A DNA stretch of 64,000 nucleotides, from NCBI GenBank assembly GCA_000827205.1, contig KN832556.1, positions 2,040,969-2,104,968 on the forward strand. Reading direction: 5' to 3'. The notes beneath the pieces were generated by a model. It had not been told where the DNA came from and searched no databases. It worked only from the letters and a program-made list of their open reading frames with translations. Shown here in pieces: positions 1 to 64,000 of this stretch. Position numbers and translations under genes: made by a program. The number at the start of each line of letters is the position of its first letter. Position 1 is the first letter of the stretch. Source of the DNA: Plicaturopsis crispa FD-325 SS-3. Lineage: Eukaryota > Basidiomycota > Agaricomycetes > Amylocorticiales > Amylocorticiaceae.

Positions 1-3000
1 AAATTTCGAGGCAGGCTCAGATTACAGGGACGTGAACGATCCTGCAGGTGAGTAGCCTTTTCTGGCCTTGTCATTTGGTAGGAACTGACCCTTTGCAGTG
101 ACGGTTTCTTTCCCCCTTGTCGATGACCCTAGAACATCCTTCCTAGCATGGACGACAACGCCATGGACACTTCCGTCAAATCTGGCACTGTGTGTTCATC
201 CGGATTTCAACTATGTCAAGATCCACGACGACGAACGCGATATGAACTTTATTCTACACGAAGGACTCCTACGCACTCTCTACAAGGACCCTAAGAAGGC
301 GAAATTCAAAAAGATCGGCCAATTCAAGGGCAGCGAGATGAAAGGCTGGCGCTATGTTCCCCTCTTCGAATACTTCACTGATCAGGTGAGTAGCGAAAAT
401 ATATCTGAAGGGTTGCTACTTACCTGGACATATCTTCCAGTTCGAGGACAAGGCGTTCAGAGTGGTGACGGACACCTATGTCACCGATGCGGACGGAACA
501 GGTATCGTGCACCAAGCTCCGGCTTTTGGTGAGGATGATCACCGCATCGCCATCGAAAATGGCGTTCTGCGCGCGGATGAAATGCCCCCTTGTCCTATTG
601 ACGATTCAGGCAAGTTCACGAAGGAGGTCCCTGATTTCATTGGCCAGCACGTCAAGGTATGTAGTATGCATGATCACTTTTATGGCGACTTGTCAGAGCT
701 TACATTGCGTCCAAATAGGCGGCAGACAAGGAAATTCAAAAAGTTCTGAAAGCGAAGGGTCGCCTGATCGTACAATCGACTATCAACCATTCCTATCCCT
801 TCTGCTGGAGGTACGTGCAAACAATGTGACATTGCTCTAGTTTCATAGGAGACTCATAGCTTTGAAGATCTGGTACACCTTTGATCTACCGTGCCGTGCC
901 GGTCTGGTTTGTCCGTGTACAACCTATCACCGAGCAACTTGTGGCCAACAACAAGGAGACCCTATGGTACGTATTATCCAGAACGTCATTGACAAGGCCC
1001 GTCGTGTTGAACTGGCGGTTTCGTTCAGGGTCCCTCAACACGTTGGCGATGGCCGATTTGCTAACTGGATATCGAATGCGCGAGACTGGAACGTCTCGCG
1101 GAATCGATACTGGGGAACCCCCATCCCATTGTGGGCAAGTGAGGACATGGAAGAGGTACATTGCGGCTTATGCTCTACATCTATCTCCCGCTAATCTCTG
1201 AGCAGATTGTGTGTGTTAGCTCCGTGGCTGAGTTGGAGGAACTCTCTGGCGTGAAGGGCATAACGGATCTTCACCGGGACAAGATCGACCACATCACCAT
1301 CCCTTCAAAGCAAGGTAAAGGTGACCTCAAGCGTATCGAAGAGGTTTTCGACTGTTGGTTCGAGTCTGGAAGGTAATTGGTGTGCTATTTTTTACACACA
1401 TAACTTCACTGACCGAGACGACGCACTATCGTACAGCATGCCATACGCACAATTGCACTACCCATTCGAAAACAAAGACCTGTTCGAGAAGTCATTCCCT
1501 GCAGATTTCGTCTGTGAGGGTATCGACCAAACGAGAGGATGGTTCTACACCCTCCTTGTGCTCTCGACGCACCTGTTCGACAGCGCGCCATGGAAGAATT
1601 TGATAACGACCGGACTAGTACTTGCCAGGTAACTCTTCAATTCCTTTTCCTTGACTTCTTGAACTAACCAAAATCCTAAACATAGCGATGGGAAGAAGAT
1701 GAGCAAGAGTCTGAAGAACTACCCGGATCCAAATCTTGTCATCGATTCCTACGGTGCCGACGCGACCCGAATGTTCCTCGTTAATTCGCCCATCGTGCGC
1801 GGTGACAACCTTCGGTTCAGGGAAGAGGGTGTGCGTGAGGTGATATCACGGGTCCTCCTCCCGTGGCTCAACTCCTTCCGTTTCTTCCTCGGCCAAGTCG
1901 CGCTTCTGCGCAAGAACAGCGGCGTTGAGTTCAAATACGACCCACACGCGCCCGTCTCTAACAACGTCATGGACCGCTGGATCCTGGCACGGTGTCAGTC
2001 GCTTATCAAACTCGTTAGGGAAGAGATGGCTGCGTACAGGTTATATACTATCATCCCGAGGTTGCTGGATCTAGTCGACGAACTCACAAATTGGTACATT
2101 CGATTCAACCGGAAACGACTGAAGGGCGAGGATGGGAAGGAGGATACGATCGCCGCTCTGAACACCCTGTTTGAAACTCTATTCACCCTCTGCCGGACAA
2201 TGGTACGTCCCCTTCCATACAAGCGCCTGATACCACCCCTAATCTAGCTGTCCTCTTTTCAAGTCATCGTACACGCCGTTCCTAACCGAAAATATTTACC
2301 AATCATTACGACCCTTCATACCTGAAGATCCTGCAGCTGGCGATACACGTTCCGTGCATTTCCTGAGTTTCCCCGACGTTAAGGAAGAGTATTTCGATTC
2401 CGACATCGAGCGGCAAGTGCAGCGGATGCAGGCGGTCATTGACTTAACAAGAAACATCCGTGAAAAAAACAACCTATCTCTCAAGGTACGCAACTGGTCT
2501 TCGTCACAGCTACGTACCTTACTAAAGCCGGCTGCTGCAGACCCCATTGAAGGAGCTCCTGGTCTTCCATGCGGACGAGCAGTATCTTGCGGATGTCAAA
2601 TCTCTTCAACGCTATATCGTCTCTGAACTAAACGTGCGAGACGTTGTCTGCACCTCTGATGAGCACCTCTCCGGCGTCCGCTATCGGGCTGTTGCCGACT
2701 GGGGCGTCCTCGGGCGGAAACTACGGAAAGACCTTGGACGAGTGAAGAAGGCACTTCCGGATGTGTCCAGCGACGAAGTGAAGCGCTTCGAGGAGACCGG
2801 CAAACTGACTGTCGATGGCATTGAACTGGTGACCGGCGACCTCGCGGTACAGCGTTACATCGAGCTACCGCCTACTGCAGAGGGCCAGTACGCGACACAC
2901 ACGGACACGGACGTCGTCGTGCGACTCGACATCCAGGTTCACCCCGACCTCTTGGGCGAATGGCTGACGCGCGAGCTTGTCAACCGCATCCAGAAGTTGC

Positions 3001-3230
3001 GGAAGAAGGCTGGTCTGCAGGCGACGGATGACGTTGATGTATTCTACAGCTTCGAGGAGGGCTCTGGTGCAGACCTGCTAGCCGCGATGAAGGAGCACAA
3101 GGAGTACATCGAGAGGAGCGTGCGGAACGTACCTTTGGATGCGAAGAACCGGAAGGGAGGAACTGTATTGATCGAGGAGGAGCAGGAGGTCGCGGACGTG
3201 AAGTTTGTACTTTCGTTGGTCCCGCATTGA
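1..3230 (+). CDS. ILS1: Cytoplasmic isoleucyl-tRNA synthetase, 3' part (5' end outside window)
   Basis: Class I aminoacyl-tRNA synthetase that charges tRNA-Ile in the cytosol. The window opens inside an exon of the editing/catalytic region. It encodes [14 protein letters not shown], typical of the CP1 editing domain, then [15 protein letters not shown], the [11 protein letters not shown] active-site region, and the KMSKS loop (codons at 1696-1710). The anticodon-binding region follows ([13 protein letters not shown]), then a long C-terminal extension ending in LSLVPH and a stop at 3228-3230. About ten introns of 50-65 nt interrupt it, for example 48-98. The C-terminal extension matches the eukaryotic cytosolic enzyme and not the mitochondrial or bacterial form. 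The upstream HIGH motif is outside the window. It converges with the Snu23 gene, 96 bp away. Confidence 0.95.
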
Positions 3231-3326
3231 ACTTGAAAAAGACGTAATACAGTAGTGTGCGATAGTTAGATACAATGTTGTTTTGATCAGTACGAGGTAT
3301 ATATGATGTATGCTGCCTACTATGAG

Positions 3327-4088
3327 TTATTTCTTGGTGGAGCCAAACCCGCCAAAACCCATCATCTTCGCCATGTCGTCGTCGCCTCCGTTCGCGGTGT
3401 CCTTGGCAAGCTCGACACGGGCCTGCTCTTTGGCTGCTTTTTTCTCCGCTTTCTTTTTCTCTCGTATTGCAGTTTCTTTGGCCTTCACCTCGGCGAGACG
3501 TTGATCGAAATCAAATGACTTCGCGTTCGACGCGTCCTTCGTCTTTTCGCGAAGAAATGCTATCCGTGCGCGTACTTGCTCAACAGTCGAGCGCGCGATC
3601 TTAGTCGTCTGCCCAAGATTCCGTAAATCTGTGGATATGTTATGCGCGTCAAGAATAAAGCACTGAATGGCAAGGTTACGCACGCGCTCGGCCGTTTATG
3701 TGGTCTAGATAGCCGACACTGTCCTTGTACGTGCGGTTGCAAGTCTCGCAGTAGAATCCAGGTTGCCCAGGCCCACGTCCACCTGGGTTTTGCACAACCA
3801 TAGTCTTATTGAGGTTCTTGTCCAGCTCTAACGGCGCCTCACGCTGCTGCATGAGCTGCGTTGGCTTAGGAACATCATCCTTCCGTCCTTTACGAGGTCT
3901 TTTTCCTATAACCGAATCAGACAGGCATGTATGAAACGGTAAATGAAGCGTGACATACCTTGCTTCAAGCGTTCTTCGTTCTCCTGCATGCGTTCCTTCT
4001 CCTCCTGATCCTTCAGTCGCGCCTTTTCGGCGTATTCCTCCTTGTCCCATTTCTTCCTGAAGTCGGTGTCGCCTGATTTTGCTGCCAT
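3327..4088 (-). CDS. SNU23: U4/U6.U5 tri-snRNP zinc-finger protein Snu23 (ZMAT2)
   Basis: Spliceosomal protein of the U4/U6.U5 tri-snRNP and pre-B/B complex, which contacts the 5' splice-site region. The start is the ATG at 4088 (MAAKSGDTDFRKKWDKEEY), the usual family N-terminus. Two introns (3906-3958 and 3629-3683) are removed. The spliced protein has a charged N-terminal helix, a KRPRKGRK basic patch, and a matrin-type zinc finger CETCNRTYKDSVGYLDHINGR followed by AHLRNLGQTTK. The C-terminus is Lys/Ala-rich and ends MMGFGGFGSTKK, also a family hallmark. The codon for the second zinc-binding His (after INGRA) is split by the second intron (C|AT). The gene diverges from the EXS-domain gene across 176 bp. 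Confidence 0.93.
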
Positions 4089-4264
4089 GGTGGTACCAGT
4101 GGAAGTCAAACGTCGAGGTAGGAAGGTGTTGTGGCGAAGAGCAAGAGGTGGTCACAGCCACTTCTCTCTTCGCTTTCATCTCTTACCTCCGAGTTTTCGG
4201 CCACGTCCTCGCTGAGGCTCGAATGCCACGACACAGACACCATAGCGTATCCGTCCGTTAATAA
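4089..4264. promoter_or_regulatory. Shared divergent promoter of SNU23 and the ERD1-like gene
   Basis: Only 176 bp separate the two start codons, so both promoters and both 5' leaders must lie here or overlap the neighbouring gene. I see no clear TATA box. The assignment rests on gene orientation alone. Confidence 0.5.
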
Positions 4265-5809
4265 ATGACCGACTACGACCCAGAAATCGCATTTGCTGCA
4301 GCTTTCCCCCTTCCATTTCGTGTCATTTTCCTCGTCGGACTGGGCATCCTCGGATGGGCTACGAACTTGCACGGACTTGATGCACTCGGGGTAGATGCTG
4401 CAGCTGCGTTCGACCTACGACCCCGCGCACCACTCCCGTCGAATGGATTCAAGCTTGTACCGCCGCCACAGGCCCTCCATACGCCGATATATCGCGTCTT
4501 TGTCGCGTATGCAGGGTGGTGTATGTTGGCGTGGACGCTTTTCCGCTATGCAACATACTCCAATACGCTGCTCGTCGATGTCTTCAGGTATATACCTGCG
4601 CTGTGCGCACTGTCGATAGTGACTGTGCTCGTATCGCCATTCAACGTTTGCTTCAAGCGTGAACGCGACATGTTTCTTCAGTGAGCCCCACATCTCCGTT
4701 TACATCTTATCCCGTACACGAATATTGAAGCCATACGCAGTGCCATACGGAGATGTATACTACCTCCAACAAACCGTCCTATATATTTTTCGGACGTCGT
4801 GTTCGCCGATGTTTTCACTTCTTTCGCCAAAATACTCGGAGATGTTTGGCTTTCGTTCAACATGCTCCTCCCCGGAAACAGCCTCCTTGAGTCCCCTGCA
4901 CTCGATGGGTGGACGCGATGGATATTACCCACTATAGTTAGGTATGTTTCCACAGTTACTGTGACCAAAGTCCGGTGTTAACGTCTCCCAGCCTTCCGTA
5001 CCTGGTGCGCCTTCGGCAATGTCTCGTCGAGCATACTGCTACGTCAAATACGAGCCGACGACCGTTGTTCAACGCGCTTAAATACGCGACCTCGTTTCCT
5101 GTGATTTTTCTGTCCGCCGCTCAGCGCATAGTTGTGAACGATTTAGTCGAGGAGAAGGGCGCAGCTGCGGCGGGCGAAGCGTGGCACGGCGAGCACCCAC
5201 TATTTAGAATGTGGTAAGTACTCCGGGCTGATCAGCGCTGAAGCCGTTTGCTGATAACAATGGCGCGTTAGGCTCTTGGCCGCCTTGATAAACTCACTGT
5301 ATTCCTTCTGGTGGGACGTCACCAACGACTGGGGCCTTGATCTCCTCAAACCACCACCCCCAGCCGCTGCACCTCCGCCCCGACAACTCGTTCTGCCCAC
5401 CCTACATTCGTCTTCCTCCTCGCACTCGTCATCGCTTTCTAGCGAATCATTACTCAACCGGCATTCACGTACACCATCTCATATTCAATACCCCTACGGA
5501 CTACGCTCGACATTGCTATACCCGCTCCCGACATACCCTCTTCTCATATTCCTGAACCTCATCTTACGGCTGACGTGGAGCCTGAAGCTCTCCAGCCATC
5601 TGCATACGGGCATGCACGAAGGAAGCGTGGTGATGCTTGCGCTGGAGGTGGCGGAGGTCCTGCGGCGCTGGATGTGGGTATTTGTGCGGGTGGAGTGGGA
5701 GGTCGTGAGGCGTCGGGAAAGAGGGTATGGCCATGCATTTGTAGAGCCGAGGCACGACGAGAGTGACGACGAGGAATACGAGCTCGTTGGGACGGATGCG
5801 AGAGCCTGA
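4265..5809 (+). CDS. ERD1: EXS-domain multi-pass membrane protein, Erd1-like
   Basis: Family of Erd1 and the C-terminal half of Xpr1/Syg1. In yeast, Erd1 sits in the Golgi, is needed for retention of lumenal ER proteins and glycosyltransferases, and recycles phosphate. The start is MTDYDPEIAFAAAF at 4265, followed by several hydrophobic helices. Introns lie at 4681-4740, near 4941-4990 and near 5215-5271. After splicing the EXS signatures are clear: SLPYLVRLRQCLVEH, LFNALKYATSFPVIF, and NSLYSFWWDVTNDWGL. The C-terminal part has YPLLIFLNLILRLTWSLKL and LRRWMWVFVRVEWEVV, then an acidic tail. No SPX domain is present, which favours Erd1 over the Xpr1/Syg1 exporters. A Pro/Ser-rich insert (about 5350-5480) interrupts the EXS domain. 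Confidence 0.88.
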
Positions 5810-6047
5810 AGATGATGGTAGTACATATAGTACATTCCCCTAATTTTATTAGACCACATGAACGACATCCAGCTAGACGTGTGCCCCAAGATCTTTACAC
5901 TTTGGCATTGTGGCGAAATCACCGAGGCGTACGGTACACTGAAGACCTATCGGATACCTATTTCTACATAGCTTCCCCAAAGCTCCTCCGGGACAGTGCA
6001 AATGATATAGATGTAATGCAAGAACGAGTGGCCTGTTCAAAGGTCCA

Positions 6048-6899
6048 TCATTCTGTGCTATCCGAGTCCCCAGCAGTCATTGTGAACTTCCCAGATCCTT
6101 TACGCTTGCGCAGGTTGTAGCGATGCTCATGCTCCTTCCCCTCCTCCGTGTCGGACAATCCTATCGACCGTCTGCTCATCGTTGGTGACGGTGGCTGCGA
6201 TGTCGCGGGAGAGAACACGTCCACTCCCGACAACTTCAGGTTATGGCCCGGATACGCGCCCAGCTCGGAATGAGGGGTATCTGGAGCGGGTAATGGGAAC
6301 GTGTTGGATGAGTTCAGGGTGGACAGAGAATAGTTGGAATCTCCTGCGGATGACATGGAGAATGTAGAGTCTGAAGCCACTGGGAAATGCGATTCGTTGC
6401 CATACTCGTCGGCGATGCTGGGCGCGGAGGCGGCGGATATGAGGATGGACGGCGTAGTGACCGCTTCAGTGGCGGAATCGGTAGGCGGCGTGGGCTTGTC
6501 AGATGTAGAGGCCTTCACGGCGTCCACCACACCGAGCGTGCGCGCTATCACATATGAGGTTGTATCCTAAGCGGCTCGTTAGCTTTTGTCGGAACGCTAG
6601 CTCAAACAGGAACGCACGAGTAAGGTGAGTATCACGAGGGGTAGTATGAGGAGGAACGCGAAGACACGGACGGTGTACGCTATGTGCGCAACCCACGAGT
6701 CTGCCGTGTAGTTCCAGAGATAGTCGACGTAAAGTGACCATATCCTGCGCGGGATCTCCGACGGCGACACGACATGGTGGCTAGAAAACGCGAATAGCGT
6801 TGGCGGTGCAAAGTACCATAAAATGACAGGGAGCAGAGACCACAGAAGGGCGGGCGTGAGTACTGTTGCCCTGCGAGGTGCAGCCGTCTTGGTCGCCAT
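6048..6899 (-). CDS. Small membrane-anchored protein of unknown function
   Basis: Two exons. Exon 1 starts at ATG 6899 (MATKTAAPRRATVLTPALLW) and carries two or three hydrophobic segments (LLWSLLPVILWYFAPPTLFAF; a second around VRVFAFLLILPLVILTLL). A 51-nt intron (6567-6617) joins ILTLL to DTTSYVIARTLGVVDAV. The rest is Ser/Thr/Pro-rich and probably cytosolic, with a basic patch RYNLRKRKGSGKF close to the C-terminus. I do not recognise a named domain. The layout suggests an ER or nuclear-envelope anchored protein with a disordered tail, but that is inference. It converges with the EXS gene (238 bp). Confidence 0.7.
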
Positions 6900-7162
6900 C
6901 GTGGTTCAGCGTAAAACTTGAAAGTCCAGGCAGCATCCGAGTAACACATGGTTGCACATGCGTTTTATCACCGGGACCGTCTCTGTACAACACAATAATC
7001 CCTCAACAAATCCATCCGTGAACACAGAATCCTCCATGACAGCAAAAATAAAACTAGAGTGCATTGTTAGTACAGTTACAATAATATACTACAACGTCCA
7101 ATGTCGAGACATGGCAACCGTGAATAGCGACGAATAGCATGAAGACAGGAAGTTGGGGTGGT

Positions 7163-9055
7163 TCAGAACCCAAACCGCAGCTCCGACCTGGAAAACACCA
7201 GTGGTTTCCAGATGAGGTACTGTGGATCGATACGATGGCGCTTTTTGTTTCGCGCCTTCTCATGGCGTTCGAGCACGGCGTCGGACAGACATATGATGTA
7301 CTGTCCTTTGTGGTGCTTTAACAATTGGAGGGTAGTGCAGCTAGACTCAGTTCTACATTAGCGTCGGTTTTGGCAATAGCAAGGAAGTACACGCACGTAT
7401 TTTGGACATCAGTACTCAGAATACCCGTCTTGTTGGCGATCTCTTCCATTTGCACCGTCTCCGAGGTGTTGTTAAGGAGCCACTCGACAATAGCCTCTGC
7501 CCAGTATGCACGGTAGCTCAGCAGCCCAAGATCACTGAGGGGTTTCTCGGGACTGCCCTGTGTCCCCTCCTTCCTGGTGAGGGCATACGAGAATTCGATG
7601 AGCGTTTTCCCGTACCCATGCCGCTGGTGCTGCGGAAGTGTCAGGATACACGCGACGTTGTATTTGTCCGCAGATTCCTTTTCTTTAGAGAAGTATCCGA
7701 TGAGATGGCAGCCGGAGGAGTCGCGTTGGGTCTGCTTTACGGTTAAGAATGTGATGTCGACATAAGGACACACATACGTACCATGATATAGTACATGAAT
7801 GGGGTGACGTCGTAATACAGGGTTTTACTGTAACACACATATCAGCGAGGTGTAGGTAAAGAGGCAACGTAAGGCGACTCACTGATCCAAAAAGCATTTC
7901 GATAGCAAGCTCAGATTCCGGCAATATGTGAGCTGCCGCTTCCCGTCAATTTCAAAGAACGAGATATTCTCGTGCCGATATATCTCGTTCCCCGGTGGAT
8001 GCAGGAGTGTGCACCGTTTCCTATGTCGCCCGAGCATCATGCGCGAGGGAAAGTACGCGAGACAGAATTCGCATAGGTAGAGCACGTCTATCTGAGCGTA
8101 GGCCTGAGGGTATGGGCTGAAGTACCACGACTCGACCTCGTAACGACCTATCTGAAGACGGTTAAGGTTCTTGACGCGCGCGACTTCAGATATCGACTGG
8201 GTCATGGATCCATGTTTGCGAAGCTTCTCGATCTCTTTCTCTTTGCTGAAACCAGCGAGAGGTTTTTGGGAGGATGGCTCTGTATCGTTGCCAGTCAAGT
8301 CAAAAGAGTCTTGGGCGGACTCTCCTTCTGCATCGACGTCCATCTCGCCCTCCGCGTCCATATCCGCATCGGCGTCCGCGTCTGCATCGGCGTCTGCATC
8401 CGCATCAGCGTCTGCATCGGCATCCTCATACATGTCATTGCTGATATCGTCCTCTTGCTCGTCATGGAGGGTCTTCCGCTTCTGCCCTCTCTTCGCAGTC
8501 CTCGGTGCAGGGCTCTCGGCTTTCTTCGCAGCATTCCCGGTCGCCTTCTTCAGCAGATTCGACCCCTTCGGCGTTTTCCCCGGATGCTTCTGCCCCTTCC
8601 CCTTCTTCTCGCCCTTCTTCGTAGACGGCGGGAGTTTCTGTCGCGGCCACTCGAGGTCACGGCTGAGCACGAGTCGCGAGCCGGACACCCAGTCGTCTAG
8701 CCGCTTGTTGAATTGATCCCAGTGGACGAAGAACTCGAGCTGGTCCTCAGGTTTCTCCTCCTCGACAGTAGACCCACGCGTGGATCGGCGAGCAGCGGCA
8801 GCGTTGTAAATATTGACGGGTTTGTCGCGTATAGAGAGGACTTCGGCAAGGCGCTCCTCCTCCTCGCCGTCGGAGTTTTTTCGTCGTATGTAGATTTTAC
8901 ACCCGACGAAAACATCCTAGAATTTTTGAAGGATTAAGTGGGCATGCACAATTTGAATAAATGTTGAGATGGCTCACTTGAATGGTGTAAGTGCCACCGG
9001 GGTCGATTCGGGGTGGCGCCACCGGTGCATCGCTGACTGGTGTCGACGGTGCCAT
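7163..9055 (-). CDS. ESA1: MYST histone acetyltransferase Esa1/Tip60 (NuA4 catalytic subunit)
   Basis: Acetylates histone H4/H2A as the catalytic subunit of NuA4. The start is at 9055 (MAPSTPVSDAPVAPPRID). Introns at 8917-8977, 7828-7882, about 7732-7781 and 7341-7396 give a 556-residue protein. In order: chromo barrel domain (DVFVGCKIYIRRKN to FVHWDQFNKRLDDWVS), Lys-rich linker, an unusual Asp-Ala repeat, the C2HC zinc finger (YLCEFCLAYFPSRMMLGRHRKRC), and the acetyl-CoA fold with catalytic-Cys motif NVACILTLP, Q-x-x-x-G-Y-G-K (QRHGYGK), and SPEKPLSDLGLLSYRAYW. After the last intron it ends with LLKHHKGQYIICLSD and SELRFGF, as in other Esa1 proteins. An unspliced reading would stop early at 7318. 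The third intron ends in an AAG/CAG tandem acceptor that could add one Gln. Confidence 0.95.
8363..8425 (-). repeat. Asp-Ala dipeptide-coding tract inside ESA1
   Basis: An impure hexanucleotide tract built from gcatcN/gcgtcN units. Read on the minus strand it encodes about ten Asp-Ala pairs, followed by MDAEGEMDVDAEGE. It lies between the chromo barrel and the MYST domain. Third positions vary, so it is not a pure young microsatellite. Confidence 0.9.
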
Positions 9056-9705
9056 GATTTCTCGCCAACCGCTTCAATCTGGAGTCAGACAAGCCCTCAG
9101 ACCGAGGCCCAGTCCTGCTACAGGCGTTCGTGTATCTCAGGAGGAAAAGTCAAAGTTAACCGCTGCTAGGTGGCACGTAAGTCAACGGTTTCTTTATGGC
9201 TTGGTTCGTCGTATCGTGCTCAACTCTTTCTTTGTGCGAGCGGGTAGGCTGGCACTAGCACTGGCAGCAGCAAGAGAGCCCAACACGCCGTAGACGACCG
9301 AAAATTACAGCAGCTTCAGCATTGAACTTGATTTTTGAGGTGACTCGTTTATGCCACGTCGGCGGTTGCGATTTTCTTTGTCAGCACTTTCCAGTTCACC
9401 AACCTGGGCGCCACAAAATATTGCTTCCAAATTTCACAACATCAAGTTTCCAACGTCAAACCGTATCGTATTGTGATTATAAGAGTAGTCCATGAGTACA
9501 CGAGATCGAGAGCTATAGATATGCTAAAACACAGCGCGACTGCGATAACAGAGAGGTGAAAGGTCAGTGAGTGAAAGAAGGACCCCCGGGAATCCAATGA
9601 CGACGGCAGGGAGAGACGATAACAGCAAATGCGAGAAGGTATATACCAGCCAACCAAGAAATGAGCGACGACGAAGAGACACATGGAGCGAACCTCTATG
9701 GGGGA
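9056..9705. other. Intergenic, ESA1 upstream / CSL downstream
   Basis: 650 bp between two minus-strand genes. It should hold the ESA1 promoter and the CSL 3' UTR. I see no coding exon, repeat or RNA gene. Confidence 0.5.
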
Positions 9706-12700
9706 CTAGGGATACATGGTACTGGACGGGAAGACCACCCCGTCCGACCGAACGAGAATCATAGGACGCCGCTTGCCCATTCCAGAATCTGGAGGGAGGC
9801 AGCCCAACACTTCCATACATCGCACCTCGACGAAAGGCGACGGTTCCGAGCCGAAGAACACATGCACGGGGTCCGCCTTGTTGAAGTTTTCGCCGTAGAC
9901 GGTGAGCATCTTGGAGACGTGGGGATTTGGCTTCGCCATTACCGCCCTCGCCGCGGCACAGTTCGACTTTGGGACCTCCGCAGCACGATCCGGTGGAAGG
10001 TATTTGACCACGCCCGGGAAGGGCGTCACAGGCTTTGACGGGACGGGGAACGAGCCCATCTGCGGTGCGTTCTGGTTGTCGAAAAGCACCGGAGGGACGT
10101 AGAAGTTATATCGGACTTGGTCTAGACGAAAGTCACCTATGAGCACAGTAAAAGGAAGGCTAGACCAGGTTACCCTTACCGGTTCCGACAATTGTCCAGA
10201 CGCTCGTTTCTCCGATGTCGACTTGCCACAAGGCGCCCGATGACGCACCACCGTCACCGGGCGAACCGCGGCGACCAGATGTTGCTGACCCTGCGGAGGA
10301 TGGCCGCCGTCGGCCTTTTGGTCCGGGATTTTTGGCGATGCCCCCTGCACTGGACGTAGATCGTTTCCCCTTCTTCACCCGGCCGCCATCATTAGACAGG
10401 AAGTCTGCAGACGACGCCGTAGGCGACGCAGGGGCACTATCTGCGTGCGCAAAGTAGTCGTTCCCTGACGATGAAGTGGGTGTGGCGACCACTGGCGACC
10501 CAGGAAGGATAGGCGAGTTGGTTTCGTGAACAGGCACGCTGTTCCACACACGACCCTCGACAGGACGGTAGGTGTTGACTTTCTCGCCCATGCACGACAA
10601 GAAAGCGCCGGTGCTACCAGGGGTTCCCGGCTCCGGCATTCCCTTCGACGAGTCGTAGACCTCGAATGCGATTTTGTGTAGTTGCGACACCGGGTCACCG
10701 CATACCTCACCCGGAACGCAGTAGTGATCTACCACGCTCTTCGCACCTTCCTGGATACCACCCCCGACGACCGTTGTTTGGTGGTCAACCTTGCGGATGA
10801 TCAGGACCGGGGAGACAACCCCCGATGTGAGGCACTGCAGCACCACGGTCTGGTTGTAGTATATAGGGATTTGCGAGCCGTTGGCGGTGAACGGGATGGC
10901 GTTGGGAGGCGGGGAGGGGTAATCGGCATGGGGTGGCGGAGGCGGAGGCGCGTCGACACCGCCAGCAGGCTTGTGGACATCGACGATGTACATCACGAAG
11001 GGATCTGGAACGCATATTATGAGCAAAGTGTAGGATTATCGAGCTTGAAGCATACCCCAGCTGGCGGTCCGAGCAATGAAGGAGGGAGTGGATGAACGAC
11101 TTCGTTGATCCAGGCCCATGAGGGGTGCGCCGTCCGAGCCTTTAAACGACGAATTCGAACCCGAAACACAGAGGTATTTGGTCGAGACAGTCTGCGAGCG
11201 CAGGCGATGGAAAAGCGAGATGGTGGAGCCGTGGTTGATACACACTAGCAGATTGAATTAAATTCAACGGTCCAAAAATATTGAGAATGAGGATACACAC
11301 GCTCGAGGTTTTTGGCGCTCTGTCTCTTCTTGCTTGGCTTACTGATGACCTTGATAGGACGACTGGGGAAAGTGCCGATGACCCGTTCTGGCTCATCGTC
11401 GGAGGCAGGAGCGGTGATCTTGACAAGCGCCTCGACCTTCTTCTTTTTCTCGTCTACATCCGAAATGAATAGCTGCTTCCCAACGCATCGGCCTAGATAT
11501 GTGGTGCCAGTAGGGGGATCAGACACGTCGAACGATTTCCCCGAAGAGCCAGTCCACTCGATGGAGCCTTCCTGGGGTGCAGGTTCACCAGATATCGAGA
11601 TAACGACGCGAGGGGGACTGAGTCTGGGCTCCTCGCCGCGTCGCATAACATCCGTCCACCAGGAGTTCCCAATCATGATCGCCGTGGGCGGAGGGCAAAG
11701 GAACCGCTTCTCTGTGCCATACGATTTCTGCGCGACTTTACTCGACATGACTATAACGGTCCGCTCGCCGAAAGCAAGGCGATTAGGAGTTCGGACGTAT
11801 TGATCAAGGTGAGGTCTGTCCGGTCACAAATTATTTAGTCGAAATGAAGTGTGTTCTGAAGCCAGAGACGAACCGAATGAAGGTTTGCAAGTCGTTACCA
11901 CCAGCCATGCCGACCTGACTTTGTAGTTTCATCCTCGCTAGCGTCTCGTCGACACTGGGCATGCGAAGCGACATATCTCCATGAGGGTTAGGCATGTACT
12001 GCGACATGTCATCATATCCCCCATTCTCCGGCTGGAACGCGTGCGTTGCTTGAGGGGCAACACCCCGCAAGACATCCGGTCCATGGTTGTGGTGCATTTG
12101 CGACGGAATGGTCGAGGGTGGACCGGACTGGTGAGGGAAACGTCCATCTGAATGGTAACGGCCCAGTCTTGGTTCCTGGAAATGGGGAGGAAGCGCCGGA
12201 TTGAAGGGTAAGCCAGCGTTGACACTAGACATGCCATAGTCCTCGGGGTAGTCAGGTGGGTAGCTACCGTTGCTCACGTTCGACATGCGCCGATCGGGCA
12301 TCAAGTCTGGAAAGCCGTGCTGCGGGGAGAATTCTTTGGCGAGAGACGGAAAGCCCGGAGAGTGATGGAGACCACCAACAGCATCGCTCGGAGTCAGCGG
12401 GGATACTTTCCCGCTGCTATACGAGGAGGACATGCTGCTCATCATGTCGTAAGGATTCGCGCTGGCGCCGTTAAACGAGGGGACGGAATCTCCGAACGAG
12501 GGCTGCGAGTACATGGACTCTTGGCCCATAGTGTAGCTGTGGCCTAGAGAGGAGGACGAAGACGCATTTGTGCGGTAGCGCTGGGAGGTAAATGCGCCTG
12601 GCGGAGCGGTACCAGAGAAAAAGTCGTAGTTAGGGTGATCGGCCATGTCGAGCGCCTCTCCATTGTCGTACCCGTTCGAGGTGAGGGTGCCAGACAGAGG

Positions 12701-13000
12701 GTGGTGGACCGGCGACGAATTCTCGGAGCTATGGAGCGAGCTCAGAGCCTGATCGAGCTCTGCCTGGGCGTACATGCCGTTCTGGGAGCCCGGCGGCGCA
12801 GTGAAATCCATAGAGATTCTACGCTCGCGAGAATGGCGAGAGCCAGAGCCAGCGTTGGGGCTGAGGATTTCAGAGATATCCCAGCGGTGGACGTGGTTAG
12901 AGGACAAGGGGATGGGACGGGGCGACACCGAAGGAACCGCGTCGATGTTCATGGGTCGATCGGGAAATGCCGTACGGAGCCAGACGCCTTGAGCCGCCAT
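9706..13000 (-). CDS. CSL-type (RBP-Jk/Su(H)/Lag-1) transcription factor with long N-terminal extension
   Basis: Sequence-specific DNA-binding protein of the CSL family, known in fission yeast as Cbf11/Cbf12. Five exons (introns 11816-11873, 11245-11300, 11005-11055, 10137-10179) give 1028 residues. Residues 1 to about 375 are Ser/Pro/Gly-rich and disordered (MAAQGVWLRTAFPDRP start). The N-terminal Rel-like DNA-binding domain follows: [67 protein letters not shown] split across exons. Next is the beta-trefoil domain (LFHRLRSQTVSTKYL, GDPVSQLHKIAFEVY) and a C-terminal Rel-like domain (PHVSKMLTVYGENF). Two basic, Pro/Ser-rich inserts interrupt the fold. The long N-terminal extension resembles the class F2 (Cbf12-like) group. 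The upstream gap of over 3 kb may reflect complex regulation. Confidence 0.92.
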
Positions 13001-16000
13001 TCACTGAACTCAATCTCTTGCGACTCCAAATTGAACAAACCTGTGGCAGACCTGAGCTGGTTTCTCGGCGATGTTTTCAAGGGGATCGCAGAAGTGTTTG
13101 CAGAACACTCGATGCCGTCTGCTGACACCGTCGGTCGTTATTCGCAGTGTTACCGGTCTTTCTGTTCACTTTACTCACTTTATTGACGGACAAGTACTTG
13201 ATGATCAGCCCGCTCGACGGCAAGCCTAGGTATGTGTTGTCGGCGGAGAGGGATAGGTAATGCCGTATACAGGGGAGCTGCAATTGTCTGCGAGACAACA
13301 GTGGCCAAGGGTTGCGCCCCCCCTCCCCCTCCCTGTCCTTTTTATACCATCTACCCTCGATCACAGAACGGGTGCTTTTCTGTCCAAACCTCTGGGCGGC
13401 ATTCTCGGTGAGGAATACTACCGCTCGATCTGTCTCGTTTCTTCTTACATTTTTTGGTCCGACCCCCCTCCACAGTTTCGAGTCGAAGGTAGACTTCTTT
13501 CCGTCCCTTCTGACCTTTTTGTTTCTCCCGCGCCATAGATCTCCTTCAGCCTATCCGTGGCCGTTAGTAGTTCAGTATTAACCGCTCCGAAAAGTGGCTG
13601 CCTTTGCCCGATTGGCTTACCACTACCTCGACCTTGTGGCATAGGTGTGTCGTGTCCGCTTCTGCACTCATTCGTACTCGTTCCCTGAAGTATCCCCCGA
13701 TCAGATCAGAGATCCAGGCAAACATGTATCACCCTTCCACGACACCCTTACAGTTCACTACGTCGATCAAGCCATGAATAAGTCAAGGCACGGCCAATTC
13801 ATGTCAATCATCACAGTGTTGAGCAACACCATAACGTCCATGTCAATACGGCATGGATACAGGTGACCTGCCTAAGACATCAGACCGCAGTTGCCCACTC
13901 GATCCGACAGGTATGCATTCCGCCTGTATCTACAGCCGAGACTCCTCATAATTAAATCTTTAGTTGAAACACCTTCGTCGGTATACGCGCTCGATATGGA
14001 TTGCCGGTTCAACTCCACGAAGGTTCTGTGCCTTTCTGCATGTGCTAACAAACCAGGTTTCTTTGACCTCATCCCCCCAACTTCTGGATGCGTTCGTAAC
14101 GTATATCGTTCTCTACGGGTTATCCCGCAAGCCCCGAATATGGTGGCCCCCAGCGGTACCGGTATCTGTCGCACCATGCGGTGTGGTGTCGGTGACCCGG
14201 TTCCGCCTCGCCTGTTTCGGTTGTCTTTACTGCGCAGCTCCCCTCGGATACAATGTTTGGAGGCATGGCGAGCGCACTAGCCTAGCGGCTAGGAAATGAA
14301 GGCAAGCAGTTCTTTTTATCTAAAACCGTCGCTTAGAAAATGGCGAAGCATCGAGGGTGCTCTTGTCACTCTAGCACTACGGCTGTCAGTGCTCCGGGAA
14401 TTAATCAACCTACCCGCGAAACAAACGGAGGGCGTTTGAACGTCGTCATCGTCATCGAGAGACCTCGGTCGCATGGTCAAGACGTTCTTTCGGGAGGACC
14501 CAGCTCTGTGCCTATGCACCCTACCGATAGCCTATTTCTCGAATGAAATGCACCACTGTTCTGGACACCTGGACAGTGGACACGCCGAATATACTTACGC
14601 ATGGGTAGCTGTGACTTTAGCAGCAGGCTTGCCAATCAATAGAGGCGCGCGACTACACGTTAAGCGTGTCTGCGCGTGAAGCATTTCTAGAGTGCGCTGC
14701 GCAAGTGTGTAAGCGCGCCGCCTATTTTTGCTCGATTTCCAGAGGCACGAGAACCGGTCGGCAGCAGATTAGTTCGCGGCAGGGCAAAGCGAACCGCTTG
14801 CACGGGTTGGGTTGATGCAACTGAATGAATGCCGTAACCTCGTTATCCAAGACCACTTGTTCGTCCCTGATCAGATTTTGGGTAAACGCTGTGAGGAGGT
14901 GCCGTAACGTCGACAAGAGCCATTTGGAAGACTGATGAACTCGACAATGCCATACACCTTCACGGCCAGGAGGACACGGCGTGTCCCCATGGGACAAAAG
15001 GTTTGTTCAAGACAAAGTTTGGGATGAATTTGGGAATCACTAGACAGTAGCGTATCCATGGTATGCAATGTTAAAACCATCCCTCGCTATGCAGCCGCAA
15101 GAATCGTACCAGTCGAAGGTCGCCGGACCATCAGTGCGCAATGCAGGGTTCAGAGGGGCGCCAAGGGCTGGACTGATGATAGATCGCGAGCAGCCGCGCG
15201 ATAGCTGCACAAAAGGTGTCGGTGTATCGTCACGTATGGCGCCACCAGCGCACTGACAAAGACGCCCTCGAAGTGCGTGCCGGGCCCAAGTGATGGATTT
15301 CGGTCGCGTCGGCGTCTGTTGCTCATTGTATGGATTTTCCCGTTCCGTGGGGAGGCGCAATAGCATAGCTGAGGCGGGTGAATGAGCTTAGCAAGCACAA
15401 GAAGCATGATATGGTCCTGTAAATATGGCACGGCACTACATCACCGATCAATCATTCTGCAGACTCGTTCGAGTCCGGCATGTCTGCAGGAACAGCTGAG
15501 AGGTATCGGCAGATGTTGGGATATGGAACGTCTATCGGGTGTCCGACGGAGTGTTCAGTTCGTGAACGACTCCGGCCTTGGCGGCTGCAAGGGGGTGGAT
15601 TGCGGACCGGTGCAGCAGCATGCCATCTGGAGAGTCAGACTGACAGACGTGATGTCCACAGATGAATGAAAGGATATCGACGTATCTTTAGCTGCATACT
15701 AATGGCTTGGAGGTAGTAGTATACCCGCTCGCCAGCTGCAGGCCGCTGCAAGGCATCAGCGTTTCGCGCCGGCCGCATTGCCCTCTGGGGACTTTCGAGT
15801 GTCTGGCCAGGCAAGGACCCACTAGACGGTGTTATTCGGTGACGGACTTCATTGAAGGAAGAGAAAGAACAGAATTTTGCTATTGAAGATATTGAACTGC
15901 CACGAAGAGAGTTGAAAGGCAGCGAATAGAAAACGCAAAGAAAACGTGGCCGAGGACCGCCACGCATTCCGTCGGCGATGCGCCACCGTATACTTTCCGT

Positions 16001-16265
16001 ATGTTTTGATCACCGCTGCAGCGACAGCGACGGGCATGTCCGACATCCCTGGCGAGCAACCTCTCATCAATATCTTTTCTGTTCATACCTCTGCTCACCA
16101 AGGAGGGCGCTGAACACGACAGCATCGGTCCCGCTGGAAGAAGTCTCGGGGGCTCTGTGATCTCACCAACGAGCCGGCCGTGTGCATCATCATTCAGTAT
16201 AGTTCGACTTCCTCGGGGGATTGCAGCGAACCGTATCAAAGGCCTTCGGACGGGGCTGAAAAAAC
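13001..16265. other. Gene-poor divergent intergenic region
   Basis: 3.27 kb between two divergently oriented genes. It holds a pyrimidine-rich run near 13316-13345 and a second C/T-rich stretch near 13420-13540, resembling fungal promoter tracts. The open frames here are short (130 codons or fewer), show no domain, and do not join through good splice sites. I see no tRNA or transposon. It may hold the CSL promoter, a non-coding RNA or decayed sequence. Confidence 0.5.
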
Positions 16266-17938
16266 ATGTCTGGCACCACATTTCGCCTCGAGACGCAGCG
16301 GACACGCCCGCCACCGCCCCCTCTCCGTGTTCAGAAGCCTGCGAGACCTTTGTCAGTCTTGAACAACTCCAACAACATCAATGATTCACAGACACTACTC
16401 TACGACCTTCCTTCAAGCAACACACTATCACCCCCAACTAGTCCGAGGTCGAACTCTGGCATAGTCACACCGTCTTCGCCTCCTGGGCGTTCACCTGGCC
16501 GCTCGCGTAGAGCGTCTAGAAACCCGCGGCCAACACCTCCCCCCTCCGCTCGACATAGGTCGACAACACCGTTGGGTGCTGCCAGGAGTGACCTCGAGGC
16601 CTTCGCTGAACAATGCCGCCAATGGTACGATATCTTCTCTCATTTTGCAGTGCAGACGGCTGACAATGCTTTAGGTATTTCAATCAGGATGAGGACTCTG
16701 GTCGAATAATGACACAAACACTGTCTAACCTTCCACCCTCGCAGCGAGCTCCCTTTTCTCGGTTGCAAGCCTCCATACGGTCTACGTATCATGCGAACGT
16801 CAACGCCCGACGCAATGCGGAGTTCCGGGCGCATCTTGCAGCGACGCTTCCTGGTTGTTCCCTGATGCCTCACGCGCGAGCAGACCCCACAGGCCCTGAA
16901 GCAAAGAAAGAACGGCTCGATCGTTTTGATCGCTTCGTTCGAACATGGTGTACGATGGGCATGCCAGGCACGAAACCGTTCTTCGAGGCATTATGGGCTG
17001 TCATGAGACTGCAGGTTATCCCGGAGCACTTGGGCGGAGCTGGTGGACGCAGAATAGAATGGGAAATAGATGATGCCGTTTTTAAAGAGGCTGCGTGAGT
17101 TATATATCAAGTTATTTCAGGCTATCGACACTGACATACTTGGCATTTCAAGTGGGAAGGATTTCATGTTCGAGGCGATCGACACACTCAAAGGAGTCAG
17201 TTTTTCAGTATAGGCAGATTTTTGAACTTGTCACTGACCGCTATTCCTCGTCAGGTGCTTGCGTTCGAGGAAGCTATACAGGACAATGGCTCACCAACCT
17301 CTGCCACTTTTGACCCAGAAATAAGCGTGTCGCCGTTTCATACGCGGGCACAATCACAACCTCTTCCATCCCCCGACATGCCTTCTCCGAAAGCTGCCCC
17401 GATCGCTACCACTACGCATGCAAAGCGGGCCCGAGCCCCATCCGACCCATTCTTAGACACACCTGCGCTATCGCGTTCCCTCGCGTCGGCTTCATCACAC
17501 TCTTCCGGAAATACAACCGCAGGCGGGCTGTCCACGTTGGGAGAGTCCACGCGAGACGACCCTCCGAGCCCATCTACTCCACCTGAAGACAAAGACGGAC
17601 TGCTTGCGCTTCCCTCACGGAGCGAGCGTGTGTTCAGCGAGGATTGCGAGGGCAAATACATGCGGACATGGACTTCGCCCGATCTACTGTCTAATGCGGA
17701 GTACCTGTCGCTCCTCAAGGTTTTCCCGTCTTTTATCACCCGACGGCCTTTGCCTCGATTTCCGCCGCCGTCACGGCGGCTGCAGGATGCTGAAGAAGGC
17801 GTCGACGAACGTTCCGAAGGAAAGGAAATTCGCTTCGGTACGGGGACCATGTGGGTTAGCTCAAAACCTCGAACCGGCGAATGGAATGGAGGCTGGTGGT
17901 CCAGATTTATTTTATGGTGGAGGAGGATTTTCTGCTGA
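16266..17938 (+). CDS. Conserved-looking hypothetical protein
   Basis: Four exons. The start is MSGTTFRLETQRTRPPPPP at 16266. Introns 16625-16674, 17095-17152 and 17196-17254 keep the frame: QCRQW|YFNQDEDSG, FKEAA|GKDFMF, DTLKG|VLAFEEA. The N-terminus is Pro/Ser-rich. A compact, probably helical core follows (about residues 110-250, with RFVRTWCTMGMPGTKPFFEA and EWEIDDAVFKEA). Then comes a long Ser/Pro-rich region, and a C-terminal aromatic/basic segment with PSFITRRPLPRFPP and GGWWSRFILWWRRIFC. I do not recognise the family. The Trp-rich end could be a membrane-associated helix (inference). The three in-frame introns argue that it is a real gene. Confidence 0.72.
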
Positions 17939-20490
17939 AACATTTTTCGTCCGTCCCATCTTCATCTGTCCATCTTGACTTTGCACTGCCACTGTTTGCA
18001 CATCTCGGACACCTTTTTTTTCCATTGCACACATTCTTTGCTATTCCATCCTCCGTTGAGCTAAACTCCACCGATGCATCCATCCATTGAAGTCCTACTT
18101 TATTATCGACTTGCGACATTTGCGGACGGTCTTGCTCACTCTTATTTCTCGCGAGGGCGAAGGACTTCAGCGCGGTCCCACACACTTTGTATGTCCCTAT
18201 AGTGTGCTGATTATTTCTTACAATGGTTCTACACAGGGCAATCGACATGGCTTTGCGTGGATTTGATGGGCCCGTGTCCTGGGCAATATTAACTTTTCGA
18301 AGGCCACCGTTGCTTCTTGGTTCAACAGGGTCCAACAACTATCAAGTTGCTCAGCAGGATCGCCTTCCGCCAAGCGTCCGTTCAAGTGTCCATGGGAAGA
18401 ATTGAGCACAGTCGGAAGCCTGCCTCTGCAAGTCTCGTCACACGATTGGCTGCATCTCTGGTCATACCGTTGAAACTTCTGGTTTCCGCGCACGCATCTA
18501 GTAGGATCCGTGACTTTCTCGAATCTGCAGCTTGCAGGTGCCTGAAGGGTCCGCGAAGTGACCGACGCACGCGCAGGTACGCCGAGATGTCCACCGATAT
18601 ACCATACCAACAGGAATGTGCGCGATTGACGTCGAGTGCTCGTGTCTTATCTCTCCAAACACCCAAGAGATATGCAAGCTGTGATAGGCCACAACGCCCT
18701 CCGAGCTCGGTGTTCTCTGGTGTGTGTAGATGTCTCCCAAACGTGTTTTCTTACGTGACCATGCCAGATTCAACGGGAATGGAATTCCCATAGACTTATA
18801 CATGAGGGAAAATGTGCCCTTTAACAGAGTATTGCGGCCAATGGAAAACCTATTCCATCACACTAGTCACGCCAATCGCTTACTTACACGGTGGGTACGA
18901 CATCGACGTTCTGTGCTTGCTGATTTTACTCAGGTCTGACACCGACTCGGTAGCAGCCCACATCGGCCGCATCCGAGGATTCATAATACATTTTAGTGCG
19001 ATAAAACAAGCGTTTGTATAGGCCGAAGCTGAGGGCGTATCAATACAAAGGCGCATCGTACGGACTTCTCTCGGGCCCATTTTTGCATTGAACGAGGTAT
19101 GGCCCTTCTGCAGGAGCCATTTATGCCCCCATACACTGACAAGAATACTCGCTTGTCGATCATGTAGACTTCTCGCGTGGCTCCGAGTGCACCTATCACT
19201 CGAGCATCGCAGCGTGGAGAAAAGTCTGTGGGAGACTGCTGACTGACTGTGTTCCGGCGTGCCTTCGTATATGCGTACGTTTCCCTGTATGCATGACCAC
19301 GTTGTTTACATTTGGCTGACACTTCACGCGGCTAGACCACCTTACCAGACTATTGGCATGCACTTCGAATCATCGCATATCGCGTGCTAGCTAGATACCC
19401 AAAGACGGTGAGTCTGAGTTGCTGATATCGACGGTTGAATGGGGCTGTCTAAACAAAGGCAATGTCGACTCTATTGCGGTGAGCATGTCATCGTTCTGGT
19501 CCCCTAGTAAGCTGTGTCATACTCCAGTAGTTAACACTGTGCTCGCAGGAACCAGGTATTGTGCTTAGGCTGCCTGACCACGACGTACTCGGTTATCATC
19601 CAGCTTGCGAGTATCGGCTTGCGTTATGCGGTCCATCTAAACGAACCGTTGGCTCTCTCCCTACTTCGACTGTCAGGGTCTTCACTCACTGCTAACGTAA
19701 CCTTCGTCAATTTTTGACGGCTCAAAAAATCCTCAGGCTCTCCGCATGCATATCAATTACAACGTGACCCACGCAGACATACGCCATCTTCCTGTCTATG
19801 GCACCTACGTGAGTATCCCCAATATCCTCGTTTTTGGGGATCTTTGACGACAATTTGTTCCCAGCATTCGTGTGCAGTGTGAGCCAGGAGGCGCAAGGGG
19901 CAGTTATGGAGTGTGCCGTTTTTGCTTTTCAGGGCATCCACATGCTTAACAGACTTATCTTAGAGTCGCACCTACGGTGCCAGCGCTCAGGCTCGTGGCC
20001 TCGTGCCCGTTCCGAGTTGAACGGTGTCCGGTATGTTTGATAGCCTGATTCCTTGCATCTTACTCGGTATGGCCGTGGGTCCCACTTCACATCTGTTATC
20101 CACCGTTTCTACTTCTCGCATGCGGGCGACGAGCGTAGGAGCTACGCACCAAAGCGTCTTTCCATGCAGTCAAATATTGACCGTCATCTCGTGTAGAGTT
20201 ACTGGATCGGACGATTTTCGTGCGGTCGTCATTGTTTCCGCTATATCTTCCATCCAACTACCTCCATGGTCAATATTCATGTCTGCCACGAACGTTGAGA
20301 TGTTTAGGCAACGTCCCGGGACATCGCATAATACTTAGCTGGAATCAAGCGCATACACGCAAAGATGCATACATACTTGTTCCTTGCTTCTCAGTAATGT
20401 GCGATATACCTGAGCGAGACAGTGCTAGGGTGAAAGGGTATGTAGCTTCAATTGATGGACGGGGACAAGACAGAAAACATCCTAGATTAA
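17939..20490. other. Long convergent intergenic gap without a recognisable gene
   Basis: 2.55 kb between two genes that face each other. The longest open frame is 158 codons (18317-18793, + strand). It has no recognisable motif and overlaps an equally long antisense frame, as expected by chance. I see no terminal repeats, reverse transcriptase or transposase motifs, or tRNA. Confidence 0.5.
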
Positions 20491-21679
20491 CTATGGCCGC
20501 CTAGACTTCAATGCGCTGATAGTTTCTTCCATAACCCTGAGCTTAGTTTTCAACCTGATCAAGATATTAGCAAAAAAGCACGGCAAAGTTGCAACAGGTT
20601 GCTTGAATCCGAACTCACGACTGATTTTCTGCCTCCAATTCACCGATTCGTCTCGTCTTAGCATCGCTACTTTTTTCTGCAGCGAGTCGTCTTCGTTCAA
20701 GCTTGCGTATGTACGCAGGAAACGCGGCCATATCCTCCAGCATATCCGCTAGTGAGTCAGCCGTGGGCTCATTCGAACTAGCCGTCAGATCGAAAGCAGC
20801 ACGCAGCGGTGGAGGAGCCGCTCTAGAGCTGCCCTCCGTAGATTGTTGTGATGAATTGTGCTTGGCAGCAGCACCACCGCGGAACGGGTTTTCCTTTGTC
20901 AGGACGCGTTTAAGATCGGAAATTAAGACCGAACAAGGAGATGCACTTACGGGATCGTCTTGAATTCCCGGCCACTGACCGGAAGTGTTAGGTTGCTCGC
21001 GCTCTTTCCCTTTACCCTTCGTAGGTGACTCTGGGGGAGCAAATGAACCACCCTGGCTCGACTGACTCGTGCCGTTGGTTTTATGTAAACTTCGCGGAGG
21101 CGTATGAAGCATTTGGGATCCGTCGTGATCACTTGTCTGCGTATCTGGAGAGTCCATAAGCCGTTGACGTTTCGGCGTCCGGTTCGCCGACTCGCTGTCC
21201 GGTAAGCTGTGTTGTGAAGAAGAAGAGCCGGCTACAGGTTGACTGCCGTTGTTCTTTCGGGGAGTCGACATGACAATATCCTCGTTGATATCGTTATCTC
21301 GAGGCTTCGGCGGTGGGGTGGATGGAGATATAGGGCGTCCAGAAAGGCCAGCCTGGATGTCGGCCAAACGCTTCTCGTGCGGTGTAAGACCGGCGGAGGA
21401 CGATTGAGCACCGGGTGCTGCGGAAGCGCATTCTTTGAGAGCTGCTTCAATAGCAGCAAGACGTTTCTGCGAAGGAGTCAAGGGCGACGGCGACGGGGAA
21501 TGATTCCTTTTGAGCTGACGGGCCCCGGAAGTGTTCGGGGATCGTGACTGCTCTGCTCTTTGCTTCTGCGATGGTGTGTTTGGTGGAGATGAAGGAGGCG
21601 AGATGGGAGGTTTGATATTGCTTATTGCGTGAAAGATGGGATTATCGGCCCAGTCTTGAGCGGATAGGATGTTCAGCAT
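20491..21679 (-). CDS. Disordered hypothetical protein with C-terminal coiled coil
   Basis: The ATG at 21679 (MLNILSAQDWADNPIF) is preferred over an in-frame GTG nine bases upstream. Two introns are likely. 20894-20950 (57 nt, GTAAGT donor) joins GIQDDP to ENPFRGG. 20555-20618 joins ENQS to LKTKLRVMEETISALK. This gives 355 residues. Most of the protein is Ser/Pro/Gln-rich with Ser-Pro sites and two similar segments, LTPSQKRLAAIEAAL and LTPHEKRLADIQAGL, which look like a short internal repeat. The last ~70 residues are predicted coiled coil. Nuclear localisation is plausible (TPKRQRL patch). I do not recognise the family. The first intron has no stop and is a multiple of three, so an unspliced form would also be open. 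Confidence 0.7.
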
Positions 21680-23285
21680 GCTGGGCACAACACAGGCAAG
21701 TAGAGCTTACAGAAAAAGTTGCAACGCTCTGGGTCGTCCCGGTCTTTACAGCAAGTGTAGAATTCGCTGAAAGTGACGGTCAGTGAGTCAGGCCACGATC
21801 TTGAGACTGGTGTCTTCTCACCGTCCCGGGTTACTAGCAGTGTAGCTAGTGGCTTTGCGAGCTTTAACGCTATGCTCGTAGCATCTCACGATGCCATCCT
21901 CCCCGATAGGAGTTGCTTTGTGCGTATGGCTACCCTGGGATGCCATTTAAGAGAAATTTGATCTTGTCGACTATGAAGAGAGCAGGCGACTAGCTCATTC
22001 ACCGTCAAAAAGTAGTGTAGCTGGAAATGAGAAAGGTGAAAGCACCCTCGCGGACTCGTAAACGCCCACCACCGGCTTCCCCGCGTCGCAATTCGGAAGT
22101 ATTCCTGTACCACCACCGCGATGAGCTCCTCTATTCAGGTTGAAACAAAATATCTACCGTCCTCGGATTCCTCTCTTCCACCCCTTGCTTTACGAGTTAC
22201 ACGTCTCGAGGTGCGTGAATCGGAAGGTTTCATCCTATGCTGATATGCCAATTCAATTCATTGATTTGCAGTCATCTGTAATGCTATGGATAGGCACTAC
22301 GGACGAATCACCTGAAGATGTGCATAAGGCTCCGCTCCAGGGCATGCTTTCTCGAGACTGGGCATGCGCTATGCCCCCAGCTACCGTATGTATTGCTGTA
22401 ATTTGACGCGGGGTCACCAAGTGTTGACGCTACGGAAGTCTGGCATACCAGCGCCCGCTACTTCGCTCTTTCGTTCATCAGGTTCTGATTCTGCCGTCTC
22501 AATGGCTCAGCGTTTAGGTGAGGTCCGTTTTTGTCTCACCGAGTCCATCGCTAACGTTGTTCCTTACGCGCTTCTCGGCGCCAACTGACCGTGATCGGTG
22601 TGTCCAGCACGGCGTTTCGGCAAGCAAGTATTTTTATCGGTCGATGTGCCGCCGAATTTCCTGTCAATGGGCCAAGGTCCCAAGCTACTGATGGAGGTTG
22701 AGAAAGGCTTGGTGCAGACGCTGAAGGAGATGGAAACAAAAACGTGTTGACGGTTCTTCCGTGCACCGCAGAGCAGCTAGCCGTTTGCACGAGCCAAGGC
22801 CACGCCCCCTTCATCCGGGTGCGTGTTTTGTGTGAAAACACGCGTCAAAGTAACGTCGACTGCTCTCCGCTTGCCACAATCACAGCCTATTAATGTGTTG
22901 GACAATCCAGCTGCAATGCGTGATCGATGGGCCCCATCGCAATTGGAGTGGGTCTTGTCAGGCAGGCGGTTGCTATCACCATCGCACTAGTATCAAATGG
23001 CCTGCCAGTCGCATATGTGTACCAGTTTATATGTAGACTACGAAATTATTTTCATCGTCGAATCGATTGCCGCCCCTGAGTTGTTGTGTCATTTTGTGGC
23101 CACGCCGGCCATCGCAGATTGGACTTCGTTCATATCTCTCAAACACCAACTACGACGACAACAGCGGCGTCTGCAGCGGCGTCGGCGACGACGACAACGA
23201 CGACGACAGCGATCACGGTGGGCTGTAAAGGACCTGCCCTCGACGACGACGGCTACGATCGTAAACAACCCTTTTCAATCAGAAC
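21680..23285. other. Intergenic region upstream of YAK1
   Basis: 1.6 kb between divergent genes. It should contain the YAK1 promoter and a long 5' leader. An ACG/GCG-rich trinucleotide stretch lies at about 23148-23217, just before the YAK1 start. No coding exon was recognised. Confidence 0.5.
23148..23217. repeat. Impure CGA/GCG trinucleotide tract in the YAK1 leader
   Basis: About 70 bp of imperfect acg, aca, gcg and gtc triplets end roughly 70 bp before the YAK1 start codon. It is probably transcribed as 5' UTR. Confidence 0.75.
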
Positions 23286-27488
<4,203 letters not shown>

Positions 27489-27919
27489 TCGGTAACGTGT
27501 GTGTGTATCTATCTATTCTCCGATCTTTCTTGTGCTCGATATCAAAAACCCATTACTTTCCCCGCCACCCAACCATTGACAATGTGGCCTGCGCATTGAC
27601 GACACCCGCTGCTTTCCATCCACCGACTCACCACTTATCGTTTTCATGTTTCAACACCCCTTGCACCACGCACAGCCCCGAAAAGCCCTCCACGCCGGAT
27701 GTGGGTCCCCCGACTTCACTCTCCTGATGTCCGGGTAGTTTTCTCGACCGTGACGGACGATGACTTGACTATATACGCGTGTAGCCTGCAATTGTATATC
27801 CAACCGTCAACTGTGTATATCGTTGTGATATGGATATGTTTGGCCCGAGGAAGGGATGCTATATTCAACCTGGTACACGTATACAGTACACGTCGTGCGT
27901 GGCGTTTATCGACTAAATT
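27489..27919. other. Convergent intergenic, YAK1 / HAD phosphatase
   Basis: 431 bp between stop codons of converging genes. No feature seen beyond the expected 3' UTRs. Confidence 0.5.
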
Positions 27920-28979
27920 TTACAGCTGGGAGAATATTTCCTCGACCTCCCAAGCGCCGGTCCAGTATTTGACCTCGCATTTGAGAGCCTCTTTCTCGCC
28001 TTCCTTCGCGATGCGGTTTGCTAGTCCGCCAAAAGTTCTGGCGACAGCCAGGTCTTGGCTATTCATTGTTTCTCTCAGTAGAGATGCCGAAGGTAAGATA
28101 GGCGACTTACCTTCGTAGCCGCACGATCGGACAAAAATCGTTGGAACCGTCGCCGACATATACGACGCGGTCGAACTTGGTCGCATGGTTGGCCAAGAAG
28201 GCCTCGAGTTCATCCCCTGTGTAAGAGTGAGTGGATTAGCGCAAAACTGGCACGATTTCGACATACCTTTGCACATGTTAGGGCTGCATCCAACACTGCA
28301 TTGGTGTTGGGGGCCGTTGGGGTCCACTCTACGGCGTACCCGAAGAAGGCCTGACGGATCCCACTCTGCAGGGTTTGTGACGATCTTCTCAAAAAGCGTA
28401 TCTAATCCTTTAGACTGTGGACTGGATAAGATTAGGTGCTGTCCATCGAGATGGATTTCACTTGTAGACTCTCACCTTGAGAATCGTTGGTATGAATACA
28501 GCGTTGGCGTTGGACAGGCAGAAGAAGGTAGTTTCCGAGCCTGAGGAAGCCTTTAAGTTTGTGACGGCGCGTTTCATGGCAGGATGCTGGTACAGTTTCA
28601 TCAACACATGCATGCGCACGGTAAAAGCGAAAGATACATACGAAAGGAATGGCCTTCAGGGTGTCCTCTATTTGCTCTCTGGATATACCCCGAGCATGGA
28701 GTCCTTCCATGGTCTGCGTCCTTGATCGACGCACATCAACAAAACTGCGATTATGTAGTCATGCAACCCTTACACGAGATCAGTCCATTGGACATCGTTA
28801 CGAAGATCCTCCATTTTGCGGCGCAGATCTGGTGCCAGGACTTCTGGGACCCATCTGTCCGTGTCCTGGTCGACAAAGGACCTGTAAAAAATCGATGTTA
28901 GTAGGGACACGGATAGATGTACCGCACAAACCTACCAGTCAAAATCGAATACAACAAGCTGTTTCTTTACCGCCGACAT
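27920..28979 (-). CDS. HAD-superfamily small-molecule phosphatase, PHOSPHO1/2-like
   Basis: Family that dephosphorylates small substrates such as pyridoxal-phosphate, phosphocholine/phosphoethanolamine or thiamine monophosphate. The start is at 28979: MSAVKKQLVVFDFDW carries the catalytic DxD nucleophile motif I (DFDWS after splicing). About six short introns follow. Joined exons read DQDTDRWVPEVLAPDLRRKM, TMEGLHARGISREQIEDTL, HPAMKRAVTNLKA, FFCLSNANAVFI (motif II Ser), SKGLDTLFEKIVTNPAEWDPSGLLRVRRR, CSPNMCKGDELEAF (motif III Lys), and RVVYVGDGSNDFCP (motif IV GDGxND). The end is AWEVEEIFSQL. The family call is firm; the substrate is not determined by sequence. It diverges from TFB1 across 137 bp. 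Confidence 0.88.
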
Positions 28980-29116
28980 GAAGGACTTGAAGAGAAACGC
29001 GTCAATTTGAGCGATTCGCGAGTGTTGTGACTGGATCCGGCGTTTTCCGGGTGCCGCCCACCTGCGAGACTTCAATTTCTCGCGTTTTTTGTGGAGGACG
29101 GGCCACAGGGGCTCGT
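28980..29116. promoter_or_regulatory. Shared divergent promoter of the HAD phosphatase and TFB1
   Basis: 137 bp between start codons on opposite strands. No clear core-promoter motif. Inferred from orientation only. Confidence 0.45.
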
Positions 29117-31525
29117 ATGCCTTCAGTGTGCACCGCCAAAGCATCCTACAAAAAACTGCCCGGGCTCCTCGAACTTACTGATTCCCATTTGCAATGGACT
29201 CAGGACGGAAAGAGAGCGCCCTCGGTGCGTGTAGCGCGCTCAGACGCAGCCTGTACGTTCCTTTCTCGCTCTCAGTCGAGACGTGTTCGCTGACGCGCCT
29301 TGCCGTAAAGCGCTGTTTTGCAGCAAAGAGGGCGCAGCGCAGGTCAGGTTGAAGATTGCACTGGTTGGCGATGATACAGGCCACAACTTCGCGTTCACAT
29401 CTCCGCAACCGATCGCTTACACCGAACGCGAAAAGTTCAAGCAGGAGCTCACGAATATCATAAGCCGCAATCGCAGTGGCGCTGCCAATGTCCCTCCTCA
29501 TCCAGCTGCCGTTGCCGCTTCCCCTGCCGTTCCGACAGCAGCCCCGCCACGACCGTCTTTGCCGGCGATGCAGAGAGCAGCGTCCACATCGCGCGCAGCC
29601 TCTGTATCGAGTGAACGCCGCACACCCACGTATGTCGGAAACGACGCCGCCAACGACTTTCGGCTGCGCAAAAGAGTACTCTTAGGCAACCCAGAGCTTG
29701 CTGCCCTTCACCGTCAGATAGTTATGAGCGGGCAAATAACGGAGGCGGAATTTTGGGAACATCGCGAAGTAAGCTCCGCCTCTTAGTTTCAGTACAAGAT
29801 CGTCTCATCAAGCTACTTGCGGCCCTGCAGCATCTCCTGCACGCAGAAATGGCCGCCGAGAATCAGAAGAGGGGTAGGCCAGGCCAGCTTGTCGACCCAC
29901 GCCCCCAAACCGTAGAAGGTGGCGAAATCAAGATCGTCATAACGCCCCAATTAGTTCATGATATATTCGAGGAATATCCGGTGGTGGCGAAAGCGTACAG
30001 CGAGAATGTCCCCAACAAAGTATGCATATTACACGTCTCATGTCGGCGTGTCGTACCAATTGTTGAATTTCACGCAAATTCTCAAGCTGTCGGAAGCCGA
30101 CTTCTGGAAACGATATTTCCAGTCAAAGCTGTTTAACACGCATCGCGCGTCCGTACGCTCCTCTGCGGCGCAGCATGTCGACAAGCCCGACCCAATATTT
30201 GACAAATACTTGGAGAAAGAAGATAACGGTGCGTACAATGTCTTTGCGGACGCGAAGGGCGCAAGGCTGATTGGTTAACCCAGAGTTGGAACCGCGAAGA
30301 CAGCGTGATGAAGGCGTCGAGATGTTCGTGGACCTCGGTGCTACCGAGGAAGACCACGGAGAGGTGACAGCTTTCTCCAAAGCCAACGTATCTCTCACTC
30401 ACTATCAGATATGCACCAGACTGGGAATGAAAAGGATATCACCATGCAGGCTGGCAGAAAGCGAGACGCACTGCCCCTCATCCGTAAATTCAATGAGCAT
30501 TCGGAACGACTCTTGAATTCAGCACTGTAAGATTATTTCTGCTGTCTTGGCTGTAAACGGGTGTCCTGACATGCAGCAGAGGCGATGTCCCGCCAGCCAA
30601 ACGACGGCGGACTGACTCGGGTCGCGAAGTATGTCCTTTGTAGATATGCGTTATCCTCGGATGCTAACTTGAATGAACAGGAACTTTACTCTCAGATTGA
30701 CCTCGATGACTTGCATGATCCTGAAGGGTCGGCGGGTATCATTCTTCAGATGCAGGACCGCCAACGGTACTTCGAGGGCCGGATGGCAGGCGCTGTTGAT
30801 GGCACCTCTAAACATGTAAGCTCTCATTCACTCTACCTCCCGCCATGTATTCATTGACCCCCGTGTGCAGGATTTTGACTCTGCCACTGCTATCCGCGAG
30901 GCGAAAGATGCCCTAGGGAGCTGGCAAACAAGTCTAACCCAGGTGCGGACACTTCGTGTCATGTTGTGTAGGTCACCCGGCTGAGAAAAATTCTACAGCT
31001 AAGCATAGAGCGGAAAGCGGGCGATGCCGCCTTACTCTCCATGACCCAGAACGTAGCTGCCCGCTTGGACGTCAACACCAAGAAGAGTGCGTATAGCCCC
31101 ACTGACAGTCTCATATGTGCTGACTATTCCGGCAACCCAGGTGACATACCCGTCGCACTCTTCAGCCAGTTGACTACATGCCAAACCGCTGCGAACGAGT
31201 TCCTCCGTCAGTTTTGGTCTACAATATACCCTCCGCCGACCGAGCTGCAGACACTCGCCGTCGCGACACCTGCGCAGAAGGCTGCCAAAGCCGCGCGGAT
31301 GATCGGGTACCTCAGCAAAACGCACGAAAAGGTTGATGCACTAATACGCGCTGCTCAATCTGAGGGCGTTGATCCGGCACGAGTTGAAGTTGTGAGTGAC
31401 ATCTTTCCCCTCCGCACGTCCGTCCTGCTCATCGACCGACGCGCGCCCAGGCAATGAAACCCATTCTGAACGCGGTTGACCAGGCGCTTGCTTTCCATAA
31501 CACCAAAAGGGCTCCTCGAGCCTAA
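29117..31525 (+). CDS. TFB1: TFIIH core subunit Tfb1 (p62)
   Basis: Scaffold subunit of TFIIH in transcription initiation and nucleotide excision repair. The start at 29117 (MPSVCTAKASYKKLPGLLELTD) begins the PH domain. Intron 29253-29310 joins SDAA to SLFCSKEGAAQVRLKIALVG. Further introns include 29769-29830 and 30020-30086, with about eight more. Joined exons show two BSD domains: ALHRQIVMSGQITEAEFWEHREHLL and LVHDIFEEYPVVAKAYSENVPNKLSEADFWKRYFQSKLF, each with the family's FW motif. Downstream segments FVDLGATEEDHGE, DITMQAGRKRDALPLIRKFNEHSERLL and REELYSQIDLDDLHDPE match the Tfb1 C-terminal half. The stop after KRAPRA is at 31523-31525. It converges with COY1 143 bp away. Confidence 0.93.
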
Positions 31526-31668
31526 GGACATTCGTACGAGTGAACATACCATCATCATCTTTATCAGGGCTCGCCAGAGCTGTCATAGTACCAGTATATT
31601 ACAATGTCTCCACTAAAGTCCGGGCTCAATGCAATGCAGTGTATAGATAATTATATCGTCGTGCCATA

Positions 31669-34595
31669 TTACGATCCGTAGGGACTCGGCTGTTTTTGCA
31701 GCTGCGACCCCGACGACGACGTGCATTCGTAGGTGGTGAACATGACTAGGACATGCAGCGCGAGCGCGTAGAATATGAAGGCTGTCCGCGCGCGTCGGTT
31801 CCCCAGGATTGACCGTGTAAGAACGAGCACGCCCCGTTCTACCACATTGAGATTCTGGTATGCCTTGGTCGCTTCCTGTGGCATGTAGTGAGTTTGAGTA
31901 GACCCTGCCTCACTAGAGGAAGATAGCTCACCCGCCCGCGGAAAGCCTCGAAGGGATTCATAGCCTCTTCGTAACGTGTACGATACTTGCTCATGTCGTC
32001 TACGCCGCGTCCTGGTGACGGCGCAGGCAGCGGGTTCAGTTGCGACACTGGCCTCGTCGCGGCTTCTTCCCGATAACTTTGCATGTACCGCACTTTCTCG
32101 TACAGCTTCAGATTGTCGGACTGCAAACTCTTGATCTCCGTGCGCAACTCGGAGATAATCTGGTACTGTTTGCGTAGTTCCTGCAGACGTAATTGAACGG
32201 TGAGATGTGTAGAGGAATAGCATATCCTGACGCGCGTACCTCCTCAAGCTCAGAGTTGCGTTGCCGGAAGCGGTCTCGCTGACTCGTCACGATCGGTAAT
32301 ATCGACGTATCCGCGGAGGGGGTGAATTGCACCGGTGTAGCTCTTATCGAAGCATCCTGCGAAATATGTCGTCAGCGCTAGCCACGAATCCGACTTTGCT
32401 TGCACGTACTGATGCTTTCCTGCCAAGGTCCAGGCTAGCAAGAACGTCACCTTGTGGCGTGCCAGTCCCCGATGTAGATGCGGTCACGGAGTCTCCGTTT
32501 GGCTTGTGGTTGTTCATCGAGAGGAGGTCATTTTCAAGTTTCTCCGTAAGCGCCTTCTGTCGCTCGAGTTCCGAGGTGGTCGCAGAAAGTTTCTCGTGCG
32601 CTGCATCTAGGGACGCCTCCAGCTCGCCGTGGAGGATCTTGGTAGGAGCAGACAGCGTCAGTTACATCGTCATATGTACTTGTACCATACGTACCCGGAA
32701 TTTCGTGAGTTCTTCCAATATCCGCCTGTTCTTGGTTGCCAACAGAGCTTCTAAGGAGTTGCCTTGATGAGCATTGGCTTTCTCCGCGTTGGGATTGGGC
32801 AACTGCAGGCCATCAATGCTATCGCTTTCCTCTGCATCATCGTCGACTCCAGCAAACTCGACATACTACGGAAGCATTATGAATTGGATATTAGAAGTTC
32901 TATGAATGCACCCACCTTCATGATCTCAAGCTCGCGCTTGATCTCGTCGTAGTCGCTGTATTGCTTGAGTCTCAGCTTGAGCTGTTCCACCTCACTGGCC
33001 TGTCAATTTACCATATGTTATTATAGTGCGCATTGTCAGAGTGCCAAGGAACGCACCTTCTTCTGCACCTCCTTCAAGACCTCTTCCGTTTTCCTGGCAG
33101 CGGCTGCCTCGACTTCGGAAGTGGCATGCTTCTGTGCTTCAAGCGATCGTGACAGCTGCTCGGTCTCAGACTCGAGGTCGGATATTTGCGCTTCCAAGCC
33201 CTTGACACTGACGATATGGAGTTAAGCAGGTCCAACGTACCAATGAAAGAGAAAAGACCAACCGGTCGGCATTTTCACTTCCGCTGCGCATAGCTTCAAT
33301 TTCTGCACGGAGCATTTCCTAAGTTGCGCACAGAGTTGAGTTCCTTTGATCACACACAGGACAAGGTATATGGCTTACATTTCTCCGTTCAACGGTAGCA
33401 ACCCTGCTGTTGGCGCGCTCGAGGTCCGCGACAATCATGTCTACCTCTGCAAGCTTGCCAACAACCTCTTGGTCTGTGACAAGGATTTAGTTCAAACTTG
33501 TGCGATTCCCGCTGTTATAAGATGCGTCATACCTTGCCTTTGGCTGTGGTCAAGGAGCTTAGCCTGATTCGACTCATTGGAAGTGCGCAAGTTCTGGAGC
33601 TGATTTTTGGTCAAAGTCACTTGACGTTGTAAATCCTGTTCCCTGTACAAGCGTGCGTATCTTTAGTCTGAGTGCGCGTCCTGGGTCTGTCGCTGGCTGG
33701 ACGCACCGTTCCTCGTAGTTGCGCATTTTCTCGTCGTAAGTCGCATTGAGTTCATTTTCTTTCTGTGCAACCTTCTCCTGAATCAGGTCCTCCATCTGGA
33801 AGGGGCAATGGGTTGAGCTGTGGAATGGCGACAGCACGCGACTAACGAGACCGGGCACACCTTCTGCTCCAATTGCTCGGCCTTAGCCTCAGCTTTCTTC
33901 TTTGCAGCCTCAATGCTAGGTATGTCCGCTGTGCGTCTCTTCAGCTCCGCATTTTCGTCTCGGAGCCGTTGCAATTCTACCTCCAGCTCACGCGCTTCAG
34001 CTACCTTGACCGTCTGATCCTGTAGAGGTCAGAGCGTCAATCAGAATTTTCGAGAATTGGAGTGCTTAAAGCGTCTCTTACAACTGCAGCTTCGAGCAAG
34101 GGATATGGGTCCGGAGCTTCGGCTAAGACCTTGTAGATGTTGAGAAACGCGTTCTCTGAGGTCTTCGAACGCTTGGTGAGGTTGTCAATCTCAGTTTGGT
34201 AGGCTAAACACGTCATGCATTAGATCCTGTGGTCCCATACAAGCTATGGGGCAAGGAGACACGTACACTTCAGCAGACCCTTGAACGCCGTCAATTTCTG
34301 GTCATCTGGGATCTTCTTGAACTCTGAGGAGTACCTCTAAGCACACTGGCACCTCTCAGAAGTGGGGCTCAACGAACGCACCCTTAGTCTTGTCCGCCAG
34401 ACCTTTCCGACCAACAACGCTCTCCTTCTGGTTCTCTACAAGTTCAATGCCCTGCGCATCCAGTGTTTTCTGCAATTCCGCGAGATTGATACCTGAGAAT
34501 ACAGTATAAATGAAAACAGCGCGCTAATACAGACGTCCTGACGCACTTCTCCATGTTGCAAGGGCGCCCGAGAAATTCTGCTCAGCGGAGGACAT
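31669..34595 (-). CDS. COY1: Golgi coiled-coil membrane protein CASP/Coy1
   Basis: Tail-anchored golgin of the CUX1/CASP family, acting in intra-Golgi tethering and retrograde traffic. The start is at 34595 (MSSAEQNFSGALATWR), the usual N-terminus. About fourteen short introns interrupt a long, almost continuous coiled coil (INLAELQKTLDAQGIELVENQK; EFKKIPDDQKLTAFKGLLK). The conserved C-terminal block reads LYEKVRYMQSY, DDMSKYRTRYEEAMNPFEAFRGRE and ERGVLVLTRSILGNRRARTAFIFYALALHVLVMF. That block combines the CASP motif with a single transmembrane helix and a short lumenal tail (TTYECTSSSGS). Its stop lies 143 bp from TFB1. It diverges from the uS9m gene across 179 bp. Confidence 0.93.
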
Positions 34596-34774
34596 GATGT
34601 GTTGAAGCCAGGGGCCTGACGGACATCCGAAGTCCGCAGCGCGCACGTCGGGAAGTTTTGACGGAGTTCCCCAAATTTACACCGTGACGGTCGTGTCTAT
34701 GTTTTCCATATAGCTTTGCTAGGTCTACACTCTCGTCCTACCCGTATACGCTAGCAGTCTACTCTGCAGGCACC
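34596..34774. promoter_or_regulatory. Shared divergent promoter of COY1 and MRPS9
   Basis: 179 bp between two start codons on opposite strands. No obvious TATA box. Inferred from arrangement. Confidence 0.45.
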
Positions 34775-35930
34775 ATGAACATGCTGCGGCAGCCAGTGCG
34801 CGCTGCGCTCAGAGCGAAGCGCGCATATTCGACGCCGACACCCTTCGTACCACCCGAAGCCATGCATAGGATTATGCCACCGCGCAAAGGCGGTCCCTTG
34901 CCAAGGCCCGAGTCTTCCCATTTCTTCACCGTTCGTGAAGGATTCTATGACCAGGTAGCAGGGCTAGAGGAAGCAATCAACTACACGCGCCATTCCCTCC
35001 GTCTCCTCCACCTATATCCGCTCCCACCGTTCGCCCGCGCCTCGTTGCCAGAACTGCGCCCTATGTGGCGCCAGATGGCAGACATGCAAACGGAAGTCAA
35101 GGGCTTGAACACGACCCGGTACCGACAACTCATAGAACTCCTCACCGAGATCAACGAGTACTACCGTATTGCGGTTGCGGCAGGAGAAACACGGTTATCG
35201 GAGTCGCTGAGGGGGATAATCTCGCTATACGAGAGGACGAACAAGGATAAAATCCTGGCCGCGCGGACGAAGAAAACCGTCAAATTTGACCAGTTCGGGC
35301 GCTCGTACACTGTCGGACGGAGAAAAACCAGTTCCGCACGCGTGTGGATAATTCCTGTCCAGCCGCACCAGGTCGTTGCTGCGGGAGGCGTGCTGGAGAA
35401 GAAGGTGGAGCCTGCTGATGCAGCGGTTGATTTGTTTGTCGGGGACGAGGGGAAACCGCAGTCAGCATTCTCGAAGCCTGCTGTCGGTGTGACCAGCACA
35501 ACGGTTCTGGTCAACAACCGACCACTCGCGGAGTACTTCCCTATAGCTGCTGACCGCGAAGCAGTTATCCGTCCCCTCAAGCTCGCAGGTGCTTTGGGGG
35601 CCTACAACGTCTTCACGATCGTCCGGGGAGGAGGTACCACGGGACAGTCGGGCGCAATTTCCAACGGTATTGCCAAGGGATTGGCCGCACACGACCCGTC
35701 GATAGCGAATATTCTTCGGAAAGGTGCGTCATTTTTCTTCCTTGTCGTGACCCACACTGATTTGATTTCCATAGCCAAACTTGTCAGACGCGACCCCCGT
35801 ATGGTGGAGCGGAAGAAGACAGGTTTCGCCAAAGCTCGCAAACGGGTGCGTGTTTTCGAACCTCTGTTGCTTTTATTTCGCCTGTCCTCACAAGTTCCCC
35901 ATTGCACAGTATACCTGGGTCAAGCGTTGA
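34775..35930 (+). CDS. MRPS9: Mitochondrial ribosomal protein uS9m
   Basis: Small-subunit mitoribosome protein whose C-terminal tail reaches the decoding centre. The start MNMLRQPVRAALRAKRAYSTPTP looks like a cleavable mitochondrial presequence (basic, no acidic residues). Introns 35724-35774 and 35846-35909 give 346 residues. The N-terminal part is specific to the mitochondrial family. The uS9 core starts at VLVNNRPLAEYFP and continues through LGAYNVFTIVRGGGTTGQSGAISNGIAKGL. The spliced C-terminus reads [26 protein letters not shown], the classic uS9 tail. The unspliced frame stays open far past the real stop, so a single-exon reading would give a wrong, longer C-terminus. Confidence 0.95.
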
Positions 35931-36131
35931 CCGACTCGTACTCGTACCTACCATATACATTTGTCTTATCCTTCAATGGCAAACGCATTCTTGCAAACAC
36001 GGTCGTTCCGATGGAATGGAGGAATGACAATAGTTATAAAAAATCATACAAGAACACGTTTAGGAACTCTATAGGATACAGTCAAGTCCAAGCCCGGTCA
36101 CAAAACGAGGAAACGGTGCACAAATGAGGTA

Positions 36132-39100
36132 TCATTGGAAGAATACGGTCTCGACGTCGGACACAGCAAATGCTACAGCGCACGAAGGGCATTTTCGTTG
36201 TCGTGTTGAGAGTCGCGCATCCACGCATTGTCGGCAAAAAGCTGTATCAACGACGGTGAGCAAAGGCGAAACCCCAGGGCATTCCAACGGAACCAGACTT
36301 ACTGTGCATACACTTCGTTATGATAGTATTGCGCATACGCTGATGGCACGTTGAGCACTTGAGGACACTCTATTGTATGCCAGTTAGTCAGAACAACACT
36401 TACGCCTCGGAGCGTCACGCACCATTGCTTTATCACGTTCCGCCTCCAACTCCGCCTCCCGCTGAGCACCAGAGCCGGGCCTACTGGCGGCTTTGGCTTT
36501 GGTCAGTTGGCGCTCCAATTCTTTCTTCGTATGAATAAGTCCCTCCTCGATCTTCCGTAGCTCGGCTTTCTTGTCCACTAGTCGTTGCTCCTTTTCTGAC
36601 AAGTTTGCACGATACTGGCGTAGTGGTCAGGGACAATGATCATGGAGCACAATTGGGAGGAAAAACGCACTTCGCCCGCCCTCTTCCGTTCGTGCTCTGC
36701 TCTTGCTTGCCACTCAGCAGTGGTGTTCTGCGCAGAATCGAGCTCCTTCTGCAGCACGGCGATGGCTTTCTTCAAAGTCGCAACCTCTTTCTCAAAGTTG
36801 CTCTGCATACAAACTGTAAGGCACAACTGTATGCAAAAGATTCACGCATAAGACTCACAACTTGGGAGGTAAGAACCTTTTCTGACTCGTGAAGTTTCTC
36901 CAAGACTTTGGCCTGGCGTTCGAGATTGCGTGCAACATTCTTCCGCTCCATCTCAATGGCCTCCTTCTCGCGTATGGCAGCATAGAACTTGTTTTCAGAT
37001 TTCGCTTTCTGAACGCGAAATTACGGTCAGAGCTGATTCACCTACCCACAGAAGAGAACGCACCTCATGCCCCGCCTTGACAAGCTTTTCCTCCAGGCTA
37101 GAGAGATTGAAGACCTTTCCTTTGACTTCTCGATCCAATGTCTCCCATGCCGACGAAAGCTTGTCTAACTCTCCAAACAGCGATGATTCGTTCTGGGTGG
37201 ATTGTGTCTCCAGCAAGCGAAGTCGGGTCAGCTCCTCTTCCTTCTGTCGTAACTGCTCTGCCAACGCCTGAGAGTCGGGTGGTAATGTAGAGACATCACC
37301 GTAAACGGATTTATACGTCGCAAGCTCTTTAGTCACAGCGGCCAATTGTTGCCGCGCGTCAGCTTCAAGTTTCATATGCTTGACGATATCAGGATGGTCG
37401 TCCTCAAAGAAAGAGAGAGACTGTTTCTGCGCCTCCGCACTAGCTTCGGCCAGACTGTTGAGACATCGAGATATGAGACGCATCGCGGTGCTGATAAAAG
37501 GGTGGCTTACCTAAGTCTGGATTTTAAATCCTCGACATACGAGATGTCGACGTCCTTCATAAAAAAGGAGAGTATGTCCTTGTCGCCCGAATTGGCAGCG
37601 ATGCGAGCCTTGAGTCTCTTCACCTCAGATTCCAGAGCAACGAGACGGTCCTATACACTGTATTAGCACGTGCCGATAGATTTGCAAAAAGCGCAAAGCC
37701 TACTCCACGCGAGTCTGCAAGGATCTTCCACTCCTGCATCGAAGCCATCTTGATGCTGTCCTTCTGCTTCCTCTCGTTGAGTTCTGCGCCCTGCTGATCC
37801 CGTTGCTCGCGAAGCCGAAGATTCTCATTATCCCTTTTCGCCAGTAACGTCTTCAATTCTTGGACGGAGGCCGCTGCGGCAGTCTAAGGTGGACGCAATG
37901 GTTAGATACCTCCCATTCTCGCCAAAATATACGCGAGCACACACCTCGACACCGTCTTCGAACTCTTGACGCTGCGACTTCAACTGGTTGAGCTCGTCAT
38001 TTAATTGTGCGATTTCAGTATTGTGCTCTGCAGACTCGTGCTCCAGCTTCGAAGTGTATTCCAGAAGGCGTTTGTATGGAGCCGATGCCTGTATCACGTC
38101 CACAGAGGGACGACTTTCCTGTAGTGTTTTATATCAGCACATACCATCATGCTGTAGGACAGGAGTCTTGCCTGTAGATGCACCCAGTCCGCCTTATCCT
38201 TCAGTTCAAGGAGTTGCTTCTCGGCTTCTGCAAGATTCGACGCTCGGAGATCTGCCAATGCTTGTAGTGTTTCCAGTTCGGGCGTAGGTAGAACAACCGA
38301 AGGATGCTACGAGAAGATTAGAAAACAGGACTGGCGTTCAGAATGGTCAAAACTCCCACCGATTAACCGAACCACTCACTGCAGGAGGGGATGATCCATT
38401 TGGAAGGTCGACTTCGCCGTCTTCATGTTTCTGCGGAGGCGACTGCACTGGGGACCGCACGTGCACGGCCGCTACGGTGCTGCTTTGTAGCCTGTCTACA
38501 CGAGACTCGGCCGCGATAAGTTGCGTATAATATTTCTCCTTCTGGGCTTCACTATCGCGCAACTGTGCACGCATTAGTGCCATTTCTGAGCGAAGGCCTG
38601 CGCACTTCAGACCATGGTTAAGGCAAATCGTGAAGGTATTATCGGTGTTGACATACCTCAGTCCGTGCCACCTGACATTTCCTATACGCCTCCTCGTGCA
38701 ACATCGACCCTTGCCCCTCTGACTGGGCAAACTTCGTGGCAAGCGTCTTCGTAGCCAGCATGTTATCCCGCAGCGCCTCAATCAAACTAGGTGGTGCGTC
38801 GTCGGACACATAATTGGTCAAGTCGAAGATATCTAAGAGCACCAGTAAGCGAAATGGAGACAATCTACGCCTTTGCACTGACTGACCGTCGGCTTTGATA
38901 TCCGGAGTTGTAACTTCCTCAGGTCTTGCCAGTAATTTGAGAGCATCCGTTAGCTAGTATGTCCGTTAGGCTCGTTGTTTAGAAAGTGAGGACACCTTCT
39001 TTACCTGAGTCCAGCAAGCGGCCATCGCTGCTAAACCTGCTTCGCATGTGTCCTTCTGCCTTCGGAGCTCCGCGATTTGCGCCTGGCTACGTTCGTGTTC

Positions 39101-39347
39101 GCGAGAGTAGTGTTTCATCCTGCGGAATATCGCTTCTTTACGAAAGAGCTTTTCTCAATAACAGTCATTCAACTGGTCGCCGCGATGATAATGACCGACT
39201 TACCTCGAGATTGCTGGCGTCGTTTGGTTCCTCCACCTCAGTAACTACACCATTTGTGTGAGGAGAACCGTTGGCGCTCGTCATAAGCCGTTTCTTTGGA
39301 TGCAGAACGTCGCCATCTTCAACATGGGGCCTCTTCCGTGACTCCAT
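36132..39347 (-). CDS. BRE1: RING E3 ubiquitin ligase Bre1 (histone H2B monoubiquitination)
   Basis: With Rad6 it attaches ubiquitin to H2B on transcribed genes, which promotes H3K4 methylation. The start is MESRKRPHVEDGDVLHPKKRL at 39347. About a dozen introns are present. Joined exons give a long coiled coil: FRRMKHYSREHERSQAQIAEL, then EALRDNMLATKTLATKF and TAAAASVQELKTLLAKRDNENL. The last two exons carry the complete C3HC4 RING: LKCSTCHQRMRNTIITKCMHTFCRQC, then VDARLSTRQRKCPSCAVAF and SDVETVFFQ, with the stop at 36132-36134. All eight zinc ligands are present, one segment being reconstituted across an intron (MHT|FCRQC). The gene is tandem with the allantoicase fusion (452 bp) and converges with uS9m (201 bp). 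Confidence 0.95.
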
Positions 39348-39799
39348 AGCTGCAACGAGAGACTATTTCCGGCCAGAAAAGGAGGTATGGACAATCGAGA
39401 GAGACAAGTTTACAACGACCGTGGAGGAAGATGACAGACAAATGTTCAAACTCCGCCGCTGTGGCGGAAAATAACGCGACTCGTGAACGCGACCTTCGAA
39501 CGCGACCGGTCGACCTGCCACTGCTAGCTGCTCCGGCGAACCTATCGAATATTTCGTGTGCATATCCTGAGGCTCCCCGTCAGTGCAGAAAGGAAAGGAT
39601 GGCCTCACCGTGTCTATCTTCACTCGCTTTCAACGTGTCTCTTGTATGGGAGTGTCGCGATAACGGTGAATTGATATGATACCTTGAGTGTTGGACGCTG
39701 GACTGACTTGGGCTCGGCGTACTAAGTGTACGGACTTAGTGCATCGAGCCTGAAAATAGATGCGTTGTCGATATCTATGAGTAGAATCGTTTTGGACCA
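39348..39799. other. Intergenic, BRE1 upstream region
   Basis: 452 bp between tandem minus-strand genes: BRE1 promoter plus the 3' UTR of the allantoicase fusion. No other feature seen. Confidence 0.5.
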
Positions 39800-42060
39800 T
39801 TATATCACTATCTTGACCCGGTACACGCCATGAGCACTGTCGAGTTCGATTATTTCGCAATCCGCCGCATGTCCATTCCCAACCTGTGTCTCAACGCAGG
39901 TAAAATCCATAGCCTACGGAGAGATATTCAGCAGAAGCACACCATCTTCATCGTATATGACATACCTTGTGAAGGACAGTCATAGGTTGGTCTGAACACA
40001 GGTAGTGAGTACTCCAAGCCCAAATCGTTGACAAGACGACTTACGCCAGACAGCCGTATTGTAAACAATCCCTTGGCCAGCGCTCGCCGTGAAGGCGCGC
40101 AAGGTTCCCAGGTCGGGCTTACCGTCCTCTGCGGTCTTCGCGACCACCACAAGATACGAATCACCCGGGTCATCAAGCCCATCGCTACCCACAGAACCTT
40201 GAATTGCGCTGCCCATCGGGATGAATGCCTGGTTCGTGTACGGGTGTCGCTCCAGGATCTTGATTTCGGTTTCCCCATCTACGGTGAAAACAACAGGTTT
40301 ACATCTGTACACAGAGAGACCTGGCGTGGCGCCCAATTCGGCGGGATACGAGGAATGCAGCGGCGCTAGTTTGTGGAATTTACTGGCGGTACCTTGATTA
40401 GCTGGCGTAATTTTTGTTCCGCGAGGAACAGCATTCGGGTCTGCATAGGCCTGGACGACTTGACCGAAAGGTGCGAAGGCTTCTGGTGTCAGAGGGACAG
40501 ACGATATGATAGTGACAGGGCCAGACACGGCGTGGTGGTCCCCTGGTCTCGTGGCTGGCGAAGGATCAAGCACCGTAGAGGCCGCTGCACCCGATGTGCT
40601 CTGTGCCGAGGACCCGTCTGCTCTCCTGCCGATGATTCGAACTCGTTTGACCCCACCGTCAGGATGGATCGTCAGTTTCACGTGCGTGTAGACCTTCTGA
40701 TCTACGTTCTCCAGGTGGAAATAATGCCTTCTATGCGGACCAGTCTTTGTGCGGGGTAAAAGGGGCGTCCACTCATCCTGCGGGATCGTAGCTGGAACGT
40801 CGATCTCGCTGTTCAGGCCGTGCAATTCGATGCTCTCCGGAAAATTGCCCATAAAATGGGCCGTATCGATCTCGGTGTGGTCGAGGATACTGGGTGCGCC
40901 ACTGGTGATGAATGGTAAGCTTAAGTACCACAAGAAGAATACTAGGCGCTTACAGCTTTATAATAGCCCAGTCTTTGTGTCCCTTTTCTCGGCTTCTCTT
41001 TGTCTCCCATCCGTCTCCCATGTCCTTGCCTAATACCGCGATGAATATGGAAATAAGATTAAATCCGCCGTGACATACCTCTGCCGGGGAGTATGAGATT
41101 CGACCCAACTCCAAAGTGCTGGTCCGAGGTGAACACAACACGGCCCCCCGCAAAGACATGTGCAACGTCAAATAGTTGTGTGGCGTCGGAGGGAAATACG
41201 GGAGCGACATCGCCGTATACCCTGAAGCGTGCCTATGACGGCAGTCAGCTTGCCATCTCAGCTCCCGAGCTCACCTATGCGAGCAAGTCCACTCACAATG
41301 CCACCGTCGGGATACATATTCAACTTTACATAGTTGATCCCTGGGGTCTTGGGAATCTTGAACAGATGTCTCGAAGTTGGCCCTAAGTCAACTCTGGGCA
41401 AGATCTCGGACCACTACATGTGATGCCGTCAGACTTTGTGCTATAGTCAAGACAAACTGGGGTGTACGCACCCTGGAGTCACTGGTTTCTGGGTCGCCAG
41501 AGTCGCTGTAGAGCGCGTCTACAGATGCCTGCGGGGCCTCGTTTCCTGACAAAAATAGAATGAAAAAAAGCTCTCGGGCATGTTAAATCACACGAGCTGA
41601 CCGTTAAAATGGGTGGTATCAATATCGAAACCCACCACAGAGCCGCTCGTACCCAGCTTGATGATGCACCTGGCATGTCAGATAAGTTAATGAGCCGTGC
41701 CGATGTTCAGCAACAAACGCACCAGTCATGCGCTGGATTGTGCCTGCGGGATTCCCACCCACTGTACAAGGCACCTTTTGGTCCGAATTGGCCCTTCAAA
41801 CTAGGCGCTGGCTGGGGAAGGAAAGTCCGTGATCATGTTAGGTTTAACGGTTCAAGGTCAACGCTCACCTCCACGAGTAGCAGATGAAACGCCTCTGCAA
41901 AGAATTCATCGGACACGGCGACGATCTTGCCTCCCAGCGCTACGCTGGACAGCTCTGCCAAGATCGTCAGCACAAAACGTCAAGACAGGGGATGCTGCAT
42001 ACCAGTCGCCGTCCCAAATGTCGAGGAGAATCCGTCCAAGGGGATCCTTTCGTAGGCCAT
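39800..42060 (-). CDS. Allantoicase-ureidoglycolate lyase fusion (purine degradation)
   Basis: Would convert allantoate to urea plus ureidoglycolate, then to glyoxylate plus urea, in the purine/allantoin nitrogen-recycling pathway. The start at 42060 ([19 protein letters not shown]) precedes several short exons of the first allantoicase repeat: [50 protein letters not shown]. The second repeat follows: [54 protein letters not shown] Ser/Ala-rich linker of about 30 residues leads directly, in one uninterrupted exon, into ureidoglycolate lyase: [50 protein letters not shown]-like core, [20 protein letters not shown], then across introns [17 protein letters not shown] and [10 protein letters not shown]. 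Yeast encodes these enzymes separately (Dal2, Dal3). Confidence 0.93.
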
Positions 42061-42608
42061 GTCGCTAATATTGCTTGAAGAGGGAGAATAATTCAAGAAG
42101 AGCTTTATATGAGCGCCCTCGAAATCAGTTATCAAGGTCCGGCCGTTCAAGCAGTACGATCGATGGCGAATATGTTACCCGCGGCTTGCGATATGAACGA
42201 AATCAAGGTTATAACCTTTGCGATCGCGGATTTGCAAATTGGCGGCAAGTAGAAAAATATGCAATCAATTTTATGTTGTCCGTCGACAAGGACAGAAGAG
42301 AGCTAGTCACAGCGAAACACAACCGATTTAACAAGAGAAGTATCCGCCCATATATACACCAGCGTGAACAGTAGTAAAGTATTCATCTAAGCACCTATAG
42401 ATCATGGTATTTCGTAAGTGACATCAGGGCGTAAGAGGAACACGGTTCGTCGTACAGTACAAGTCGAGCGAGAGCAACTGCAAAAAGGAATCCGATAGCG
42501 ATATAGTAAAGAAGAGATACGAGTGGACCAAGGGTGGGAACGCGGAGGAGGGAAGTGAAGTCGAGTAAAACATCTGCCTACGCAGAAACTCGACAGTGGG
42601 GAGCGGGG
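42061..42608. promoter_or_regulatory. Upstream region of the allantoicase fusion
   Basis: 548 bp. On the coding (minus) strand it holds one GATAA core (TTATC on + at 42129-42133), the kind of site used by nitrogen-catabolite GATA factors. A single copy is weak evidence. Nothing else stands out. Confidence 0.3.
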
Positions 42609-44334
42609 TCATGACGAGGGCAAAGTGACAACTACATATTGCCTGTCGTCGCGGTCGGCCTCGGCTTGGATATGGTGGCTACGGTAAAGATGGGCATAAG
42701 AACGTGGGAGTGTCAGTATCAGAGGAAACACTCACTCGGACATGGCCTCGACGAGGGCGTGCGTTAGCACATATGCTTTATCGATGGTGTTTCCGGTCCC
42801 ACCACCAACTCGTACACGGATGCGGGTGCCGTCCTGAGCGAGGACGTCCCGCACGCGAGCTTCGAGTCGCCGTCTAGCTTCTGGTATAGATAAATACCGG
42901 AGATCTATGTTTTCGAGGTCACTCGGCACGTTACGAGCTGGAAACAAACGTCGGTCAGTGACATACTTCGCCGGTAAGAACGAATATATCAAACATACCA
43001 CGGAAGTGTCGCTCGTCGGCCTTTGCATGCAATACCCGCGCCCGGCCGTCCGCTTCGTCCCACTCTTTTTTCAATAAGAAGGCATCCTTCTTCCTCCCGG
43101 CGGCCATCGCCTGCTTCCGCAGCTCTTCGAACGTGTCCCGCTCTTTCTCCTCGTCCAGCGCGGCCTGTCTACAAGCCTCCGCACGCTGCAAAAGCGCCCC
43201 CGACGACATACCCGAAAGCACACTTTCGGGACGCTTTTTTGGGTCATAGTTGGGGTCGAGGTAGCTGGACGCGCCTTCGCGACGGTCGTCTTCCCCATAC
43301 ACATCCTCGAACGCGGGTGGCGGATCTTGAGAGGGTGCGGGAGCCATGTCGGGAATGTCGACAAGAGCTGGCTGCGGCTCTACCACCTCGTACGTGTCCA
43401 GTAACGGGTCGGTCGGGATAGGATTCAGATCCACATCAAGGGGATAATGATGTGTGTCTTCCTCAGGAATCTCGGGCATAGTAGGAGTAGGCGGGACAAC
43501 CCGACCCAGTCCGGGTGGAATTTCTACCGTAGACCCGTTGTCGTCATCCTCGTCGGAGGACAATCCATCATTGTACACGACAGATTCGTGAAATGTGCGG
43601 GGGGAGGGTCGAAGGGAGGGTGGAGGAATAGGAAGGATGGTCACTGAGTCGGACTCAGTCTCCGACCAATCGCCGGGGAATGCACCTGGCGGTCGGCGAC
43701 GCGTAGGACGAGAGGTTTGCGGAGGTTGTGGGGGACGAGAGGGTAGTGAAGAGCGAGAGACTTGCGATAGTTGTGAAGGGCGAGAGGAGCGAGACAGCAA
43801 TGATGGAAGGCGGGAAATGGGACTGGCGGATGATGATGTGATGGAAGATGCGTTGGACGAGGGTGGTGGAGAGAATATGCGGACTCTGGGACGTTTGCCG
43901 AGGAATGGCAAACGAATTTTGGGAAGTCCCAGGTGTCGCATTTCGCGGGAAAGTCGTCGATAATAATGTCCCAATCGCAAGGTGGACGATAACGCTGGGC
44001 CTAAATCCGAGAGTAGCATCCCCAATCCCGTCCACAGCATCACCACCGTCAACTTCGCTACGCTCTCTGTGAACAGAAAGTCGACAAACAATCTGACCCC
44101 AAAGCCGACATAAGGGTCAAAAGAGCGGGGCATCTTCTCGACGAAGTGATACAAAACGACACCCTCCCATAGTCCGACGAGGCTGCCACTGAGCCGGACA
44201 TCGTGGTGCGAGAGGGTGTCGATAACGAAGCGTAGGGAGAGACCAAGGCCGATTGCATATATGCTATCCATTAATCGTGAGATAGGGCTTGCATGTCTTG
44301 AGGAGGAAAAGAGAGAGGCCACGATGTTTCCCAT
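42609..44334 (-). CDS. Membrane protein with C-terminal DUF1771-Smr module
   Basis: Three exons (introns 42938-42998 and 42679-42735) give 535 residues. The N-terminus (MGNIVASLFSSSRHAS) leads into hydrophobic segments: SIYAIGLGLSLRFVIDTL, GSLVGLWEGVVLYHFV and SVAKLTVVMLWTGLGMLL. A disordered Ser/Pro/Arg-rich and then acidic middle follows. Near the C-terminus, LLQRAEACRQAALDEEKERDTFEELRKQAMAAGRK with DEADGRARVLHAKADERHF matches the DUF1771 helical pair that usually precedes Smr. After the intron, NIDLRYLSIPEARRRLEARVRDVL and IRVRVGGGTGN fit an Smr fold, with the canonical DxH changed to DLR and HGxG changed to GGGTG. Smr domains bind or cut nucleic acids or act in recombination and translation quality control. 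Here the catalytic-type motif is altered, so activity is uncertain. Confidence 0.75.
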
Positions 44335-45409
44335 GTCGGATCGGTCGAGGCCTCAAGGCGAACGTCAGTCGGGCAGCAAAGCCGTAGGCTCGTACCCAGT
44401 TTCCACTGGTGATGAAAAACGCGATTGAAGAGCGCAGACGATGAGGGCGAAATAGATAGAATAAAGACAAGTTATAAGAACAGATGAGAGCAGGAGAGGT
44501 TATTGGGCAGACCCAGCAGAGCTGACAAGGAAATTTAGGCGAGAGCGACGTTCGTGTTGGAAGGAAGGAAAACGCGTCGGCCCAATTTGGCGCAACCACG
44601 CGGGACCGGGTCCTGCTCGGAGCTCCCCCCGAGTCCTTTCCTCCTCGACTCGGACTTCCCATCGACTTCAGCTCTCAGTTCTAATTTTTGACGACTAGCT
44701 ATACTAAGCCTGTGGCGGTGAGACTCTTCATTCGATATATATTTTGATAAGGAAAGGTGTACTCAGCCACGGCTCGTCGACCGCAGCTGCCCGACACTAC
44801 CCAAGCAAGAGCTATCCGATGGTCGATGGGGGCCTCTTTGATTATCCTGCCACTGTCATGACCGTCATGACCATCTCAGAATCTCGAGGGAGATATTTTA
44901 GAGCCTGAGTAGAATGTCCTTTGATTCCGTTGCGCACAGGGTAGGATTCATTTGATAATTGCAATATATATGCATTTTTGTTACCTCAGGCCCGAAGGCT
45001 ATGCGTGGACTCCATTTCATCGGACCTTGGACCTCGTAAGCTGGCCAAGGCTGGCAGACGAGCACAACAAGAATGCAGGCCTACCTGTACGGTCGATGTT
45101 GTACTCTACGTGAGCTGGCACTGCTTGGCGAGGTGAAGTCGGGTAAACGCGTGTCCAAAAAAGGCAATTACATAGGAACAATAGAACTTTGCACGCTTTG
45201 TTCTTTGTTCTCCTCCGCCGTTTCATTTACGTCGCGCAGACAATGGCCATTCGGATCCCTAACCGTCACCAAAATTCTCCTCAAATAATGGCCTTGTACA
45301 ATTCCTCATTCCCCGGTTTACTTTCTTCCTTTCTCCTCACGTTTGTCGACGTTCGCTCAGGTCTTAATTCGACGTCGCCGGTCGACTCATCGCAGCACCT
45401 GGCATTCTC
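44335..45409. other. Divergent intergenic region, Smr protein / PRM1
   Basis: 1.07 kb that must hold both promoters. A short direct repeat of gtcatgacc lies near 44854-44872. No coding exon recognised. Confidence 0.5.
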
Positions 45410-48400
45410 ATGTCCGTCGTTTCTCCTACCCGCAATCGCTGGATGAGCACACCACCGCCCGTTTACGACAACTCTCGCTCCGTCTCCCAATCAACCACCA
45501 CACTCAAACCGTACCTCCAACTTCCTCACCTTCTCTCCCTCACATGGCTCGCGTACCCGATTCTTTCCCTGCTCTTCGTCGCGTTCCGCCTTCAGCTGTC
45601 TGTCGCGTCCTCTCAGGATTCGGTGGCTAGCGCGAAGGGTGACTTACTTACCAGCTGCAGGGCTGCAGAGCAAGCAGCTACGTCTGCAGCTAGCATGCCC
45701 AGGTTCATGGCTGCTGCCACCAACCAGCAGATCGCCGACGCAGTAAATGGGACCATGAATGCTGCTCGTGCTACCCTCGTTCTCTCTTTGACCATCATGG
45801 AGACGATCATCAACTTCATCGTCGACATTTATCGCTCGACATTCCTGTGTTTCCTCGAGTTGGTCGTTCGTGGGGGTCTGTCGATATTGATCAGTGCTGT
45901 TCAAGAGGTACGAGAAACAGTTATTTAAGCCTCGGCATAGAAGACTTATTCAGCTCTAGATTACGAATGCCGTTCAGAGCACCGTAAGCGGCATCCGGAC
46001 AAACATTCAGAACGACGTCGCCTCTGCAAACTCTGCTATCCAGAGTGTGGTCAATGGGCTGAACAAGCTGAAAGTATTCGGCAACGTTTCTGTACCACAA
46101 TTCAACATTCCTAGTCTCGATGCACTGCAGAATGTTACGATCCCAACCGACTTTGAGAATGCCCTCATTTCTCTCAACAGTTCTTTGCCCTCCATCGATG
46201 ATCTCAAGAATGCAATCGACTCAATGTAAGTATGATCTCCAACTTCTCGTCTGCAATCGTATCTCACGAGTCCCTTAGCATCGACACTCCTTTTGAGGCT
46301 GTGAAAGCAGATATCAATCAAACGTTTGGCAATCTCTCGTTTGACGCGTCGACTCTGCCCGTTCCTCAGCAGAACACGCTTTCTTTCTGCGGGGACTTGG
46401 ACACCTCTGTCATCGATGATCTCGGTCGCGACATTCTCAAAGCTGCGAAAATCGGAACTCTCATCCTCATCCTCCTTGTACTCCTCCTTCTTGCCGGCAA
46501 TTGCGCGCTCGAGTGGTACAAGTGGCGTTGCCTCAAGCGGCACCTGCAGTACACGCGCGAGGCTTGGGTATCAGACCCCACCATGTATCACTCCGGCCCT
46601 GCCCAGGGCACGCCGACTGTCACCCTGAGCGACCACAATCTTCTCATGCTCCAGGCCAGCGGCGCGCATCCCCTCCTCACTCGCATCGCGAACACCCTCG
46701 CTGCCAAGCTGCGCTTGTCCCCGTCGCAGCACACGCACCTGCAGTGGTTCTTCCACTACATCTTCCACGCGCCCGCGCTGGCGTGCTTCCTCATCGGCTT
46801 CTTCGGCCTGCTCTCCGTGCAGCTGCAGCTCATCGCGATTGGCCCGCTGGAGGCCAAATACACCAAGCAGGCGGCTGCAAGTGTCTCGGACTTCTCGAAT
46901 ACGATCGCAACGTCGATGAATGCGAGCATGTACAATCAATCCTCCGCGTACGCGAACGACATCAACGGCCGCGTGGACACGATCCAGCAGACAATCAACG
47001 AGGGTCTGTTTGGATGGGTGAACGGAACCACCACCACGCTGAACAGCACCCTCAACACGTTCTACGACGATATCCAGAATTCCGTGACGAAGGTGATTGT
47101 ACATTTCCGCGCTATCGAATTCCAGACACTAACGTAACTGCCAACAGGTTTTCAATGGTACCATTCTCGAAAGCCCAGTTCAGGAGTTTGTCCGGTGTTT
47201 CATCGGCTCCAAGGTCGACGCATTCGAGGAAGCGCTCACTTTCCTGCACGACAACCTCCAGATCAATATCGCGCGCGTCAACGACAGCGTGCTCGTGCTC
47301 TCGCCCGCCGACGTTGACGAAGCGACGAGACCCATCGCTACGGCCGCCATCGGCGGCGGCAACGACGACAGCCAAGGCGTCGTGGGGCGCCTGATAGCCG
47401 CGTACGTGAACTCGCTGAAGAAGGAACGCATCATGTTCGCGATCTTCATGGGCCTCTGGGGCGTCGTCGTCCTCATGGCGCTGTGCATCATATTCTGGCA
47501 CTCGTACGGCCAGCACTGGCTTGAGGCGCACCGGCGACGCAAGTGGCTCAAGGAGCAGCGCGGCATGGACGGGCTGCCTGATAGGTTCCGCGATGCTGGT
47601 AATGAGAAGGGCGACATGGAGAAGCAGGCAGTTGATCTGCCAAGCTTCACGCCCATGCCCTCGCCGAAGCCGAGCATGAGCTTCAATCCGTTCAGGCGCT
47701 CGACAAAGCCACCCGCGCAGAACCCGAATCTTCTCCGGGCGAACCATCCACTGAACACATTGGACCGCAATTTCGAGAGGAGCTGGGATACTTTCGTCGA
47801 TCATAATGATGTGGCGCAGGATTATGGGTCTAAGCCCAAGCCTAACAAATTGTTGGCCATTGGGCGCAAGGCTATGGGACGCGAGCGCTTCGTTCGCGAT
47901 CAGGAGCCCAGCCTCGATAATGAGCGTGAGGCTGAGCAGGCCGAGACGAACGGCTGGCTCGGCCGTGTCAAGGGCAAGCTCGCACGGGCCCGAACCGACG
48001 ACAGTGGGGAACCATCATTCCAAGCCCAGCGCTCCCGCCCCAACCTGACGATCACCACCGAGCACCTCTCCGCGAACGTCGCGCCCCATGCCCCGCCAGC
48101 GGACGCCCGCGACCAGGGCCCTTCCTCCGCCTGGTCCGTCTCGCCCACCCCGCCGCGCGCGCCCTGGATGAACATCATCTCCTCCACGCGCAAAGTCGTC
48201 CCGCACGCCCCCGGCCTGCCCCTCCGCCCGAAGCCGCGCCGCAACGCCAGCGTCCCCAACGACGTCGACGCGGACGCGGACGAGGATGTGACCGCGAGCG
48301 TGCTTCCCGGGCCGACGCCGCTCGCCGTACCGATTCATCACGGCTTCGAGCGGCGCGAGTCGTGGGTGACGCCGGGCGAGCTTGCCCCGCCCGTGGACCG

Positions 48401-48536
48401 TCACAGGCGCTCGGTGTCCGTGCCGATCGCGACGTGGGACGATCCGTTCGCTACGCCGTTTGACGACGAGGCGCGCGTGCAGCAGCCCGCGCGGCCTGAA
48501 CGACCGACGAATCCGTTTGCGCCCGTGGCGTACTAG
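45410..48536 (+). CDS. PRM1: Plasma-membrane fusion protein Prm1
   Basis: Multi-pass glycoprotein that stabilises plasma-membrane fusion in mating and hyphal fusion. Four exons (introns 45909-45960, 46226-46278, 47093-47147) give 988 residues. Family landmarks: N-terminal [34 protein letters not shown] with the first transmembrane helix, [20 protein letters not shown], and [33 protein letters not shown]. An extracellular loop rich in N-glycosylation sequons follows, then [47 protein letters not shown], a second glycosylated loop, and [23 protein letters not shown]. The cytosolic C-terminus is about 330 residues, Pro/Arg-rich and strikingly GC-rich. It converges with the BXI1 gene. Confidence 0.95.
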
Positions 48537-49084
48537 ACATGCATGCATACACGATTCACGAAGGGTATTTCTGGTTATTATTCTATGACTGCAGTCCTAA
48601 TATTTTCCTTGCTCTGTTTCCTTCTCACCCGACATTTTTCTTACCACGTCTCGCTTGATTGTGACGACCACCCCCCTTGCGCCCCCTCGCTTGGTTATGA
48701 CCGCCTTATTCATATAGCACTAACCAGATCTCTGACGCATCACTCATACTATATCCATACCTACATCGCCACCTCTGTATTTTTACCGCTGGCATTCGGA
48801 CTTCTGTAGCAATATACACACTTTAGGACATCTTGTCCCCCCAACGACGAGTTTGCAGTGAACTTTGACGGAGTGATACATACAACTGCAAGAGTGAGAT
48901 GAGTTTGAAAGAATGGCATTGAATGGAAAGCACGGCGAACACCAGCGATTATTCAGGTAGAAGTACATGGGAGTCCGATGTATAACTGAGAACCCTATAT
49001 AACCCGACTCCACCATTGGAAAGACCAAACGTTTACGCATGATCCTACACGCTCAAGATATTGATCAACCAGACATGTTCAACT
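48537..49084. other. Convergent intergenic, PRM1 / BXI1
   Basis: 548 bp, AT-richer than the flanking genes, between two stop codons. No feature beyond 3' UTRs. Confidence 0.5.
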
Positions 49085-50407
49085 TTAACGTTCGTTGGCA
49101 TTGTTGAGGAGACGGAGGATGCTCAAGACTGTAGACACGCGTTAGTAAGATGCATGGTGCTGAAAAATTCAGACTAAACGACGTACAGAGGTTGATGAAG
49201 CTGGAGATTTAGATTGAGGATATCAGTACCACAAATGCATATGAAGCAGCGGAACGACGCACTCAAGGTAGAGGCTGATAGCGCCCATGATATACTCGTC
49301 CGGAGAGAGCTTCGCATTGATAGTGTACGTGTCATACACGACATATCCGCTGAACAGAAGGGTTCCACCGATCGCGAAGATAAGGTCCATGGTGCGGCCG
49401 AAGGGGATGAAGACGCCGACTAGACCGGTCATTACTGTTGTGCGGTCATGATCAGCGATAAATAACATGTTGTGAGTTCCGACAACGTACGGAGGGCGAT
49501 CAAGCCGCCAAATAGCCATGGGCCCATGCCGGAGAAGTCGTACTGGAAGTAAGAGTCAGCATTGACATGATATGCCGAGGTAGACAGTGGGATGTCCATA
49601 CCTTCGACTGGAACGTGAATAGAGTCAAACCGAGGAACACGCCGAGAGTGATCAGTAACGCCTGCAGAACAATCTTGTTGTCGTAGAATGCGACAACCAC
49701 GCCCAGCGTGAATGCCTCCATAATTGTGAATGTCGAAAGTAGCGCCAAGTTAAGCGGGTGGCTGTGGCGTTTCCAGTACAGGAGACCCAGGTTGACCATA
49801 GTCCCGAACAACGGCAGGTAGAATGCCCATACGCTTTATGCAGAGGTAAGTATACGCAGAAAGTGATGTATACAGTAGAAACGCACTGTGTTTGGACCCA
49901 AGCGACAGTCGAAACCGACTGTGACAAGACACCGCTGACGATGCATGTGGCAAGCTGTGCAGGCAAAAAGGTAAGTACCTATGTGGTGCAACTAGACGGG
50001 GCTTCTCACAATTTGAGCAACTAGTTCAAGACCCCAAGTCAGCACGATGTCGTACGTGTCAAAGAAGTGCGCACTCACAAAGAATCGTGTACACTTTCCG
50101 CACAAAGGCGTTCCGGATTTCAGGCGAACTCTCGGAAACCGTCACGCCATACTGCCCGTGTCTGTGCGTCAGAAGACCCTGTCTCATTGTACACCACAAC
50201 ACTCACCTTGAAGTCATCTGGCAGATCTCCGTATTCGGGCTGGTCGTAAATTGCACCTCCTGCGTTGGCGCTAGGCCCGGCAGTAGGCGATCTCGGGCTG
50301 CTCAGGAGAGGGGAAGTAGGGTCATCGGTAGGATAATATTTCGAATTCGAAGCCGCCGCCGGGGGGGCACTGTATGAAGGAGGAGGGGGCGCAGGATATT
50401 GGCTCAT
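49085..50407 (-). CDS. BXI1: Bax-inhibitor-1 / Lifeguard family membrane protein
   Basis: Multi-pass ER/vacuolar membrane protein of the TMBIM family, implicated in calcium leak, the unfolded protein response and cell-death control. The start is at 50407 (MSQYPAPPPPSYSAPP). The Pro-rich cytosolic N-terminus is followed by spliced YGVTVSESSPEIRNAFVRKVYTILFAQILATCIVSGVLSQ. Then HVWAFYLPLFGTMVNLGLLYWKR, NLALLSTFTIMEAFTLGVVVAFYDN, SKYDFSGMGPWLFGGLIAL, and IFAIGGTLLFSGYVVYDT. The end is SLYLDFINLFLSILRLLNNANER. Two micro-exons are needed to obtain these conserved motifs: 11 nt at 50010-50020 and 14 nt at 49187-49200. Flanking introns are 54-62 nt. Any single-frame gene call will miss both. Confidence 0.93.
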
Positions 50408-51935
50408 GGTGGTAAGTTTCAGGGATGAGAGCGTCCGGCGTTCGAAGGCGATGTGCTTGTATGAATGACGCACAGCCACAGCCAGGGCCGCTGATTACGT
50501 AAACAACCTCCTCGACGGTTCTCGAGCCTCGGATGCCACGTGTCCGGCGGGTCCGCTACATCCTTCGCGCTGCCTTCCAAGTTCAAGTTCGCGTCTTGGC
50601 AAACGTTTGCAGTAGTTCGGACACCACACATGGAGTCCTTGCAGTGGTGTGTGCCAACGCCTATGCGAAATCTGTACAGCCCACGTGGCCTGGGAAAGTC
50701 TCCGAAACTTGTGCGGCAGTCACGCTCGGCGTCGCTTAAAGTGAGATTCAAGCGGAGTTCGAAATACGAGTCAAGCCATTGCTTGGAAGGCGAAGGTGGC
50801 TGAAGAAACGGCTCAACGCCATTTGACGCGAGTTTATGCTCAGGGCAAGCCGAAAAAAAATGAAACAGCCCAGGAAATGCATAAATAGCATATGGTATGC
50901 ATATCTCAGTGAGAAAACCGGTCAAAGTACACATTCAACATATGTTTTCGCCCATCTTGCTTTCGAGAGCCTGCGAGACTCGTTACGTAAATGAGCTCTT
51001 TGGCCGTCTCCTCCCTCAATCCAGGCGAAACTTTGTGAGCTTCCACACCCACTCTACAGCTCCGATAAGGTCCGGAAACCTCGTTGTTGAGCTCGTAGAC
51101 AAAAGTCTTCGGAACAGATTTTTTATCTTTTGCCTACTTTTTGCAAACTGGGCATCTTGCATGCAGTATCAAGGCTATGGTGTAGTATTTTAAAAATCGA
51201 GTCCGAAGACTTTTCTCAGAACGCATTTTAGTACAACTTTCGTCACTGAAAGTTAATGCCAAATGTGCTGTGTCAAGCTGTACAACAGTTGGTCTTTTTT
51301 GCAGTGGCGCGCTCAGTGGCAACTTTGTGGCGCAGACGCGGATCCGCGCGACTTCGACCGCCTGAAACTCGGCATACCGGCAAGGTGTGACCTCGTGTGA
51401 CATTGCCTCTTTCTGGAGGTCGTGGGATTGTACGCTCGGGGCTTTTATTTTGGCAGGGCTTGACACACACCACTTGCAGGTCCTTGCACGGCGCACGCGC
51501 CCAATCTACATGTTCCCGACAGGAGAATCTCTCGAACGGTCACACTGGCATCGCGATGGAACGCGACAAGACCGAGGTTTTCGATTCAAATGAGCCTCAC
51601 AGCGGCAGAATTCACTGAGTTTGACGGAGCGTATGTTTACACAGACAGGACGTCGTGTATTTCTACACATACGCGTTTCATGATACATATCGTACACAGG
51701 CCCCGACCATGCACCCAGTTCGCTGCCCGTAAAATTGATTTGACGCTCTGGAGAGACGTGCAGACCGAATTTGAATGTTGTCAGCCGCAGGTAGAGTCAG
51801 CCTCCACTGCAACACACCTATTTAAAGTGCGACTGCCAGGACGTCCAAGAGGAATAGGTCTGACTCGACCCACCACAAGACATCGCCCCACGGACTGTCC
51901 CGACATCTACATCTGCCAATCGACTGTCAGCCACA
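50408..51935. other. Intergenic region upstream of the secreted repeat protein
   Basis: 1.5 kb between divergent genes. Small frames here (up to 121 codons) show no domain and overlap each other. The last 120 bp contain the likely promoter of the downstream gene. No RNA gene or transposon recognised. Confidence 0.5.
51819..51826 (+). promoter_or_regulatory. TATA-like box upstream of the secreted repeat protein
   Basis: TATTTAAA lies 110 bp before the start codon at 51936, a normal distance for a fungal TATA box with a short leader. Few other genes in the window have such an element, which fits a strongly regulated gene. Motif-based only. Confidence 0.45.
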
Positions 51936-52748
51936 ATGCGCTCTACCACCTACATCCTCCTCTCCACCCTGGCCGTCCTCAACTGGGGCGCTACCTCAGT
52001 CTGGGCGTCGCCAATGCCAGCCAAGGCTGCTCCGGCCGCTCACATCAACGATGGCGCTGGTCTCACACACGGTGCGGGCAGCGTCGGCGCCCGTCAGATC
52101 CACAACGCCGACTACGGCGCGCAGGCGAGCACGACATCCGCCGCCGCCGCCACTATGACGCCGAAAGCAGCGCCCTCCGCTACCGGCCAAGGCAAGCGCC
52201 AGGAGGCGAAGCCGTCCATCGCACCCGTCACCGGGGTCCACGCACCGACGTCGACGATGGTCGCACGTGCCGAGCAGGGCGCGAACGCCCTGAAAGTCGT
52301 GGAGAACGTGCACGCGGGGAGGAAAGTGGACGCGATGACCCAGCCGCGCGAGGCCGCCGTCGCGGACAAGGTCGCGCCGAGGGCCGGTCCGACCGTGTTC
52401 CCGCACGTCCATGGCAAGGTGAACGGCTTCTCGGGGGACACGCCGTCGAAGAGAGGCACGCCCAAGCCGCCTGCCGCCGTCCCCGTCGCGAAGCCGCACG
52501 TCCATGCGGTCGCAAACAACGTGAATGAGGATACTCCGACGAAGAGAGGCGCGCCCAAGCCACCTGCCGTCCCCGTCGCGAAGCCGCACGTCCACGCGGT
52601 GGCGAACAACGTCAACGAAGATACACCGACGAAGAGGGGCGCGCCCGCAGCTCCTGTCGCAAAGCCGCACGTTCACGCGGTCGTCAACGACAAGCACATG
52701 GACACGCCCACGAAGCGGGAGAGCGGCGGGCTGAACGAGCTGAATTGA
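51936..52748 (+). CDS. Secreted repetitive peptide precursor with kexin (Lys-Arg) sites
   Basis: Intronless, 270 residues. The N-terminus is a clear signal peptide (MRSTTYILLSTLAVLNWGATSVWA, cleavage likely after Ala24). Residues 25-148 are Ala/Thr-rich with one Lys-Arg at 87-88. The C-terminal half holds four tandem units ending in Lys-Arg at 172-173, 203-204, 233-234 and 260-261, with units of about 25, 31, 30 and 27 residues. Units 2-4 share PVAKPHVHAV, and units 2-3 are near-identical. All end in DTPSKR or DTPTKR. A short tail, ESGGLNELN, follows. This is the layout of fungal kexin-processed secreted peptides: Golgi Kex2 would release His/Pro-rich 25-29-mers after trimming. Units contain no Cys and no Tyr, which argues against a typical Tyr-crosslinked dikaritin. 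Function unknown. Confidence 0.85.
   Translation: MRSTTYILLSTLAVLNWGATSVWASPMPAKAAPAAHINDGAGLTHGAGSVGARQIHNADYGAQASTTSAAAATMTPKAAPSATGQGKRQEAKPSIAPVTGVHAPTSTMVARAEQGANALKVVENVHAGRKVDAMTQPREAAVADKVAPRAGPTVFPHVHGKVNGFSGDTPSKRGTPKPPAAVPVAKPHVHAVANNVNEDTPTKRGAPKPPAVPVAKPHVHAVANNVNEDTPTKRGAPAAPVAKPHVHAVVNDKHMDTPTKRESGGLNELN
52380..52718 (+). repeat. Four tandem peptide-coding units
   Basis: Units at 52380-52454 (degenerate), 52455-52547, 52548-52637 and 52638-52718. Units 2 and 3 are near-identical at protein level but differ at several third positions, so the array is not brand new. Unit lengths differ by whole codons, keeping the frame. Confidence 0.88.
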
Positions 52749-53194
52749 TCACAGCTGGGGAGTGATCATGACCCTGCGGAGAGAAGAAGGCATTCGAGTA
52801 ACGATCGTCAGCATTGTATTCCAGTTTCGGGGATCGTCACAGCTACCAATGATTATGTTGCAATTGTACAAAGACATCCACTGTTCGTTGCGAGTGTTGA
52901 CCATGTCAGTGACAACTTGAAGCGACGCGCTAAGGCGTTGCTACCGGTTTTCTACGTGCCACGGACGCGTTCTATGCCTGTCGATTAGGTTTTGAATGAG
53001 CACTATAGCTAGGTACAGCAGATGAAAATGAGCAGGAGAGGTGCGGGCCGTGCGGCAAGTGCCTCGGTATCGGAGATCGGATCTATCCAGGCGTCCCCGC
53101 TCGCGTGTTCCTCCTCCTTCAACTTGAACTCCAACCATTTCGTGGAGGACCTTCTGGCAACAACGACGTCTGACGACACCAAGGTCTGATGTAG
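52749..53194. other. Intergenic, repeat peptide gene / TEN1-like gene
   Basis: 446 bp between tandem plus-strand genes. Antisense frames here are short and show no domain. Nothing else supported. Confidence 0.5.
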
Positions 53195-53752
53195 ATGGCG
53201 CCCCAAACCGACCCAGCCGTCCCAACGCGGCTCCTCACCATCCAAGCCCACTCCGCCGACGCGTTCCTCAGGCGCAAGCTACGCGTCGCAGGACGGTTCG
53301 CCCACCTTCCCCACCCCACCCGTCTGCACTAACAGTCCCCCCCCCCACAGCATGCTCTCCTACGACGCGCAGACGGGCCTCGCTCTGCTGTGCGACCGGG
53401 ACATCGCGCTGCTCGTGGACGTCTCGGATTGCCTGGACCCGTACGCGCGCGGGAGCTCGGGCAGGTGGATACGCGAGGCGAAGAGCAACATCGTCGTCGT
53501 GGGGTACCTCGAGTCTACTATGGTGCGCCGCACCTCCTCGTACTTGTGATTTCTGAAGAGGGGCGCTGAAGGCACATACAGGAAGAACAAATCGTGCCGC
53601 TGCTCCCTGCGTATACGAGCGCGCCGTGGGTCGACGCGAACACGGTGCTCCGCGCGCTGCTCGTGGTTCCCGCTGCGGATTTGGACTTGAATCTGTGGAA
53701 CAGCGCTATAGATGCGCGTGAAAACGTAGGGCTCGGAGGCGTGTCGAGTTGA
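53195..53752 (+). CDS. TEN1: Ten1-like OB-fold protein of the telomeric CST complex
   Basis: Small (147 residues), three exons (introns 53296-53350 and 53523-53581), MAPQTDPAVPTRLLTIQ start. Ten1 works with Stn1 (and Ctc1/Cdc13) to cap telomeres and control C-strand fill-in. The pattern fits the Ten1 OB fold: LRRKLRVAGRMLSYDAQTGLALL, with human TEN1 having a similar LRTFGR...YD segment; then a strand ending LLVDVSDCLDP, SNIVVVGYLEST (compare human IVLGEL), and ALLVVPAADLDLNLWNSAI near the end (compare human MNLPLLEQAI). Length and single-domain layout agree. The match is by remembered motifs, so moderate certainty. Intron 1 has an unusual GTTCGC donor and ends in ten C residues before ACAG. 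Confidence 0.62.
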
Positions 53753-55383
53753 GCAGCGCGAGACTGGGCGGCGCGCATTTCCGGGATGCTTTCGATGCGA
53801 TATAGTGTGCGTTTATCACATCCCTCAATGTCCTTCCTTATATTGAAATAGAATATCGATTACACAGCTGGTACGCAATATCCCCGCTTTGTGCACATAT
53901 ATATTGTGTAGCAAATTCAAGTGCGTGTCTTGTCCTTAGGGCGTAGTGGAATCCAGCTACTTCGTGAATTCGAAGTAGCAGGTGATCCCCACAGGTGCCG
54001 TAACAACTTTAGCTTACCTGCGGCTAGCAGTTCTATGTTCCCAAGCTCGTAAAGCTATCGGCGCCACATACCTAACCACATAATCTCGCCGCCACTGTCG
54101 CCCCCTCCGAATCGCGAAGGTACCTATGCACAACTTCGCAGTAACGTGCTATACGTTCGAGGCCACCTTACGGGACCCAAACCGCTGCTGTCCATATTTG
54201 CGGGCCTGAAGATTCTCGCTTCCCGACAGAAGGTACATTTGTGCATGAATTCCATCCATTTCCTATAGAAGGTATCGACGAGTGTTAACCTCTGGAATAA
54301 AGCTTTGGCGGCTTCTACACCCATGCACCTGCATCTGAACCCGATCCACTGGCAGTAGCGACCACTCTTGTGGGTGCTACTGTGGACTTCCGCTGCATCC
54401 TTGACTTTGACCTTGATATTCGAGTGCGTGTCCCTGGACTCCGGCGGGTTCGAGCTCCAGTTCTGTATGTTGCCCTCAGTCCTCTGGTGCTCGCTCGACG
54501 CGTTACTGACGACACACCAAGTCCTATGTAGATGCGTTGTGTGTTCTGCTACACCCAGTTTACGCGTCTACACAAGAGGCCTACGTGCCCTTAGTCCTGC
54601 TTGACCCATATCCGAGTCGTTGGGGATGGGGGTCCTTCCATTTGTCTTAGCAAAGTCCCTGCTGCCCGGTTATCACCTTATTTCTTCCGACCGCCAAATA
54701 CATTCCTGCCCTCGATTTCTTCGCGTCAAACGCACCTTGTCCTGCAGTCCACTCCCTCGAGGGTTGAGGGCGTCGGAGACAGGATCTCAGTGCGTCGGGC
54801 CGTAAGTATTTATCGGTTAGATCTATCGGTTAGATGATGGGATCGAAAATCATGATCTAAGATCGTCCTCGACGTTGTTGACCGTTGTGTGAGCCTTTGT
54901 CCCGAGCACAAATGCTGAGTTGCGCTATGCAGCAACGCCCTACGGTGTTGTATTCGTTGTATTTTCTCCTCGAGAATAAAAGAGAATAATATGCACAGGC
55001 GAGGAGAAGACGGCGTTAACAAAGAGGGTGGTAGGCGAAAGAGAGAAAGAGGACTGGGCGCCTCGTGTCCGGTGGAGCCTAAAAGGGAAGGGGCACGACC
55101 TCGGGTACGTGCACAGAGCCCTGGTGAAGAAATGCGCCCATCGACCGTCAACGGTACAACTGCCAGCTTTGCCTTGCTTTGACACCCACACGCCTTCTTA
55201 ACGGCTCGTTTCTTTCATATCGCATACACATCTCTCTCTCTCTCTCTATCCTCTACCTCCACCATCTCCCACCCAATTCGCCCGCACACCACTACCGCAC
55301 CTCCCGCACTGCTTTCTTCCAGATATCGCCCAATCCGCCACACTACGCTCGATTTGCAGCATACACACGACACACCAGCAGCG
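53753..55383. other. Intergenic region upstream of orphan gene at 55384
   Basis: 1.6 kb. It holds a 12-bp direct repeat (tatcggttagat at 54811-54822 and 54824-54835) and a CT-dinucleotide run near 55232-55250, followed by a pyrimidine-rich leader that fits a plus-strand fungal promoter. No coding exon recognised. Confidence 0.5.
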
Positions 55384-56734
55384 ATGTACACGGAGCCGTA
55401 CTCGCACCAGGAGCTCTCCGCGAGAGTGCGTGAGTGGTCCGAGCGCACGCCCCCACGATCTACCCTGCCCACATCGTCTGCCCGCGAGGAAGAGTGGGCC
55501 CCGCGCACACAGCCATCGCACCCCATCGCCTCCTCGTCCGCCTCCGCCTACCTGCATGCGTACAGGGCCGACGTCGAGGCGGCAGCCCGCCCCGCCCCGC
55601 ACGTGTACGAAGTCGCCCCGGGCGTCAACTCCAACGGCACGATGAACGCCAACTACCCCAAGGTCCGCGAGTACCTGGACCTCATGACGCACTCGCCCGA
55701 GGCGCGCACGCCCCCGCCGGAGGAGTGCGCGATGGTGTACGTGCTCCTCGCGCTCGACACCTACGAGCACCCCACGCACCCGGCGCACTGGATGTTCTGG
55801 GGGAGGGATCGCAAAGCTAGGACTGCTGCAGCAGTGGATTTGGTTTACTGTGCGTGGCGTTTTCTTTCATATGCTCGCTGGTGCTGACGGGCTTTCGACG
55901 GCAGTCATGAAACCATCTCCCATCGCCTCCCCGATATGCTGGCTGGGCAGCAAGGAAAACTTGTGGCACCTCGCCAGCATCCAGCACGCCTGGAAAGACT
56001 ACCTCCCCTCGTTCTCCTGGTACTCCTACCTCGTCCCGCCACCCGTCTCCGCCTCCGCGCCCAAGCGGAACCTCCGGAAACGCAAAGTCGCGCCAGCCGC
56101 TCCACCGCCAGCAGCCGAATCCGCCGAGCCAGAGCGACGCCCACGAAAGAAAGCCCGGACGAGGGCTGACCCACCAAAGTCCAACGACGCGGCGATGGCG
56201 ATGGCGCTGCTAGCCGAAGCCGCAGCTGCAGTCGGCAACAGTGCGCCTGATTCGGCTCCCCAGCCGGGCGAGAAAGCCGGGTCGGTCGCCGACGCTGCTG
56301 AAACAGAAACACCGCGTGTGCGCCAGCGCCGGAGTAAGGACGCTTCCGGGTCTCCGGAGCCTTCTGCGAGTGCACCTGCACCTGCGCCACCCACGCTGGG
56401 CCGGAGTGATTCGAGCGGATCGACTACATCGGAGTCTGAGCGGACTGCGGTGGCATCTTCGTCGTCGAGAAGCTCGTCGTTGGAGACTACCGTGGGCACT
56501 ACTTCTAGGGATGATGAGAAATCGGAGAAGAAGGGCGACGGTGATGAGGGTGCCGATGAAGAGGAGGAGGAGGAGACACCTATCCCGCGGCGGGTAACTC
56601 GTGCCAAAGCAAAAGCCGATGCGACGCATGTACCCGAGCCATACCCGCGCCTCATAGCTAGCGGTCGTAGAAAAGCAGCGAAGCCTGCGGCGCCTAGGGC
56701 TACCAAAGGACGATCGCGCGCACGACGAGCCTAA
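55384..56734 (+). CDS. Hypothetical protein with basic/acidic nuclear-type tail
   Basis: Two exons. Start MYTEPYSHQELSARVREWSERTP at 55384. A 55-nt intron (55850-55904) joins AAVDLVY to FMKPSPIASPICWLG. Residues about 85-215 look like a folded, aromatic-rich domain: NYPKVREYLDLMTHSPEA, ECAMVYVLLALDTYEHPTHPAHWMFWG, then ENLWHLASIQHAWKDYLPSFSWYSYL. The remainder is low complexity with basic clusters (KRNLRKRKV, RRPRKKARTR, KGRSRARRA), an acidic Glu run, and Ala/Pro/Ser stretches. Nuclear localisation is likely from the clusters. I recognise no named domain. A CT-rich leader just upstream and strong codon periodicity support a real, well-expressed gene. Confidence 0.75.
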
Positions 56735-58861
56735 CACGTCTTTTCCCAGCTCCTCTTTTCGGCAGGTCCCTCATCCACCACATCCACATCCACATTCGAT
56801 TTTGTATATACTGTTTGGCCTCATTTCTCTATCTCTGTACTCGCGCCTGTTTTATTCCTATCGTCACATCACTATCTCACTCCCCACGGGCATCCTTGTA
56901 GCACTATTTAGACCGGTAGTACCTGTTCGTTTCCACACATCTTGATTTGTATGTACACAGCGGGTTGGATTGGATTGATTGTGTTTGTTTGTAGTCTTGT
57001 ATTGTCTTGAGGTCATTACACGCATCCTTATGAGAGACTTTTGATACAGTCTATGTCGAGATGTCTGCAAGGTGCGCAGTGTGCAGCGGCGACTGGTGAG
57101 GTACGCGTTCTTCCGGTCCGGTCGACGCGACAAAGTCACGTTAACGTGTTCCCGACATCCGACCCGGCCCAAAAGCTGAACGCGACTCGGACTTGGCTTG
57201 AACTGCAACGACCACTTACCTTGTGCTCTTATGATCATGATTCATCCTATATTCTCAAATCCAAAGAATGATTGGACTGCAATGACTCGCTCTCCGATCT
57301 CTACCGCGACACGGAAGATATGTTTGTGAGTCTCACTCAAGTCTCACTGGTTTATCGCAGCGCAAGCGCCGACGTGGAATCGTGACTTGTCTCCAGGATA
57401 GCGCTCACAGGTACCTGCAGTCGTCGATTCTGAGACGACAGAGGATCGACAGATAAATGTTGAATGGAATCTCAGAGCAGTGTCACGTCCTATCGCATCC
57501 TAGCGCGTCTTTTGTGGACTTTCCCCCGCTATAGGTCTACGACCGCTGAAGCTACGATTTTGGCTCGCGTTTTGCTTAGCCAACGCCGATGGTACTACAC
57601 AGGCGACGACGATGAGTCAGACCTTTCGCAGGAACGAGCTGACGCCTTCCGGACTGCGCGGAATATACAACCAGGTCTTGCTGTAAATGCTTCAAGATAC
57701 ATCATGTTCATTTCCCACTCATTTCCGCCTCATAGCACTGGGTTTATCATCCCCTGGTGCTCTGCCGAATCGGGGCCGCGAAGCCTTATCAAGTGTTCGG
57801 CCTGCTCCGAGTAGCTTTGGGTTTCGAGTAATCAAGGTTCGCATTCCAGGTTCAAACGCTCAAGACTCCCCCCTGGTCTCACGCTCTCTAAACTGGGTTT
57901 ACGAACCACCCAGGACATCATACGTACTCTTCTCCGGGTGATAACTGCTCAAAGCCATAGACATCATGAAGGGTTCTTTTCAAATATTCGAGGACCTGGT
58001 ACGGTTGTTATCGATGTATGTGGTTTTAGTTCTGGTATCAAATCGCTATGCGATCTGCGCTGACTTTTTGGTAGTCTGTCTAAGCGCTCGTCGTGAGATC
58101 CATGTGTTCTATCATGAATTTCTATCTTTACTACCGCCACAAAACCTTGACGAGTTACATCGCGAAATGGAGGAAAGGCCTCTGCTCTGATTCCCTCACG
58201 ATCCTGGCATCTCCTTCTCTTCTCTACGGGGAGCTCACATGCGGTGCACATTTAGCCGCCGGTGCAAGTCTTGGCTCTGAAACCTGATGCTGTTGTCAAC
58301 TACCATCGGCGTGAGACCAGCAGCTTCTGCGAGCACGTTAGAGCTTGGTGCCTCACCACAGCCCGTAGACTGCATTCTTCCATGTTGTCGACCTCCGGCC
58401 GAAACGTTTATGGAATGTTGGACGAGGACCAATAGTCTAGGTGGCGTCAGAAAGCTGGTGTACGTGCCGTAGCTACATCTCTCGCGCTGCGAGGCGCGAC
58501 TCACTTTCGCATTGGTGCGTGGAGTCAGTAACTTCGATAGAGAAAGCTGGAAAACTGATTGACAGCGTCTCCCCACCACCTAAATACAACACTGGAAGCG
58601 ATTGGCCAATTGCAAGGGGCGACCCTCGATGAACGGGGGACTCAAACGTGAGCTTCGAGGTGAGATGAGGGTTCGAATTCATTAGGAGCTTTCCTTCTCC
58701 TGCTCGTTTCGGTGCTTGTTCAGATCTCCATTTGAATGTCTCCGCTCGGTATTCTTAGGCAAGAGCGGCACGGAGCAATATAACAATAATGAAGAAGTGA
58801 GAATCGTGTATTCGCCGCTGTCCGCCCTCCCCTCTCATCCCCCTTCCTTGTAGTGGGCACC
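56735..58861. other. Gene-poor intergenic region
   Basis: 2.1 kb between two plus-strand genes. The longest plus frame (57464-57814, 116 codons) has no recognisable motif or splice partners. A B-box-like ggttcgaattc at about 58671 lacks a matching acceptor stem. No supported feature. Confidence 0.5.
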
Positions 58862-61020
58862 ATGTCTGCCGCTCCCGTCGAAAACCCCATAATCCTGAAC
58901 CTCTCTTCGATCTATGGGCCGGTCCTTGCCGGCAATTTACTCGCGAGTGCACTATGGGGGATATCGTGCATGCAAATGTAAGTTCACTCGCTATTCCAAA
59001 TCCTGTTTGGCGTTGGCTTACAATACGCGCGCATCAGCTTTTTCTACTTTTTTAGTGCGTGCGTATCTATCCGTTATGGTATTTCGGACGGGGAGCCAAC
59101 GGTCTTTTCAATAGCGGCACTAAAGACCCAAAAGTACTCCAATTTCTCGTGCGTTTTCTCTGGCGAGGTAGAATTGGGCTACAGTGTCTCAGCTCCTTCT
59201 ACGTGGCGTACAGGTCGCATTTCTGTGGTATGCATTCCCGAGCCACGGATACCCCTCATAGGACTCACATATCGATGCAAAATAGGGTCACAGACACGGT
59301 CGTGCACATCATCTCCATGAAGTCGAGTACGTTCGTTGACCTTGCTCTAGCTATCCCCACTGACAGTTCCAAACCAGTGTGGCCGGTCCTAATCATTCAA
59401 TGGGGAAGAGTCGAGGGTCTTCTAAAATCTCAGCGGTGCGTACTCCTTGAGAATTTGCGTTCAAAATTTACGGCTGAAATTGATTCCACAGTGAACAGCT
59501 GGTATGTTTTACCTATTTAATGGCGTTGGTATCATATGCGATATGAAGGTACCCTATCCAGCATAGGATGTGGATATCGGTACGCGGTTCTCGTTGACCC
59601 GAAAATGCTATTTGTGTACTGAATAGATGTACAGTCGATCGTAACCCTCGGAGTTCAATTCTTCTTTCTCCTGAGAATATACCGTCGTGAGCATCGCTCA
59701 CCCTCACCCTGGGCGTCATCTCACTGATACGTTCGTTTACCTATAGTCGGCGGTAAGAGGTGGCTCATACCGTGTCTTATGGTAAGCAACTCCTTCTAAC
59801 AAAGTTCATGGAATTATTGAGACATATTCGTTGGCGCTAGATTGTGCCCATGGCATTATGGCAAATGTGTAAGCCCGCCTTTGTAGACATACGTGCTACT
59901 ACCCGCTGACAAGCGGTGAATCAATATTGTAGTTGGAACGATCCGTAAGTTTGTAAACTGTCGAGATGCTTGTGCACCGCTAACAACATCTCGCACTTCT
60001 AGCATACTTGGTCCCAGCGTCCGTCCTTTTCCCTTACGGAGGACAACATGCTGACAACAGCCTGTTGTTTCAGATTCCGGGACATGGCATTCACCAATCT
60101 CACCTCTCCGAGAGAAGTGGTACGCTGCTTCCATCATTATTGTCTGCATACAAATGCTGACGGACGTGTTGTTTATATGTAGCATATCGCCCTGTCCTTG
60201 CGTGTCGTGGGAGCCGCAGTAGATATCCTCATTGCAGCGGCTATGACCTATCTACTACAGGCCAGTGGCCAGACACAGTTCAAAAGGTCAGATTATATCC
60301 ACTTCCTGCGCATACTACTCATCAATCTAATCTCTTTGGACCAGCTCCAAACGACTGATCTACCGTCTTGTCATGGTCTCCATCAATAGCGGATTCTGGA
60401 CAGCCCTGGTGTCCTGCATAGACCTCGTACTAGTGCGTCACCTCCTCCCAAGACTCCCATGTGGCTGCGTTCTTACTATGCTGCAAATGCAGATCCTCAC
60501 GATGGACCATAGCTTTGCCTTCACCATCGTCGAATATCCGCTGAGCGCACTGTACCTCAACACGCTCCTCGCGAACCTTAACATCCGATCGTACTTGAAG
60601 AAGCTTGGGCCAAACGACTGGAACAGCGTCACGGAGAGCATCGTCCTGAGCTCCACTCACGGAACCTACGGGAGTCGCGGACGGAATGCCAGTCACCCTT
60701 CTGCACAGGTATGTCCAGTGGTTTATGTCAATCTGCTTGACGCTGGTCTCTGAACTGTATTCTAGCAGGACAGAGTAGCCTTAGAGTTGGCCGTTCGCAT
60801 CGATACGTCTACTGCTGTGAAGGGTGATGGGGACCTCGACAGCCGATATTCGCCCCAGAAGGAATCGTCGGATAAGGTAAGCCCCGTTCGATACATTGCC
60901 CTGGGGTATATTCTGAATACCGCGCATAGCTTCCACATGAAGGAGTATGAAACTTCATCTCCAAGACCAAACACAATAGCATACATCCCCGGATGTGAAG
61001 GCACGTCCACCGGAGGGTAG
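58862..61020 (+). CDS. DUF6534-type multi-pass membrane protein (mushroom family)
   Basis: Seven-helix-like membrane protein of a family abundant in Agaricomycetes, function unknown. The start is MSAAPVENPIILNLSSIYG at 58862. First exons: 58862-58977, 59038-59058 (21 nt), 59115-59148, 59214-59227 (14 nt) and 59286-59326. They join as GISCMQIFFYFFSAGTKDP, KVLQFLVAFLWVTDTVVH and IISMKS. Further segments: VQSIVTLGVQFFFLLRIYRR, HIALSLRVVGAAVDILIAAAMTYLLQASGQTQFKRSDY (the family's LLxxSxTGFxxSD-like motif), INSGFWTALVSCIDLVLV and SALYLNTLLANLNIRSYL. The C-terminus ends CEGTSTGG with the stop at 61018-61020. Exon borders in the middle (59330-60180) are approximate. A possible final intron after SSDK would not alter the frame. 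Confidence 0.75.
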
Positions 61021-61416
61021 TAGTTGCGCTGGTCCTGTATGATTGATTTGGTTTGTAACACATTTCTCCATACTATACACTCCTTACTTCGCGGACATGA
61101 TTGTATTTTCAGAGACTACTTATTGAATATACCTATCGCTTCTACCTTCAGAGCTTTCGTATACCGCTGAAAATTCTTGCATACCCAATGCAAACCACGT
61201 CCCATATCCAGACCTGCATCCAGTATGCATCGACCTGCAGTGTAAGTGAGCCCTAGCCCTATTCCTCGCATTCAAACGTGCCCCAAAATCACCAGCATAT
61301 CCTTACAGGGCGCTATCAAAGCTCAAACGTCTGAATGCCCTTAAGAGATCTATTAAATGGTACACACTATACAGTTTATAAACACACTTTCAACAGCGGA
61401 GTGGAGTTGAACCACC
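61021..61416. other. Convergent intergenic, DUF6534 gene / WDR83
   Basis: 396 bp between two stop codons. AT-rich, no further feature. Confidence 0.5.
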
Positions 61417-62640
61417 TCATGGGGAGATCCCTGGATTGCGCCACACTTTTACAGTGCCATCTCCACTGGCAGTGATCATCTCGCCTGCGTCAGTAGGATG
61501 GTGCTCTGTCCATGTAATGACTTTGCTATGCGCTTTTGGTGGGGGATTCGGTTGCAGAGGTTTAGCCTATAGAACATTGAGACCTTGGTCGGCAGAACAG
61601 AGAAATGAAACCTACATCAAGGAGATCCCAAGCCCATACTTGTCCATTTTCATCTCCGCAGACTACGGTCGCCTCTCCGTGCCCGAAGCAGGAACGGCAG
61701 CGGTACGACTCATTCTTATGCCCCGTAAAATCATTCAGCATCTTGCCGGTGGCCATGTCCATCAAGCGCACGTGCGAGTCGAGCGTGGTCACTAGAACGG
61801 TCTGCATATCAAGAGTGGGTACCACGGCGGTGACCGGATCTGAGGGAGACGCGTTCAGTCATCGCGGAAATGTGATTATTACTGAGATTACTGACGGCCT
61901 AAGAAATCGGACCGCAGCTCGCCCATTCGTAGATCGTATGTGCGAACGTGTCCATCTACGGAGCCAGTGATGATGGTGGTTGAGCCGATGTGTATCGTCT
62001 GTACAGCATCGCGGGCTTCATCAAGAGTTTGTATTGCTTGACGCGTCTGCGCTCTGGGGACAAACATGTGAGACAAGAGTTCAACGTGCAATTGACACTA
62101 GTGCATACCTGATATCCCATAACTTTACGGTAGAGTCGAAAGATCCTGTGAAAAGCGCGTCAGAAAGCCTGCCTTGCTCGTTAGAGTCAAAATATCAGAC
62201 ATACCACTTGCGAGAACACTCGCGTCCTCGTTAAATTCCACGACATGTACTTTACCAATGTGCCCAGGAAAACGCCTCGTCGTGACGCCAGCGGTCACAT
62301 CCCACAGGAAAACCGTCCGGTCTCCCCCCGAAGACGCGAACTTGCTATTATCATGCGACCTTGAAGCACGGGTAAGTTCTAATTCTTCCTAAACCAGTAG
62401 AAGGCATATAGCTTACACGGTGATGGAGAGGACCTCATATCCGTGCGCGGTGAACGTTTTGATCTCTGTGCCCAGGTTTGGATTCCACAAGCGCACTGTA
62501 CGATCCTGACCGCCGGTCAGGACATATTTTGCAGTTCCTTTGGCGTAGCGTGCGACGTGGACCGGTCCTTTGTGGTTTGCGAGTGTAGTATGAATGGTAC
62601 GCGCTAACGGCTGTGTCTGAGGACCTCTAGAGGGTGCCAT
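61417..62640 (-). CDS. WDR83: WD40 protein WDR83/MORG1
   Basis: Seven-bladed beta-propeller protein found in the spliceosomal C complex and, in animals, a MAP-kinase scaffold. The start is at 62640 (MAPSRGPQTQPLARTIH). About five short introns are present. Blades in order: LANHKGPVHVARYAKGTAKYVLTGGQDRTVRLWNP, then TFTAHGYEVLSIT, SNSKFASSGGDRTVFLWDVTAG, RRFPGHIGKVHVVEFNEDASVLASG, STVKLWDIRAQTRQAIQTLDEARDAV, TTIITGSVDGHVRTYDLRMGEL, TLDSHVRLMDMATGKMLNDFTGHKNESYRCRSCFG, and WAWDLLD with ITASGDGTVKVW at the end. The TGHKNxxYR motif is characteristic of WDR83. The stop is at 61417-61419. It diverges from the F-box gene across 161 bp. Confidence 0.92.
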
Positions 62641-62801
62641 GAGTGCGACAAGGAGTAGCGAGATGCTACACTCAGGCTACGCTTGTAAGTACTGACGGAA
62701 TTGTGTCCGAGCCTCCGAGGCGGCATATGGGCGGAGTTTGAAATTGTTATCTAGCGTTGAGTCGACCGACGCCGACGCCCTCGTCCTCATCGTTGCGCAC
62801 G
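62641..62801. promoter_or_regulatory. Shared divergent promoter of WDR83 and the F-box gene
   Basis: 161 bp between the two ATGs on opposite strands. No clear core motif. Inferred from orientation. Confidence 0.45.
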
Positions 62802-64000
62802 ATGTCAAAGCACTCTTTGTCGCCAGGAGCGCCGCTGCCACGACAGAAACGTATTCATACACTCTCATCCCCACAAATTTCTCAGTCCGCCCCTCAAATT
62901 ACGTTTGATTCCGCCTTGTACGACGAACTTATACTCCATGTCTTCTCGTATCTATCCTGGGCAGACCTCTGCGCTGTTCAAGCGACGAACAGAAATTGGT
63001 CTAGGCTCTCCGCAGATAACCAGGTACATATACCCCCAAACGTGTTCACAAGAATGTGTTGACGAACGTCCGAGCGCCATGACTATCTCTCGTCCTCAAA
63101 TTAACACGGATAGTTATGGAAGGCCCTGTTTCTCGAGGTCTACGGTCGAACGAGATTGCGAGGAGCGCGTGGCTTCATTGGGCGTACGGATGGCCGTGAG
63201 GTGAAGCCACTACCTGGAAGAGTCAAAGCGGACGACGCCAGAGACTGGAAGTGGATGTTTCGCATCAGCTCTAATTGGAAGAGTGGTACGCTTTTGTTGC
63301 CTTCGAAAATTGCGTCGCAGCTCATAGGAGACTTGGGTAGGTCGCTGTACTGTGGAAAACTTCGACAAAGTGTCACAGCCTCTCGCGAAATGCGTACCAT
63401 CGAATACGCAGCAGCCCAAGCCGACGCATATCCTACTAGCTGGTGCTTTGACTATCACCGCCTCGTCTCGTCCGGGTCCTTGCCCTCTTATACATTTTCT
63501 TGGGCCGACGTCACCCATACACACGCTGCGCTGTCCGTCTCATGATCGCGGAGTAGCGCTCCTTTCCATTACTGCCCTCGCGTTGGACCAGTCTCCACCG
63601 TCTTCGGCGCACAACCTACGTCTTGCTTCGTTCCTCAGCACGGGCGAAATTCACATCTTCAAGTTTAATCACGCAAATCCATCCAACGCATCCCACAAGC
63701 TGGCCTATCTACCCAGGTCCCTGACCCAGCGTCTGTCGCCAATCATAACAGCCGTGTACCATCATCCACTCTTGATTACGCTCTCCGAAAAGTTTCGACT
63801 TTCGATATACGATGTCTCGGGAGACACGATCAGGCAGACGCAGACGTTGACCTCGTTCACGTCGTATCCTCCCACGTCCTTGGTCCTCTCCACGCCGTCA
63901 CCGTCAACATACAAACTCGTCTTGGTGTATGCCGTTCCCGTTTATCCAGTTCACTGGAGTGTGGGTGCTACAGAACTGATCATATCCGGTGCATCATCGC
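62802..64000 (+). CDS. F-box protein, 5' part (3' end outside window)
   Basis: Likely substrate receptor of an SCF ubiquitin ligase. The first ATG of the frame is at 62802 (MSKHSLSPGAPLPRQKRIH). The F-box reads LYDELILHVFSYLSWADLCAVQATNRNWSRLSADNQ and then, across the first intron (acceptor before 63115), LWKALFLEVYG. The second exon continues RTRLRGARGFIGRTDG and WKWMFRISSNWKSG. An intron near 63287-63339 leads to GRCTVENFDKVSQPLAK and a long open stretch with TALALDQ, LRLASFLSTGEIHIF and ITAVYHHPLLITLSEKFRLSIYDVSG, whose strand-like pattern suggests a beta-propeller. It runs off the window at 64000. Target unknown. Confidence 0.8.

Follow-up and report, generated by a model that had tools for sequence, protein, structure and literature searches.

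The 64,000-nucleotide stretch of Plicaturopsis crispa FD-325 SS-3 DNA analyzed here (the window) contains, at positions 51936-52748 of the plus strand, one open frame of 270 codons for a putative repeat precursor. The frame begins with an ATG at 51936, with an A at position -3, and ends with a stop codon at 52746-52748, giving a product of 270 aa; its GC content by codon position (0.66/0.55/0.82) is coding-like. The features of the locus, in window coordinates, are as follows.

51819-51826, plus strand: TATA-like octamer TATTTAAA (sequence match)
51936-52748, plus strand: precursor coding sequence, 270 aa in an intron-free reading (open frame, coding-like GC, full-length relative)
51936-52007, plus strand: signal-peptide-like N-terminus, residues 1-24 (charged start, hydrophobic stretch, V-W-A)
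52008-52199, plus strand: pro-region, residues 25-88, with the first Lys-Arg at its end
52200-52325, plus strand: second pro-fragment, residues 89-130, with Arg-Lys at its end
52326-52454, plus strand: third fragment, residues 131-173, with the decayed unit 1 (core 52389-52454, located by a profile of units 2-4)
52455-52547, plus strand: unit 2, residues 174-204, Lys-Arg at its end
52548-52637, plus strand: unit 3, residues 205-234, Lys-Arg at its end; same core peptide as in unit 2, encoded with 8 silent differences
52638-52718, plus strand: unit 4, residues 235-261, Lys-Arg at its end
52719-52745, plus strand: C-terminal tail, residues 262-270, fast-changing (3 of 10 substitutions against the relative P0001, post hoc)

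The N-terminus, MRSTTYILLSTLAVLNWGATSVWA, looks by eye like a signal peptide whose presumed cut would follow V22-W23-A24; the next 127 residues (25-151) have a high content of Ala, Pro and Val. Four cores of 22 residues then begin at residues 152, 183, 213 and 240, each ended by Lys-Arg; units 2, 3 and 4 measure 31, 30 and 27 residues, and unit 1 is decayed. The open reading frame, its coordinates and its four Lys-Arg-ended cores, the first of them degenerate, are thus as the first-pass annotation had described. Every unit ends in Lys-Arg, as that annotation stated, but unit 1 has no Lys-Arg directly upstream. Likewise, the spacer it placed before the units is present but contains two further dibasic sites, Lys-Arg at residues 87-88 and Arg-Lys at 129-130, so that the spacer may be cut too. 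If every dibasic site were cut, fragments of 88, 42, 43, 31, 30, 27 and 9 residues would result. Cys is absent throughout the precursor and Tyr is absent from the units, units 2-4 are hydrophilic (GRAVY -0.34 to -0.48), and the C-terminal end is GGLNELN. An AlphaFold model built on a two-row alignment gave a mean pLDDT of 40 with no confident structure, which is compatible with a disordered precursor, although as a weak test. The TATA-like box previously assigned to the gene begins 117 bases 5′ of the ATG, with no ATG between, and stands as a match to the octamer. A promoter and terminator scan of 51600-52000 returned none, the scan being a bacterial one that is not meaningful for a fungus, and Rfam gave 0 matches at the gathering threshold in the window.

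Among 14 selected open reading frames or exons of the window besides the precursor gene, scanned for Pfam families, none was found to encode a peptide-modifying enzyme. The nearest named neighbor is a Bax-inhibitor-1 family exon at 49503-49835 on the minus strand (PF01027, E 1.4e-13). About 3.4 kb upstream of the precursor gene, at 45386-48533 on the plus strand, are open frames of a protein with multiple membrane spans; they matched no Pfam family above the cut-off and resemble fungal Prm1, which acts in the fusion of mating cells, and their proximity is probably a coincidence. One open frame at 39983-40957 on the minus strand combines allantoicase repeat and ureidoglycolate lyase domains, possibly representing a fused enzyme of purine breakdown.

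The repeat array received the highest of ten Tandem Repeats Finder scores in the window (306, the next being 72). The decayed core of unit 1 was recovered by a profile of units 2-4, and its score was reached in 0 of 5000 shuffles. Further decayed units in the pro-region were rejected, since 1775 of 5000 shuffles equaled or exceeded the best profile score there; the tripeptide VHA occurs twice in that region (82 of 20000 shuffles), which is a weak post hoc signal. Five Lys-Arg pairs are present, and at least four were obtained in 70 of 20000 shuffles of residues 26-270. The codon comparison is the strongest of these lines of evidence: over 66 bases, the cores of units 2 and 3 show 8 differences, all of them silent, and 0 amino-acid changes in 22 codons. 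Without constraint, the probability of such a pattern would lie between about 1e-5 and 7e-5, the value varying with the transition bias. Since the silent sites have diverged while the peptide is unchanged, the core is constrained, and its identity reflects more than a recent duplication. All four cores have in common the first Pro, Pro-His-Val-His, one Asn, Asp-Thr-Pro, Ser/Thr and Lys-Arg. The Pro-His-Val-His motif, singled out earlier as the part under constraint, is thus indeed kept in every core, but the comparison of units 2 and 3 indicates that the repeated peptide is under constraint across 22 residues and not in this motif alone. Constraint was weak between units 1 and 2 (dN 0.52, dS 0.56); units 1 and 3 gave dN 0.47 and dS 0.74, and unit 4 shows 7 amino-acid-changing differences from unit 2 and 8 from unit 3.

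A search with the whole protein found one relative, P0001, among 7997 scored candidates (those with the most shared words), and a search with residues 148-262 again found P0001 as the sole relative among 1315 candidates; such searches miss fast-changing orthologues without any common 5-residue word. P0001, present in the Logan source only, is a protein of 269 aa that is full-length to the precursor at 96% identity, with 10 substitutions and one in-frame gap of one residue. The first-pass annotation had proposed comparing unit number and Lys-Arg sites among relatives, and P0001 does retain the number of units, their lengths and 6 of 6 dibasic sites, but with 10 substitutions the chance of retaining every such site is 63%. 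The two proteins differ by too few changes for this retention to be informative on cleavage. Only 1 of the 10 substitutions falls in the cores (P 0.11, not significant), and 3 fall in the 9-residue tail after the last Lys-Arg (P 0.004, post hoc). As a control, we queried with the mitochondrial ribosomal S9 protein of the window. Of 7997 scored candidates, 514 were relatives at E <= 1e-10, and basidiomycetes made up many of those with names among the best 120. The scarcity of relatives of the precursor is therefore not due to thin fungal data, and its sequence does look lineage-private as judged by these searches. Within the reach of the searches, the gene occupies one place in the 33.2-Mb genome, on contig C3, and the PDB gave no sequence match to the precursor. 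No NCBI copy was among the matches listed, although the database includes NCBI proteins of P. crispa, suggesting that the gene, in this form, is probably missing from the public proteome annotation of the species.

The architecture described above suggests that the precursor is likely a KEX2-processed repeat protein (KEP) that is cut into linear peptides. We compared it with the published KEP surveys. PMC7329392 defines KEPs by at least three tandem repeats of 8-100 residues between dibasic sites; without applying the 40-residue seed script of that study, we found units of 31, 30 and 27 residues with Lys-Arg on both sides. PMC6339444 uses repeats covering at least 15% of the protein and at least four KR/RR fragments; in the P. 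crispa precursor, the three units, none shorter than 27 residues, make up 30% of the 270 residues, and there are five Lys-Arg sites. Further likeness to the KEPs of these surveys and of PMC9769878 lies in the start, signal-like by eye, the tandem units bounded by Lys-Arg, the unit size of 25-50 residues and the lineage-private repeat. PMC7329392 found KEPs in 1345 of 1461 strains, 7878 in all, and 2560 of these KEPs (about one third) stand alone without a homologue; PMC6339444 reports 1193 KEPs. With so many KEPs lacking a homologue, an agaricomycete can be expected to have a private one. The earlier proposal of a secreted, kexin-processed repeat precursor is therefore upheld by the architecture, but its description as an undescribed kind is not, as the precursor fits the surveyed class (PMC6339444, PMC7329392). 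What remains of the proposed novelty is the repeat, which looks private to the lineage with one relative found; the kind is known. The precursor's own feature is a repeat with PHVH and DTPTKR, for which we noticed no match in the available sections of PMC6339444, PMC7329392 and PMC9769878. Neither the gene itself nor a similar His-containing KEP was described in the literature, as covered by titles and the starts of abstracts among the matches listed. PMC7329392 places Plicaturopsis under type G-1, which is noted as Tyr-rich and does not match this precursor, whose units have no Tyr.

In the pathway that we propose, the signal peptide would direct the precursor into the secretory pathway, a kexin would cut behind each Lys-Arg, and a Kex1-type carboxypeptidase would trim the basic pair. 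This would release linear, near-neutral peptides of about 25-29 residues, containing Pro, Ala and His and ending in DTPT, with three similar copies and a diverged fourth per precursor. The computed monoisotopic masses without Lys-Arg are 2927.525 (unit 2), 2826.478 (unit 3) and 2559.302 (unit 4). The genome contains a kexin-like gene on C7, whose product is a subtilase carrying a proprotein-convertase P domain that extends below the cut-off into a neighboring frame, as well as a DPPIV-like gene on C13 and 39 matches to S10 carboxypeptidases. The P domain was found at one place in the genome (two candidates were scored), and agaricomycetes are described as having three kex2 genes (PMC9769878). 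The peptides would act extracellularly, most likely in an interaction with other organisms, a role that we infer from PMC9769878 and not from the present analysis.

Several known systems resemble the precursor in part. Alpha-type pheromone precursors of ascomycetes and alpha-like KEPs of basidiomycetes also have repeats bounded by Lys-Arg, and an X-A pair follows Lys-Arg in units 3 and 4 of the precursor and in unit 2 of P0001. However, the units have no Trp, and a full ladder of XA/XP dipeptides, running from Lys-Arg in phase with HVH, is present in unit 4 only; in unit 2, GT and PK interrupt a Ste13-type ladder, and in unit 3 PK and the phase do so. Ste13-type enzymes dislike Pro after the cut, and Pro follows the first dipeptide pair in units 3 and 4. 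A basidiomycete a-type lipopeptide pheromone, defined by a C-terminal CaaX and a small cytoplasmic precursor, was rejected, as had been done before, because there is no Cys and no CaaX and the C-terminus is GGLNELN. Ustilago maydis Rep1, the repellent precursor, is likewise a KEP with linear peptides (PMC9769878); its peptides form amyloid-like fibrils according to that paper, whereas the P. crispa units are hydrophilic by GRAVY, a comparison made by description. The unit core PHVHAVANNVNEDT (52482-52637, plus strand) is similar, below the cut-off, to a short part of the MobA/VirD2 relaxase nuclease profile (PF03432), with 16 unit residues, KPHVHAVANNVNEDTP, aligned to profile positions 91-106, which we take to be the metal-binding HUH stretch. 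The whole precursor scored 18.8 bits against a Pfam cut-off of 24.6 (E 0.0021), units 2 and 3 alone scored 12.6-12.8 bits (E 0.15-0.16), and units 1 and 4 gave none, so that the resemblance was rejected as a chance similarity raised by repetition.

One alternative is that the protein is secreted but stays uncut, or is cut at one or two sites, and serves in the wall or matrix as a disordered protein rich in Pro and Ala, in which Lys-Arg is simply part of the repeat. The abundance of Ala, Pro and Val would suit such a protein, cleavage itself is a prediction, and the dibasic sites kept in P0001 do not discriminate. On the other hand, Lys-Arg stands exactly at the end of all four cores, including the decayed one, and the tail beyond the last site is fast-changing, so that we regard an uncut protein as unlikely and prefer the KEP reading.

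Within the KEP reading, a more specific proposal is that the excised peptides form a secreted class binding copper or zinc, as a metal carrier or a metal-dependent signal in a wood-decay fungus. An N-terminal His-Val-His arrangement binds copper and nickel, and if Ste13-type trimming were complete in unit 4, such an N-terminus would be exposed. What points to metal binding is the H-x-H spacing, and we give this proposal a slender chance.

The KEP architecture is also common to dikaritins of the ustiloxin type (PMC9769878), and the excised peptides could in principle be modified or cyclized by enzymes other than UstYa, making the product a RiPP of another kind. UstYa-linked KEPs are enriched in Tyr (PMC7329392), in contrast to the P. 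crispa units, which have neither Tyr nor Cys. A six-frame search, which weak exons may escape, found no UstYa (DUF3328) match on contig C3; the 7 that it detected genome-wide lie on C1, C10 and C4. By these tests a dikaritin was rejected, in agreement with the first-pass annotation, and with no modifying enzyme among the scanned frames of the window, a RiPP of another kind seems very improbable. Separately, two UstYa-type frames lie about 4 kb apart on C10 (435000-444999, at about 4.4-5.0 kb and 8.2-8.9 kb); in the 15 kb examined around them there was no direct repeat of at least 24 nt within 300 nt and, by this search, no repeat precursor.

One antisense frame is open across most of the repeats, and within it units 2 and 3 differ at 1 of 21 residues; with this near-equal conservation, the codon pattern alone cannot fix the strand. 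No ATG precedes the repeats in that frame, and the signal-like N-terminus, the start context and the full-length relative likewise favor the sense strand. Although the lack of an NCBI copy among the matches listed and the open antisense frame would suit a chance open frame or antisense coding, the full-length relative with its single-residue, in-frame gap, the silent-only differences in the sense frame, the signal-like N-terminus and the missing antisense ATG make it scarcely credible that the precursor gene is not real.

Taken together, these results suggest that the P. crispa precursor is an addition to the known KEP class and is ordinary as a kind of system. Mass spectrometry of four agaricomycetes has revealed linear KEP peptides, KEPs of Coprinopsis cinerea have been expressed in Pichia pastoris with the same kind of detection, and removal of six kep genes of C. 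cinerea caused no visible phenotype (PMC9769878). The P. crispa gene adds a clear precursor to a large class with few known functions, and its constrained repeated core recommends it for peptidomics and gene removal.
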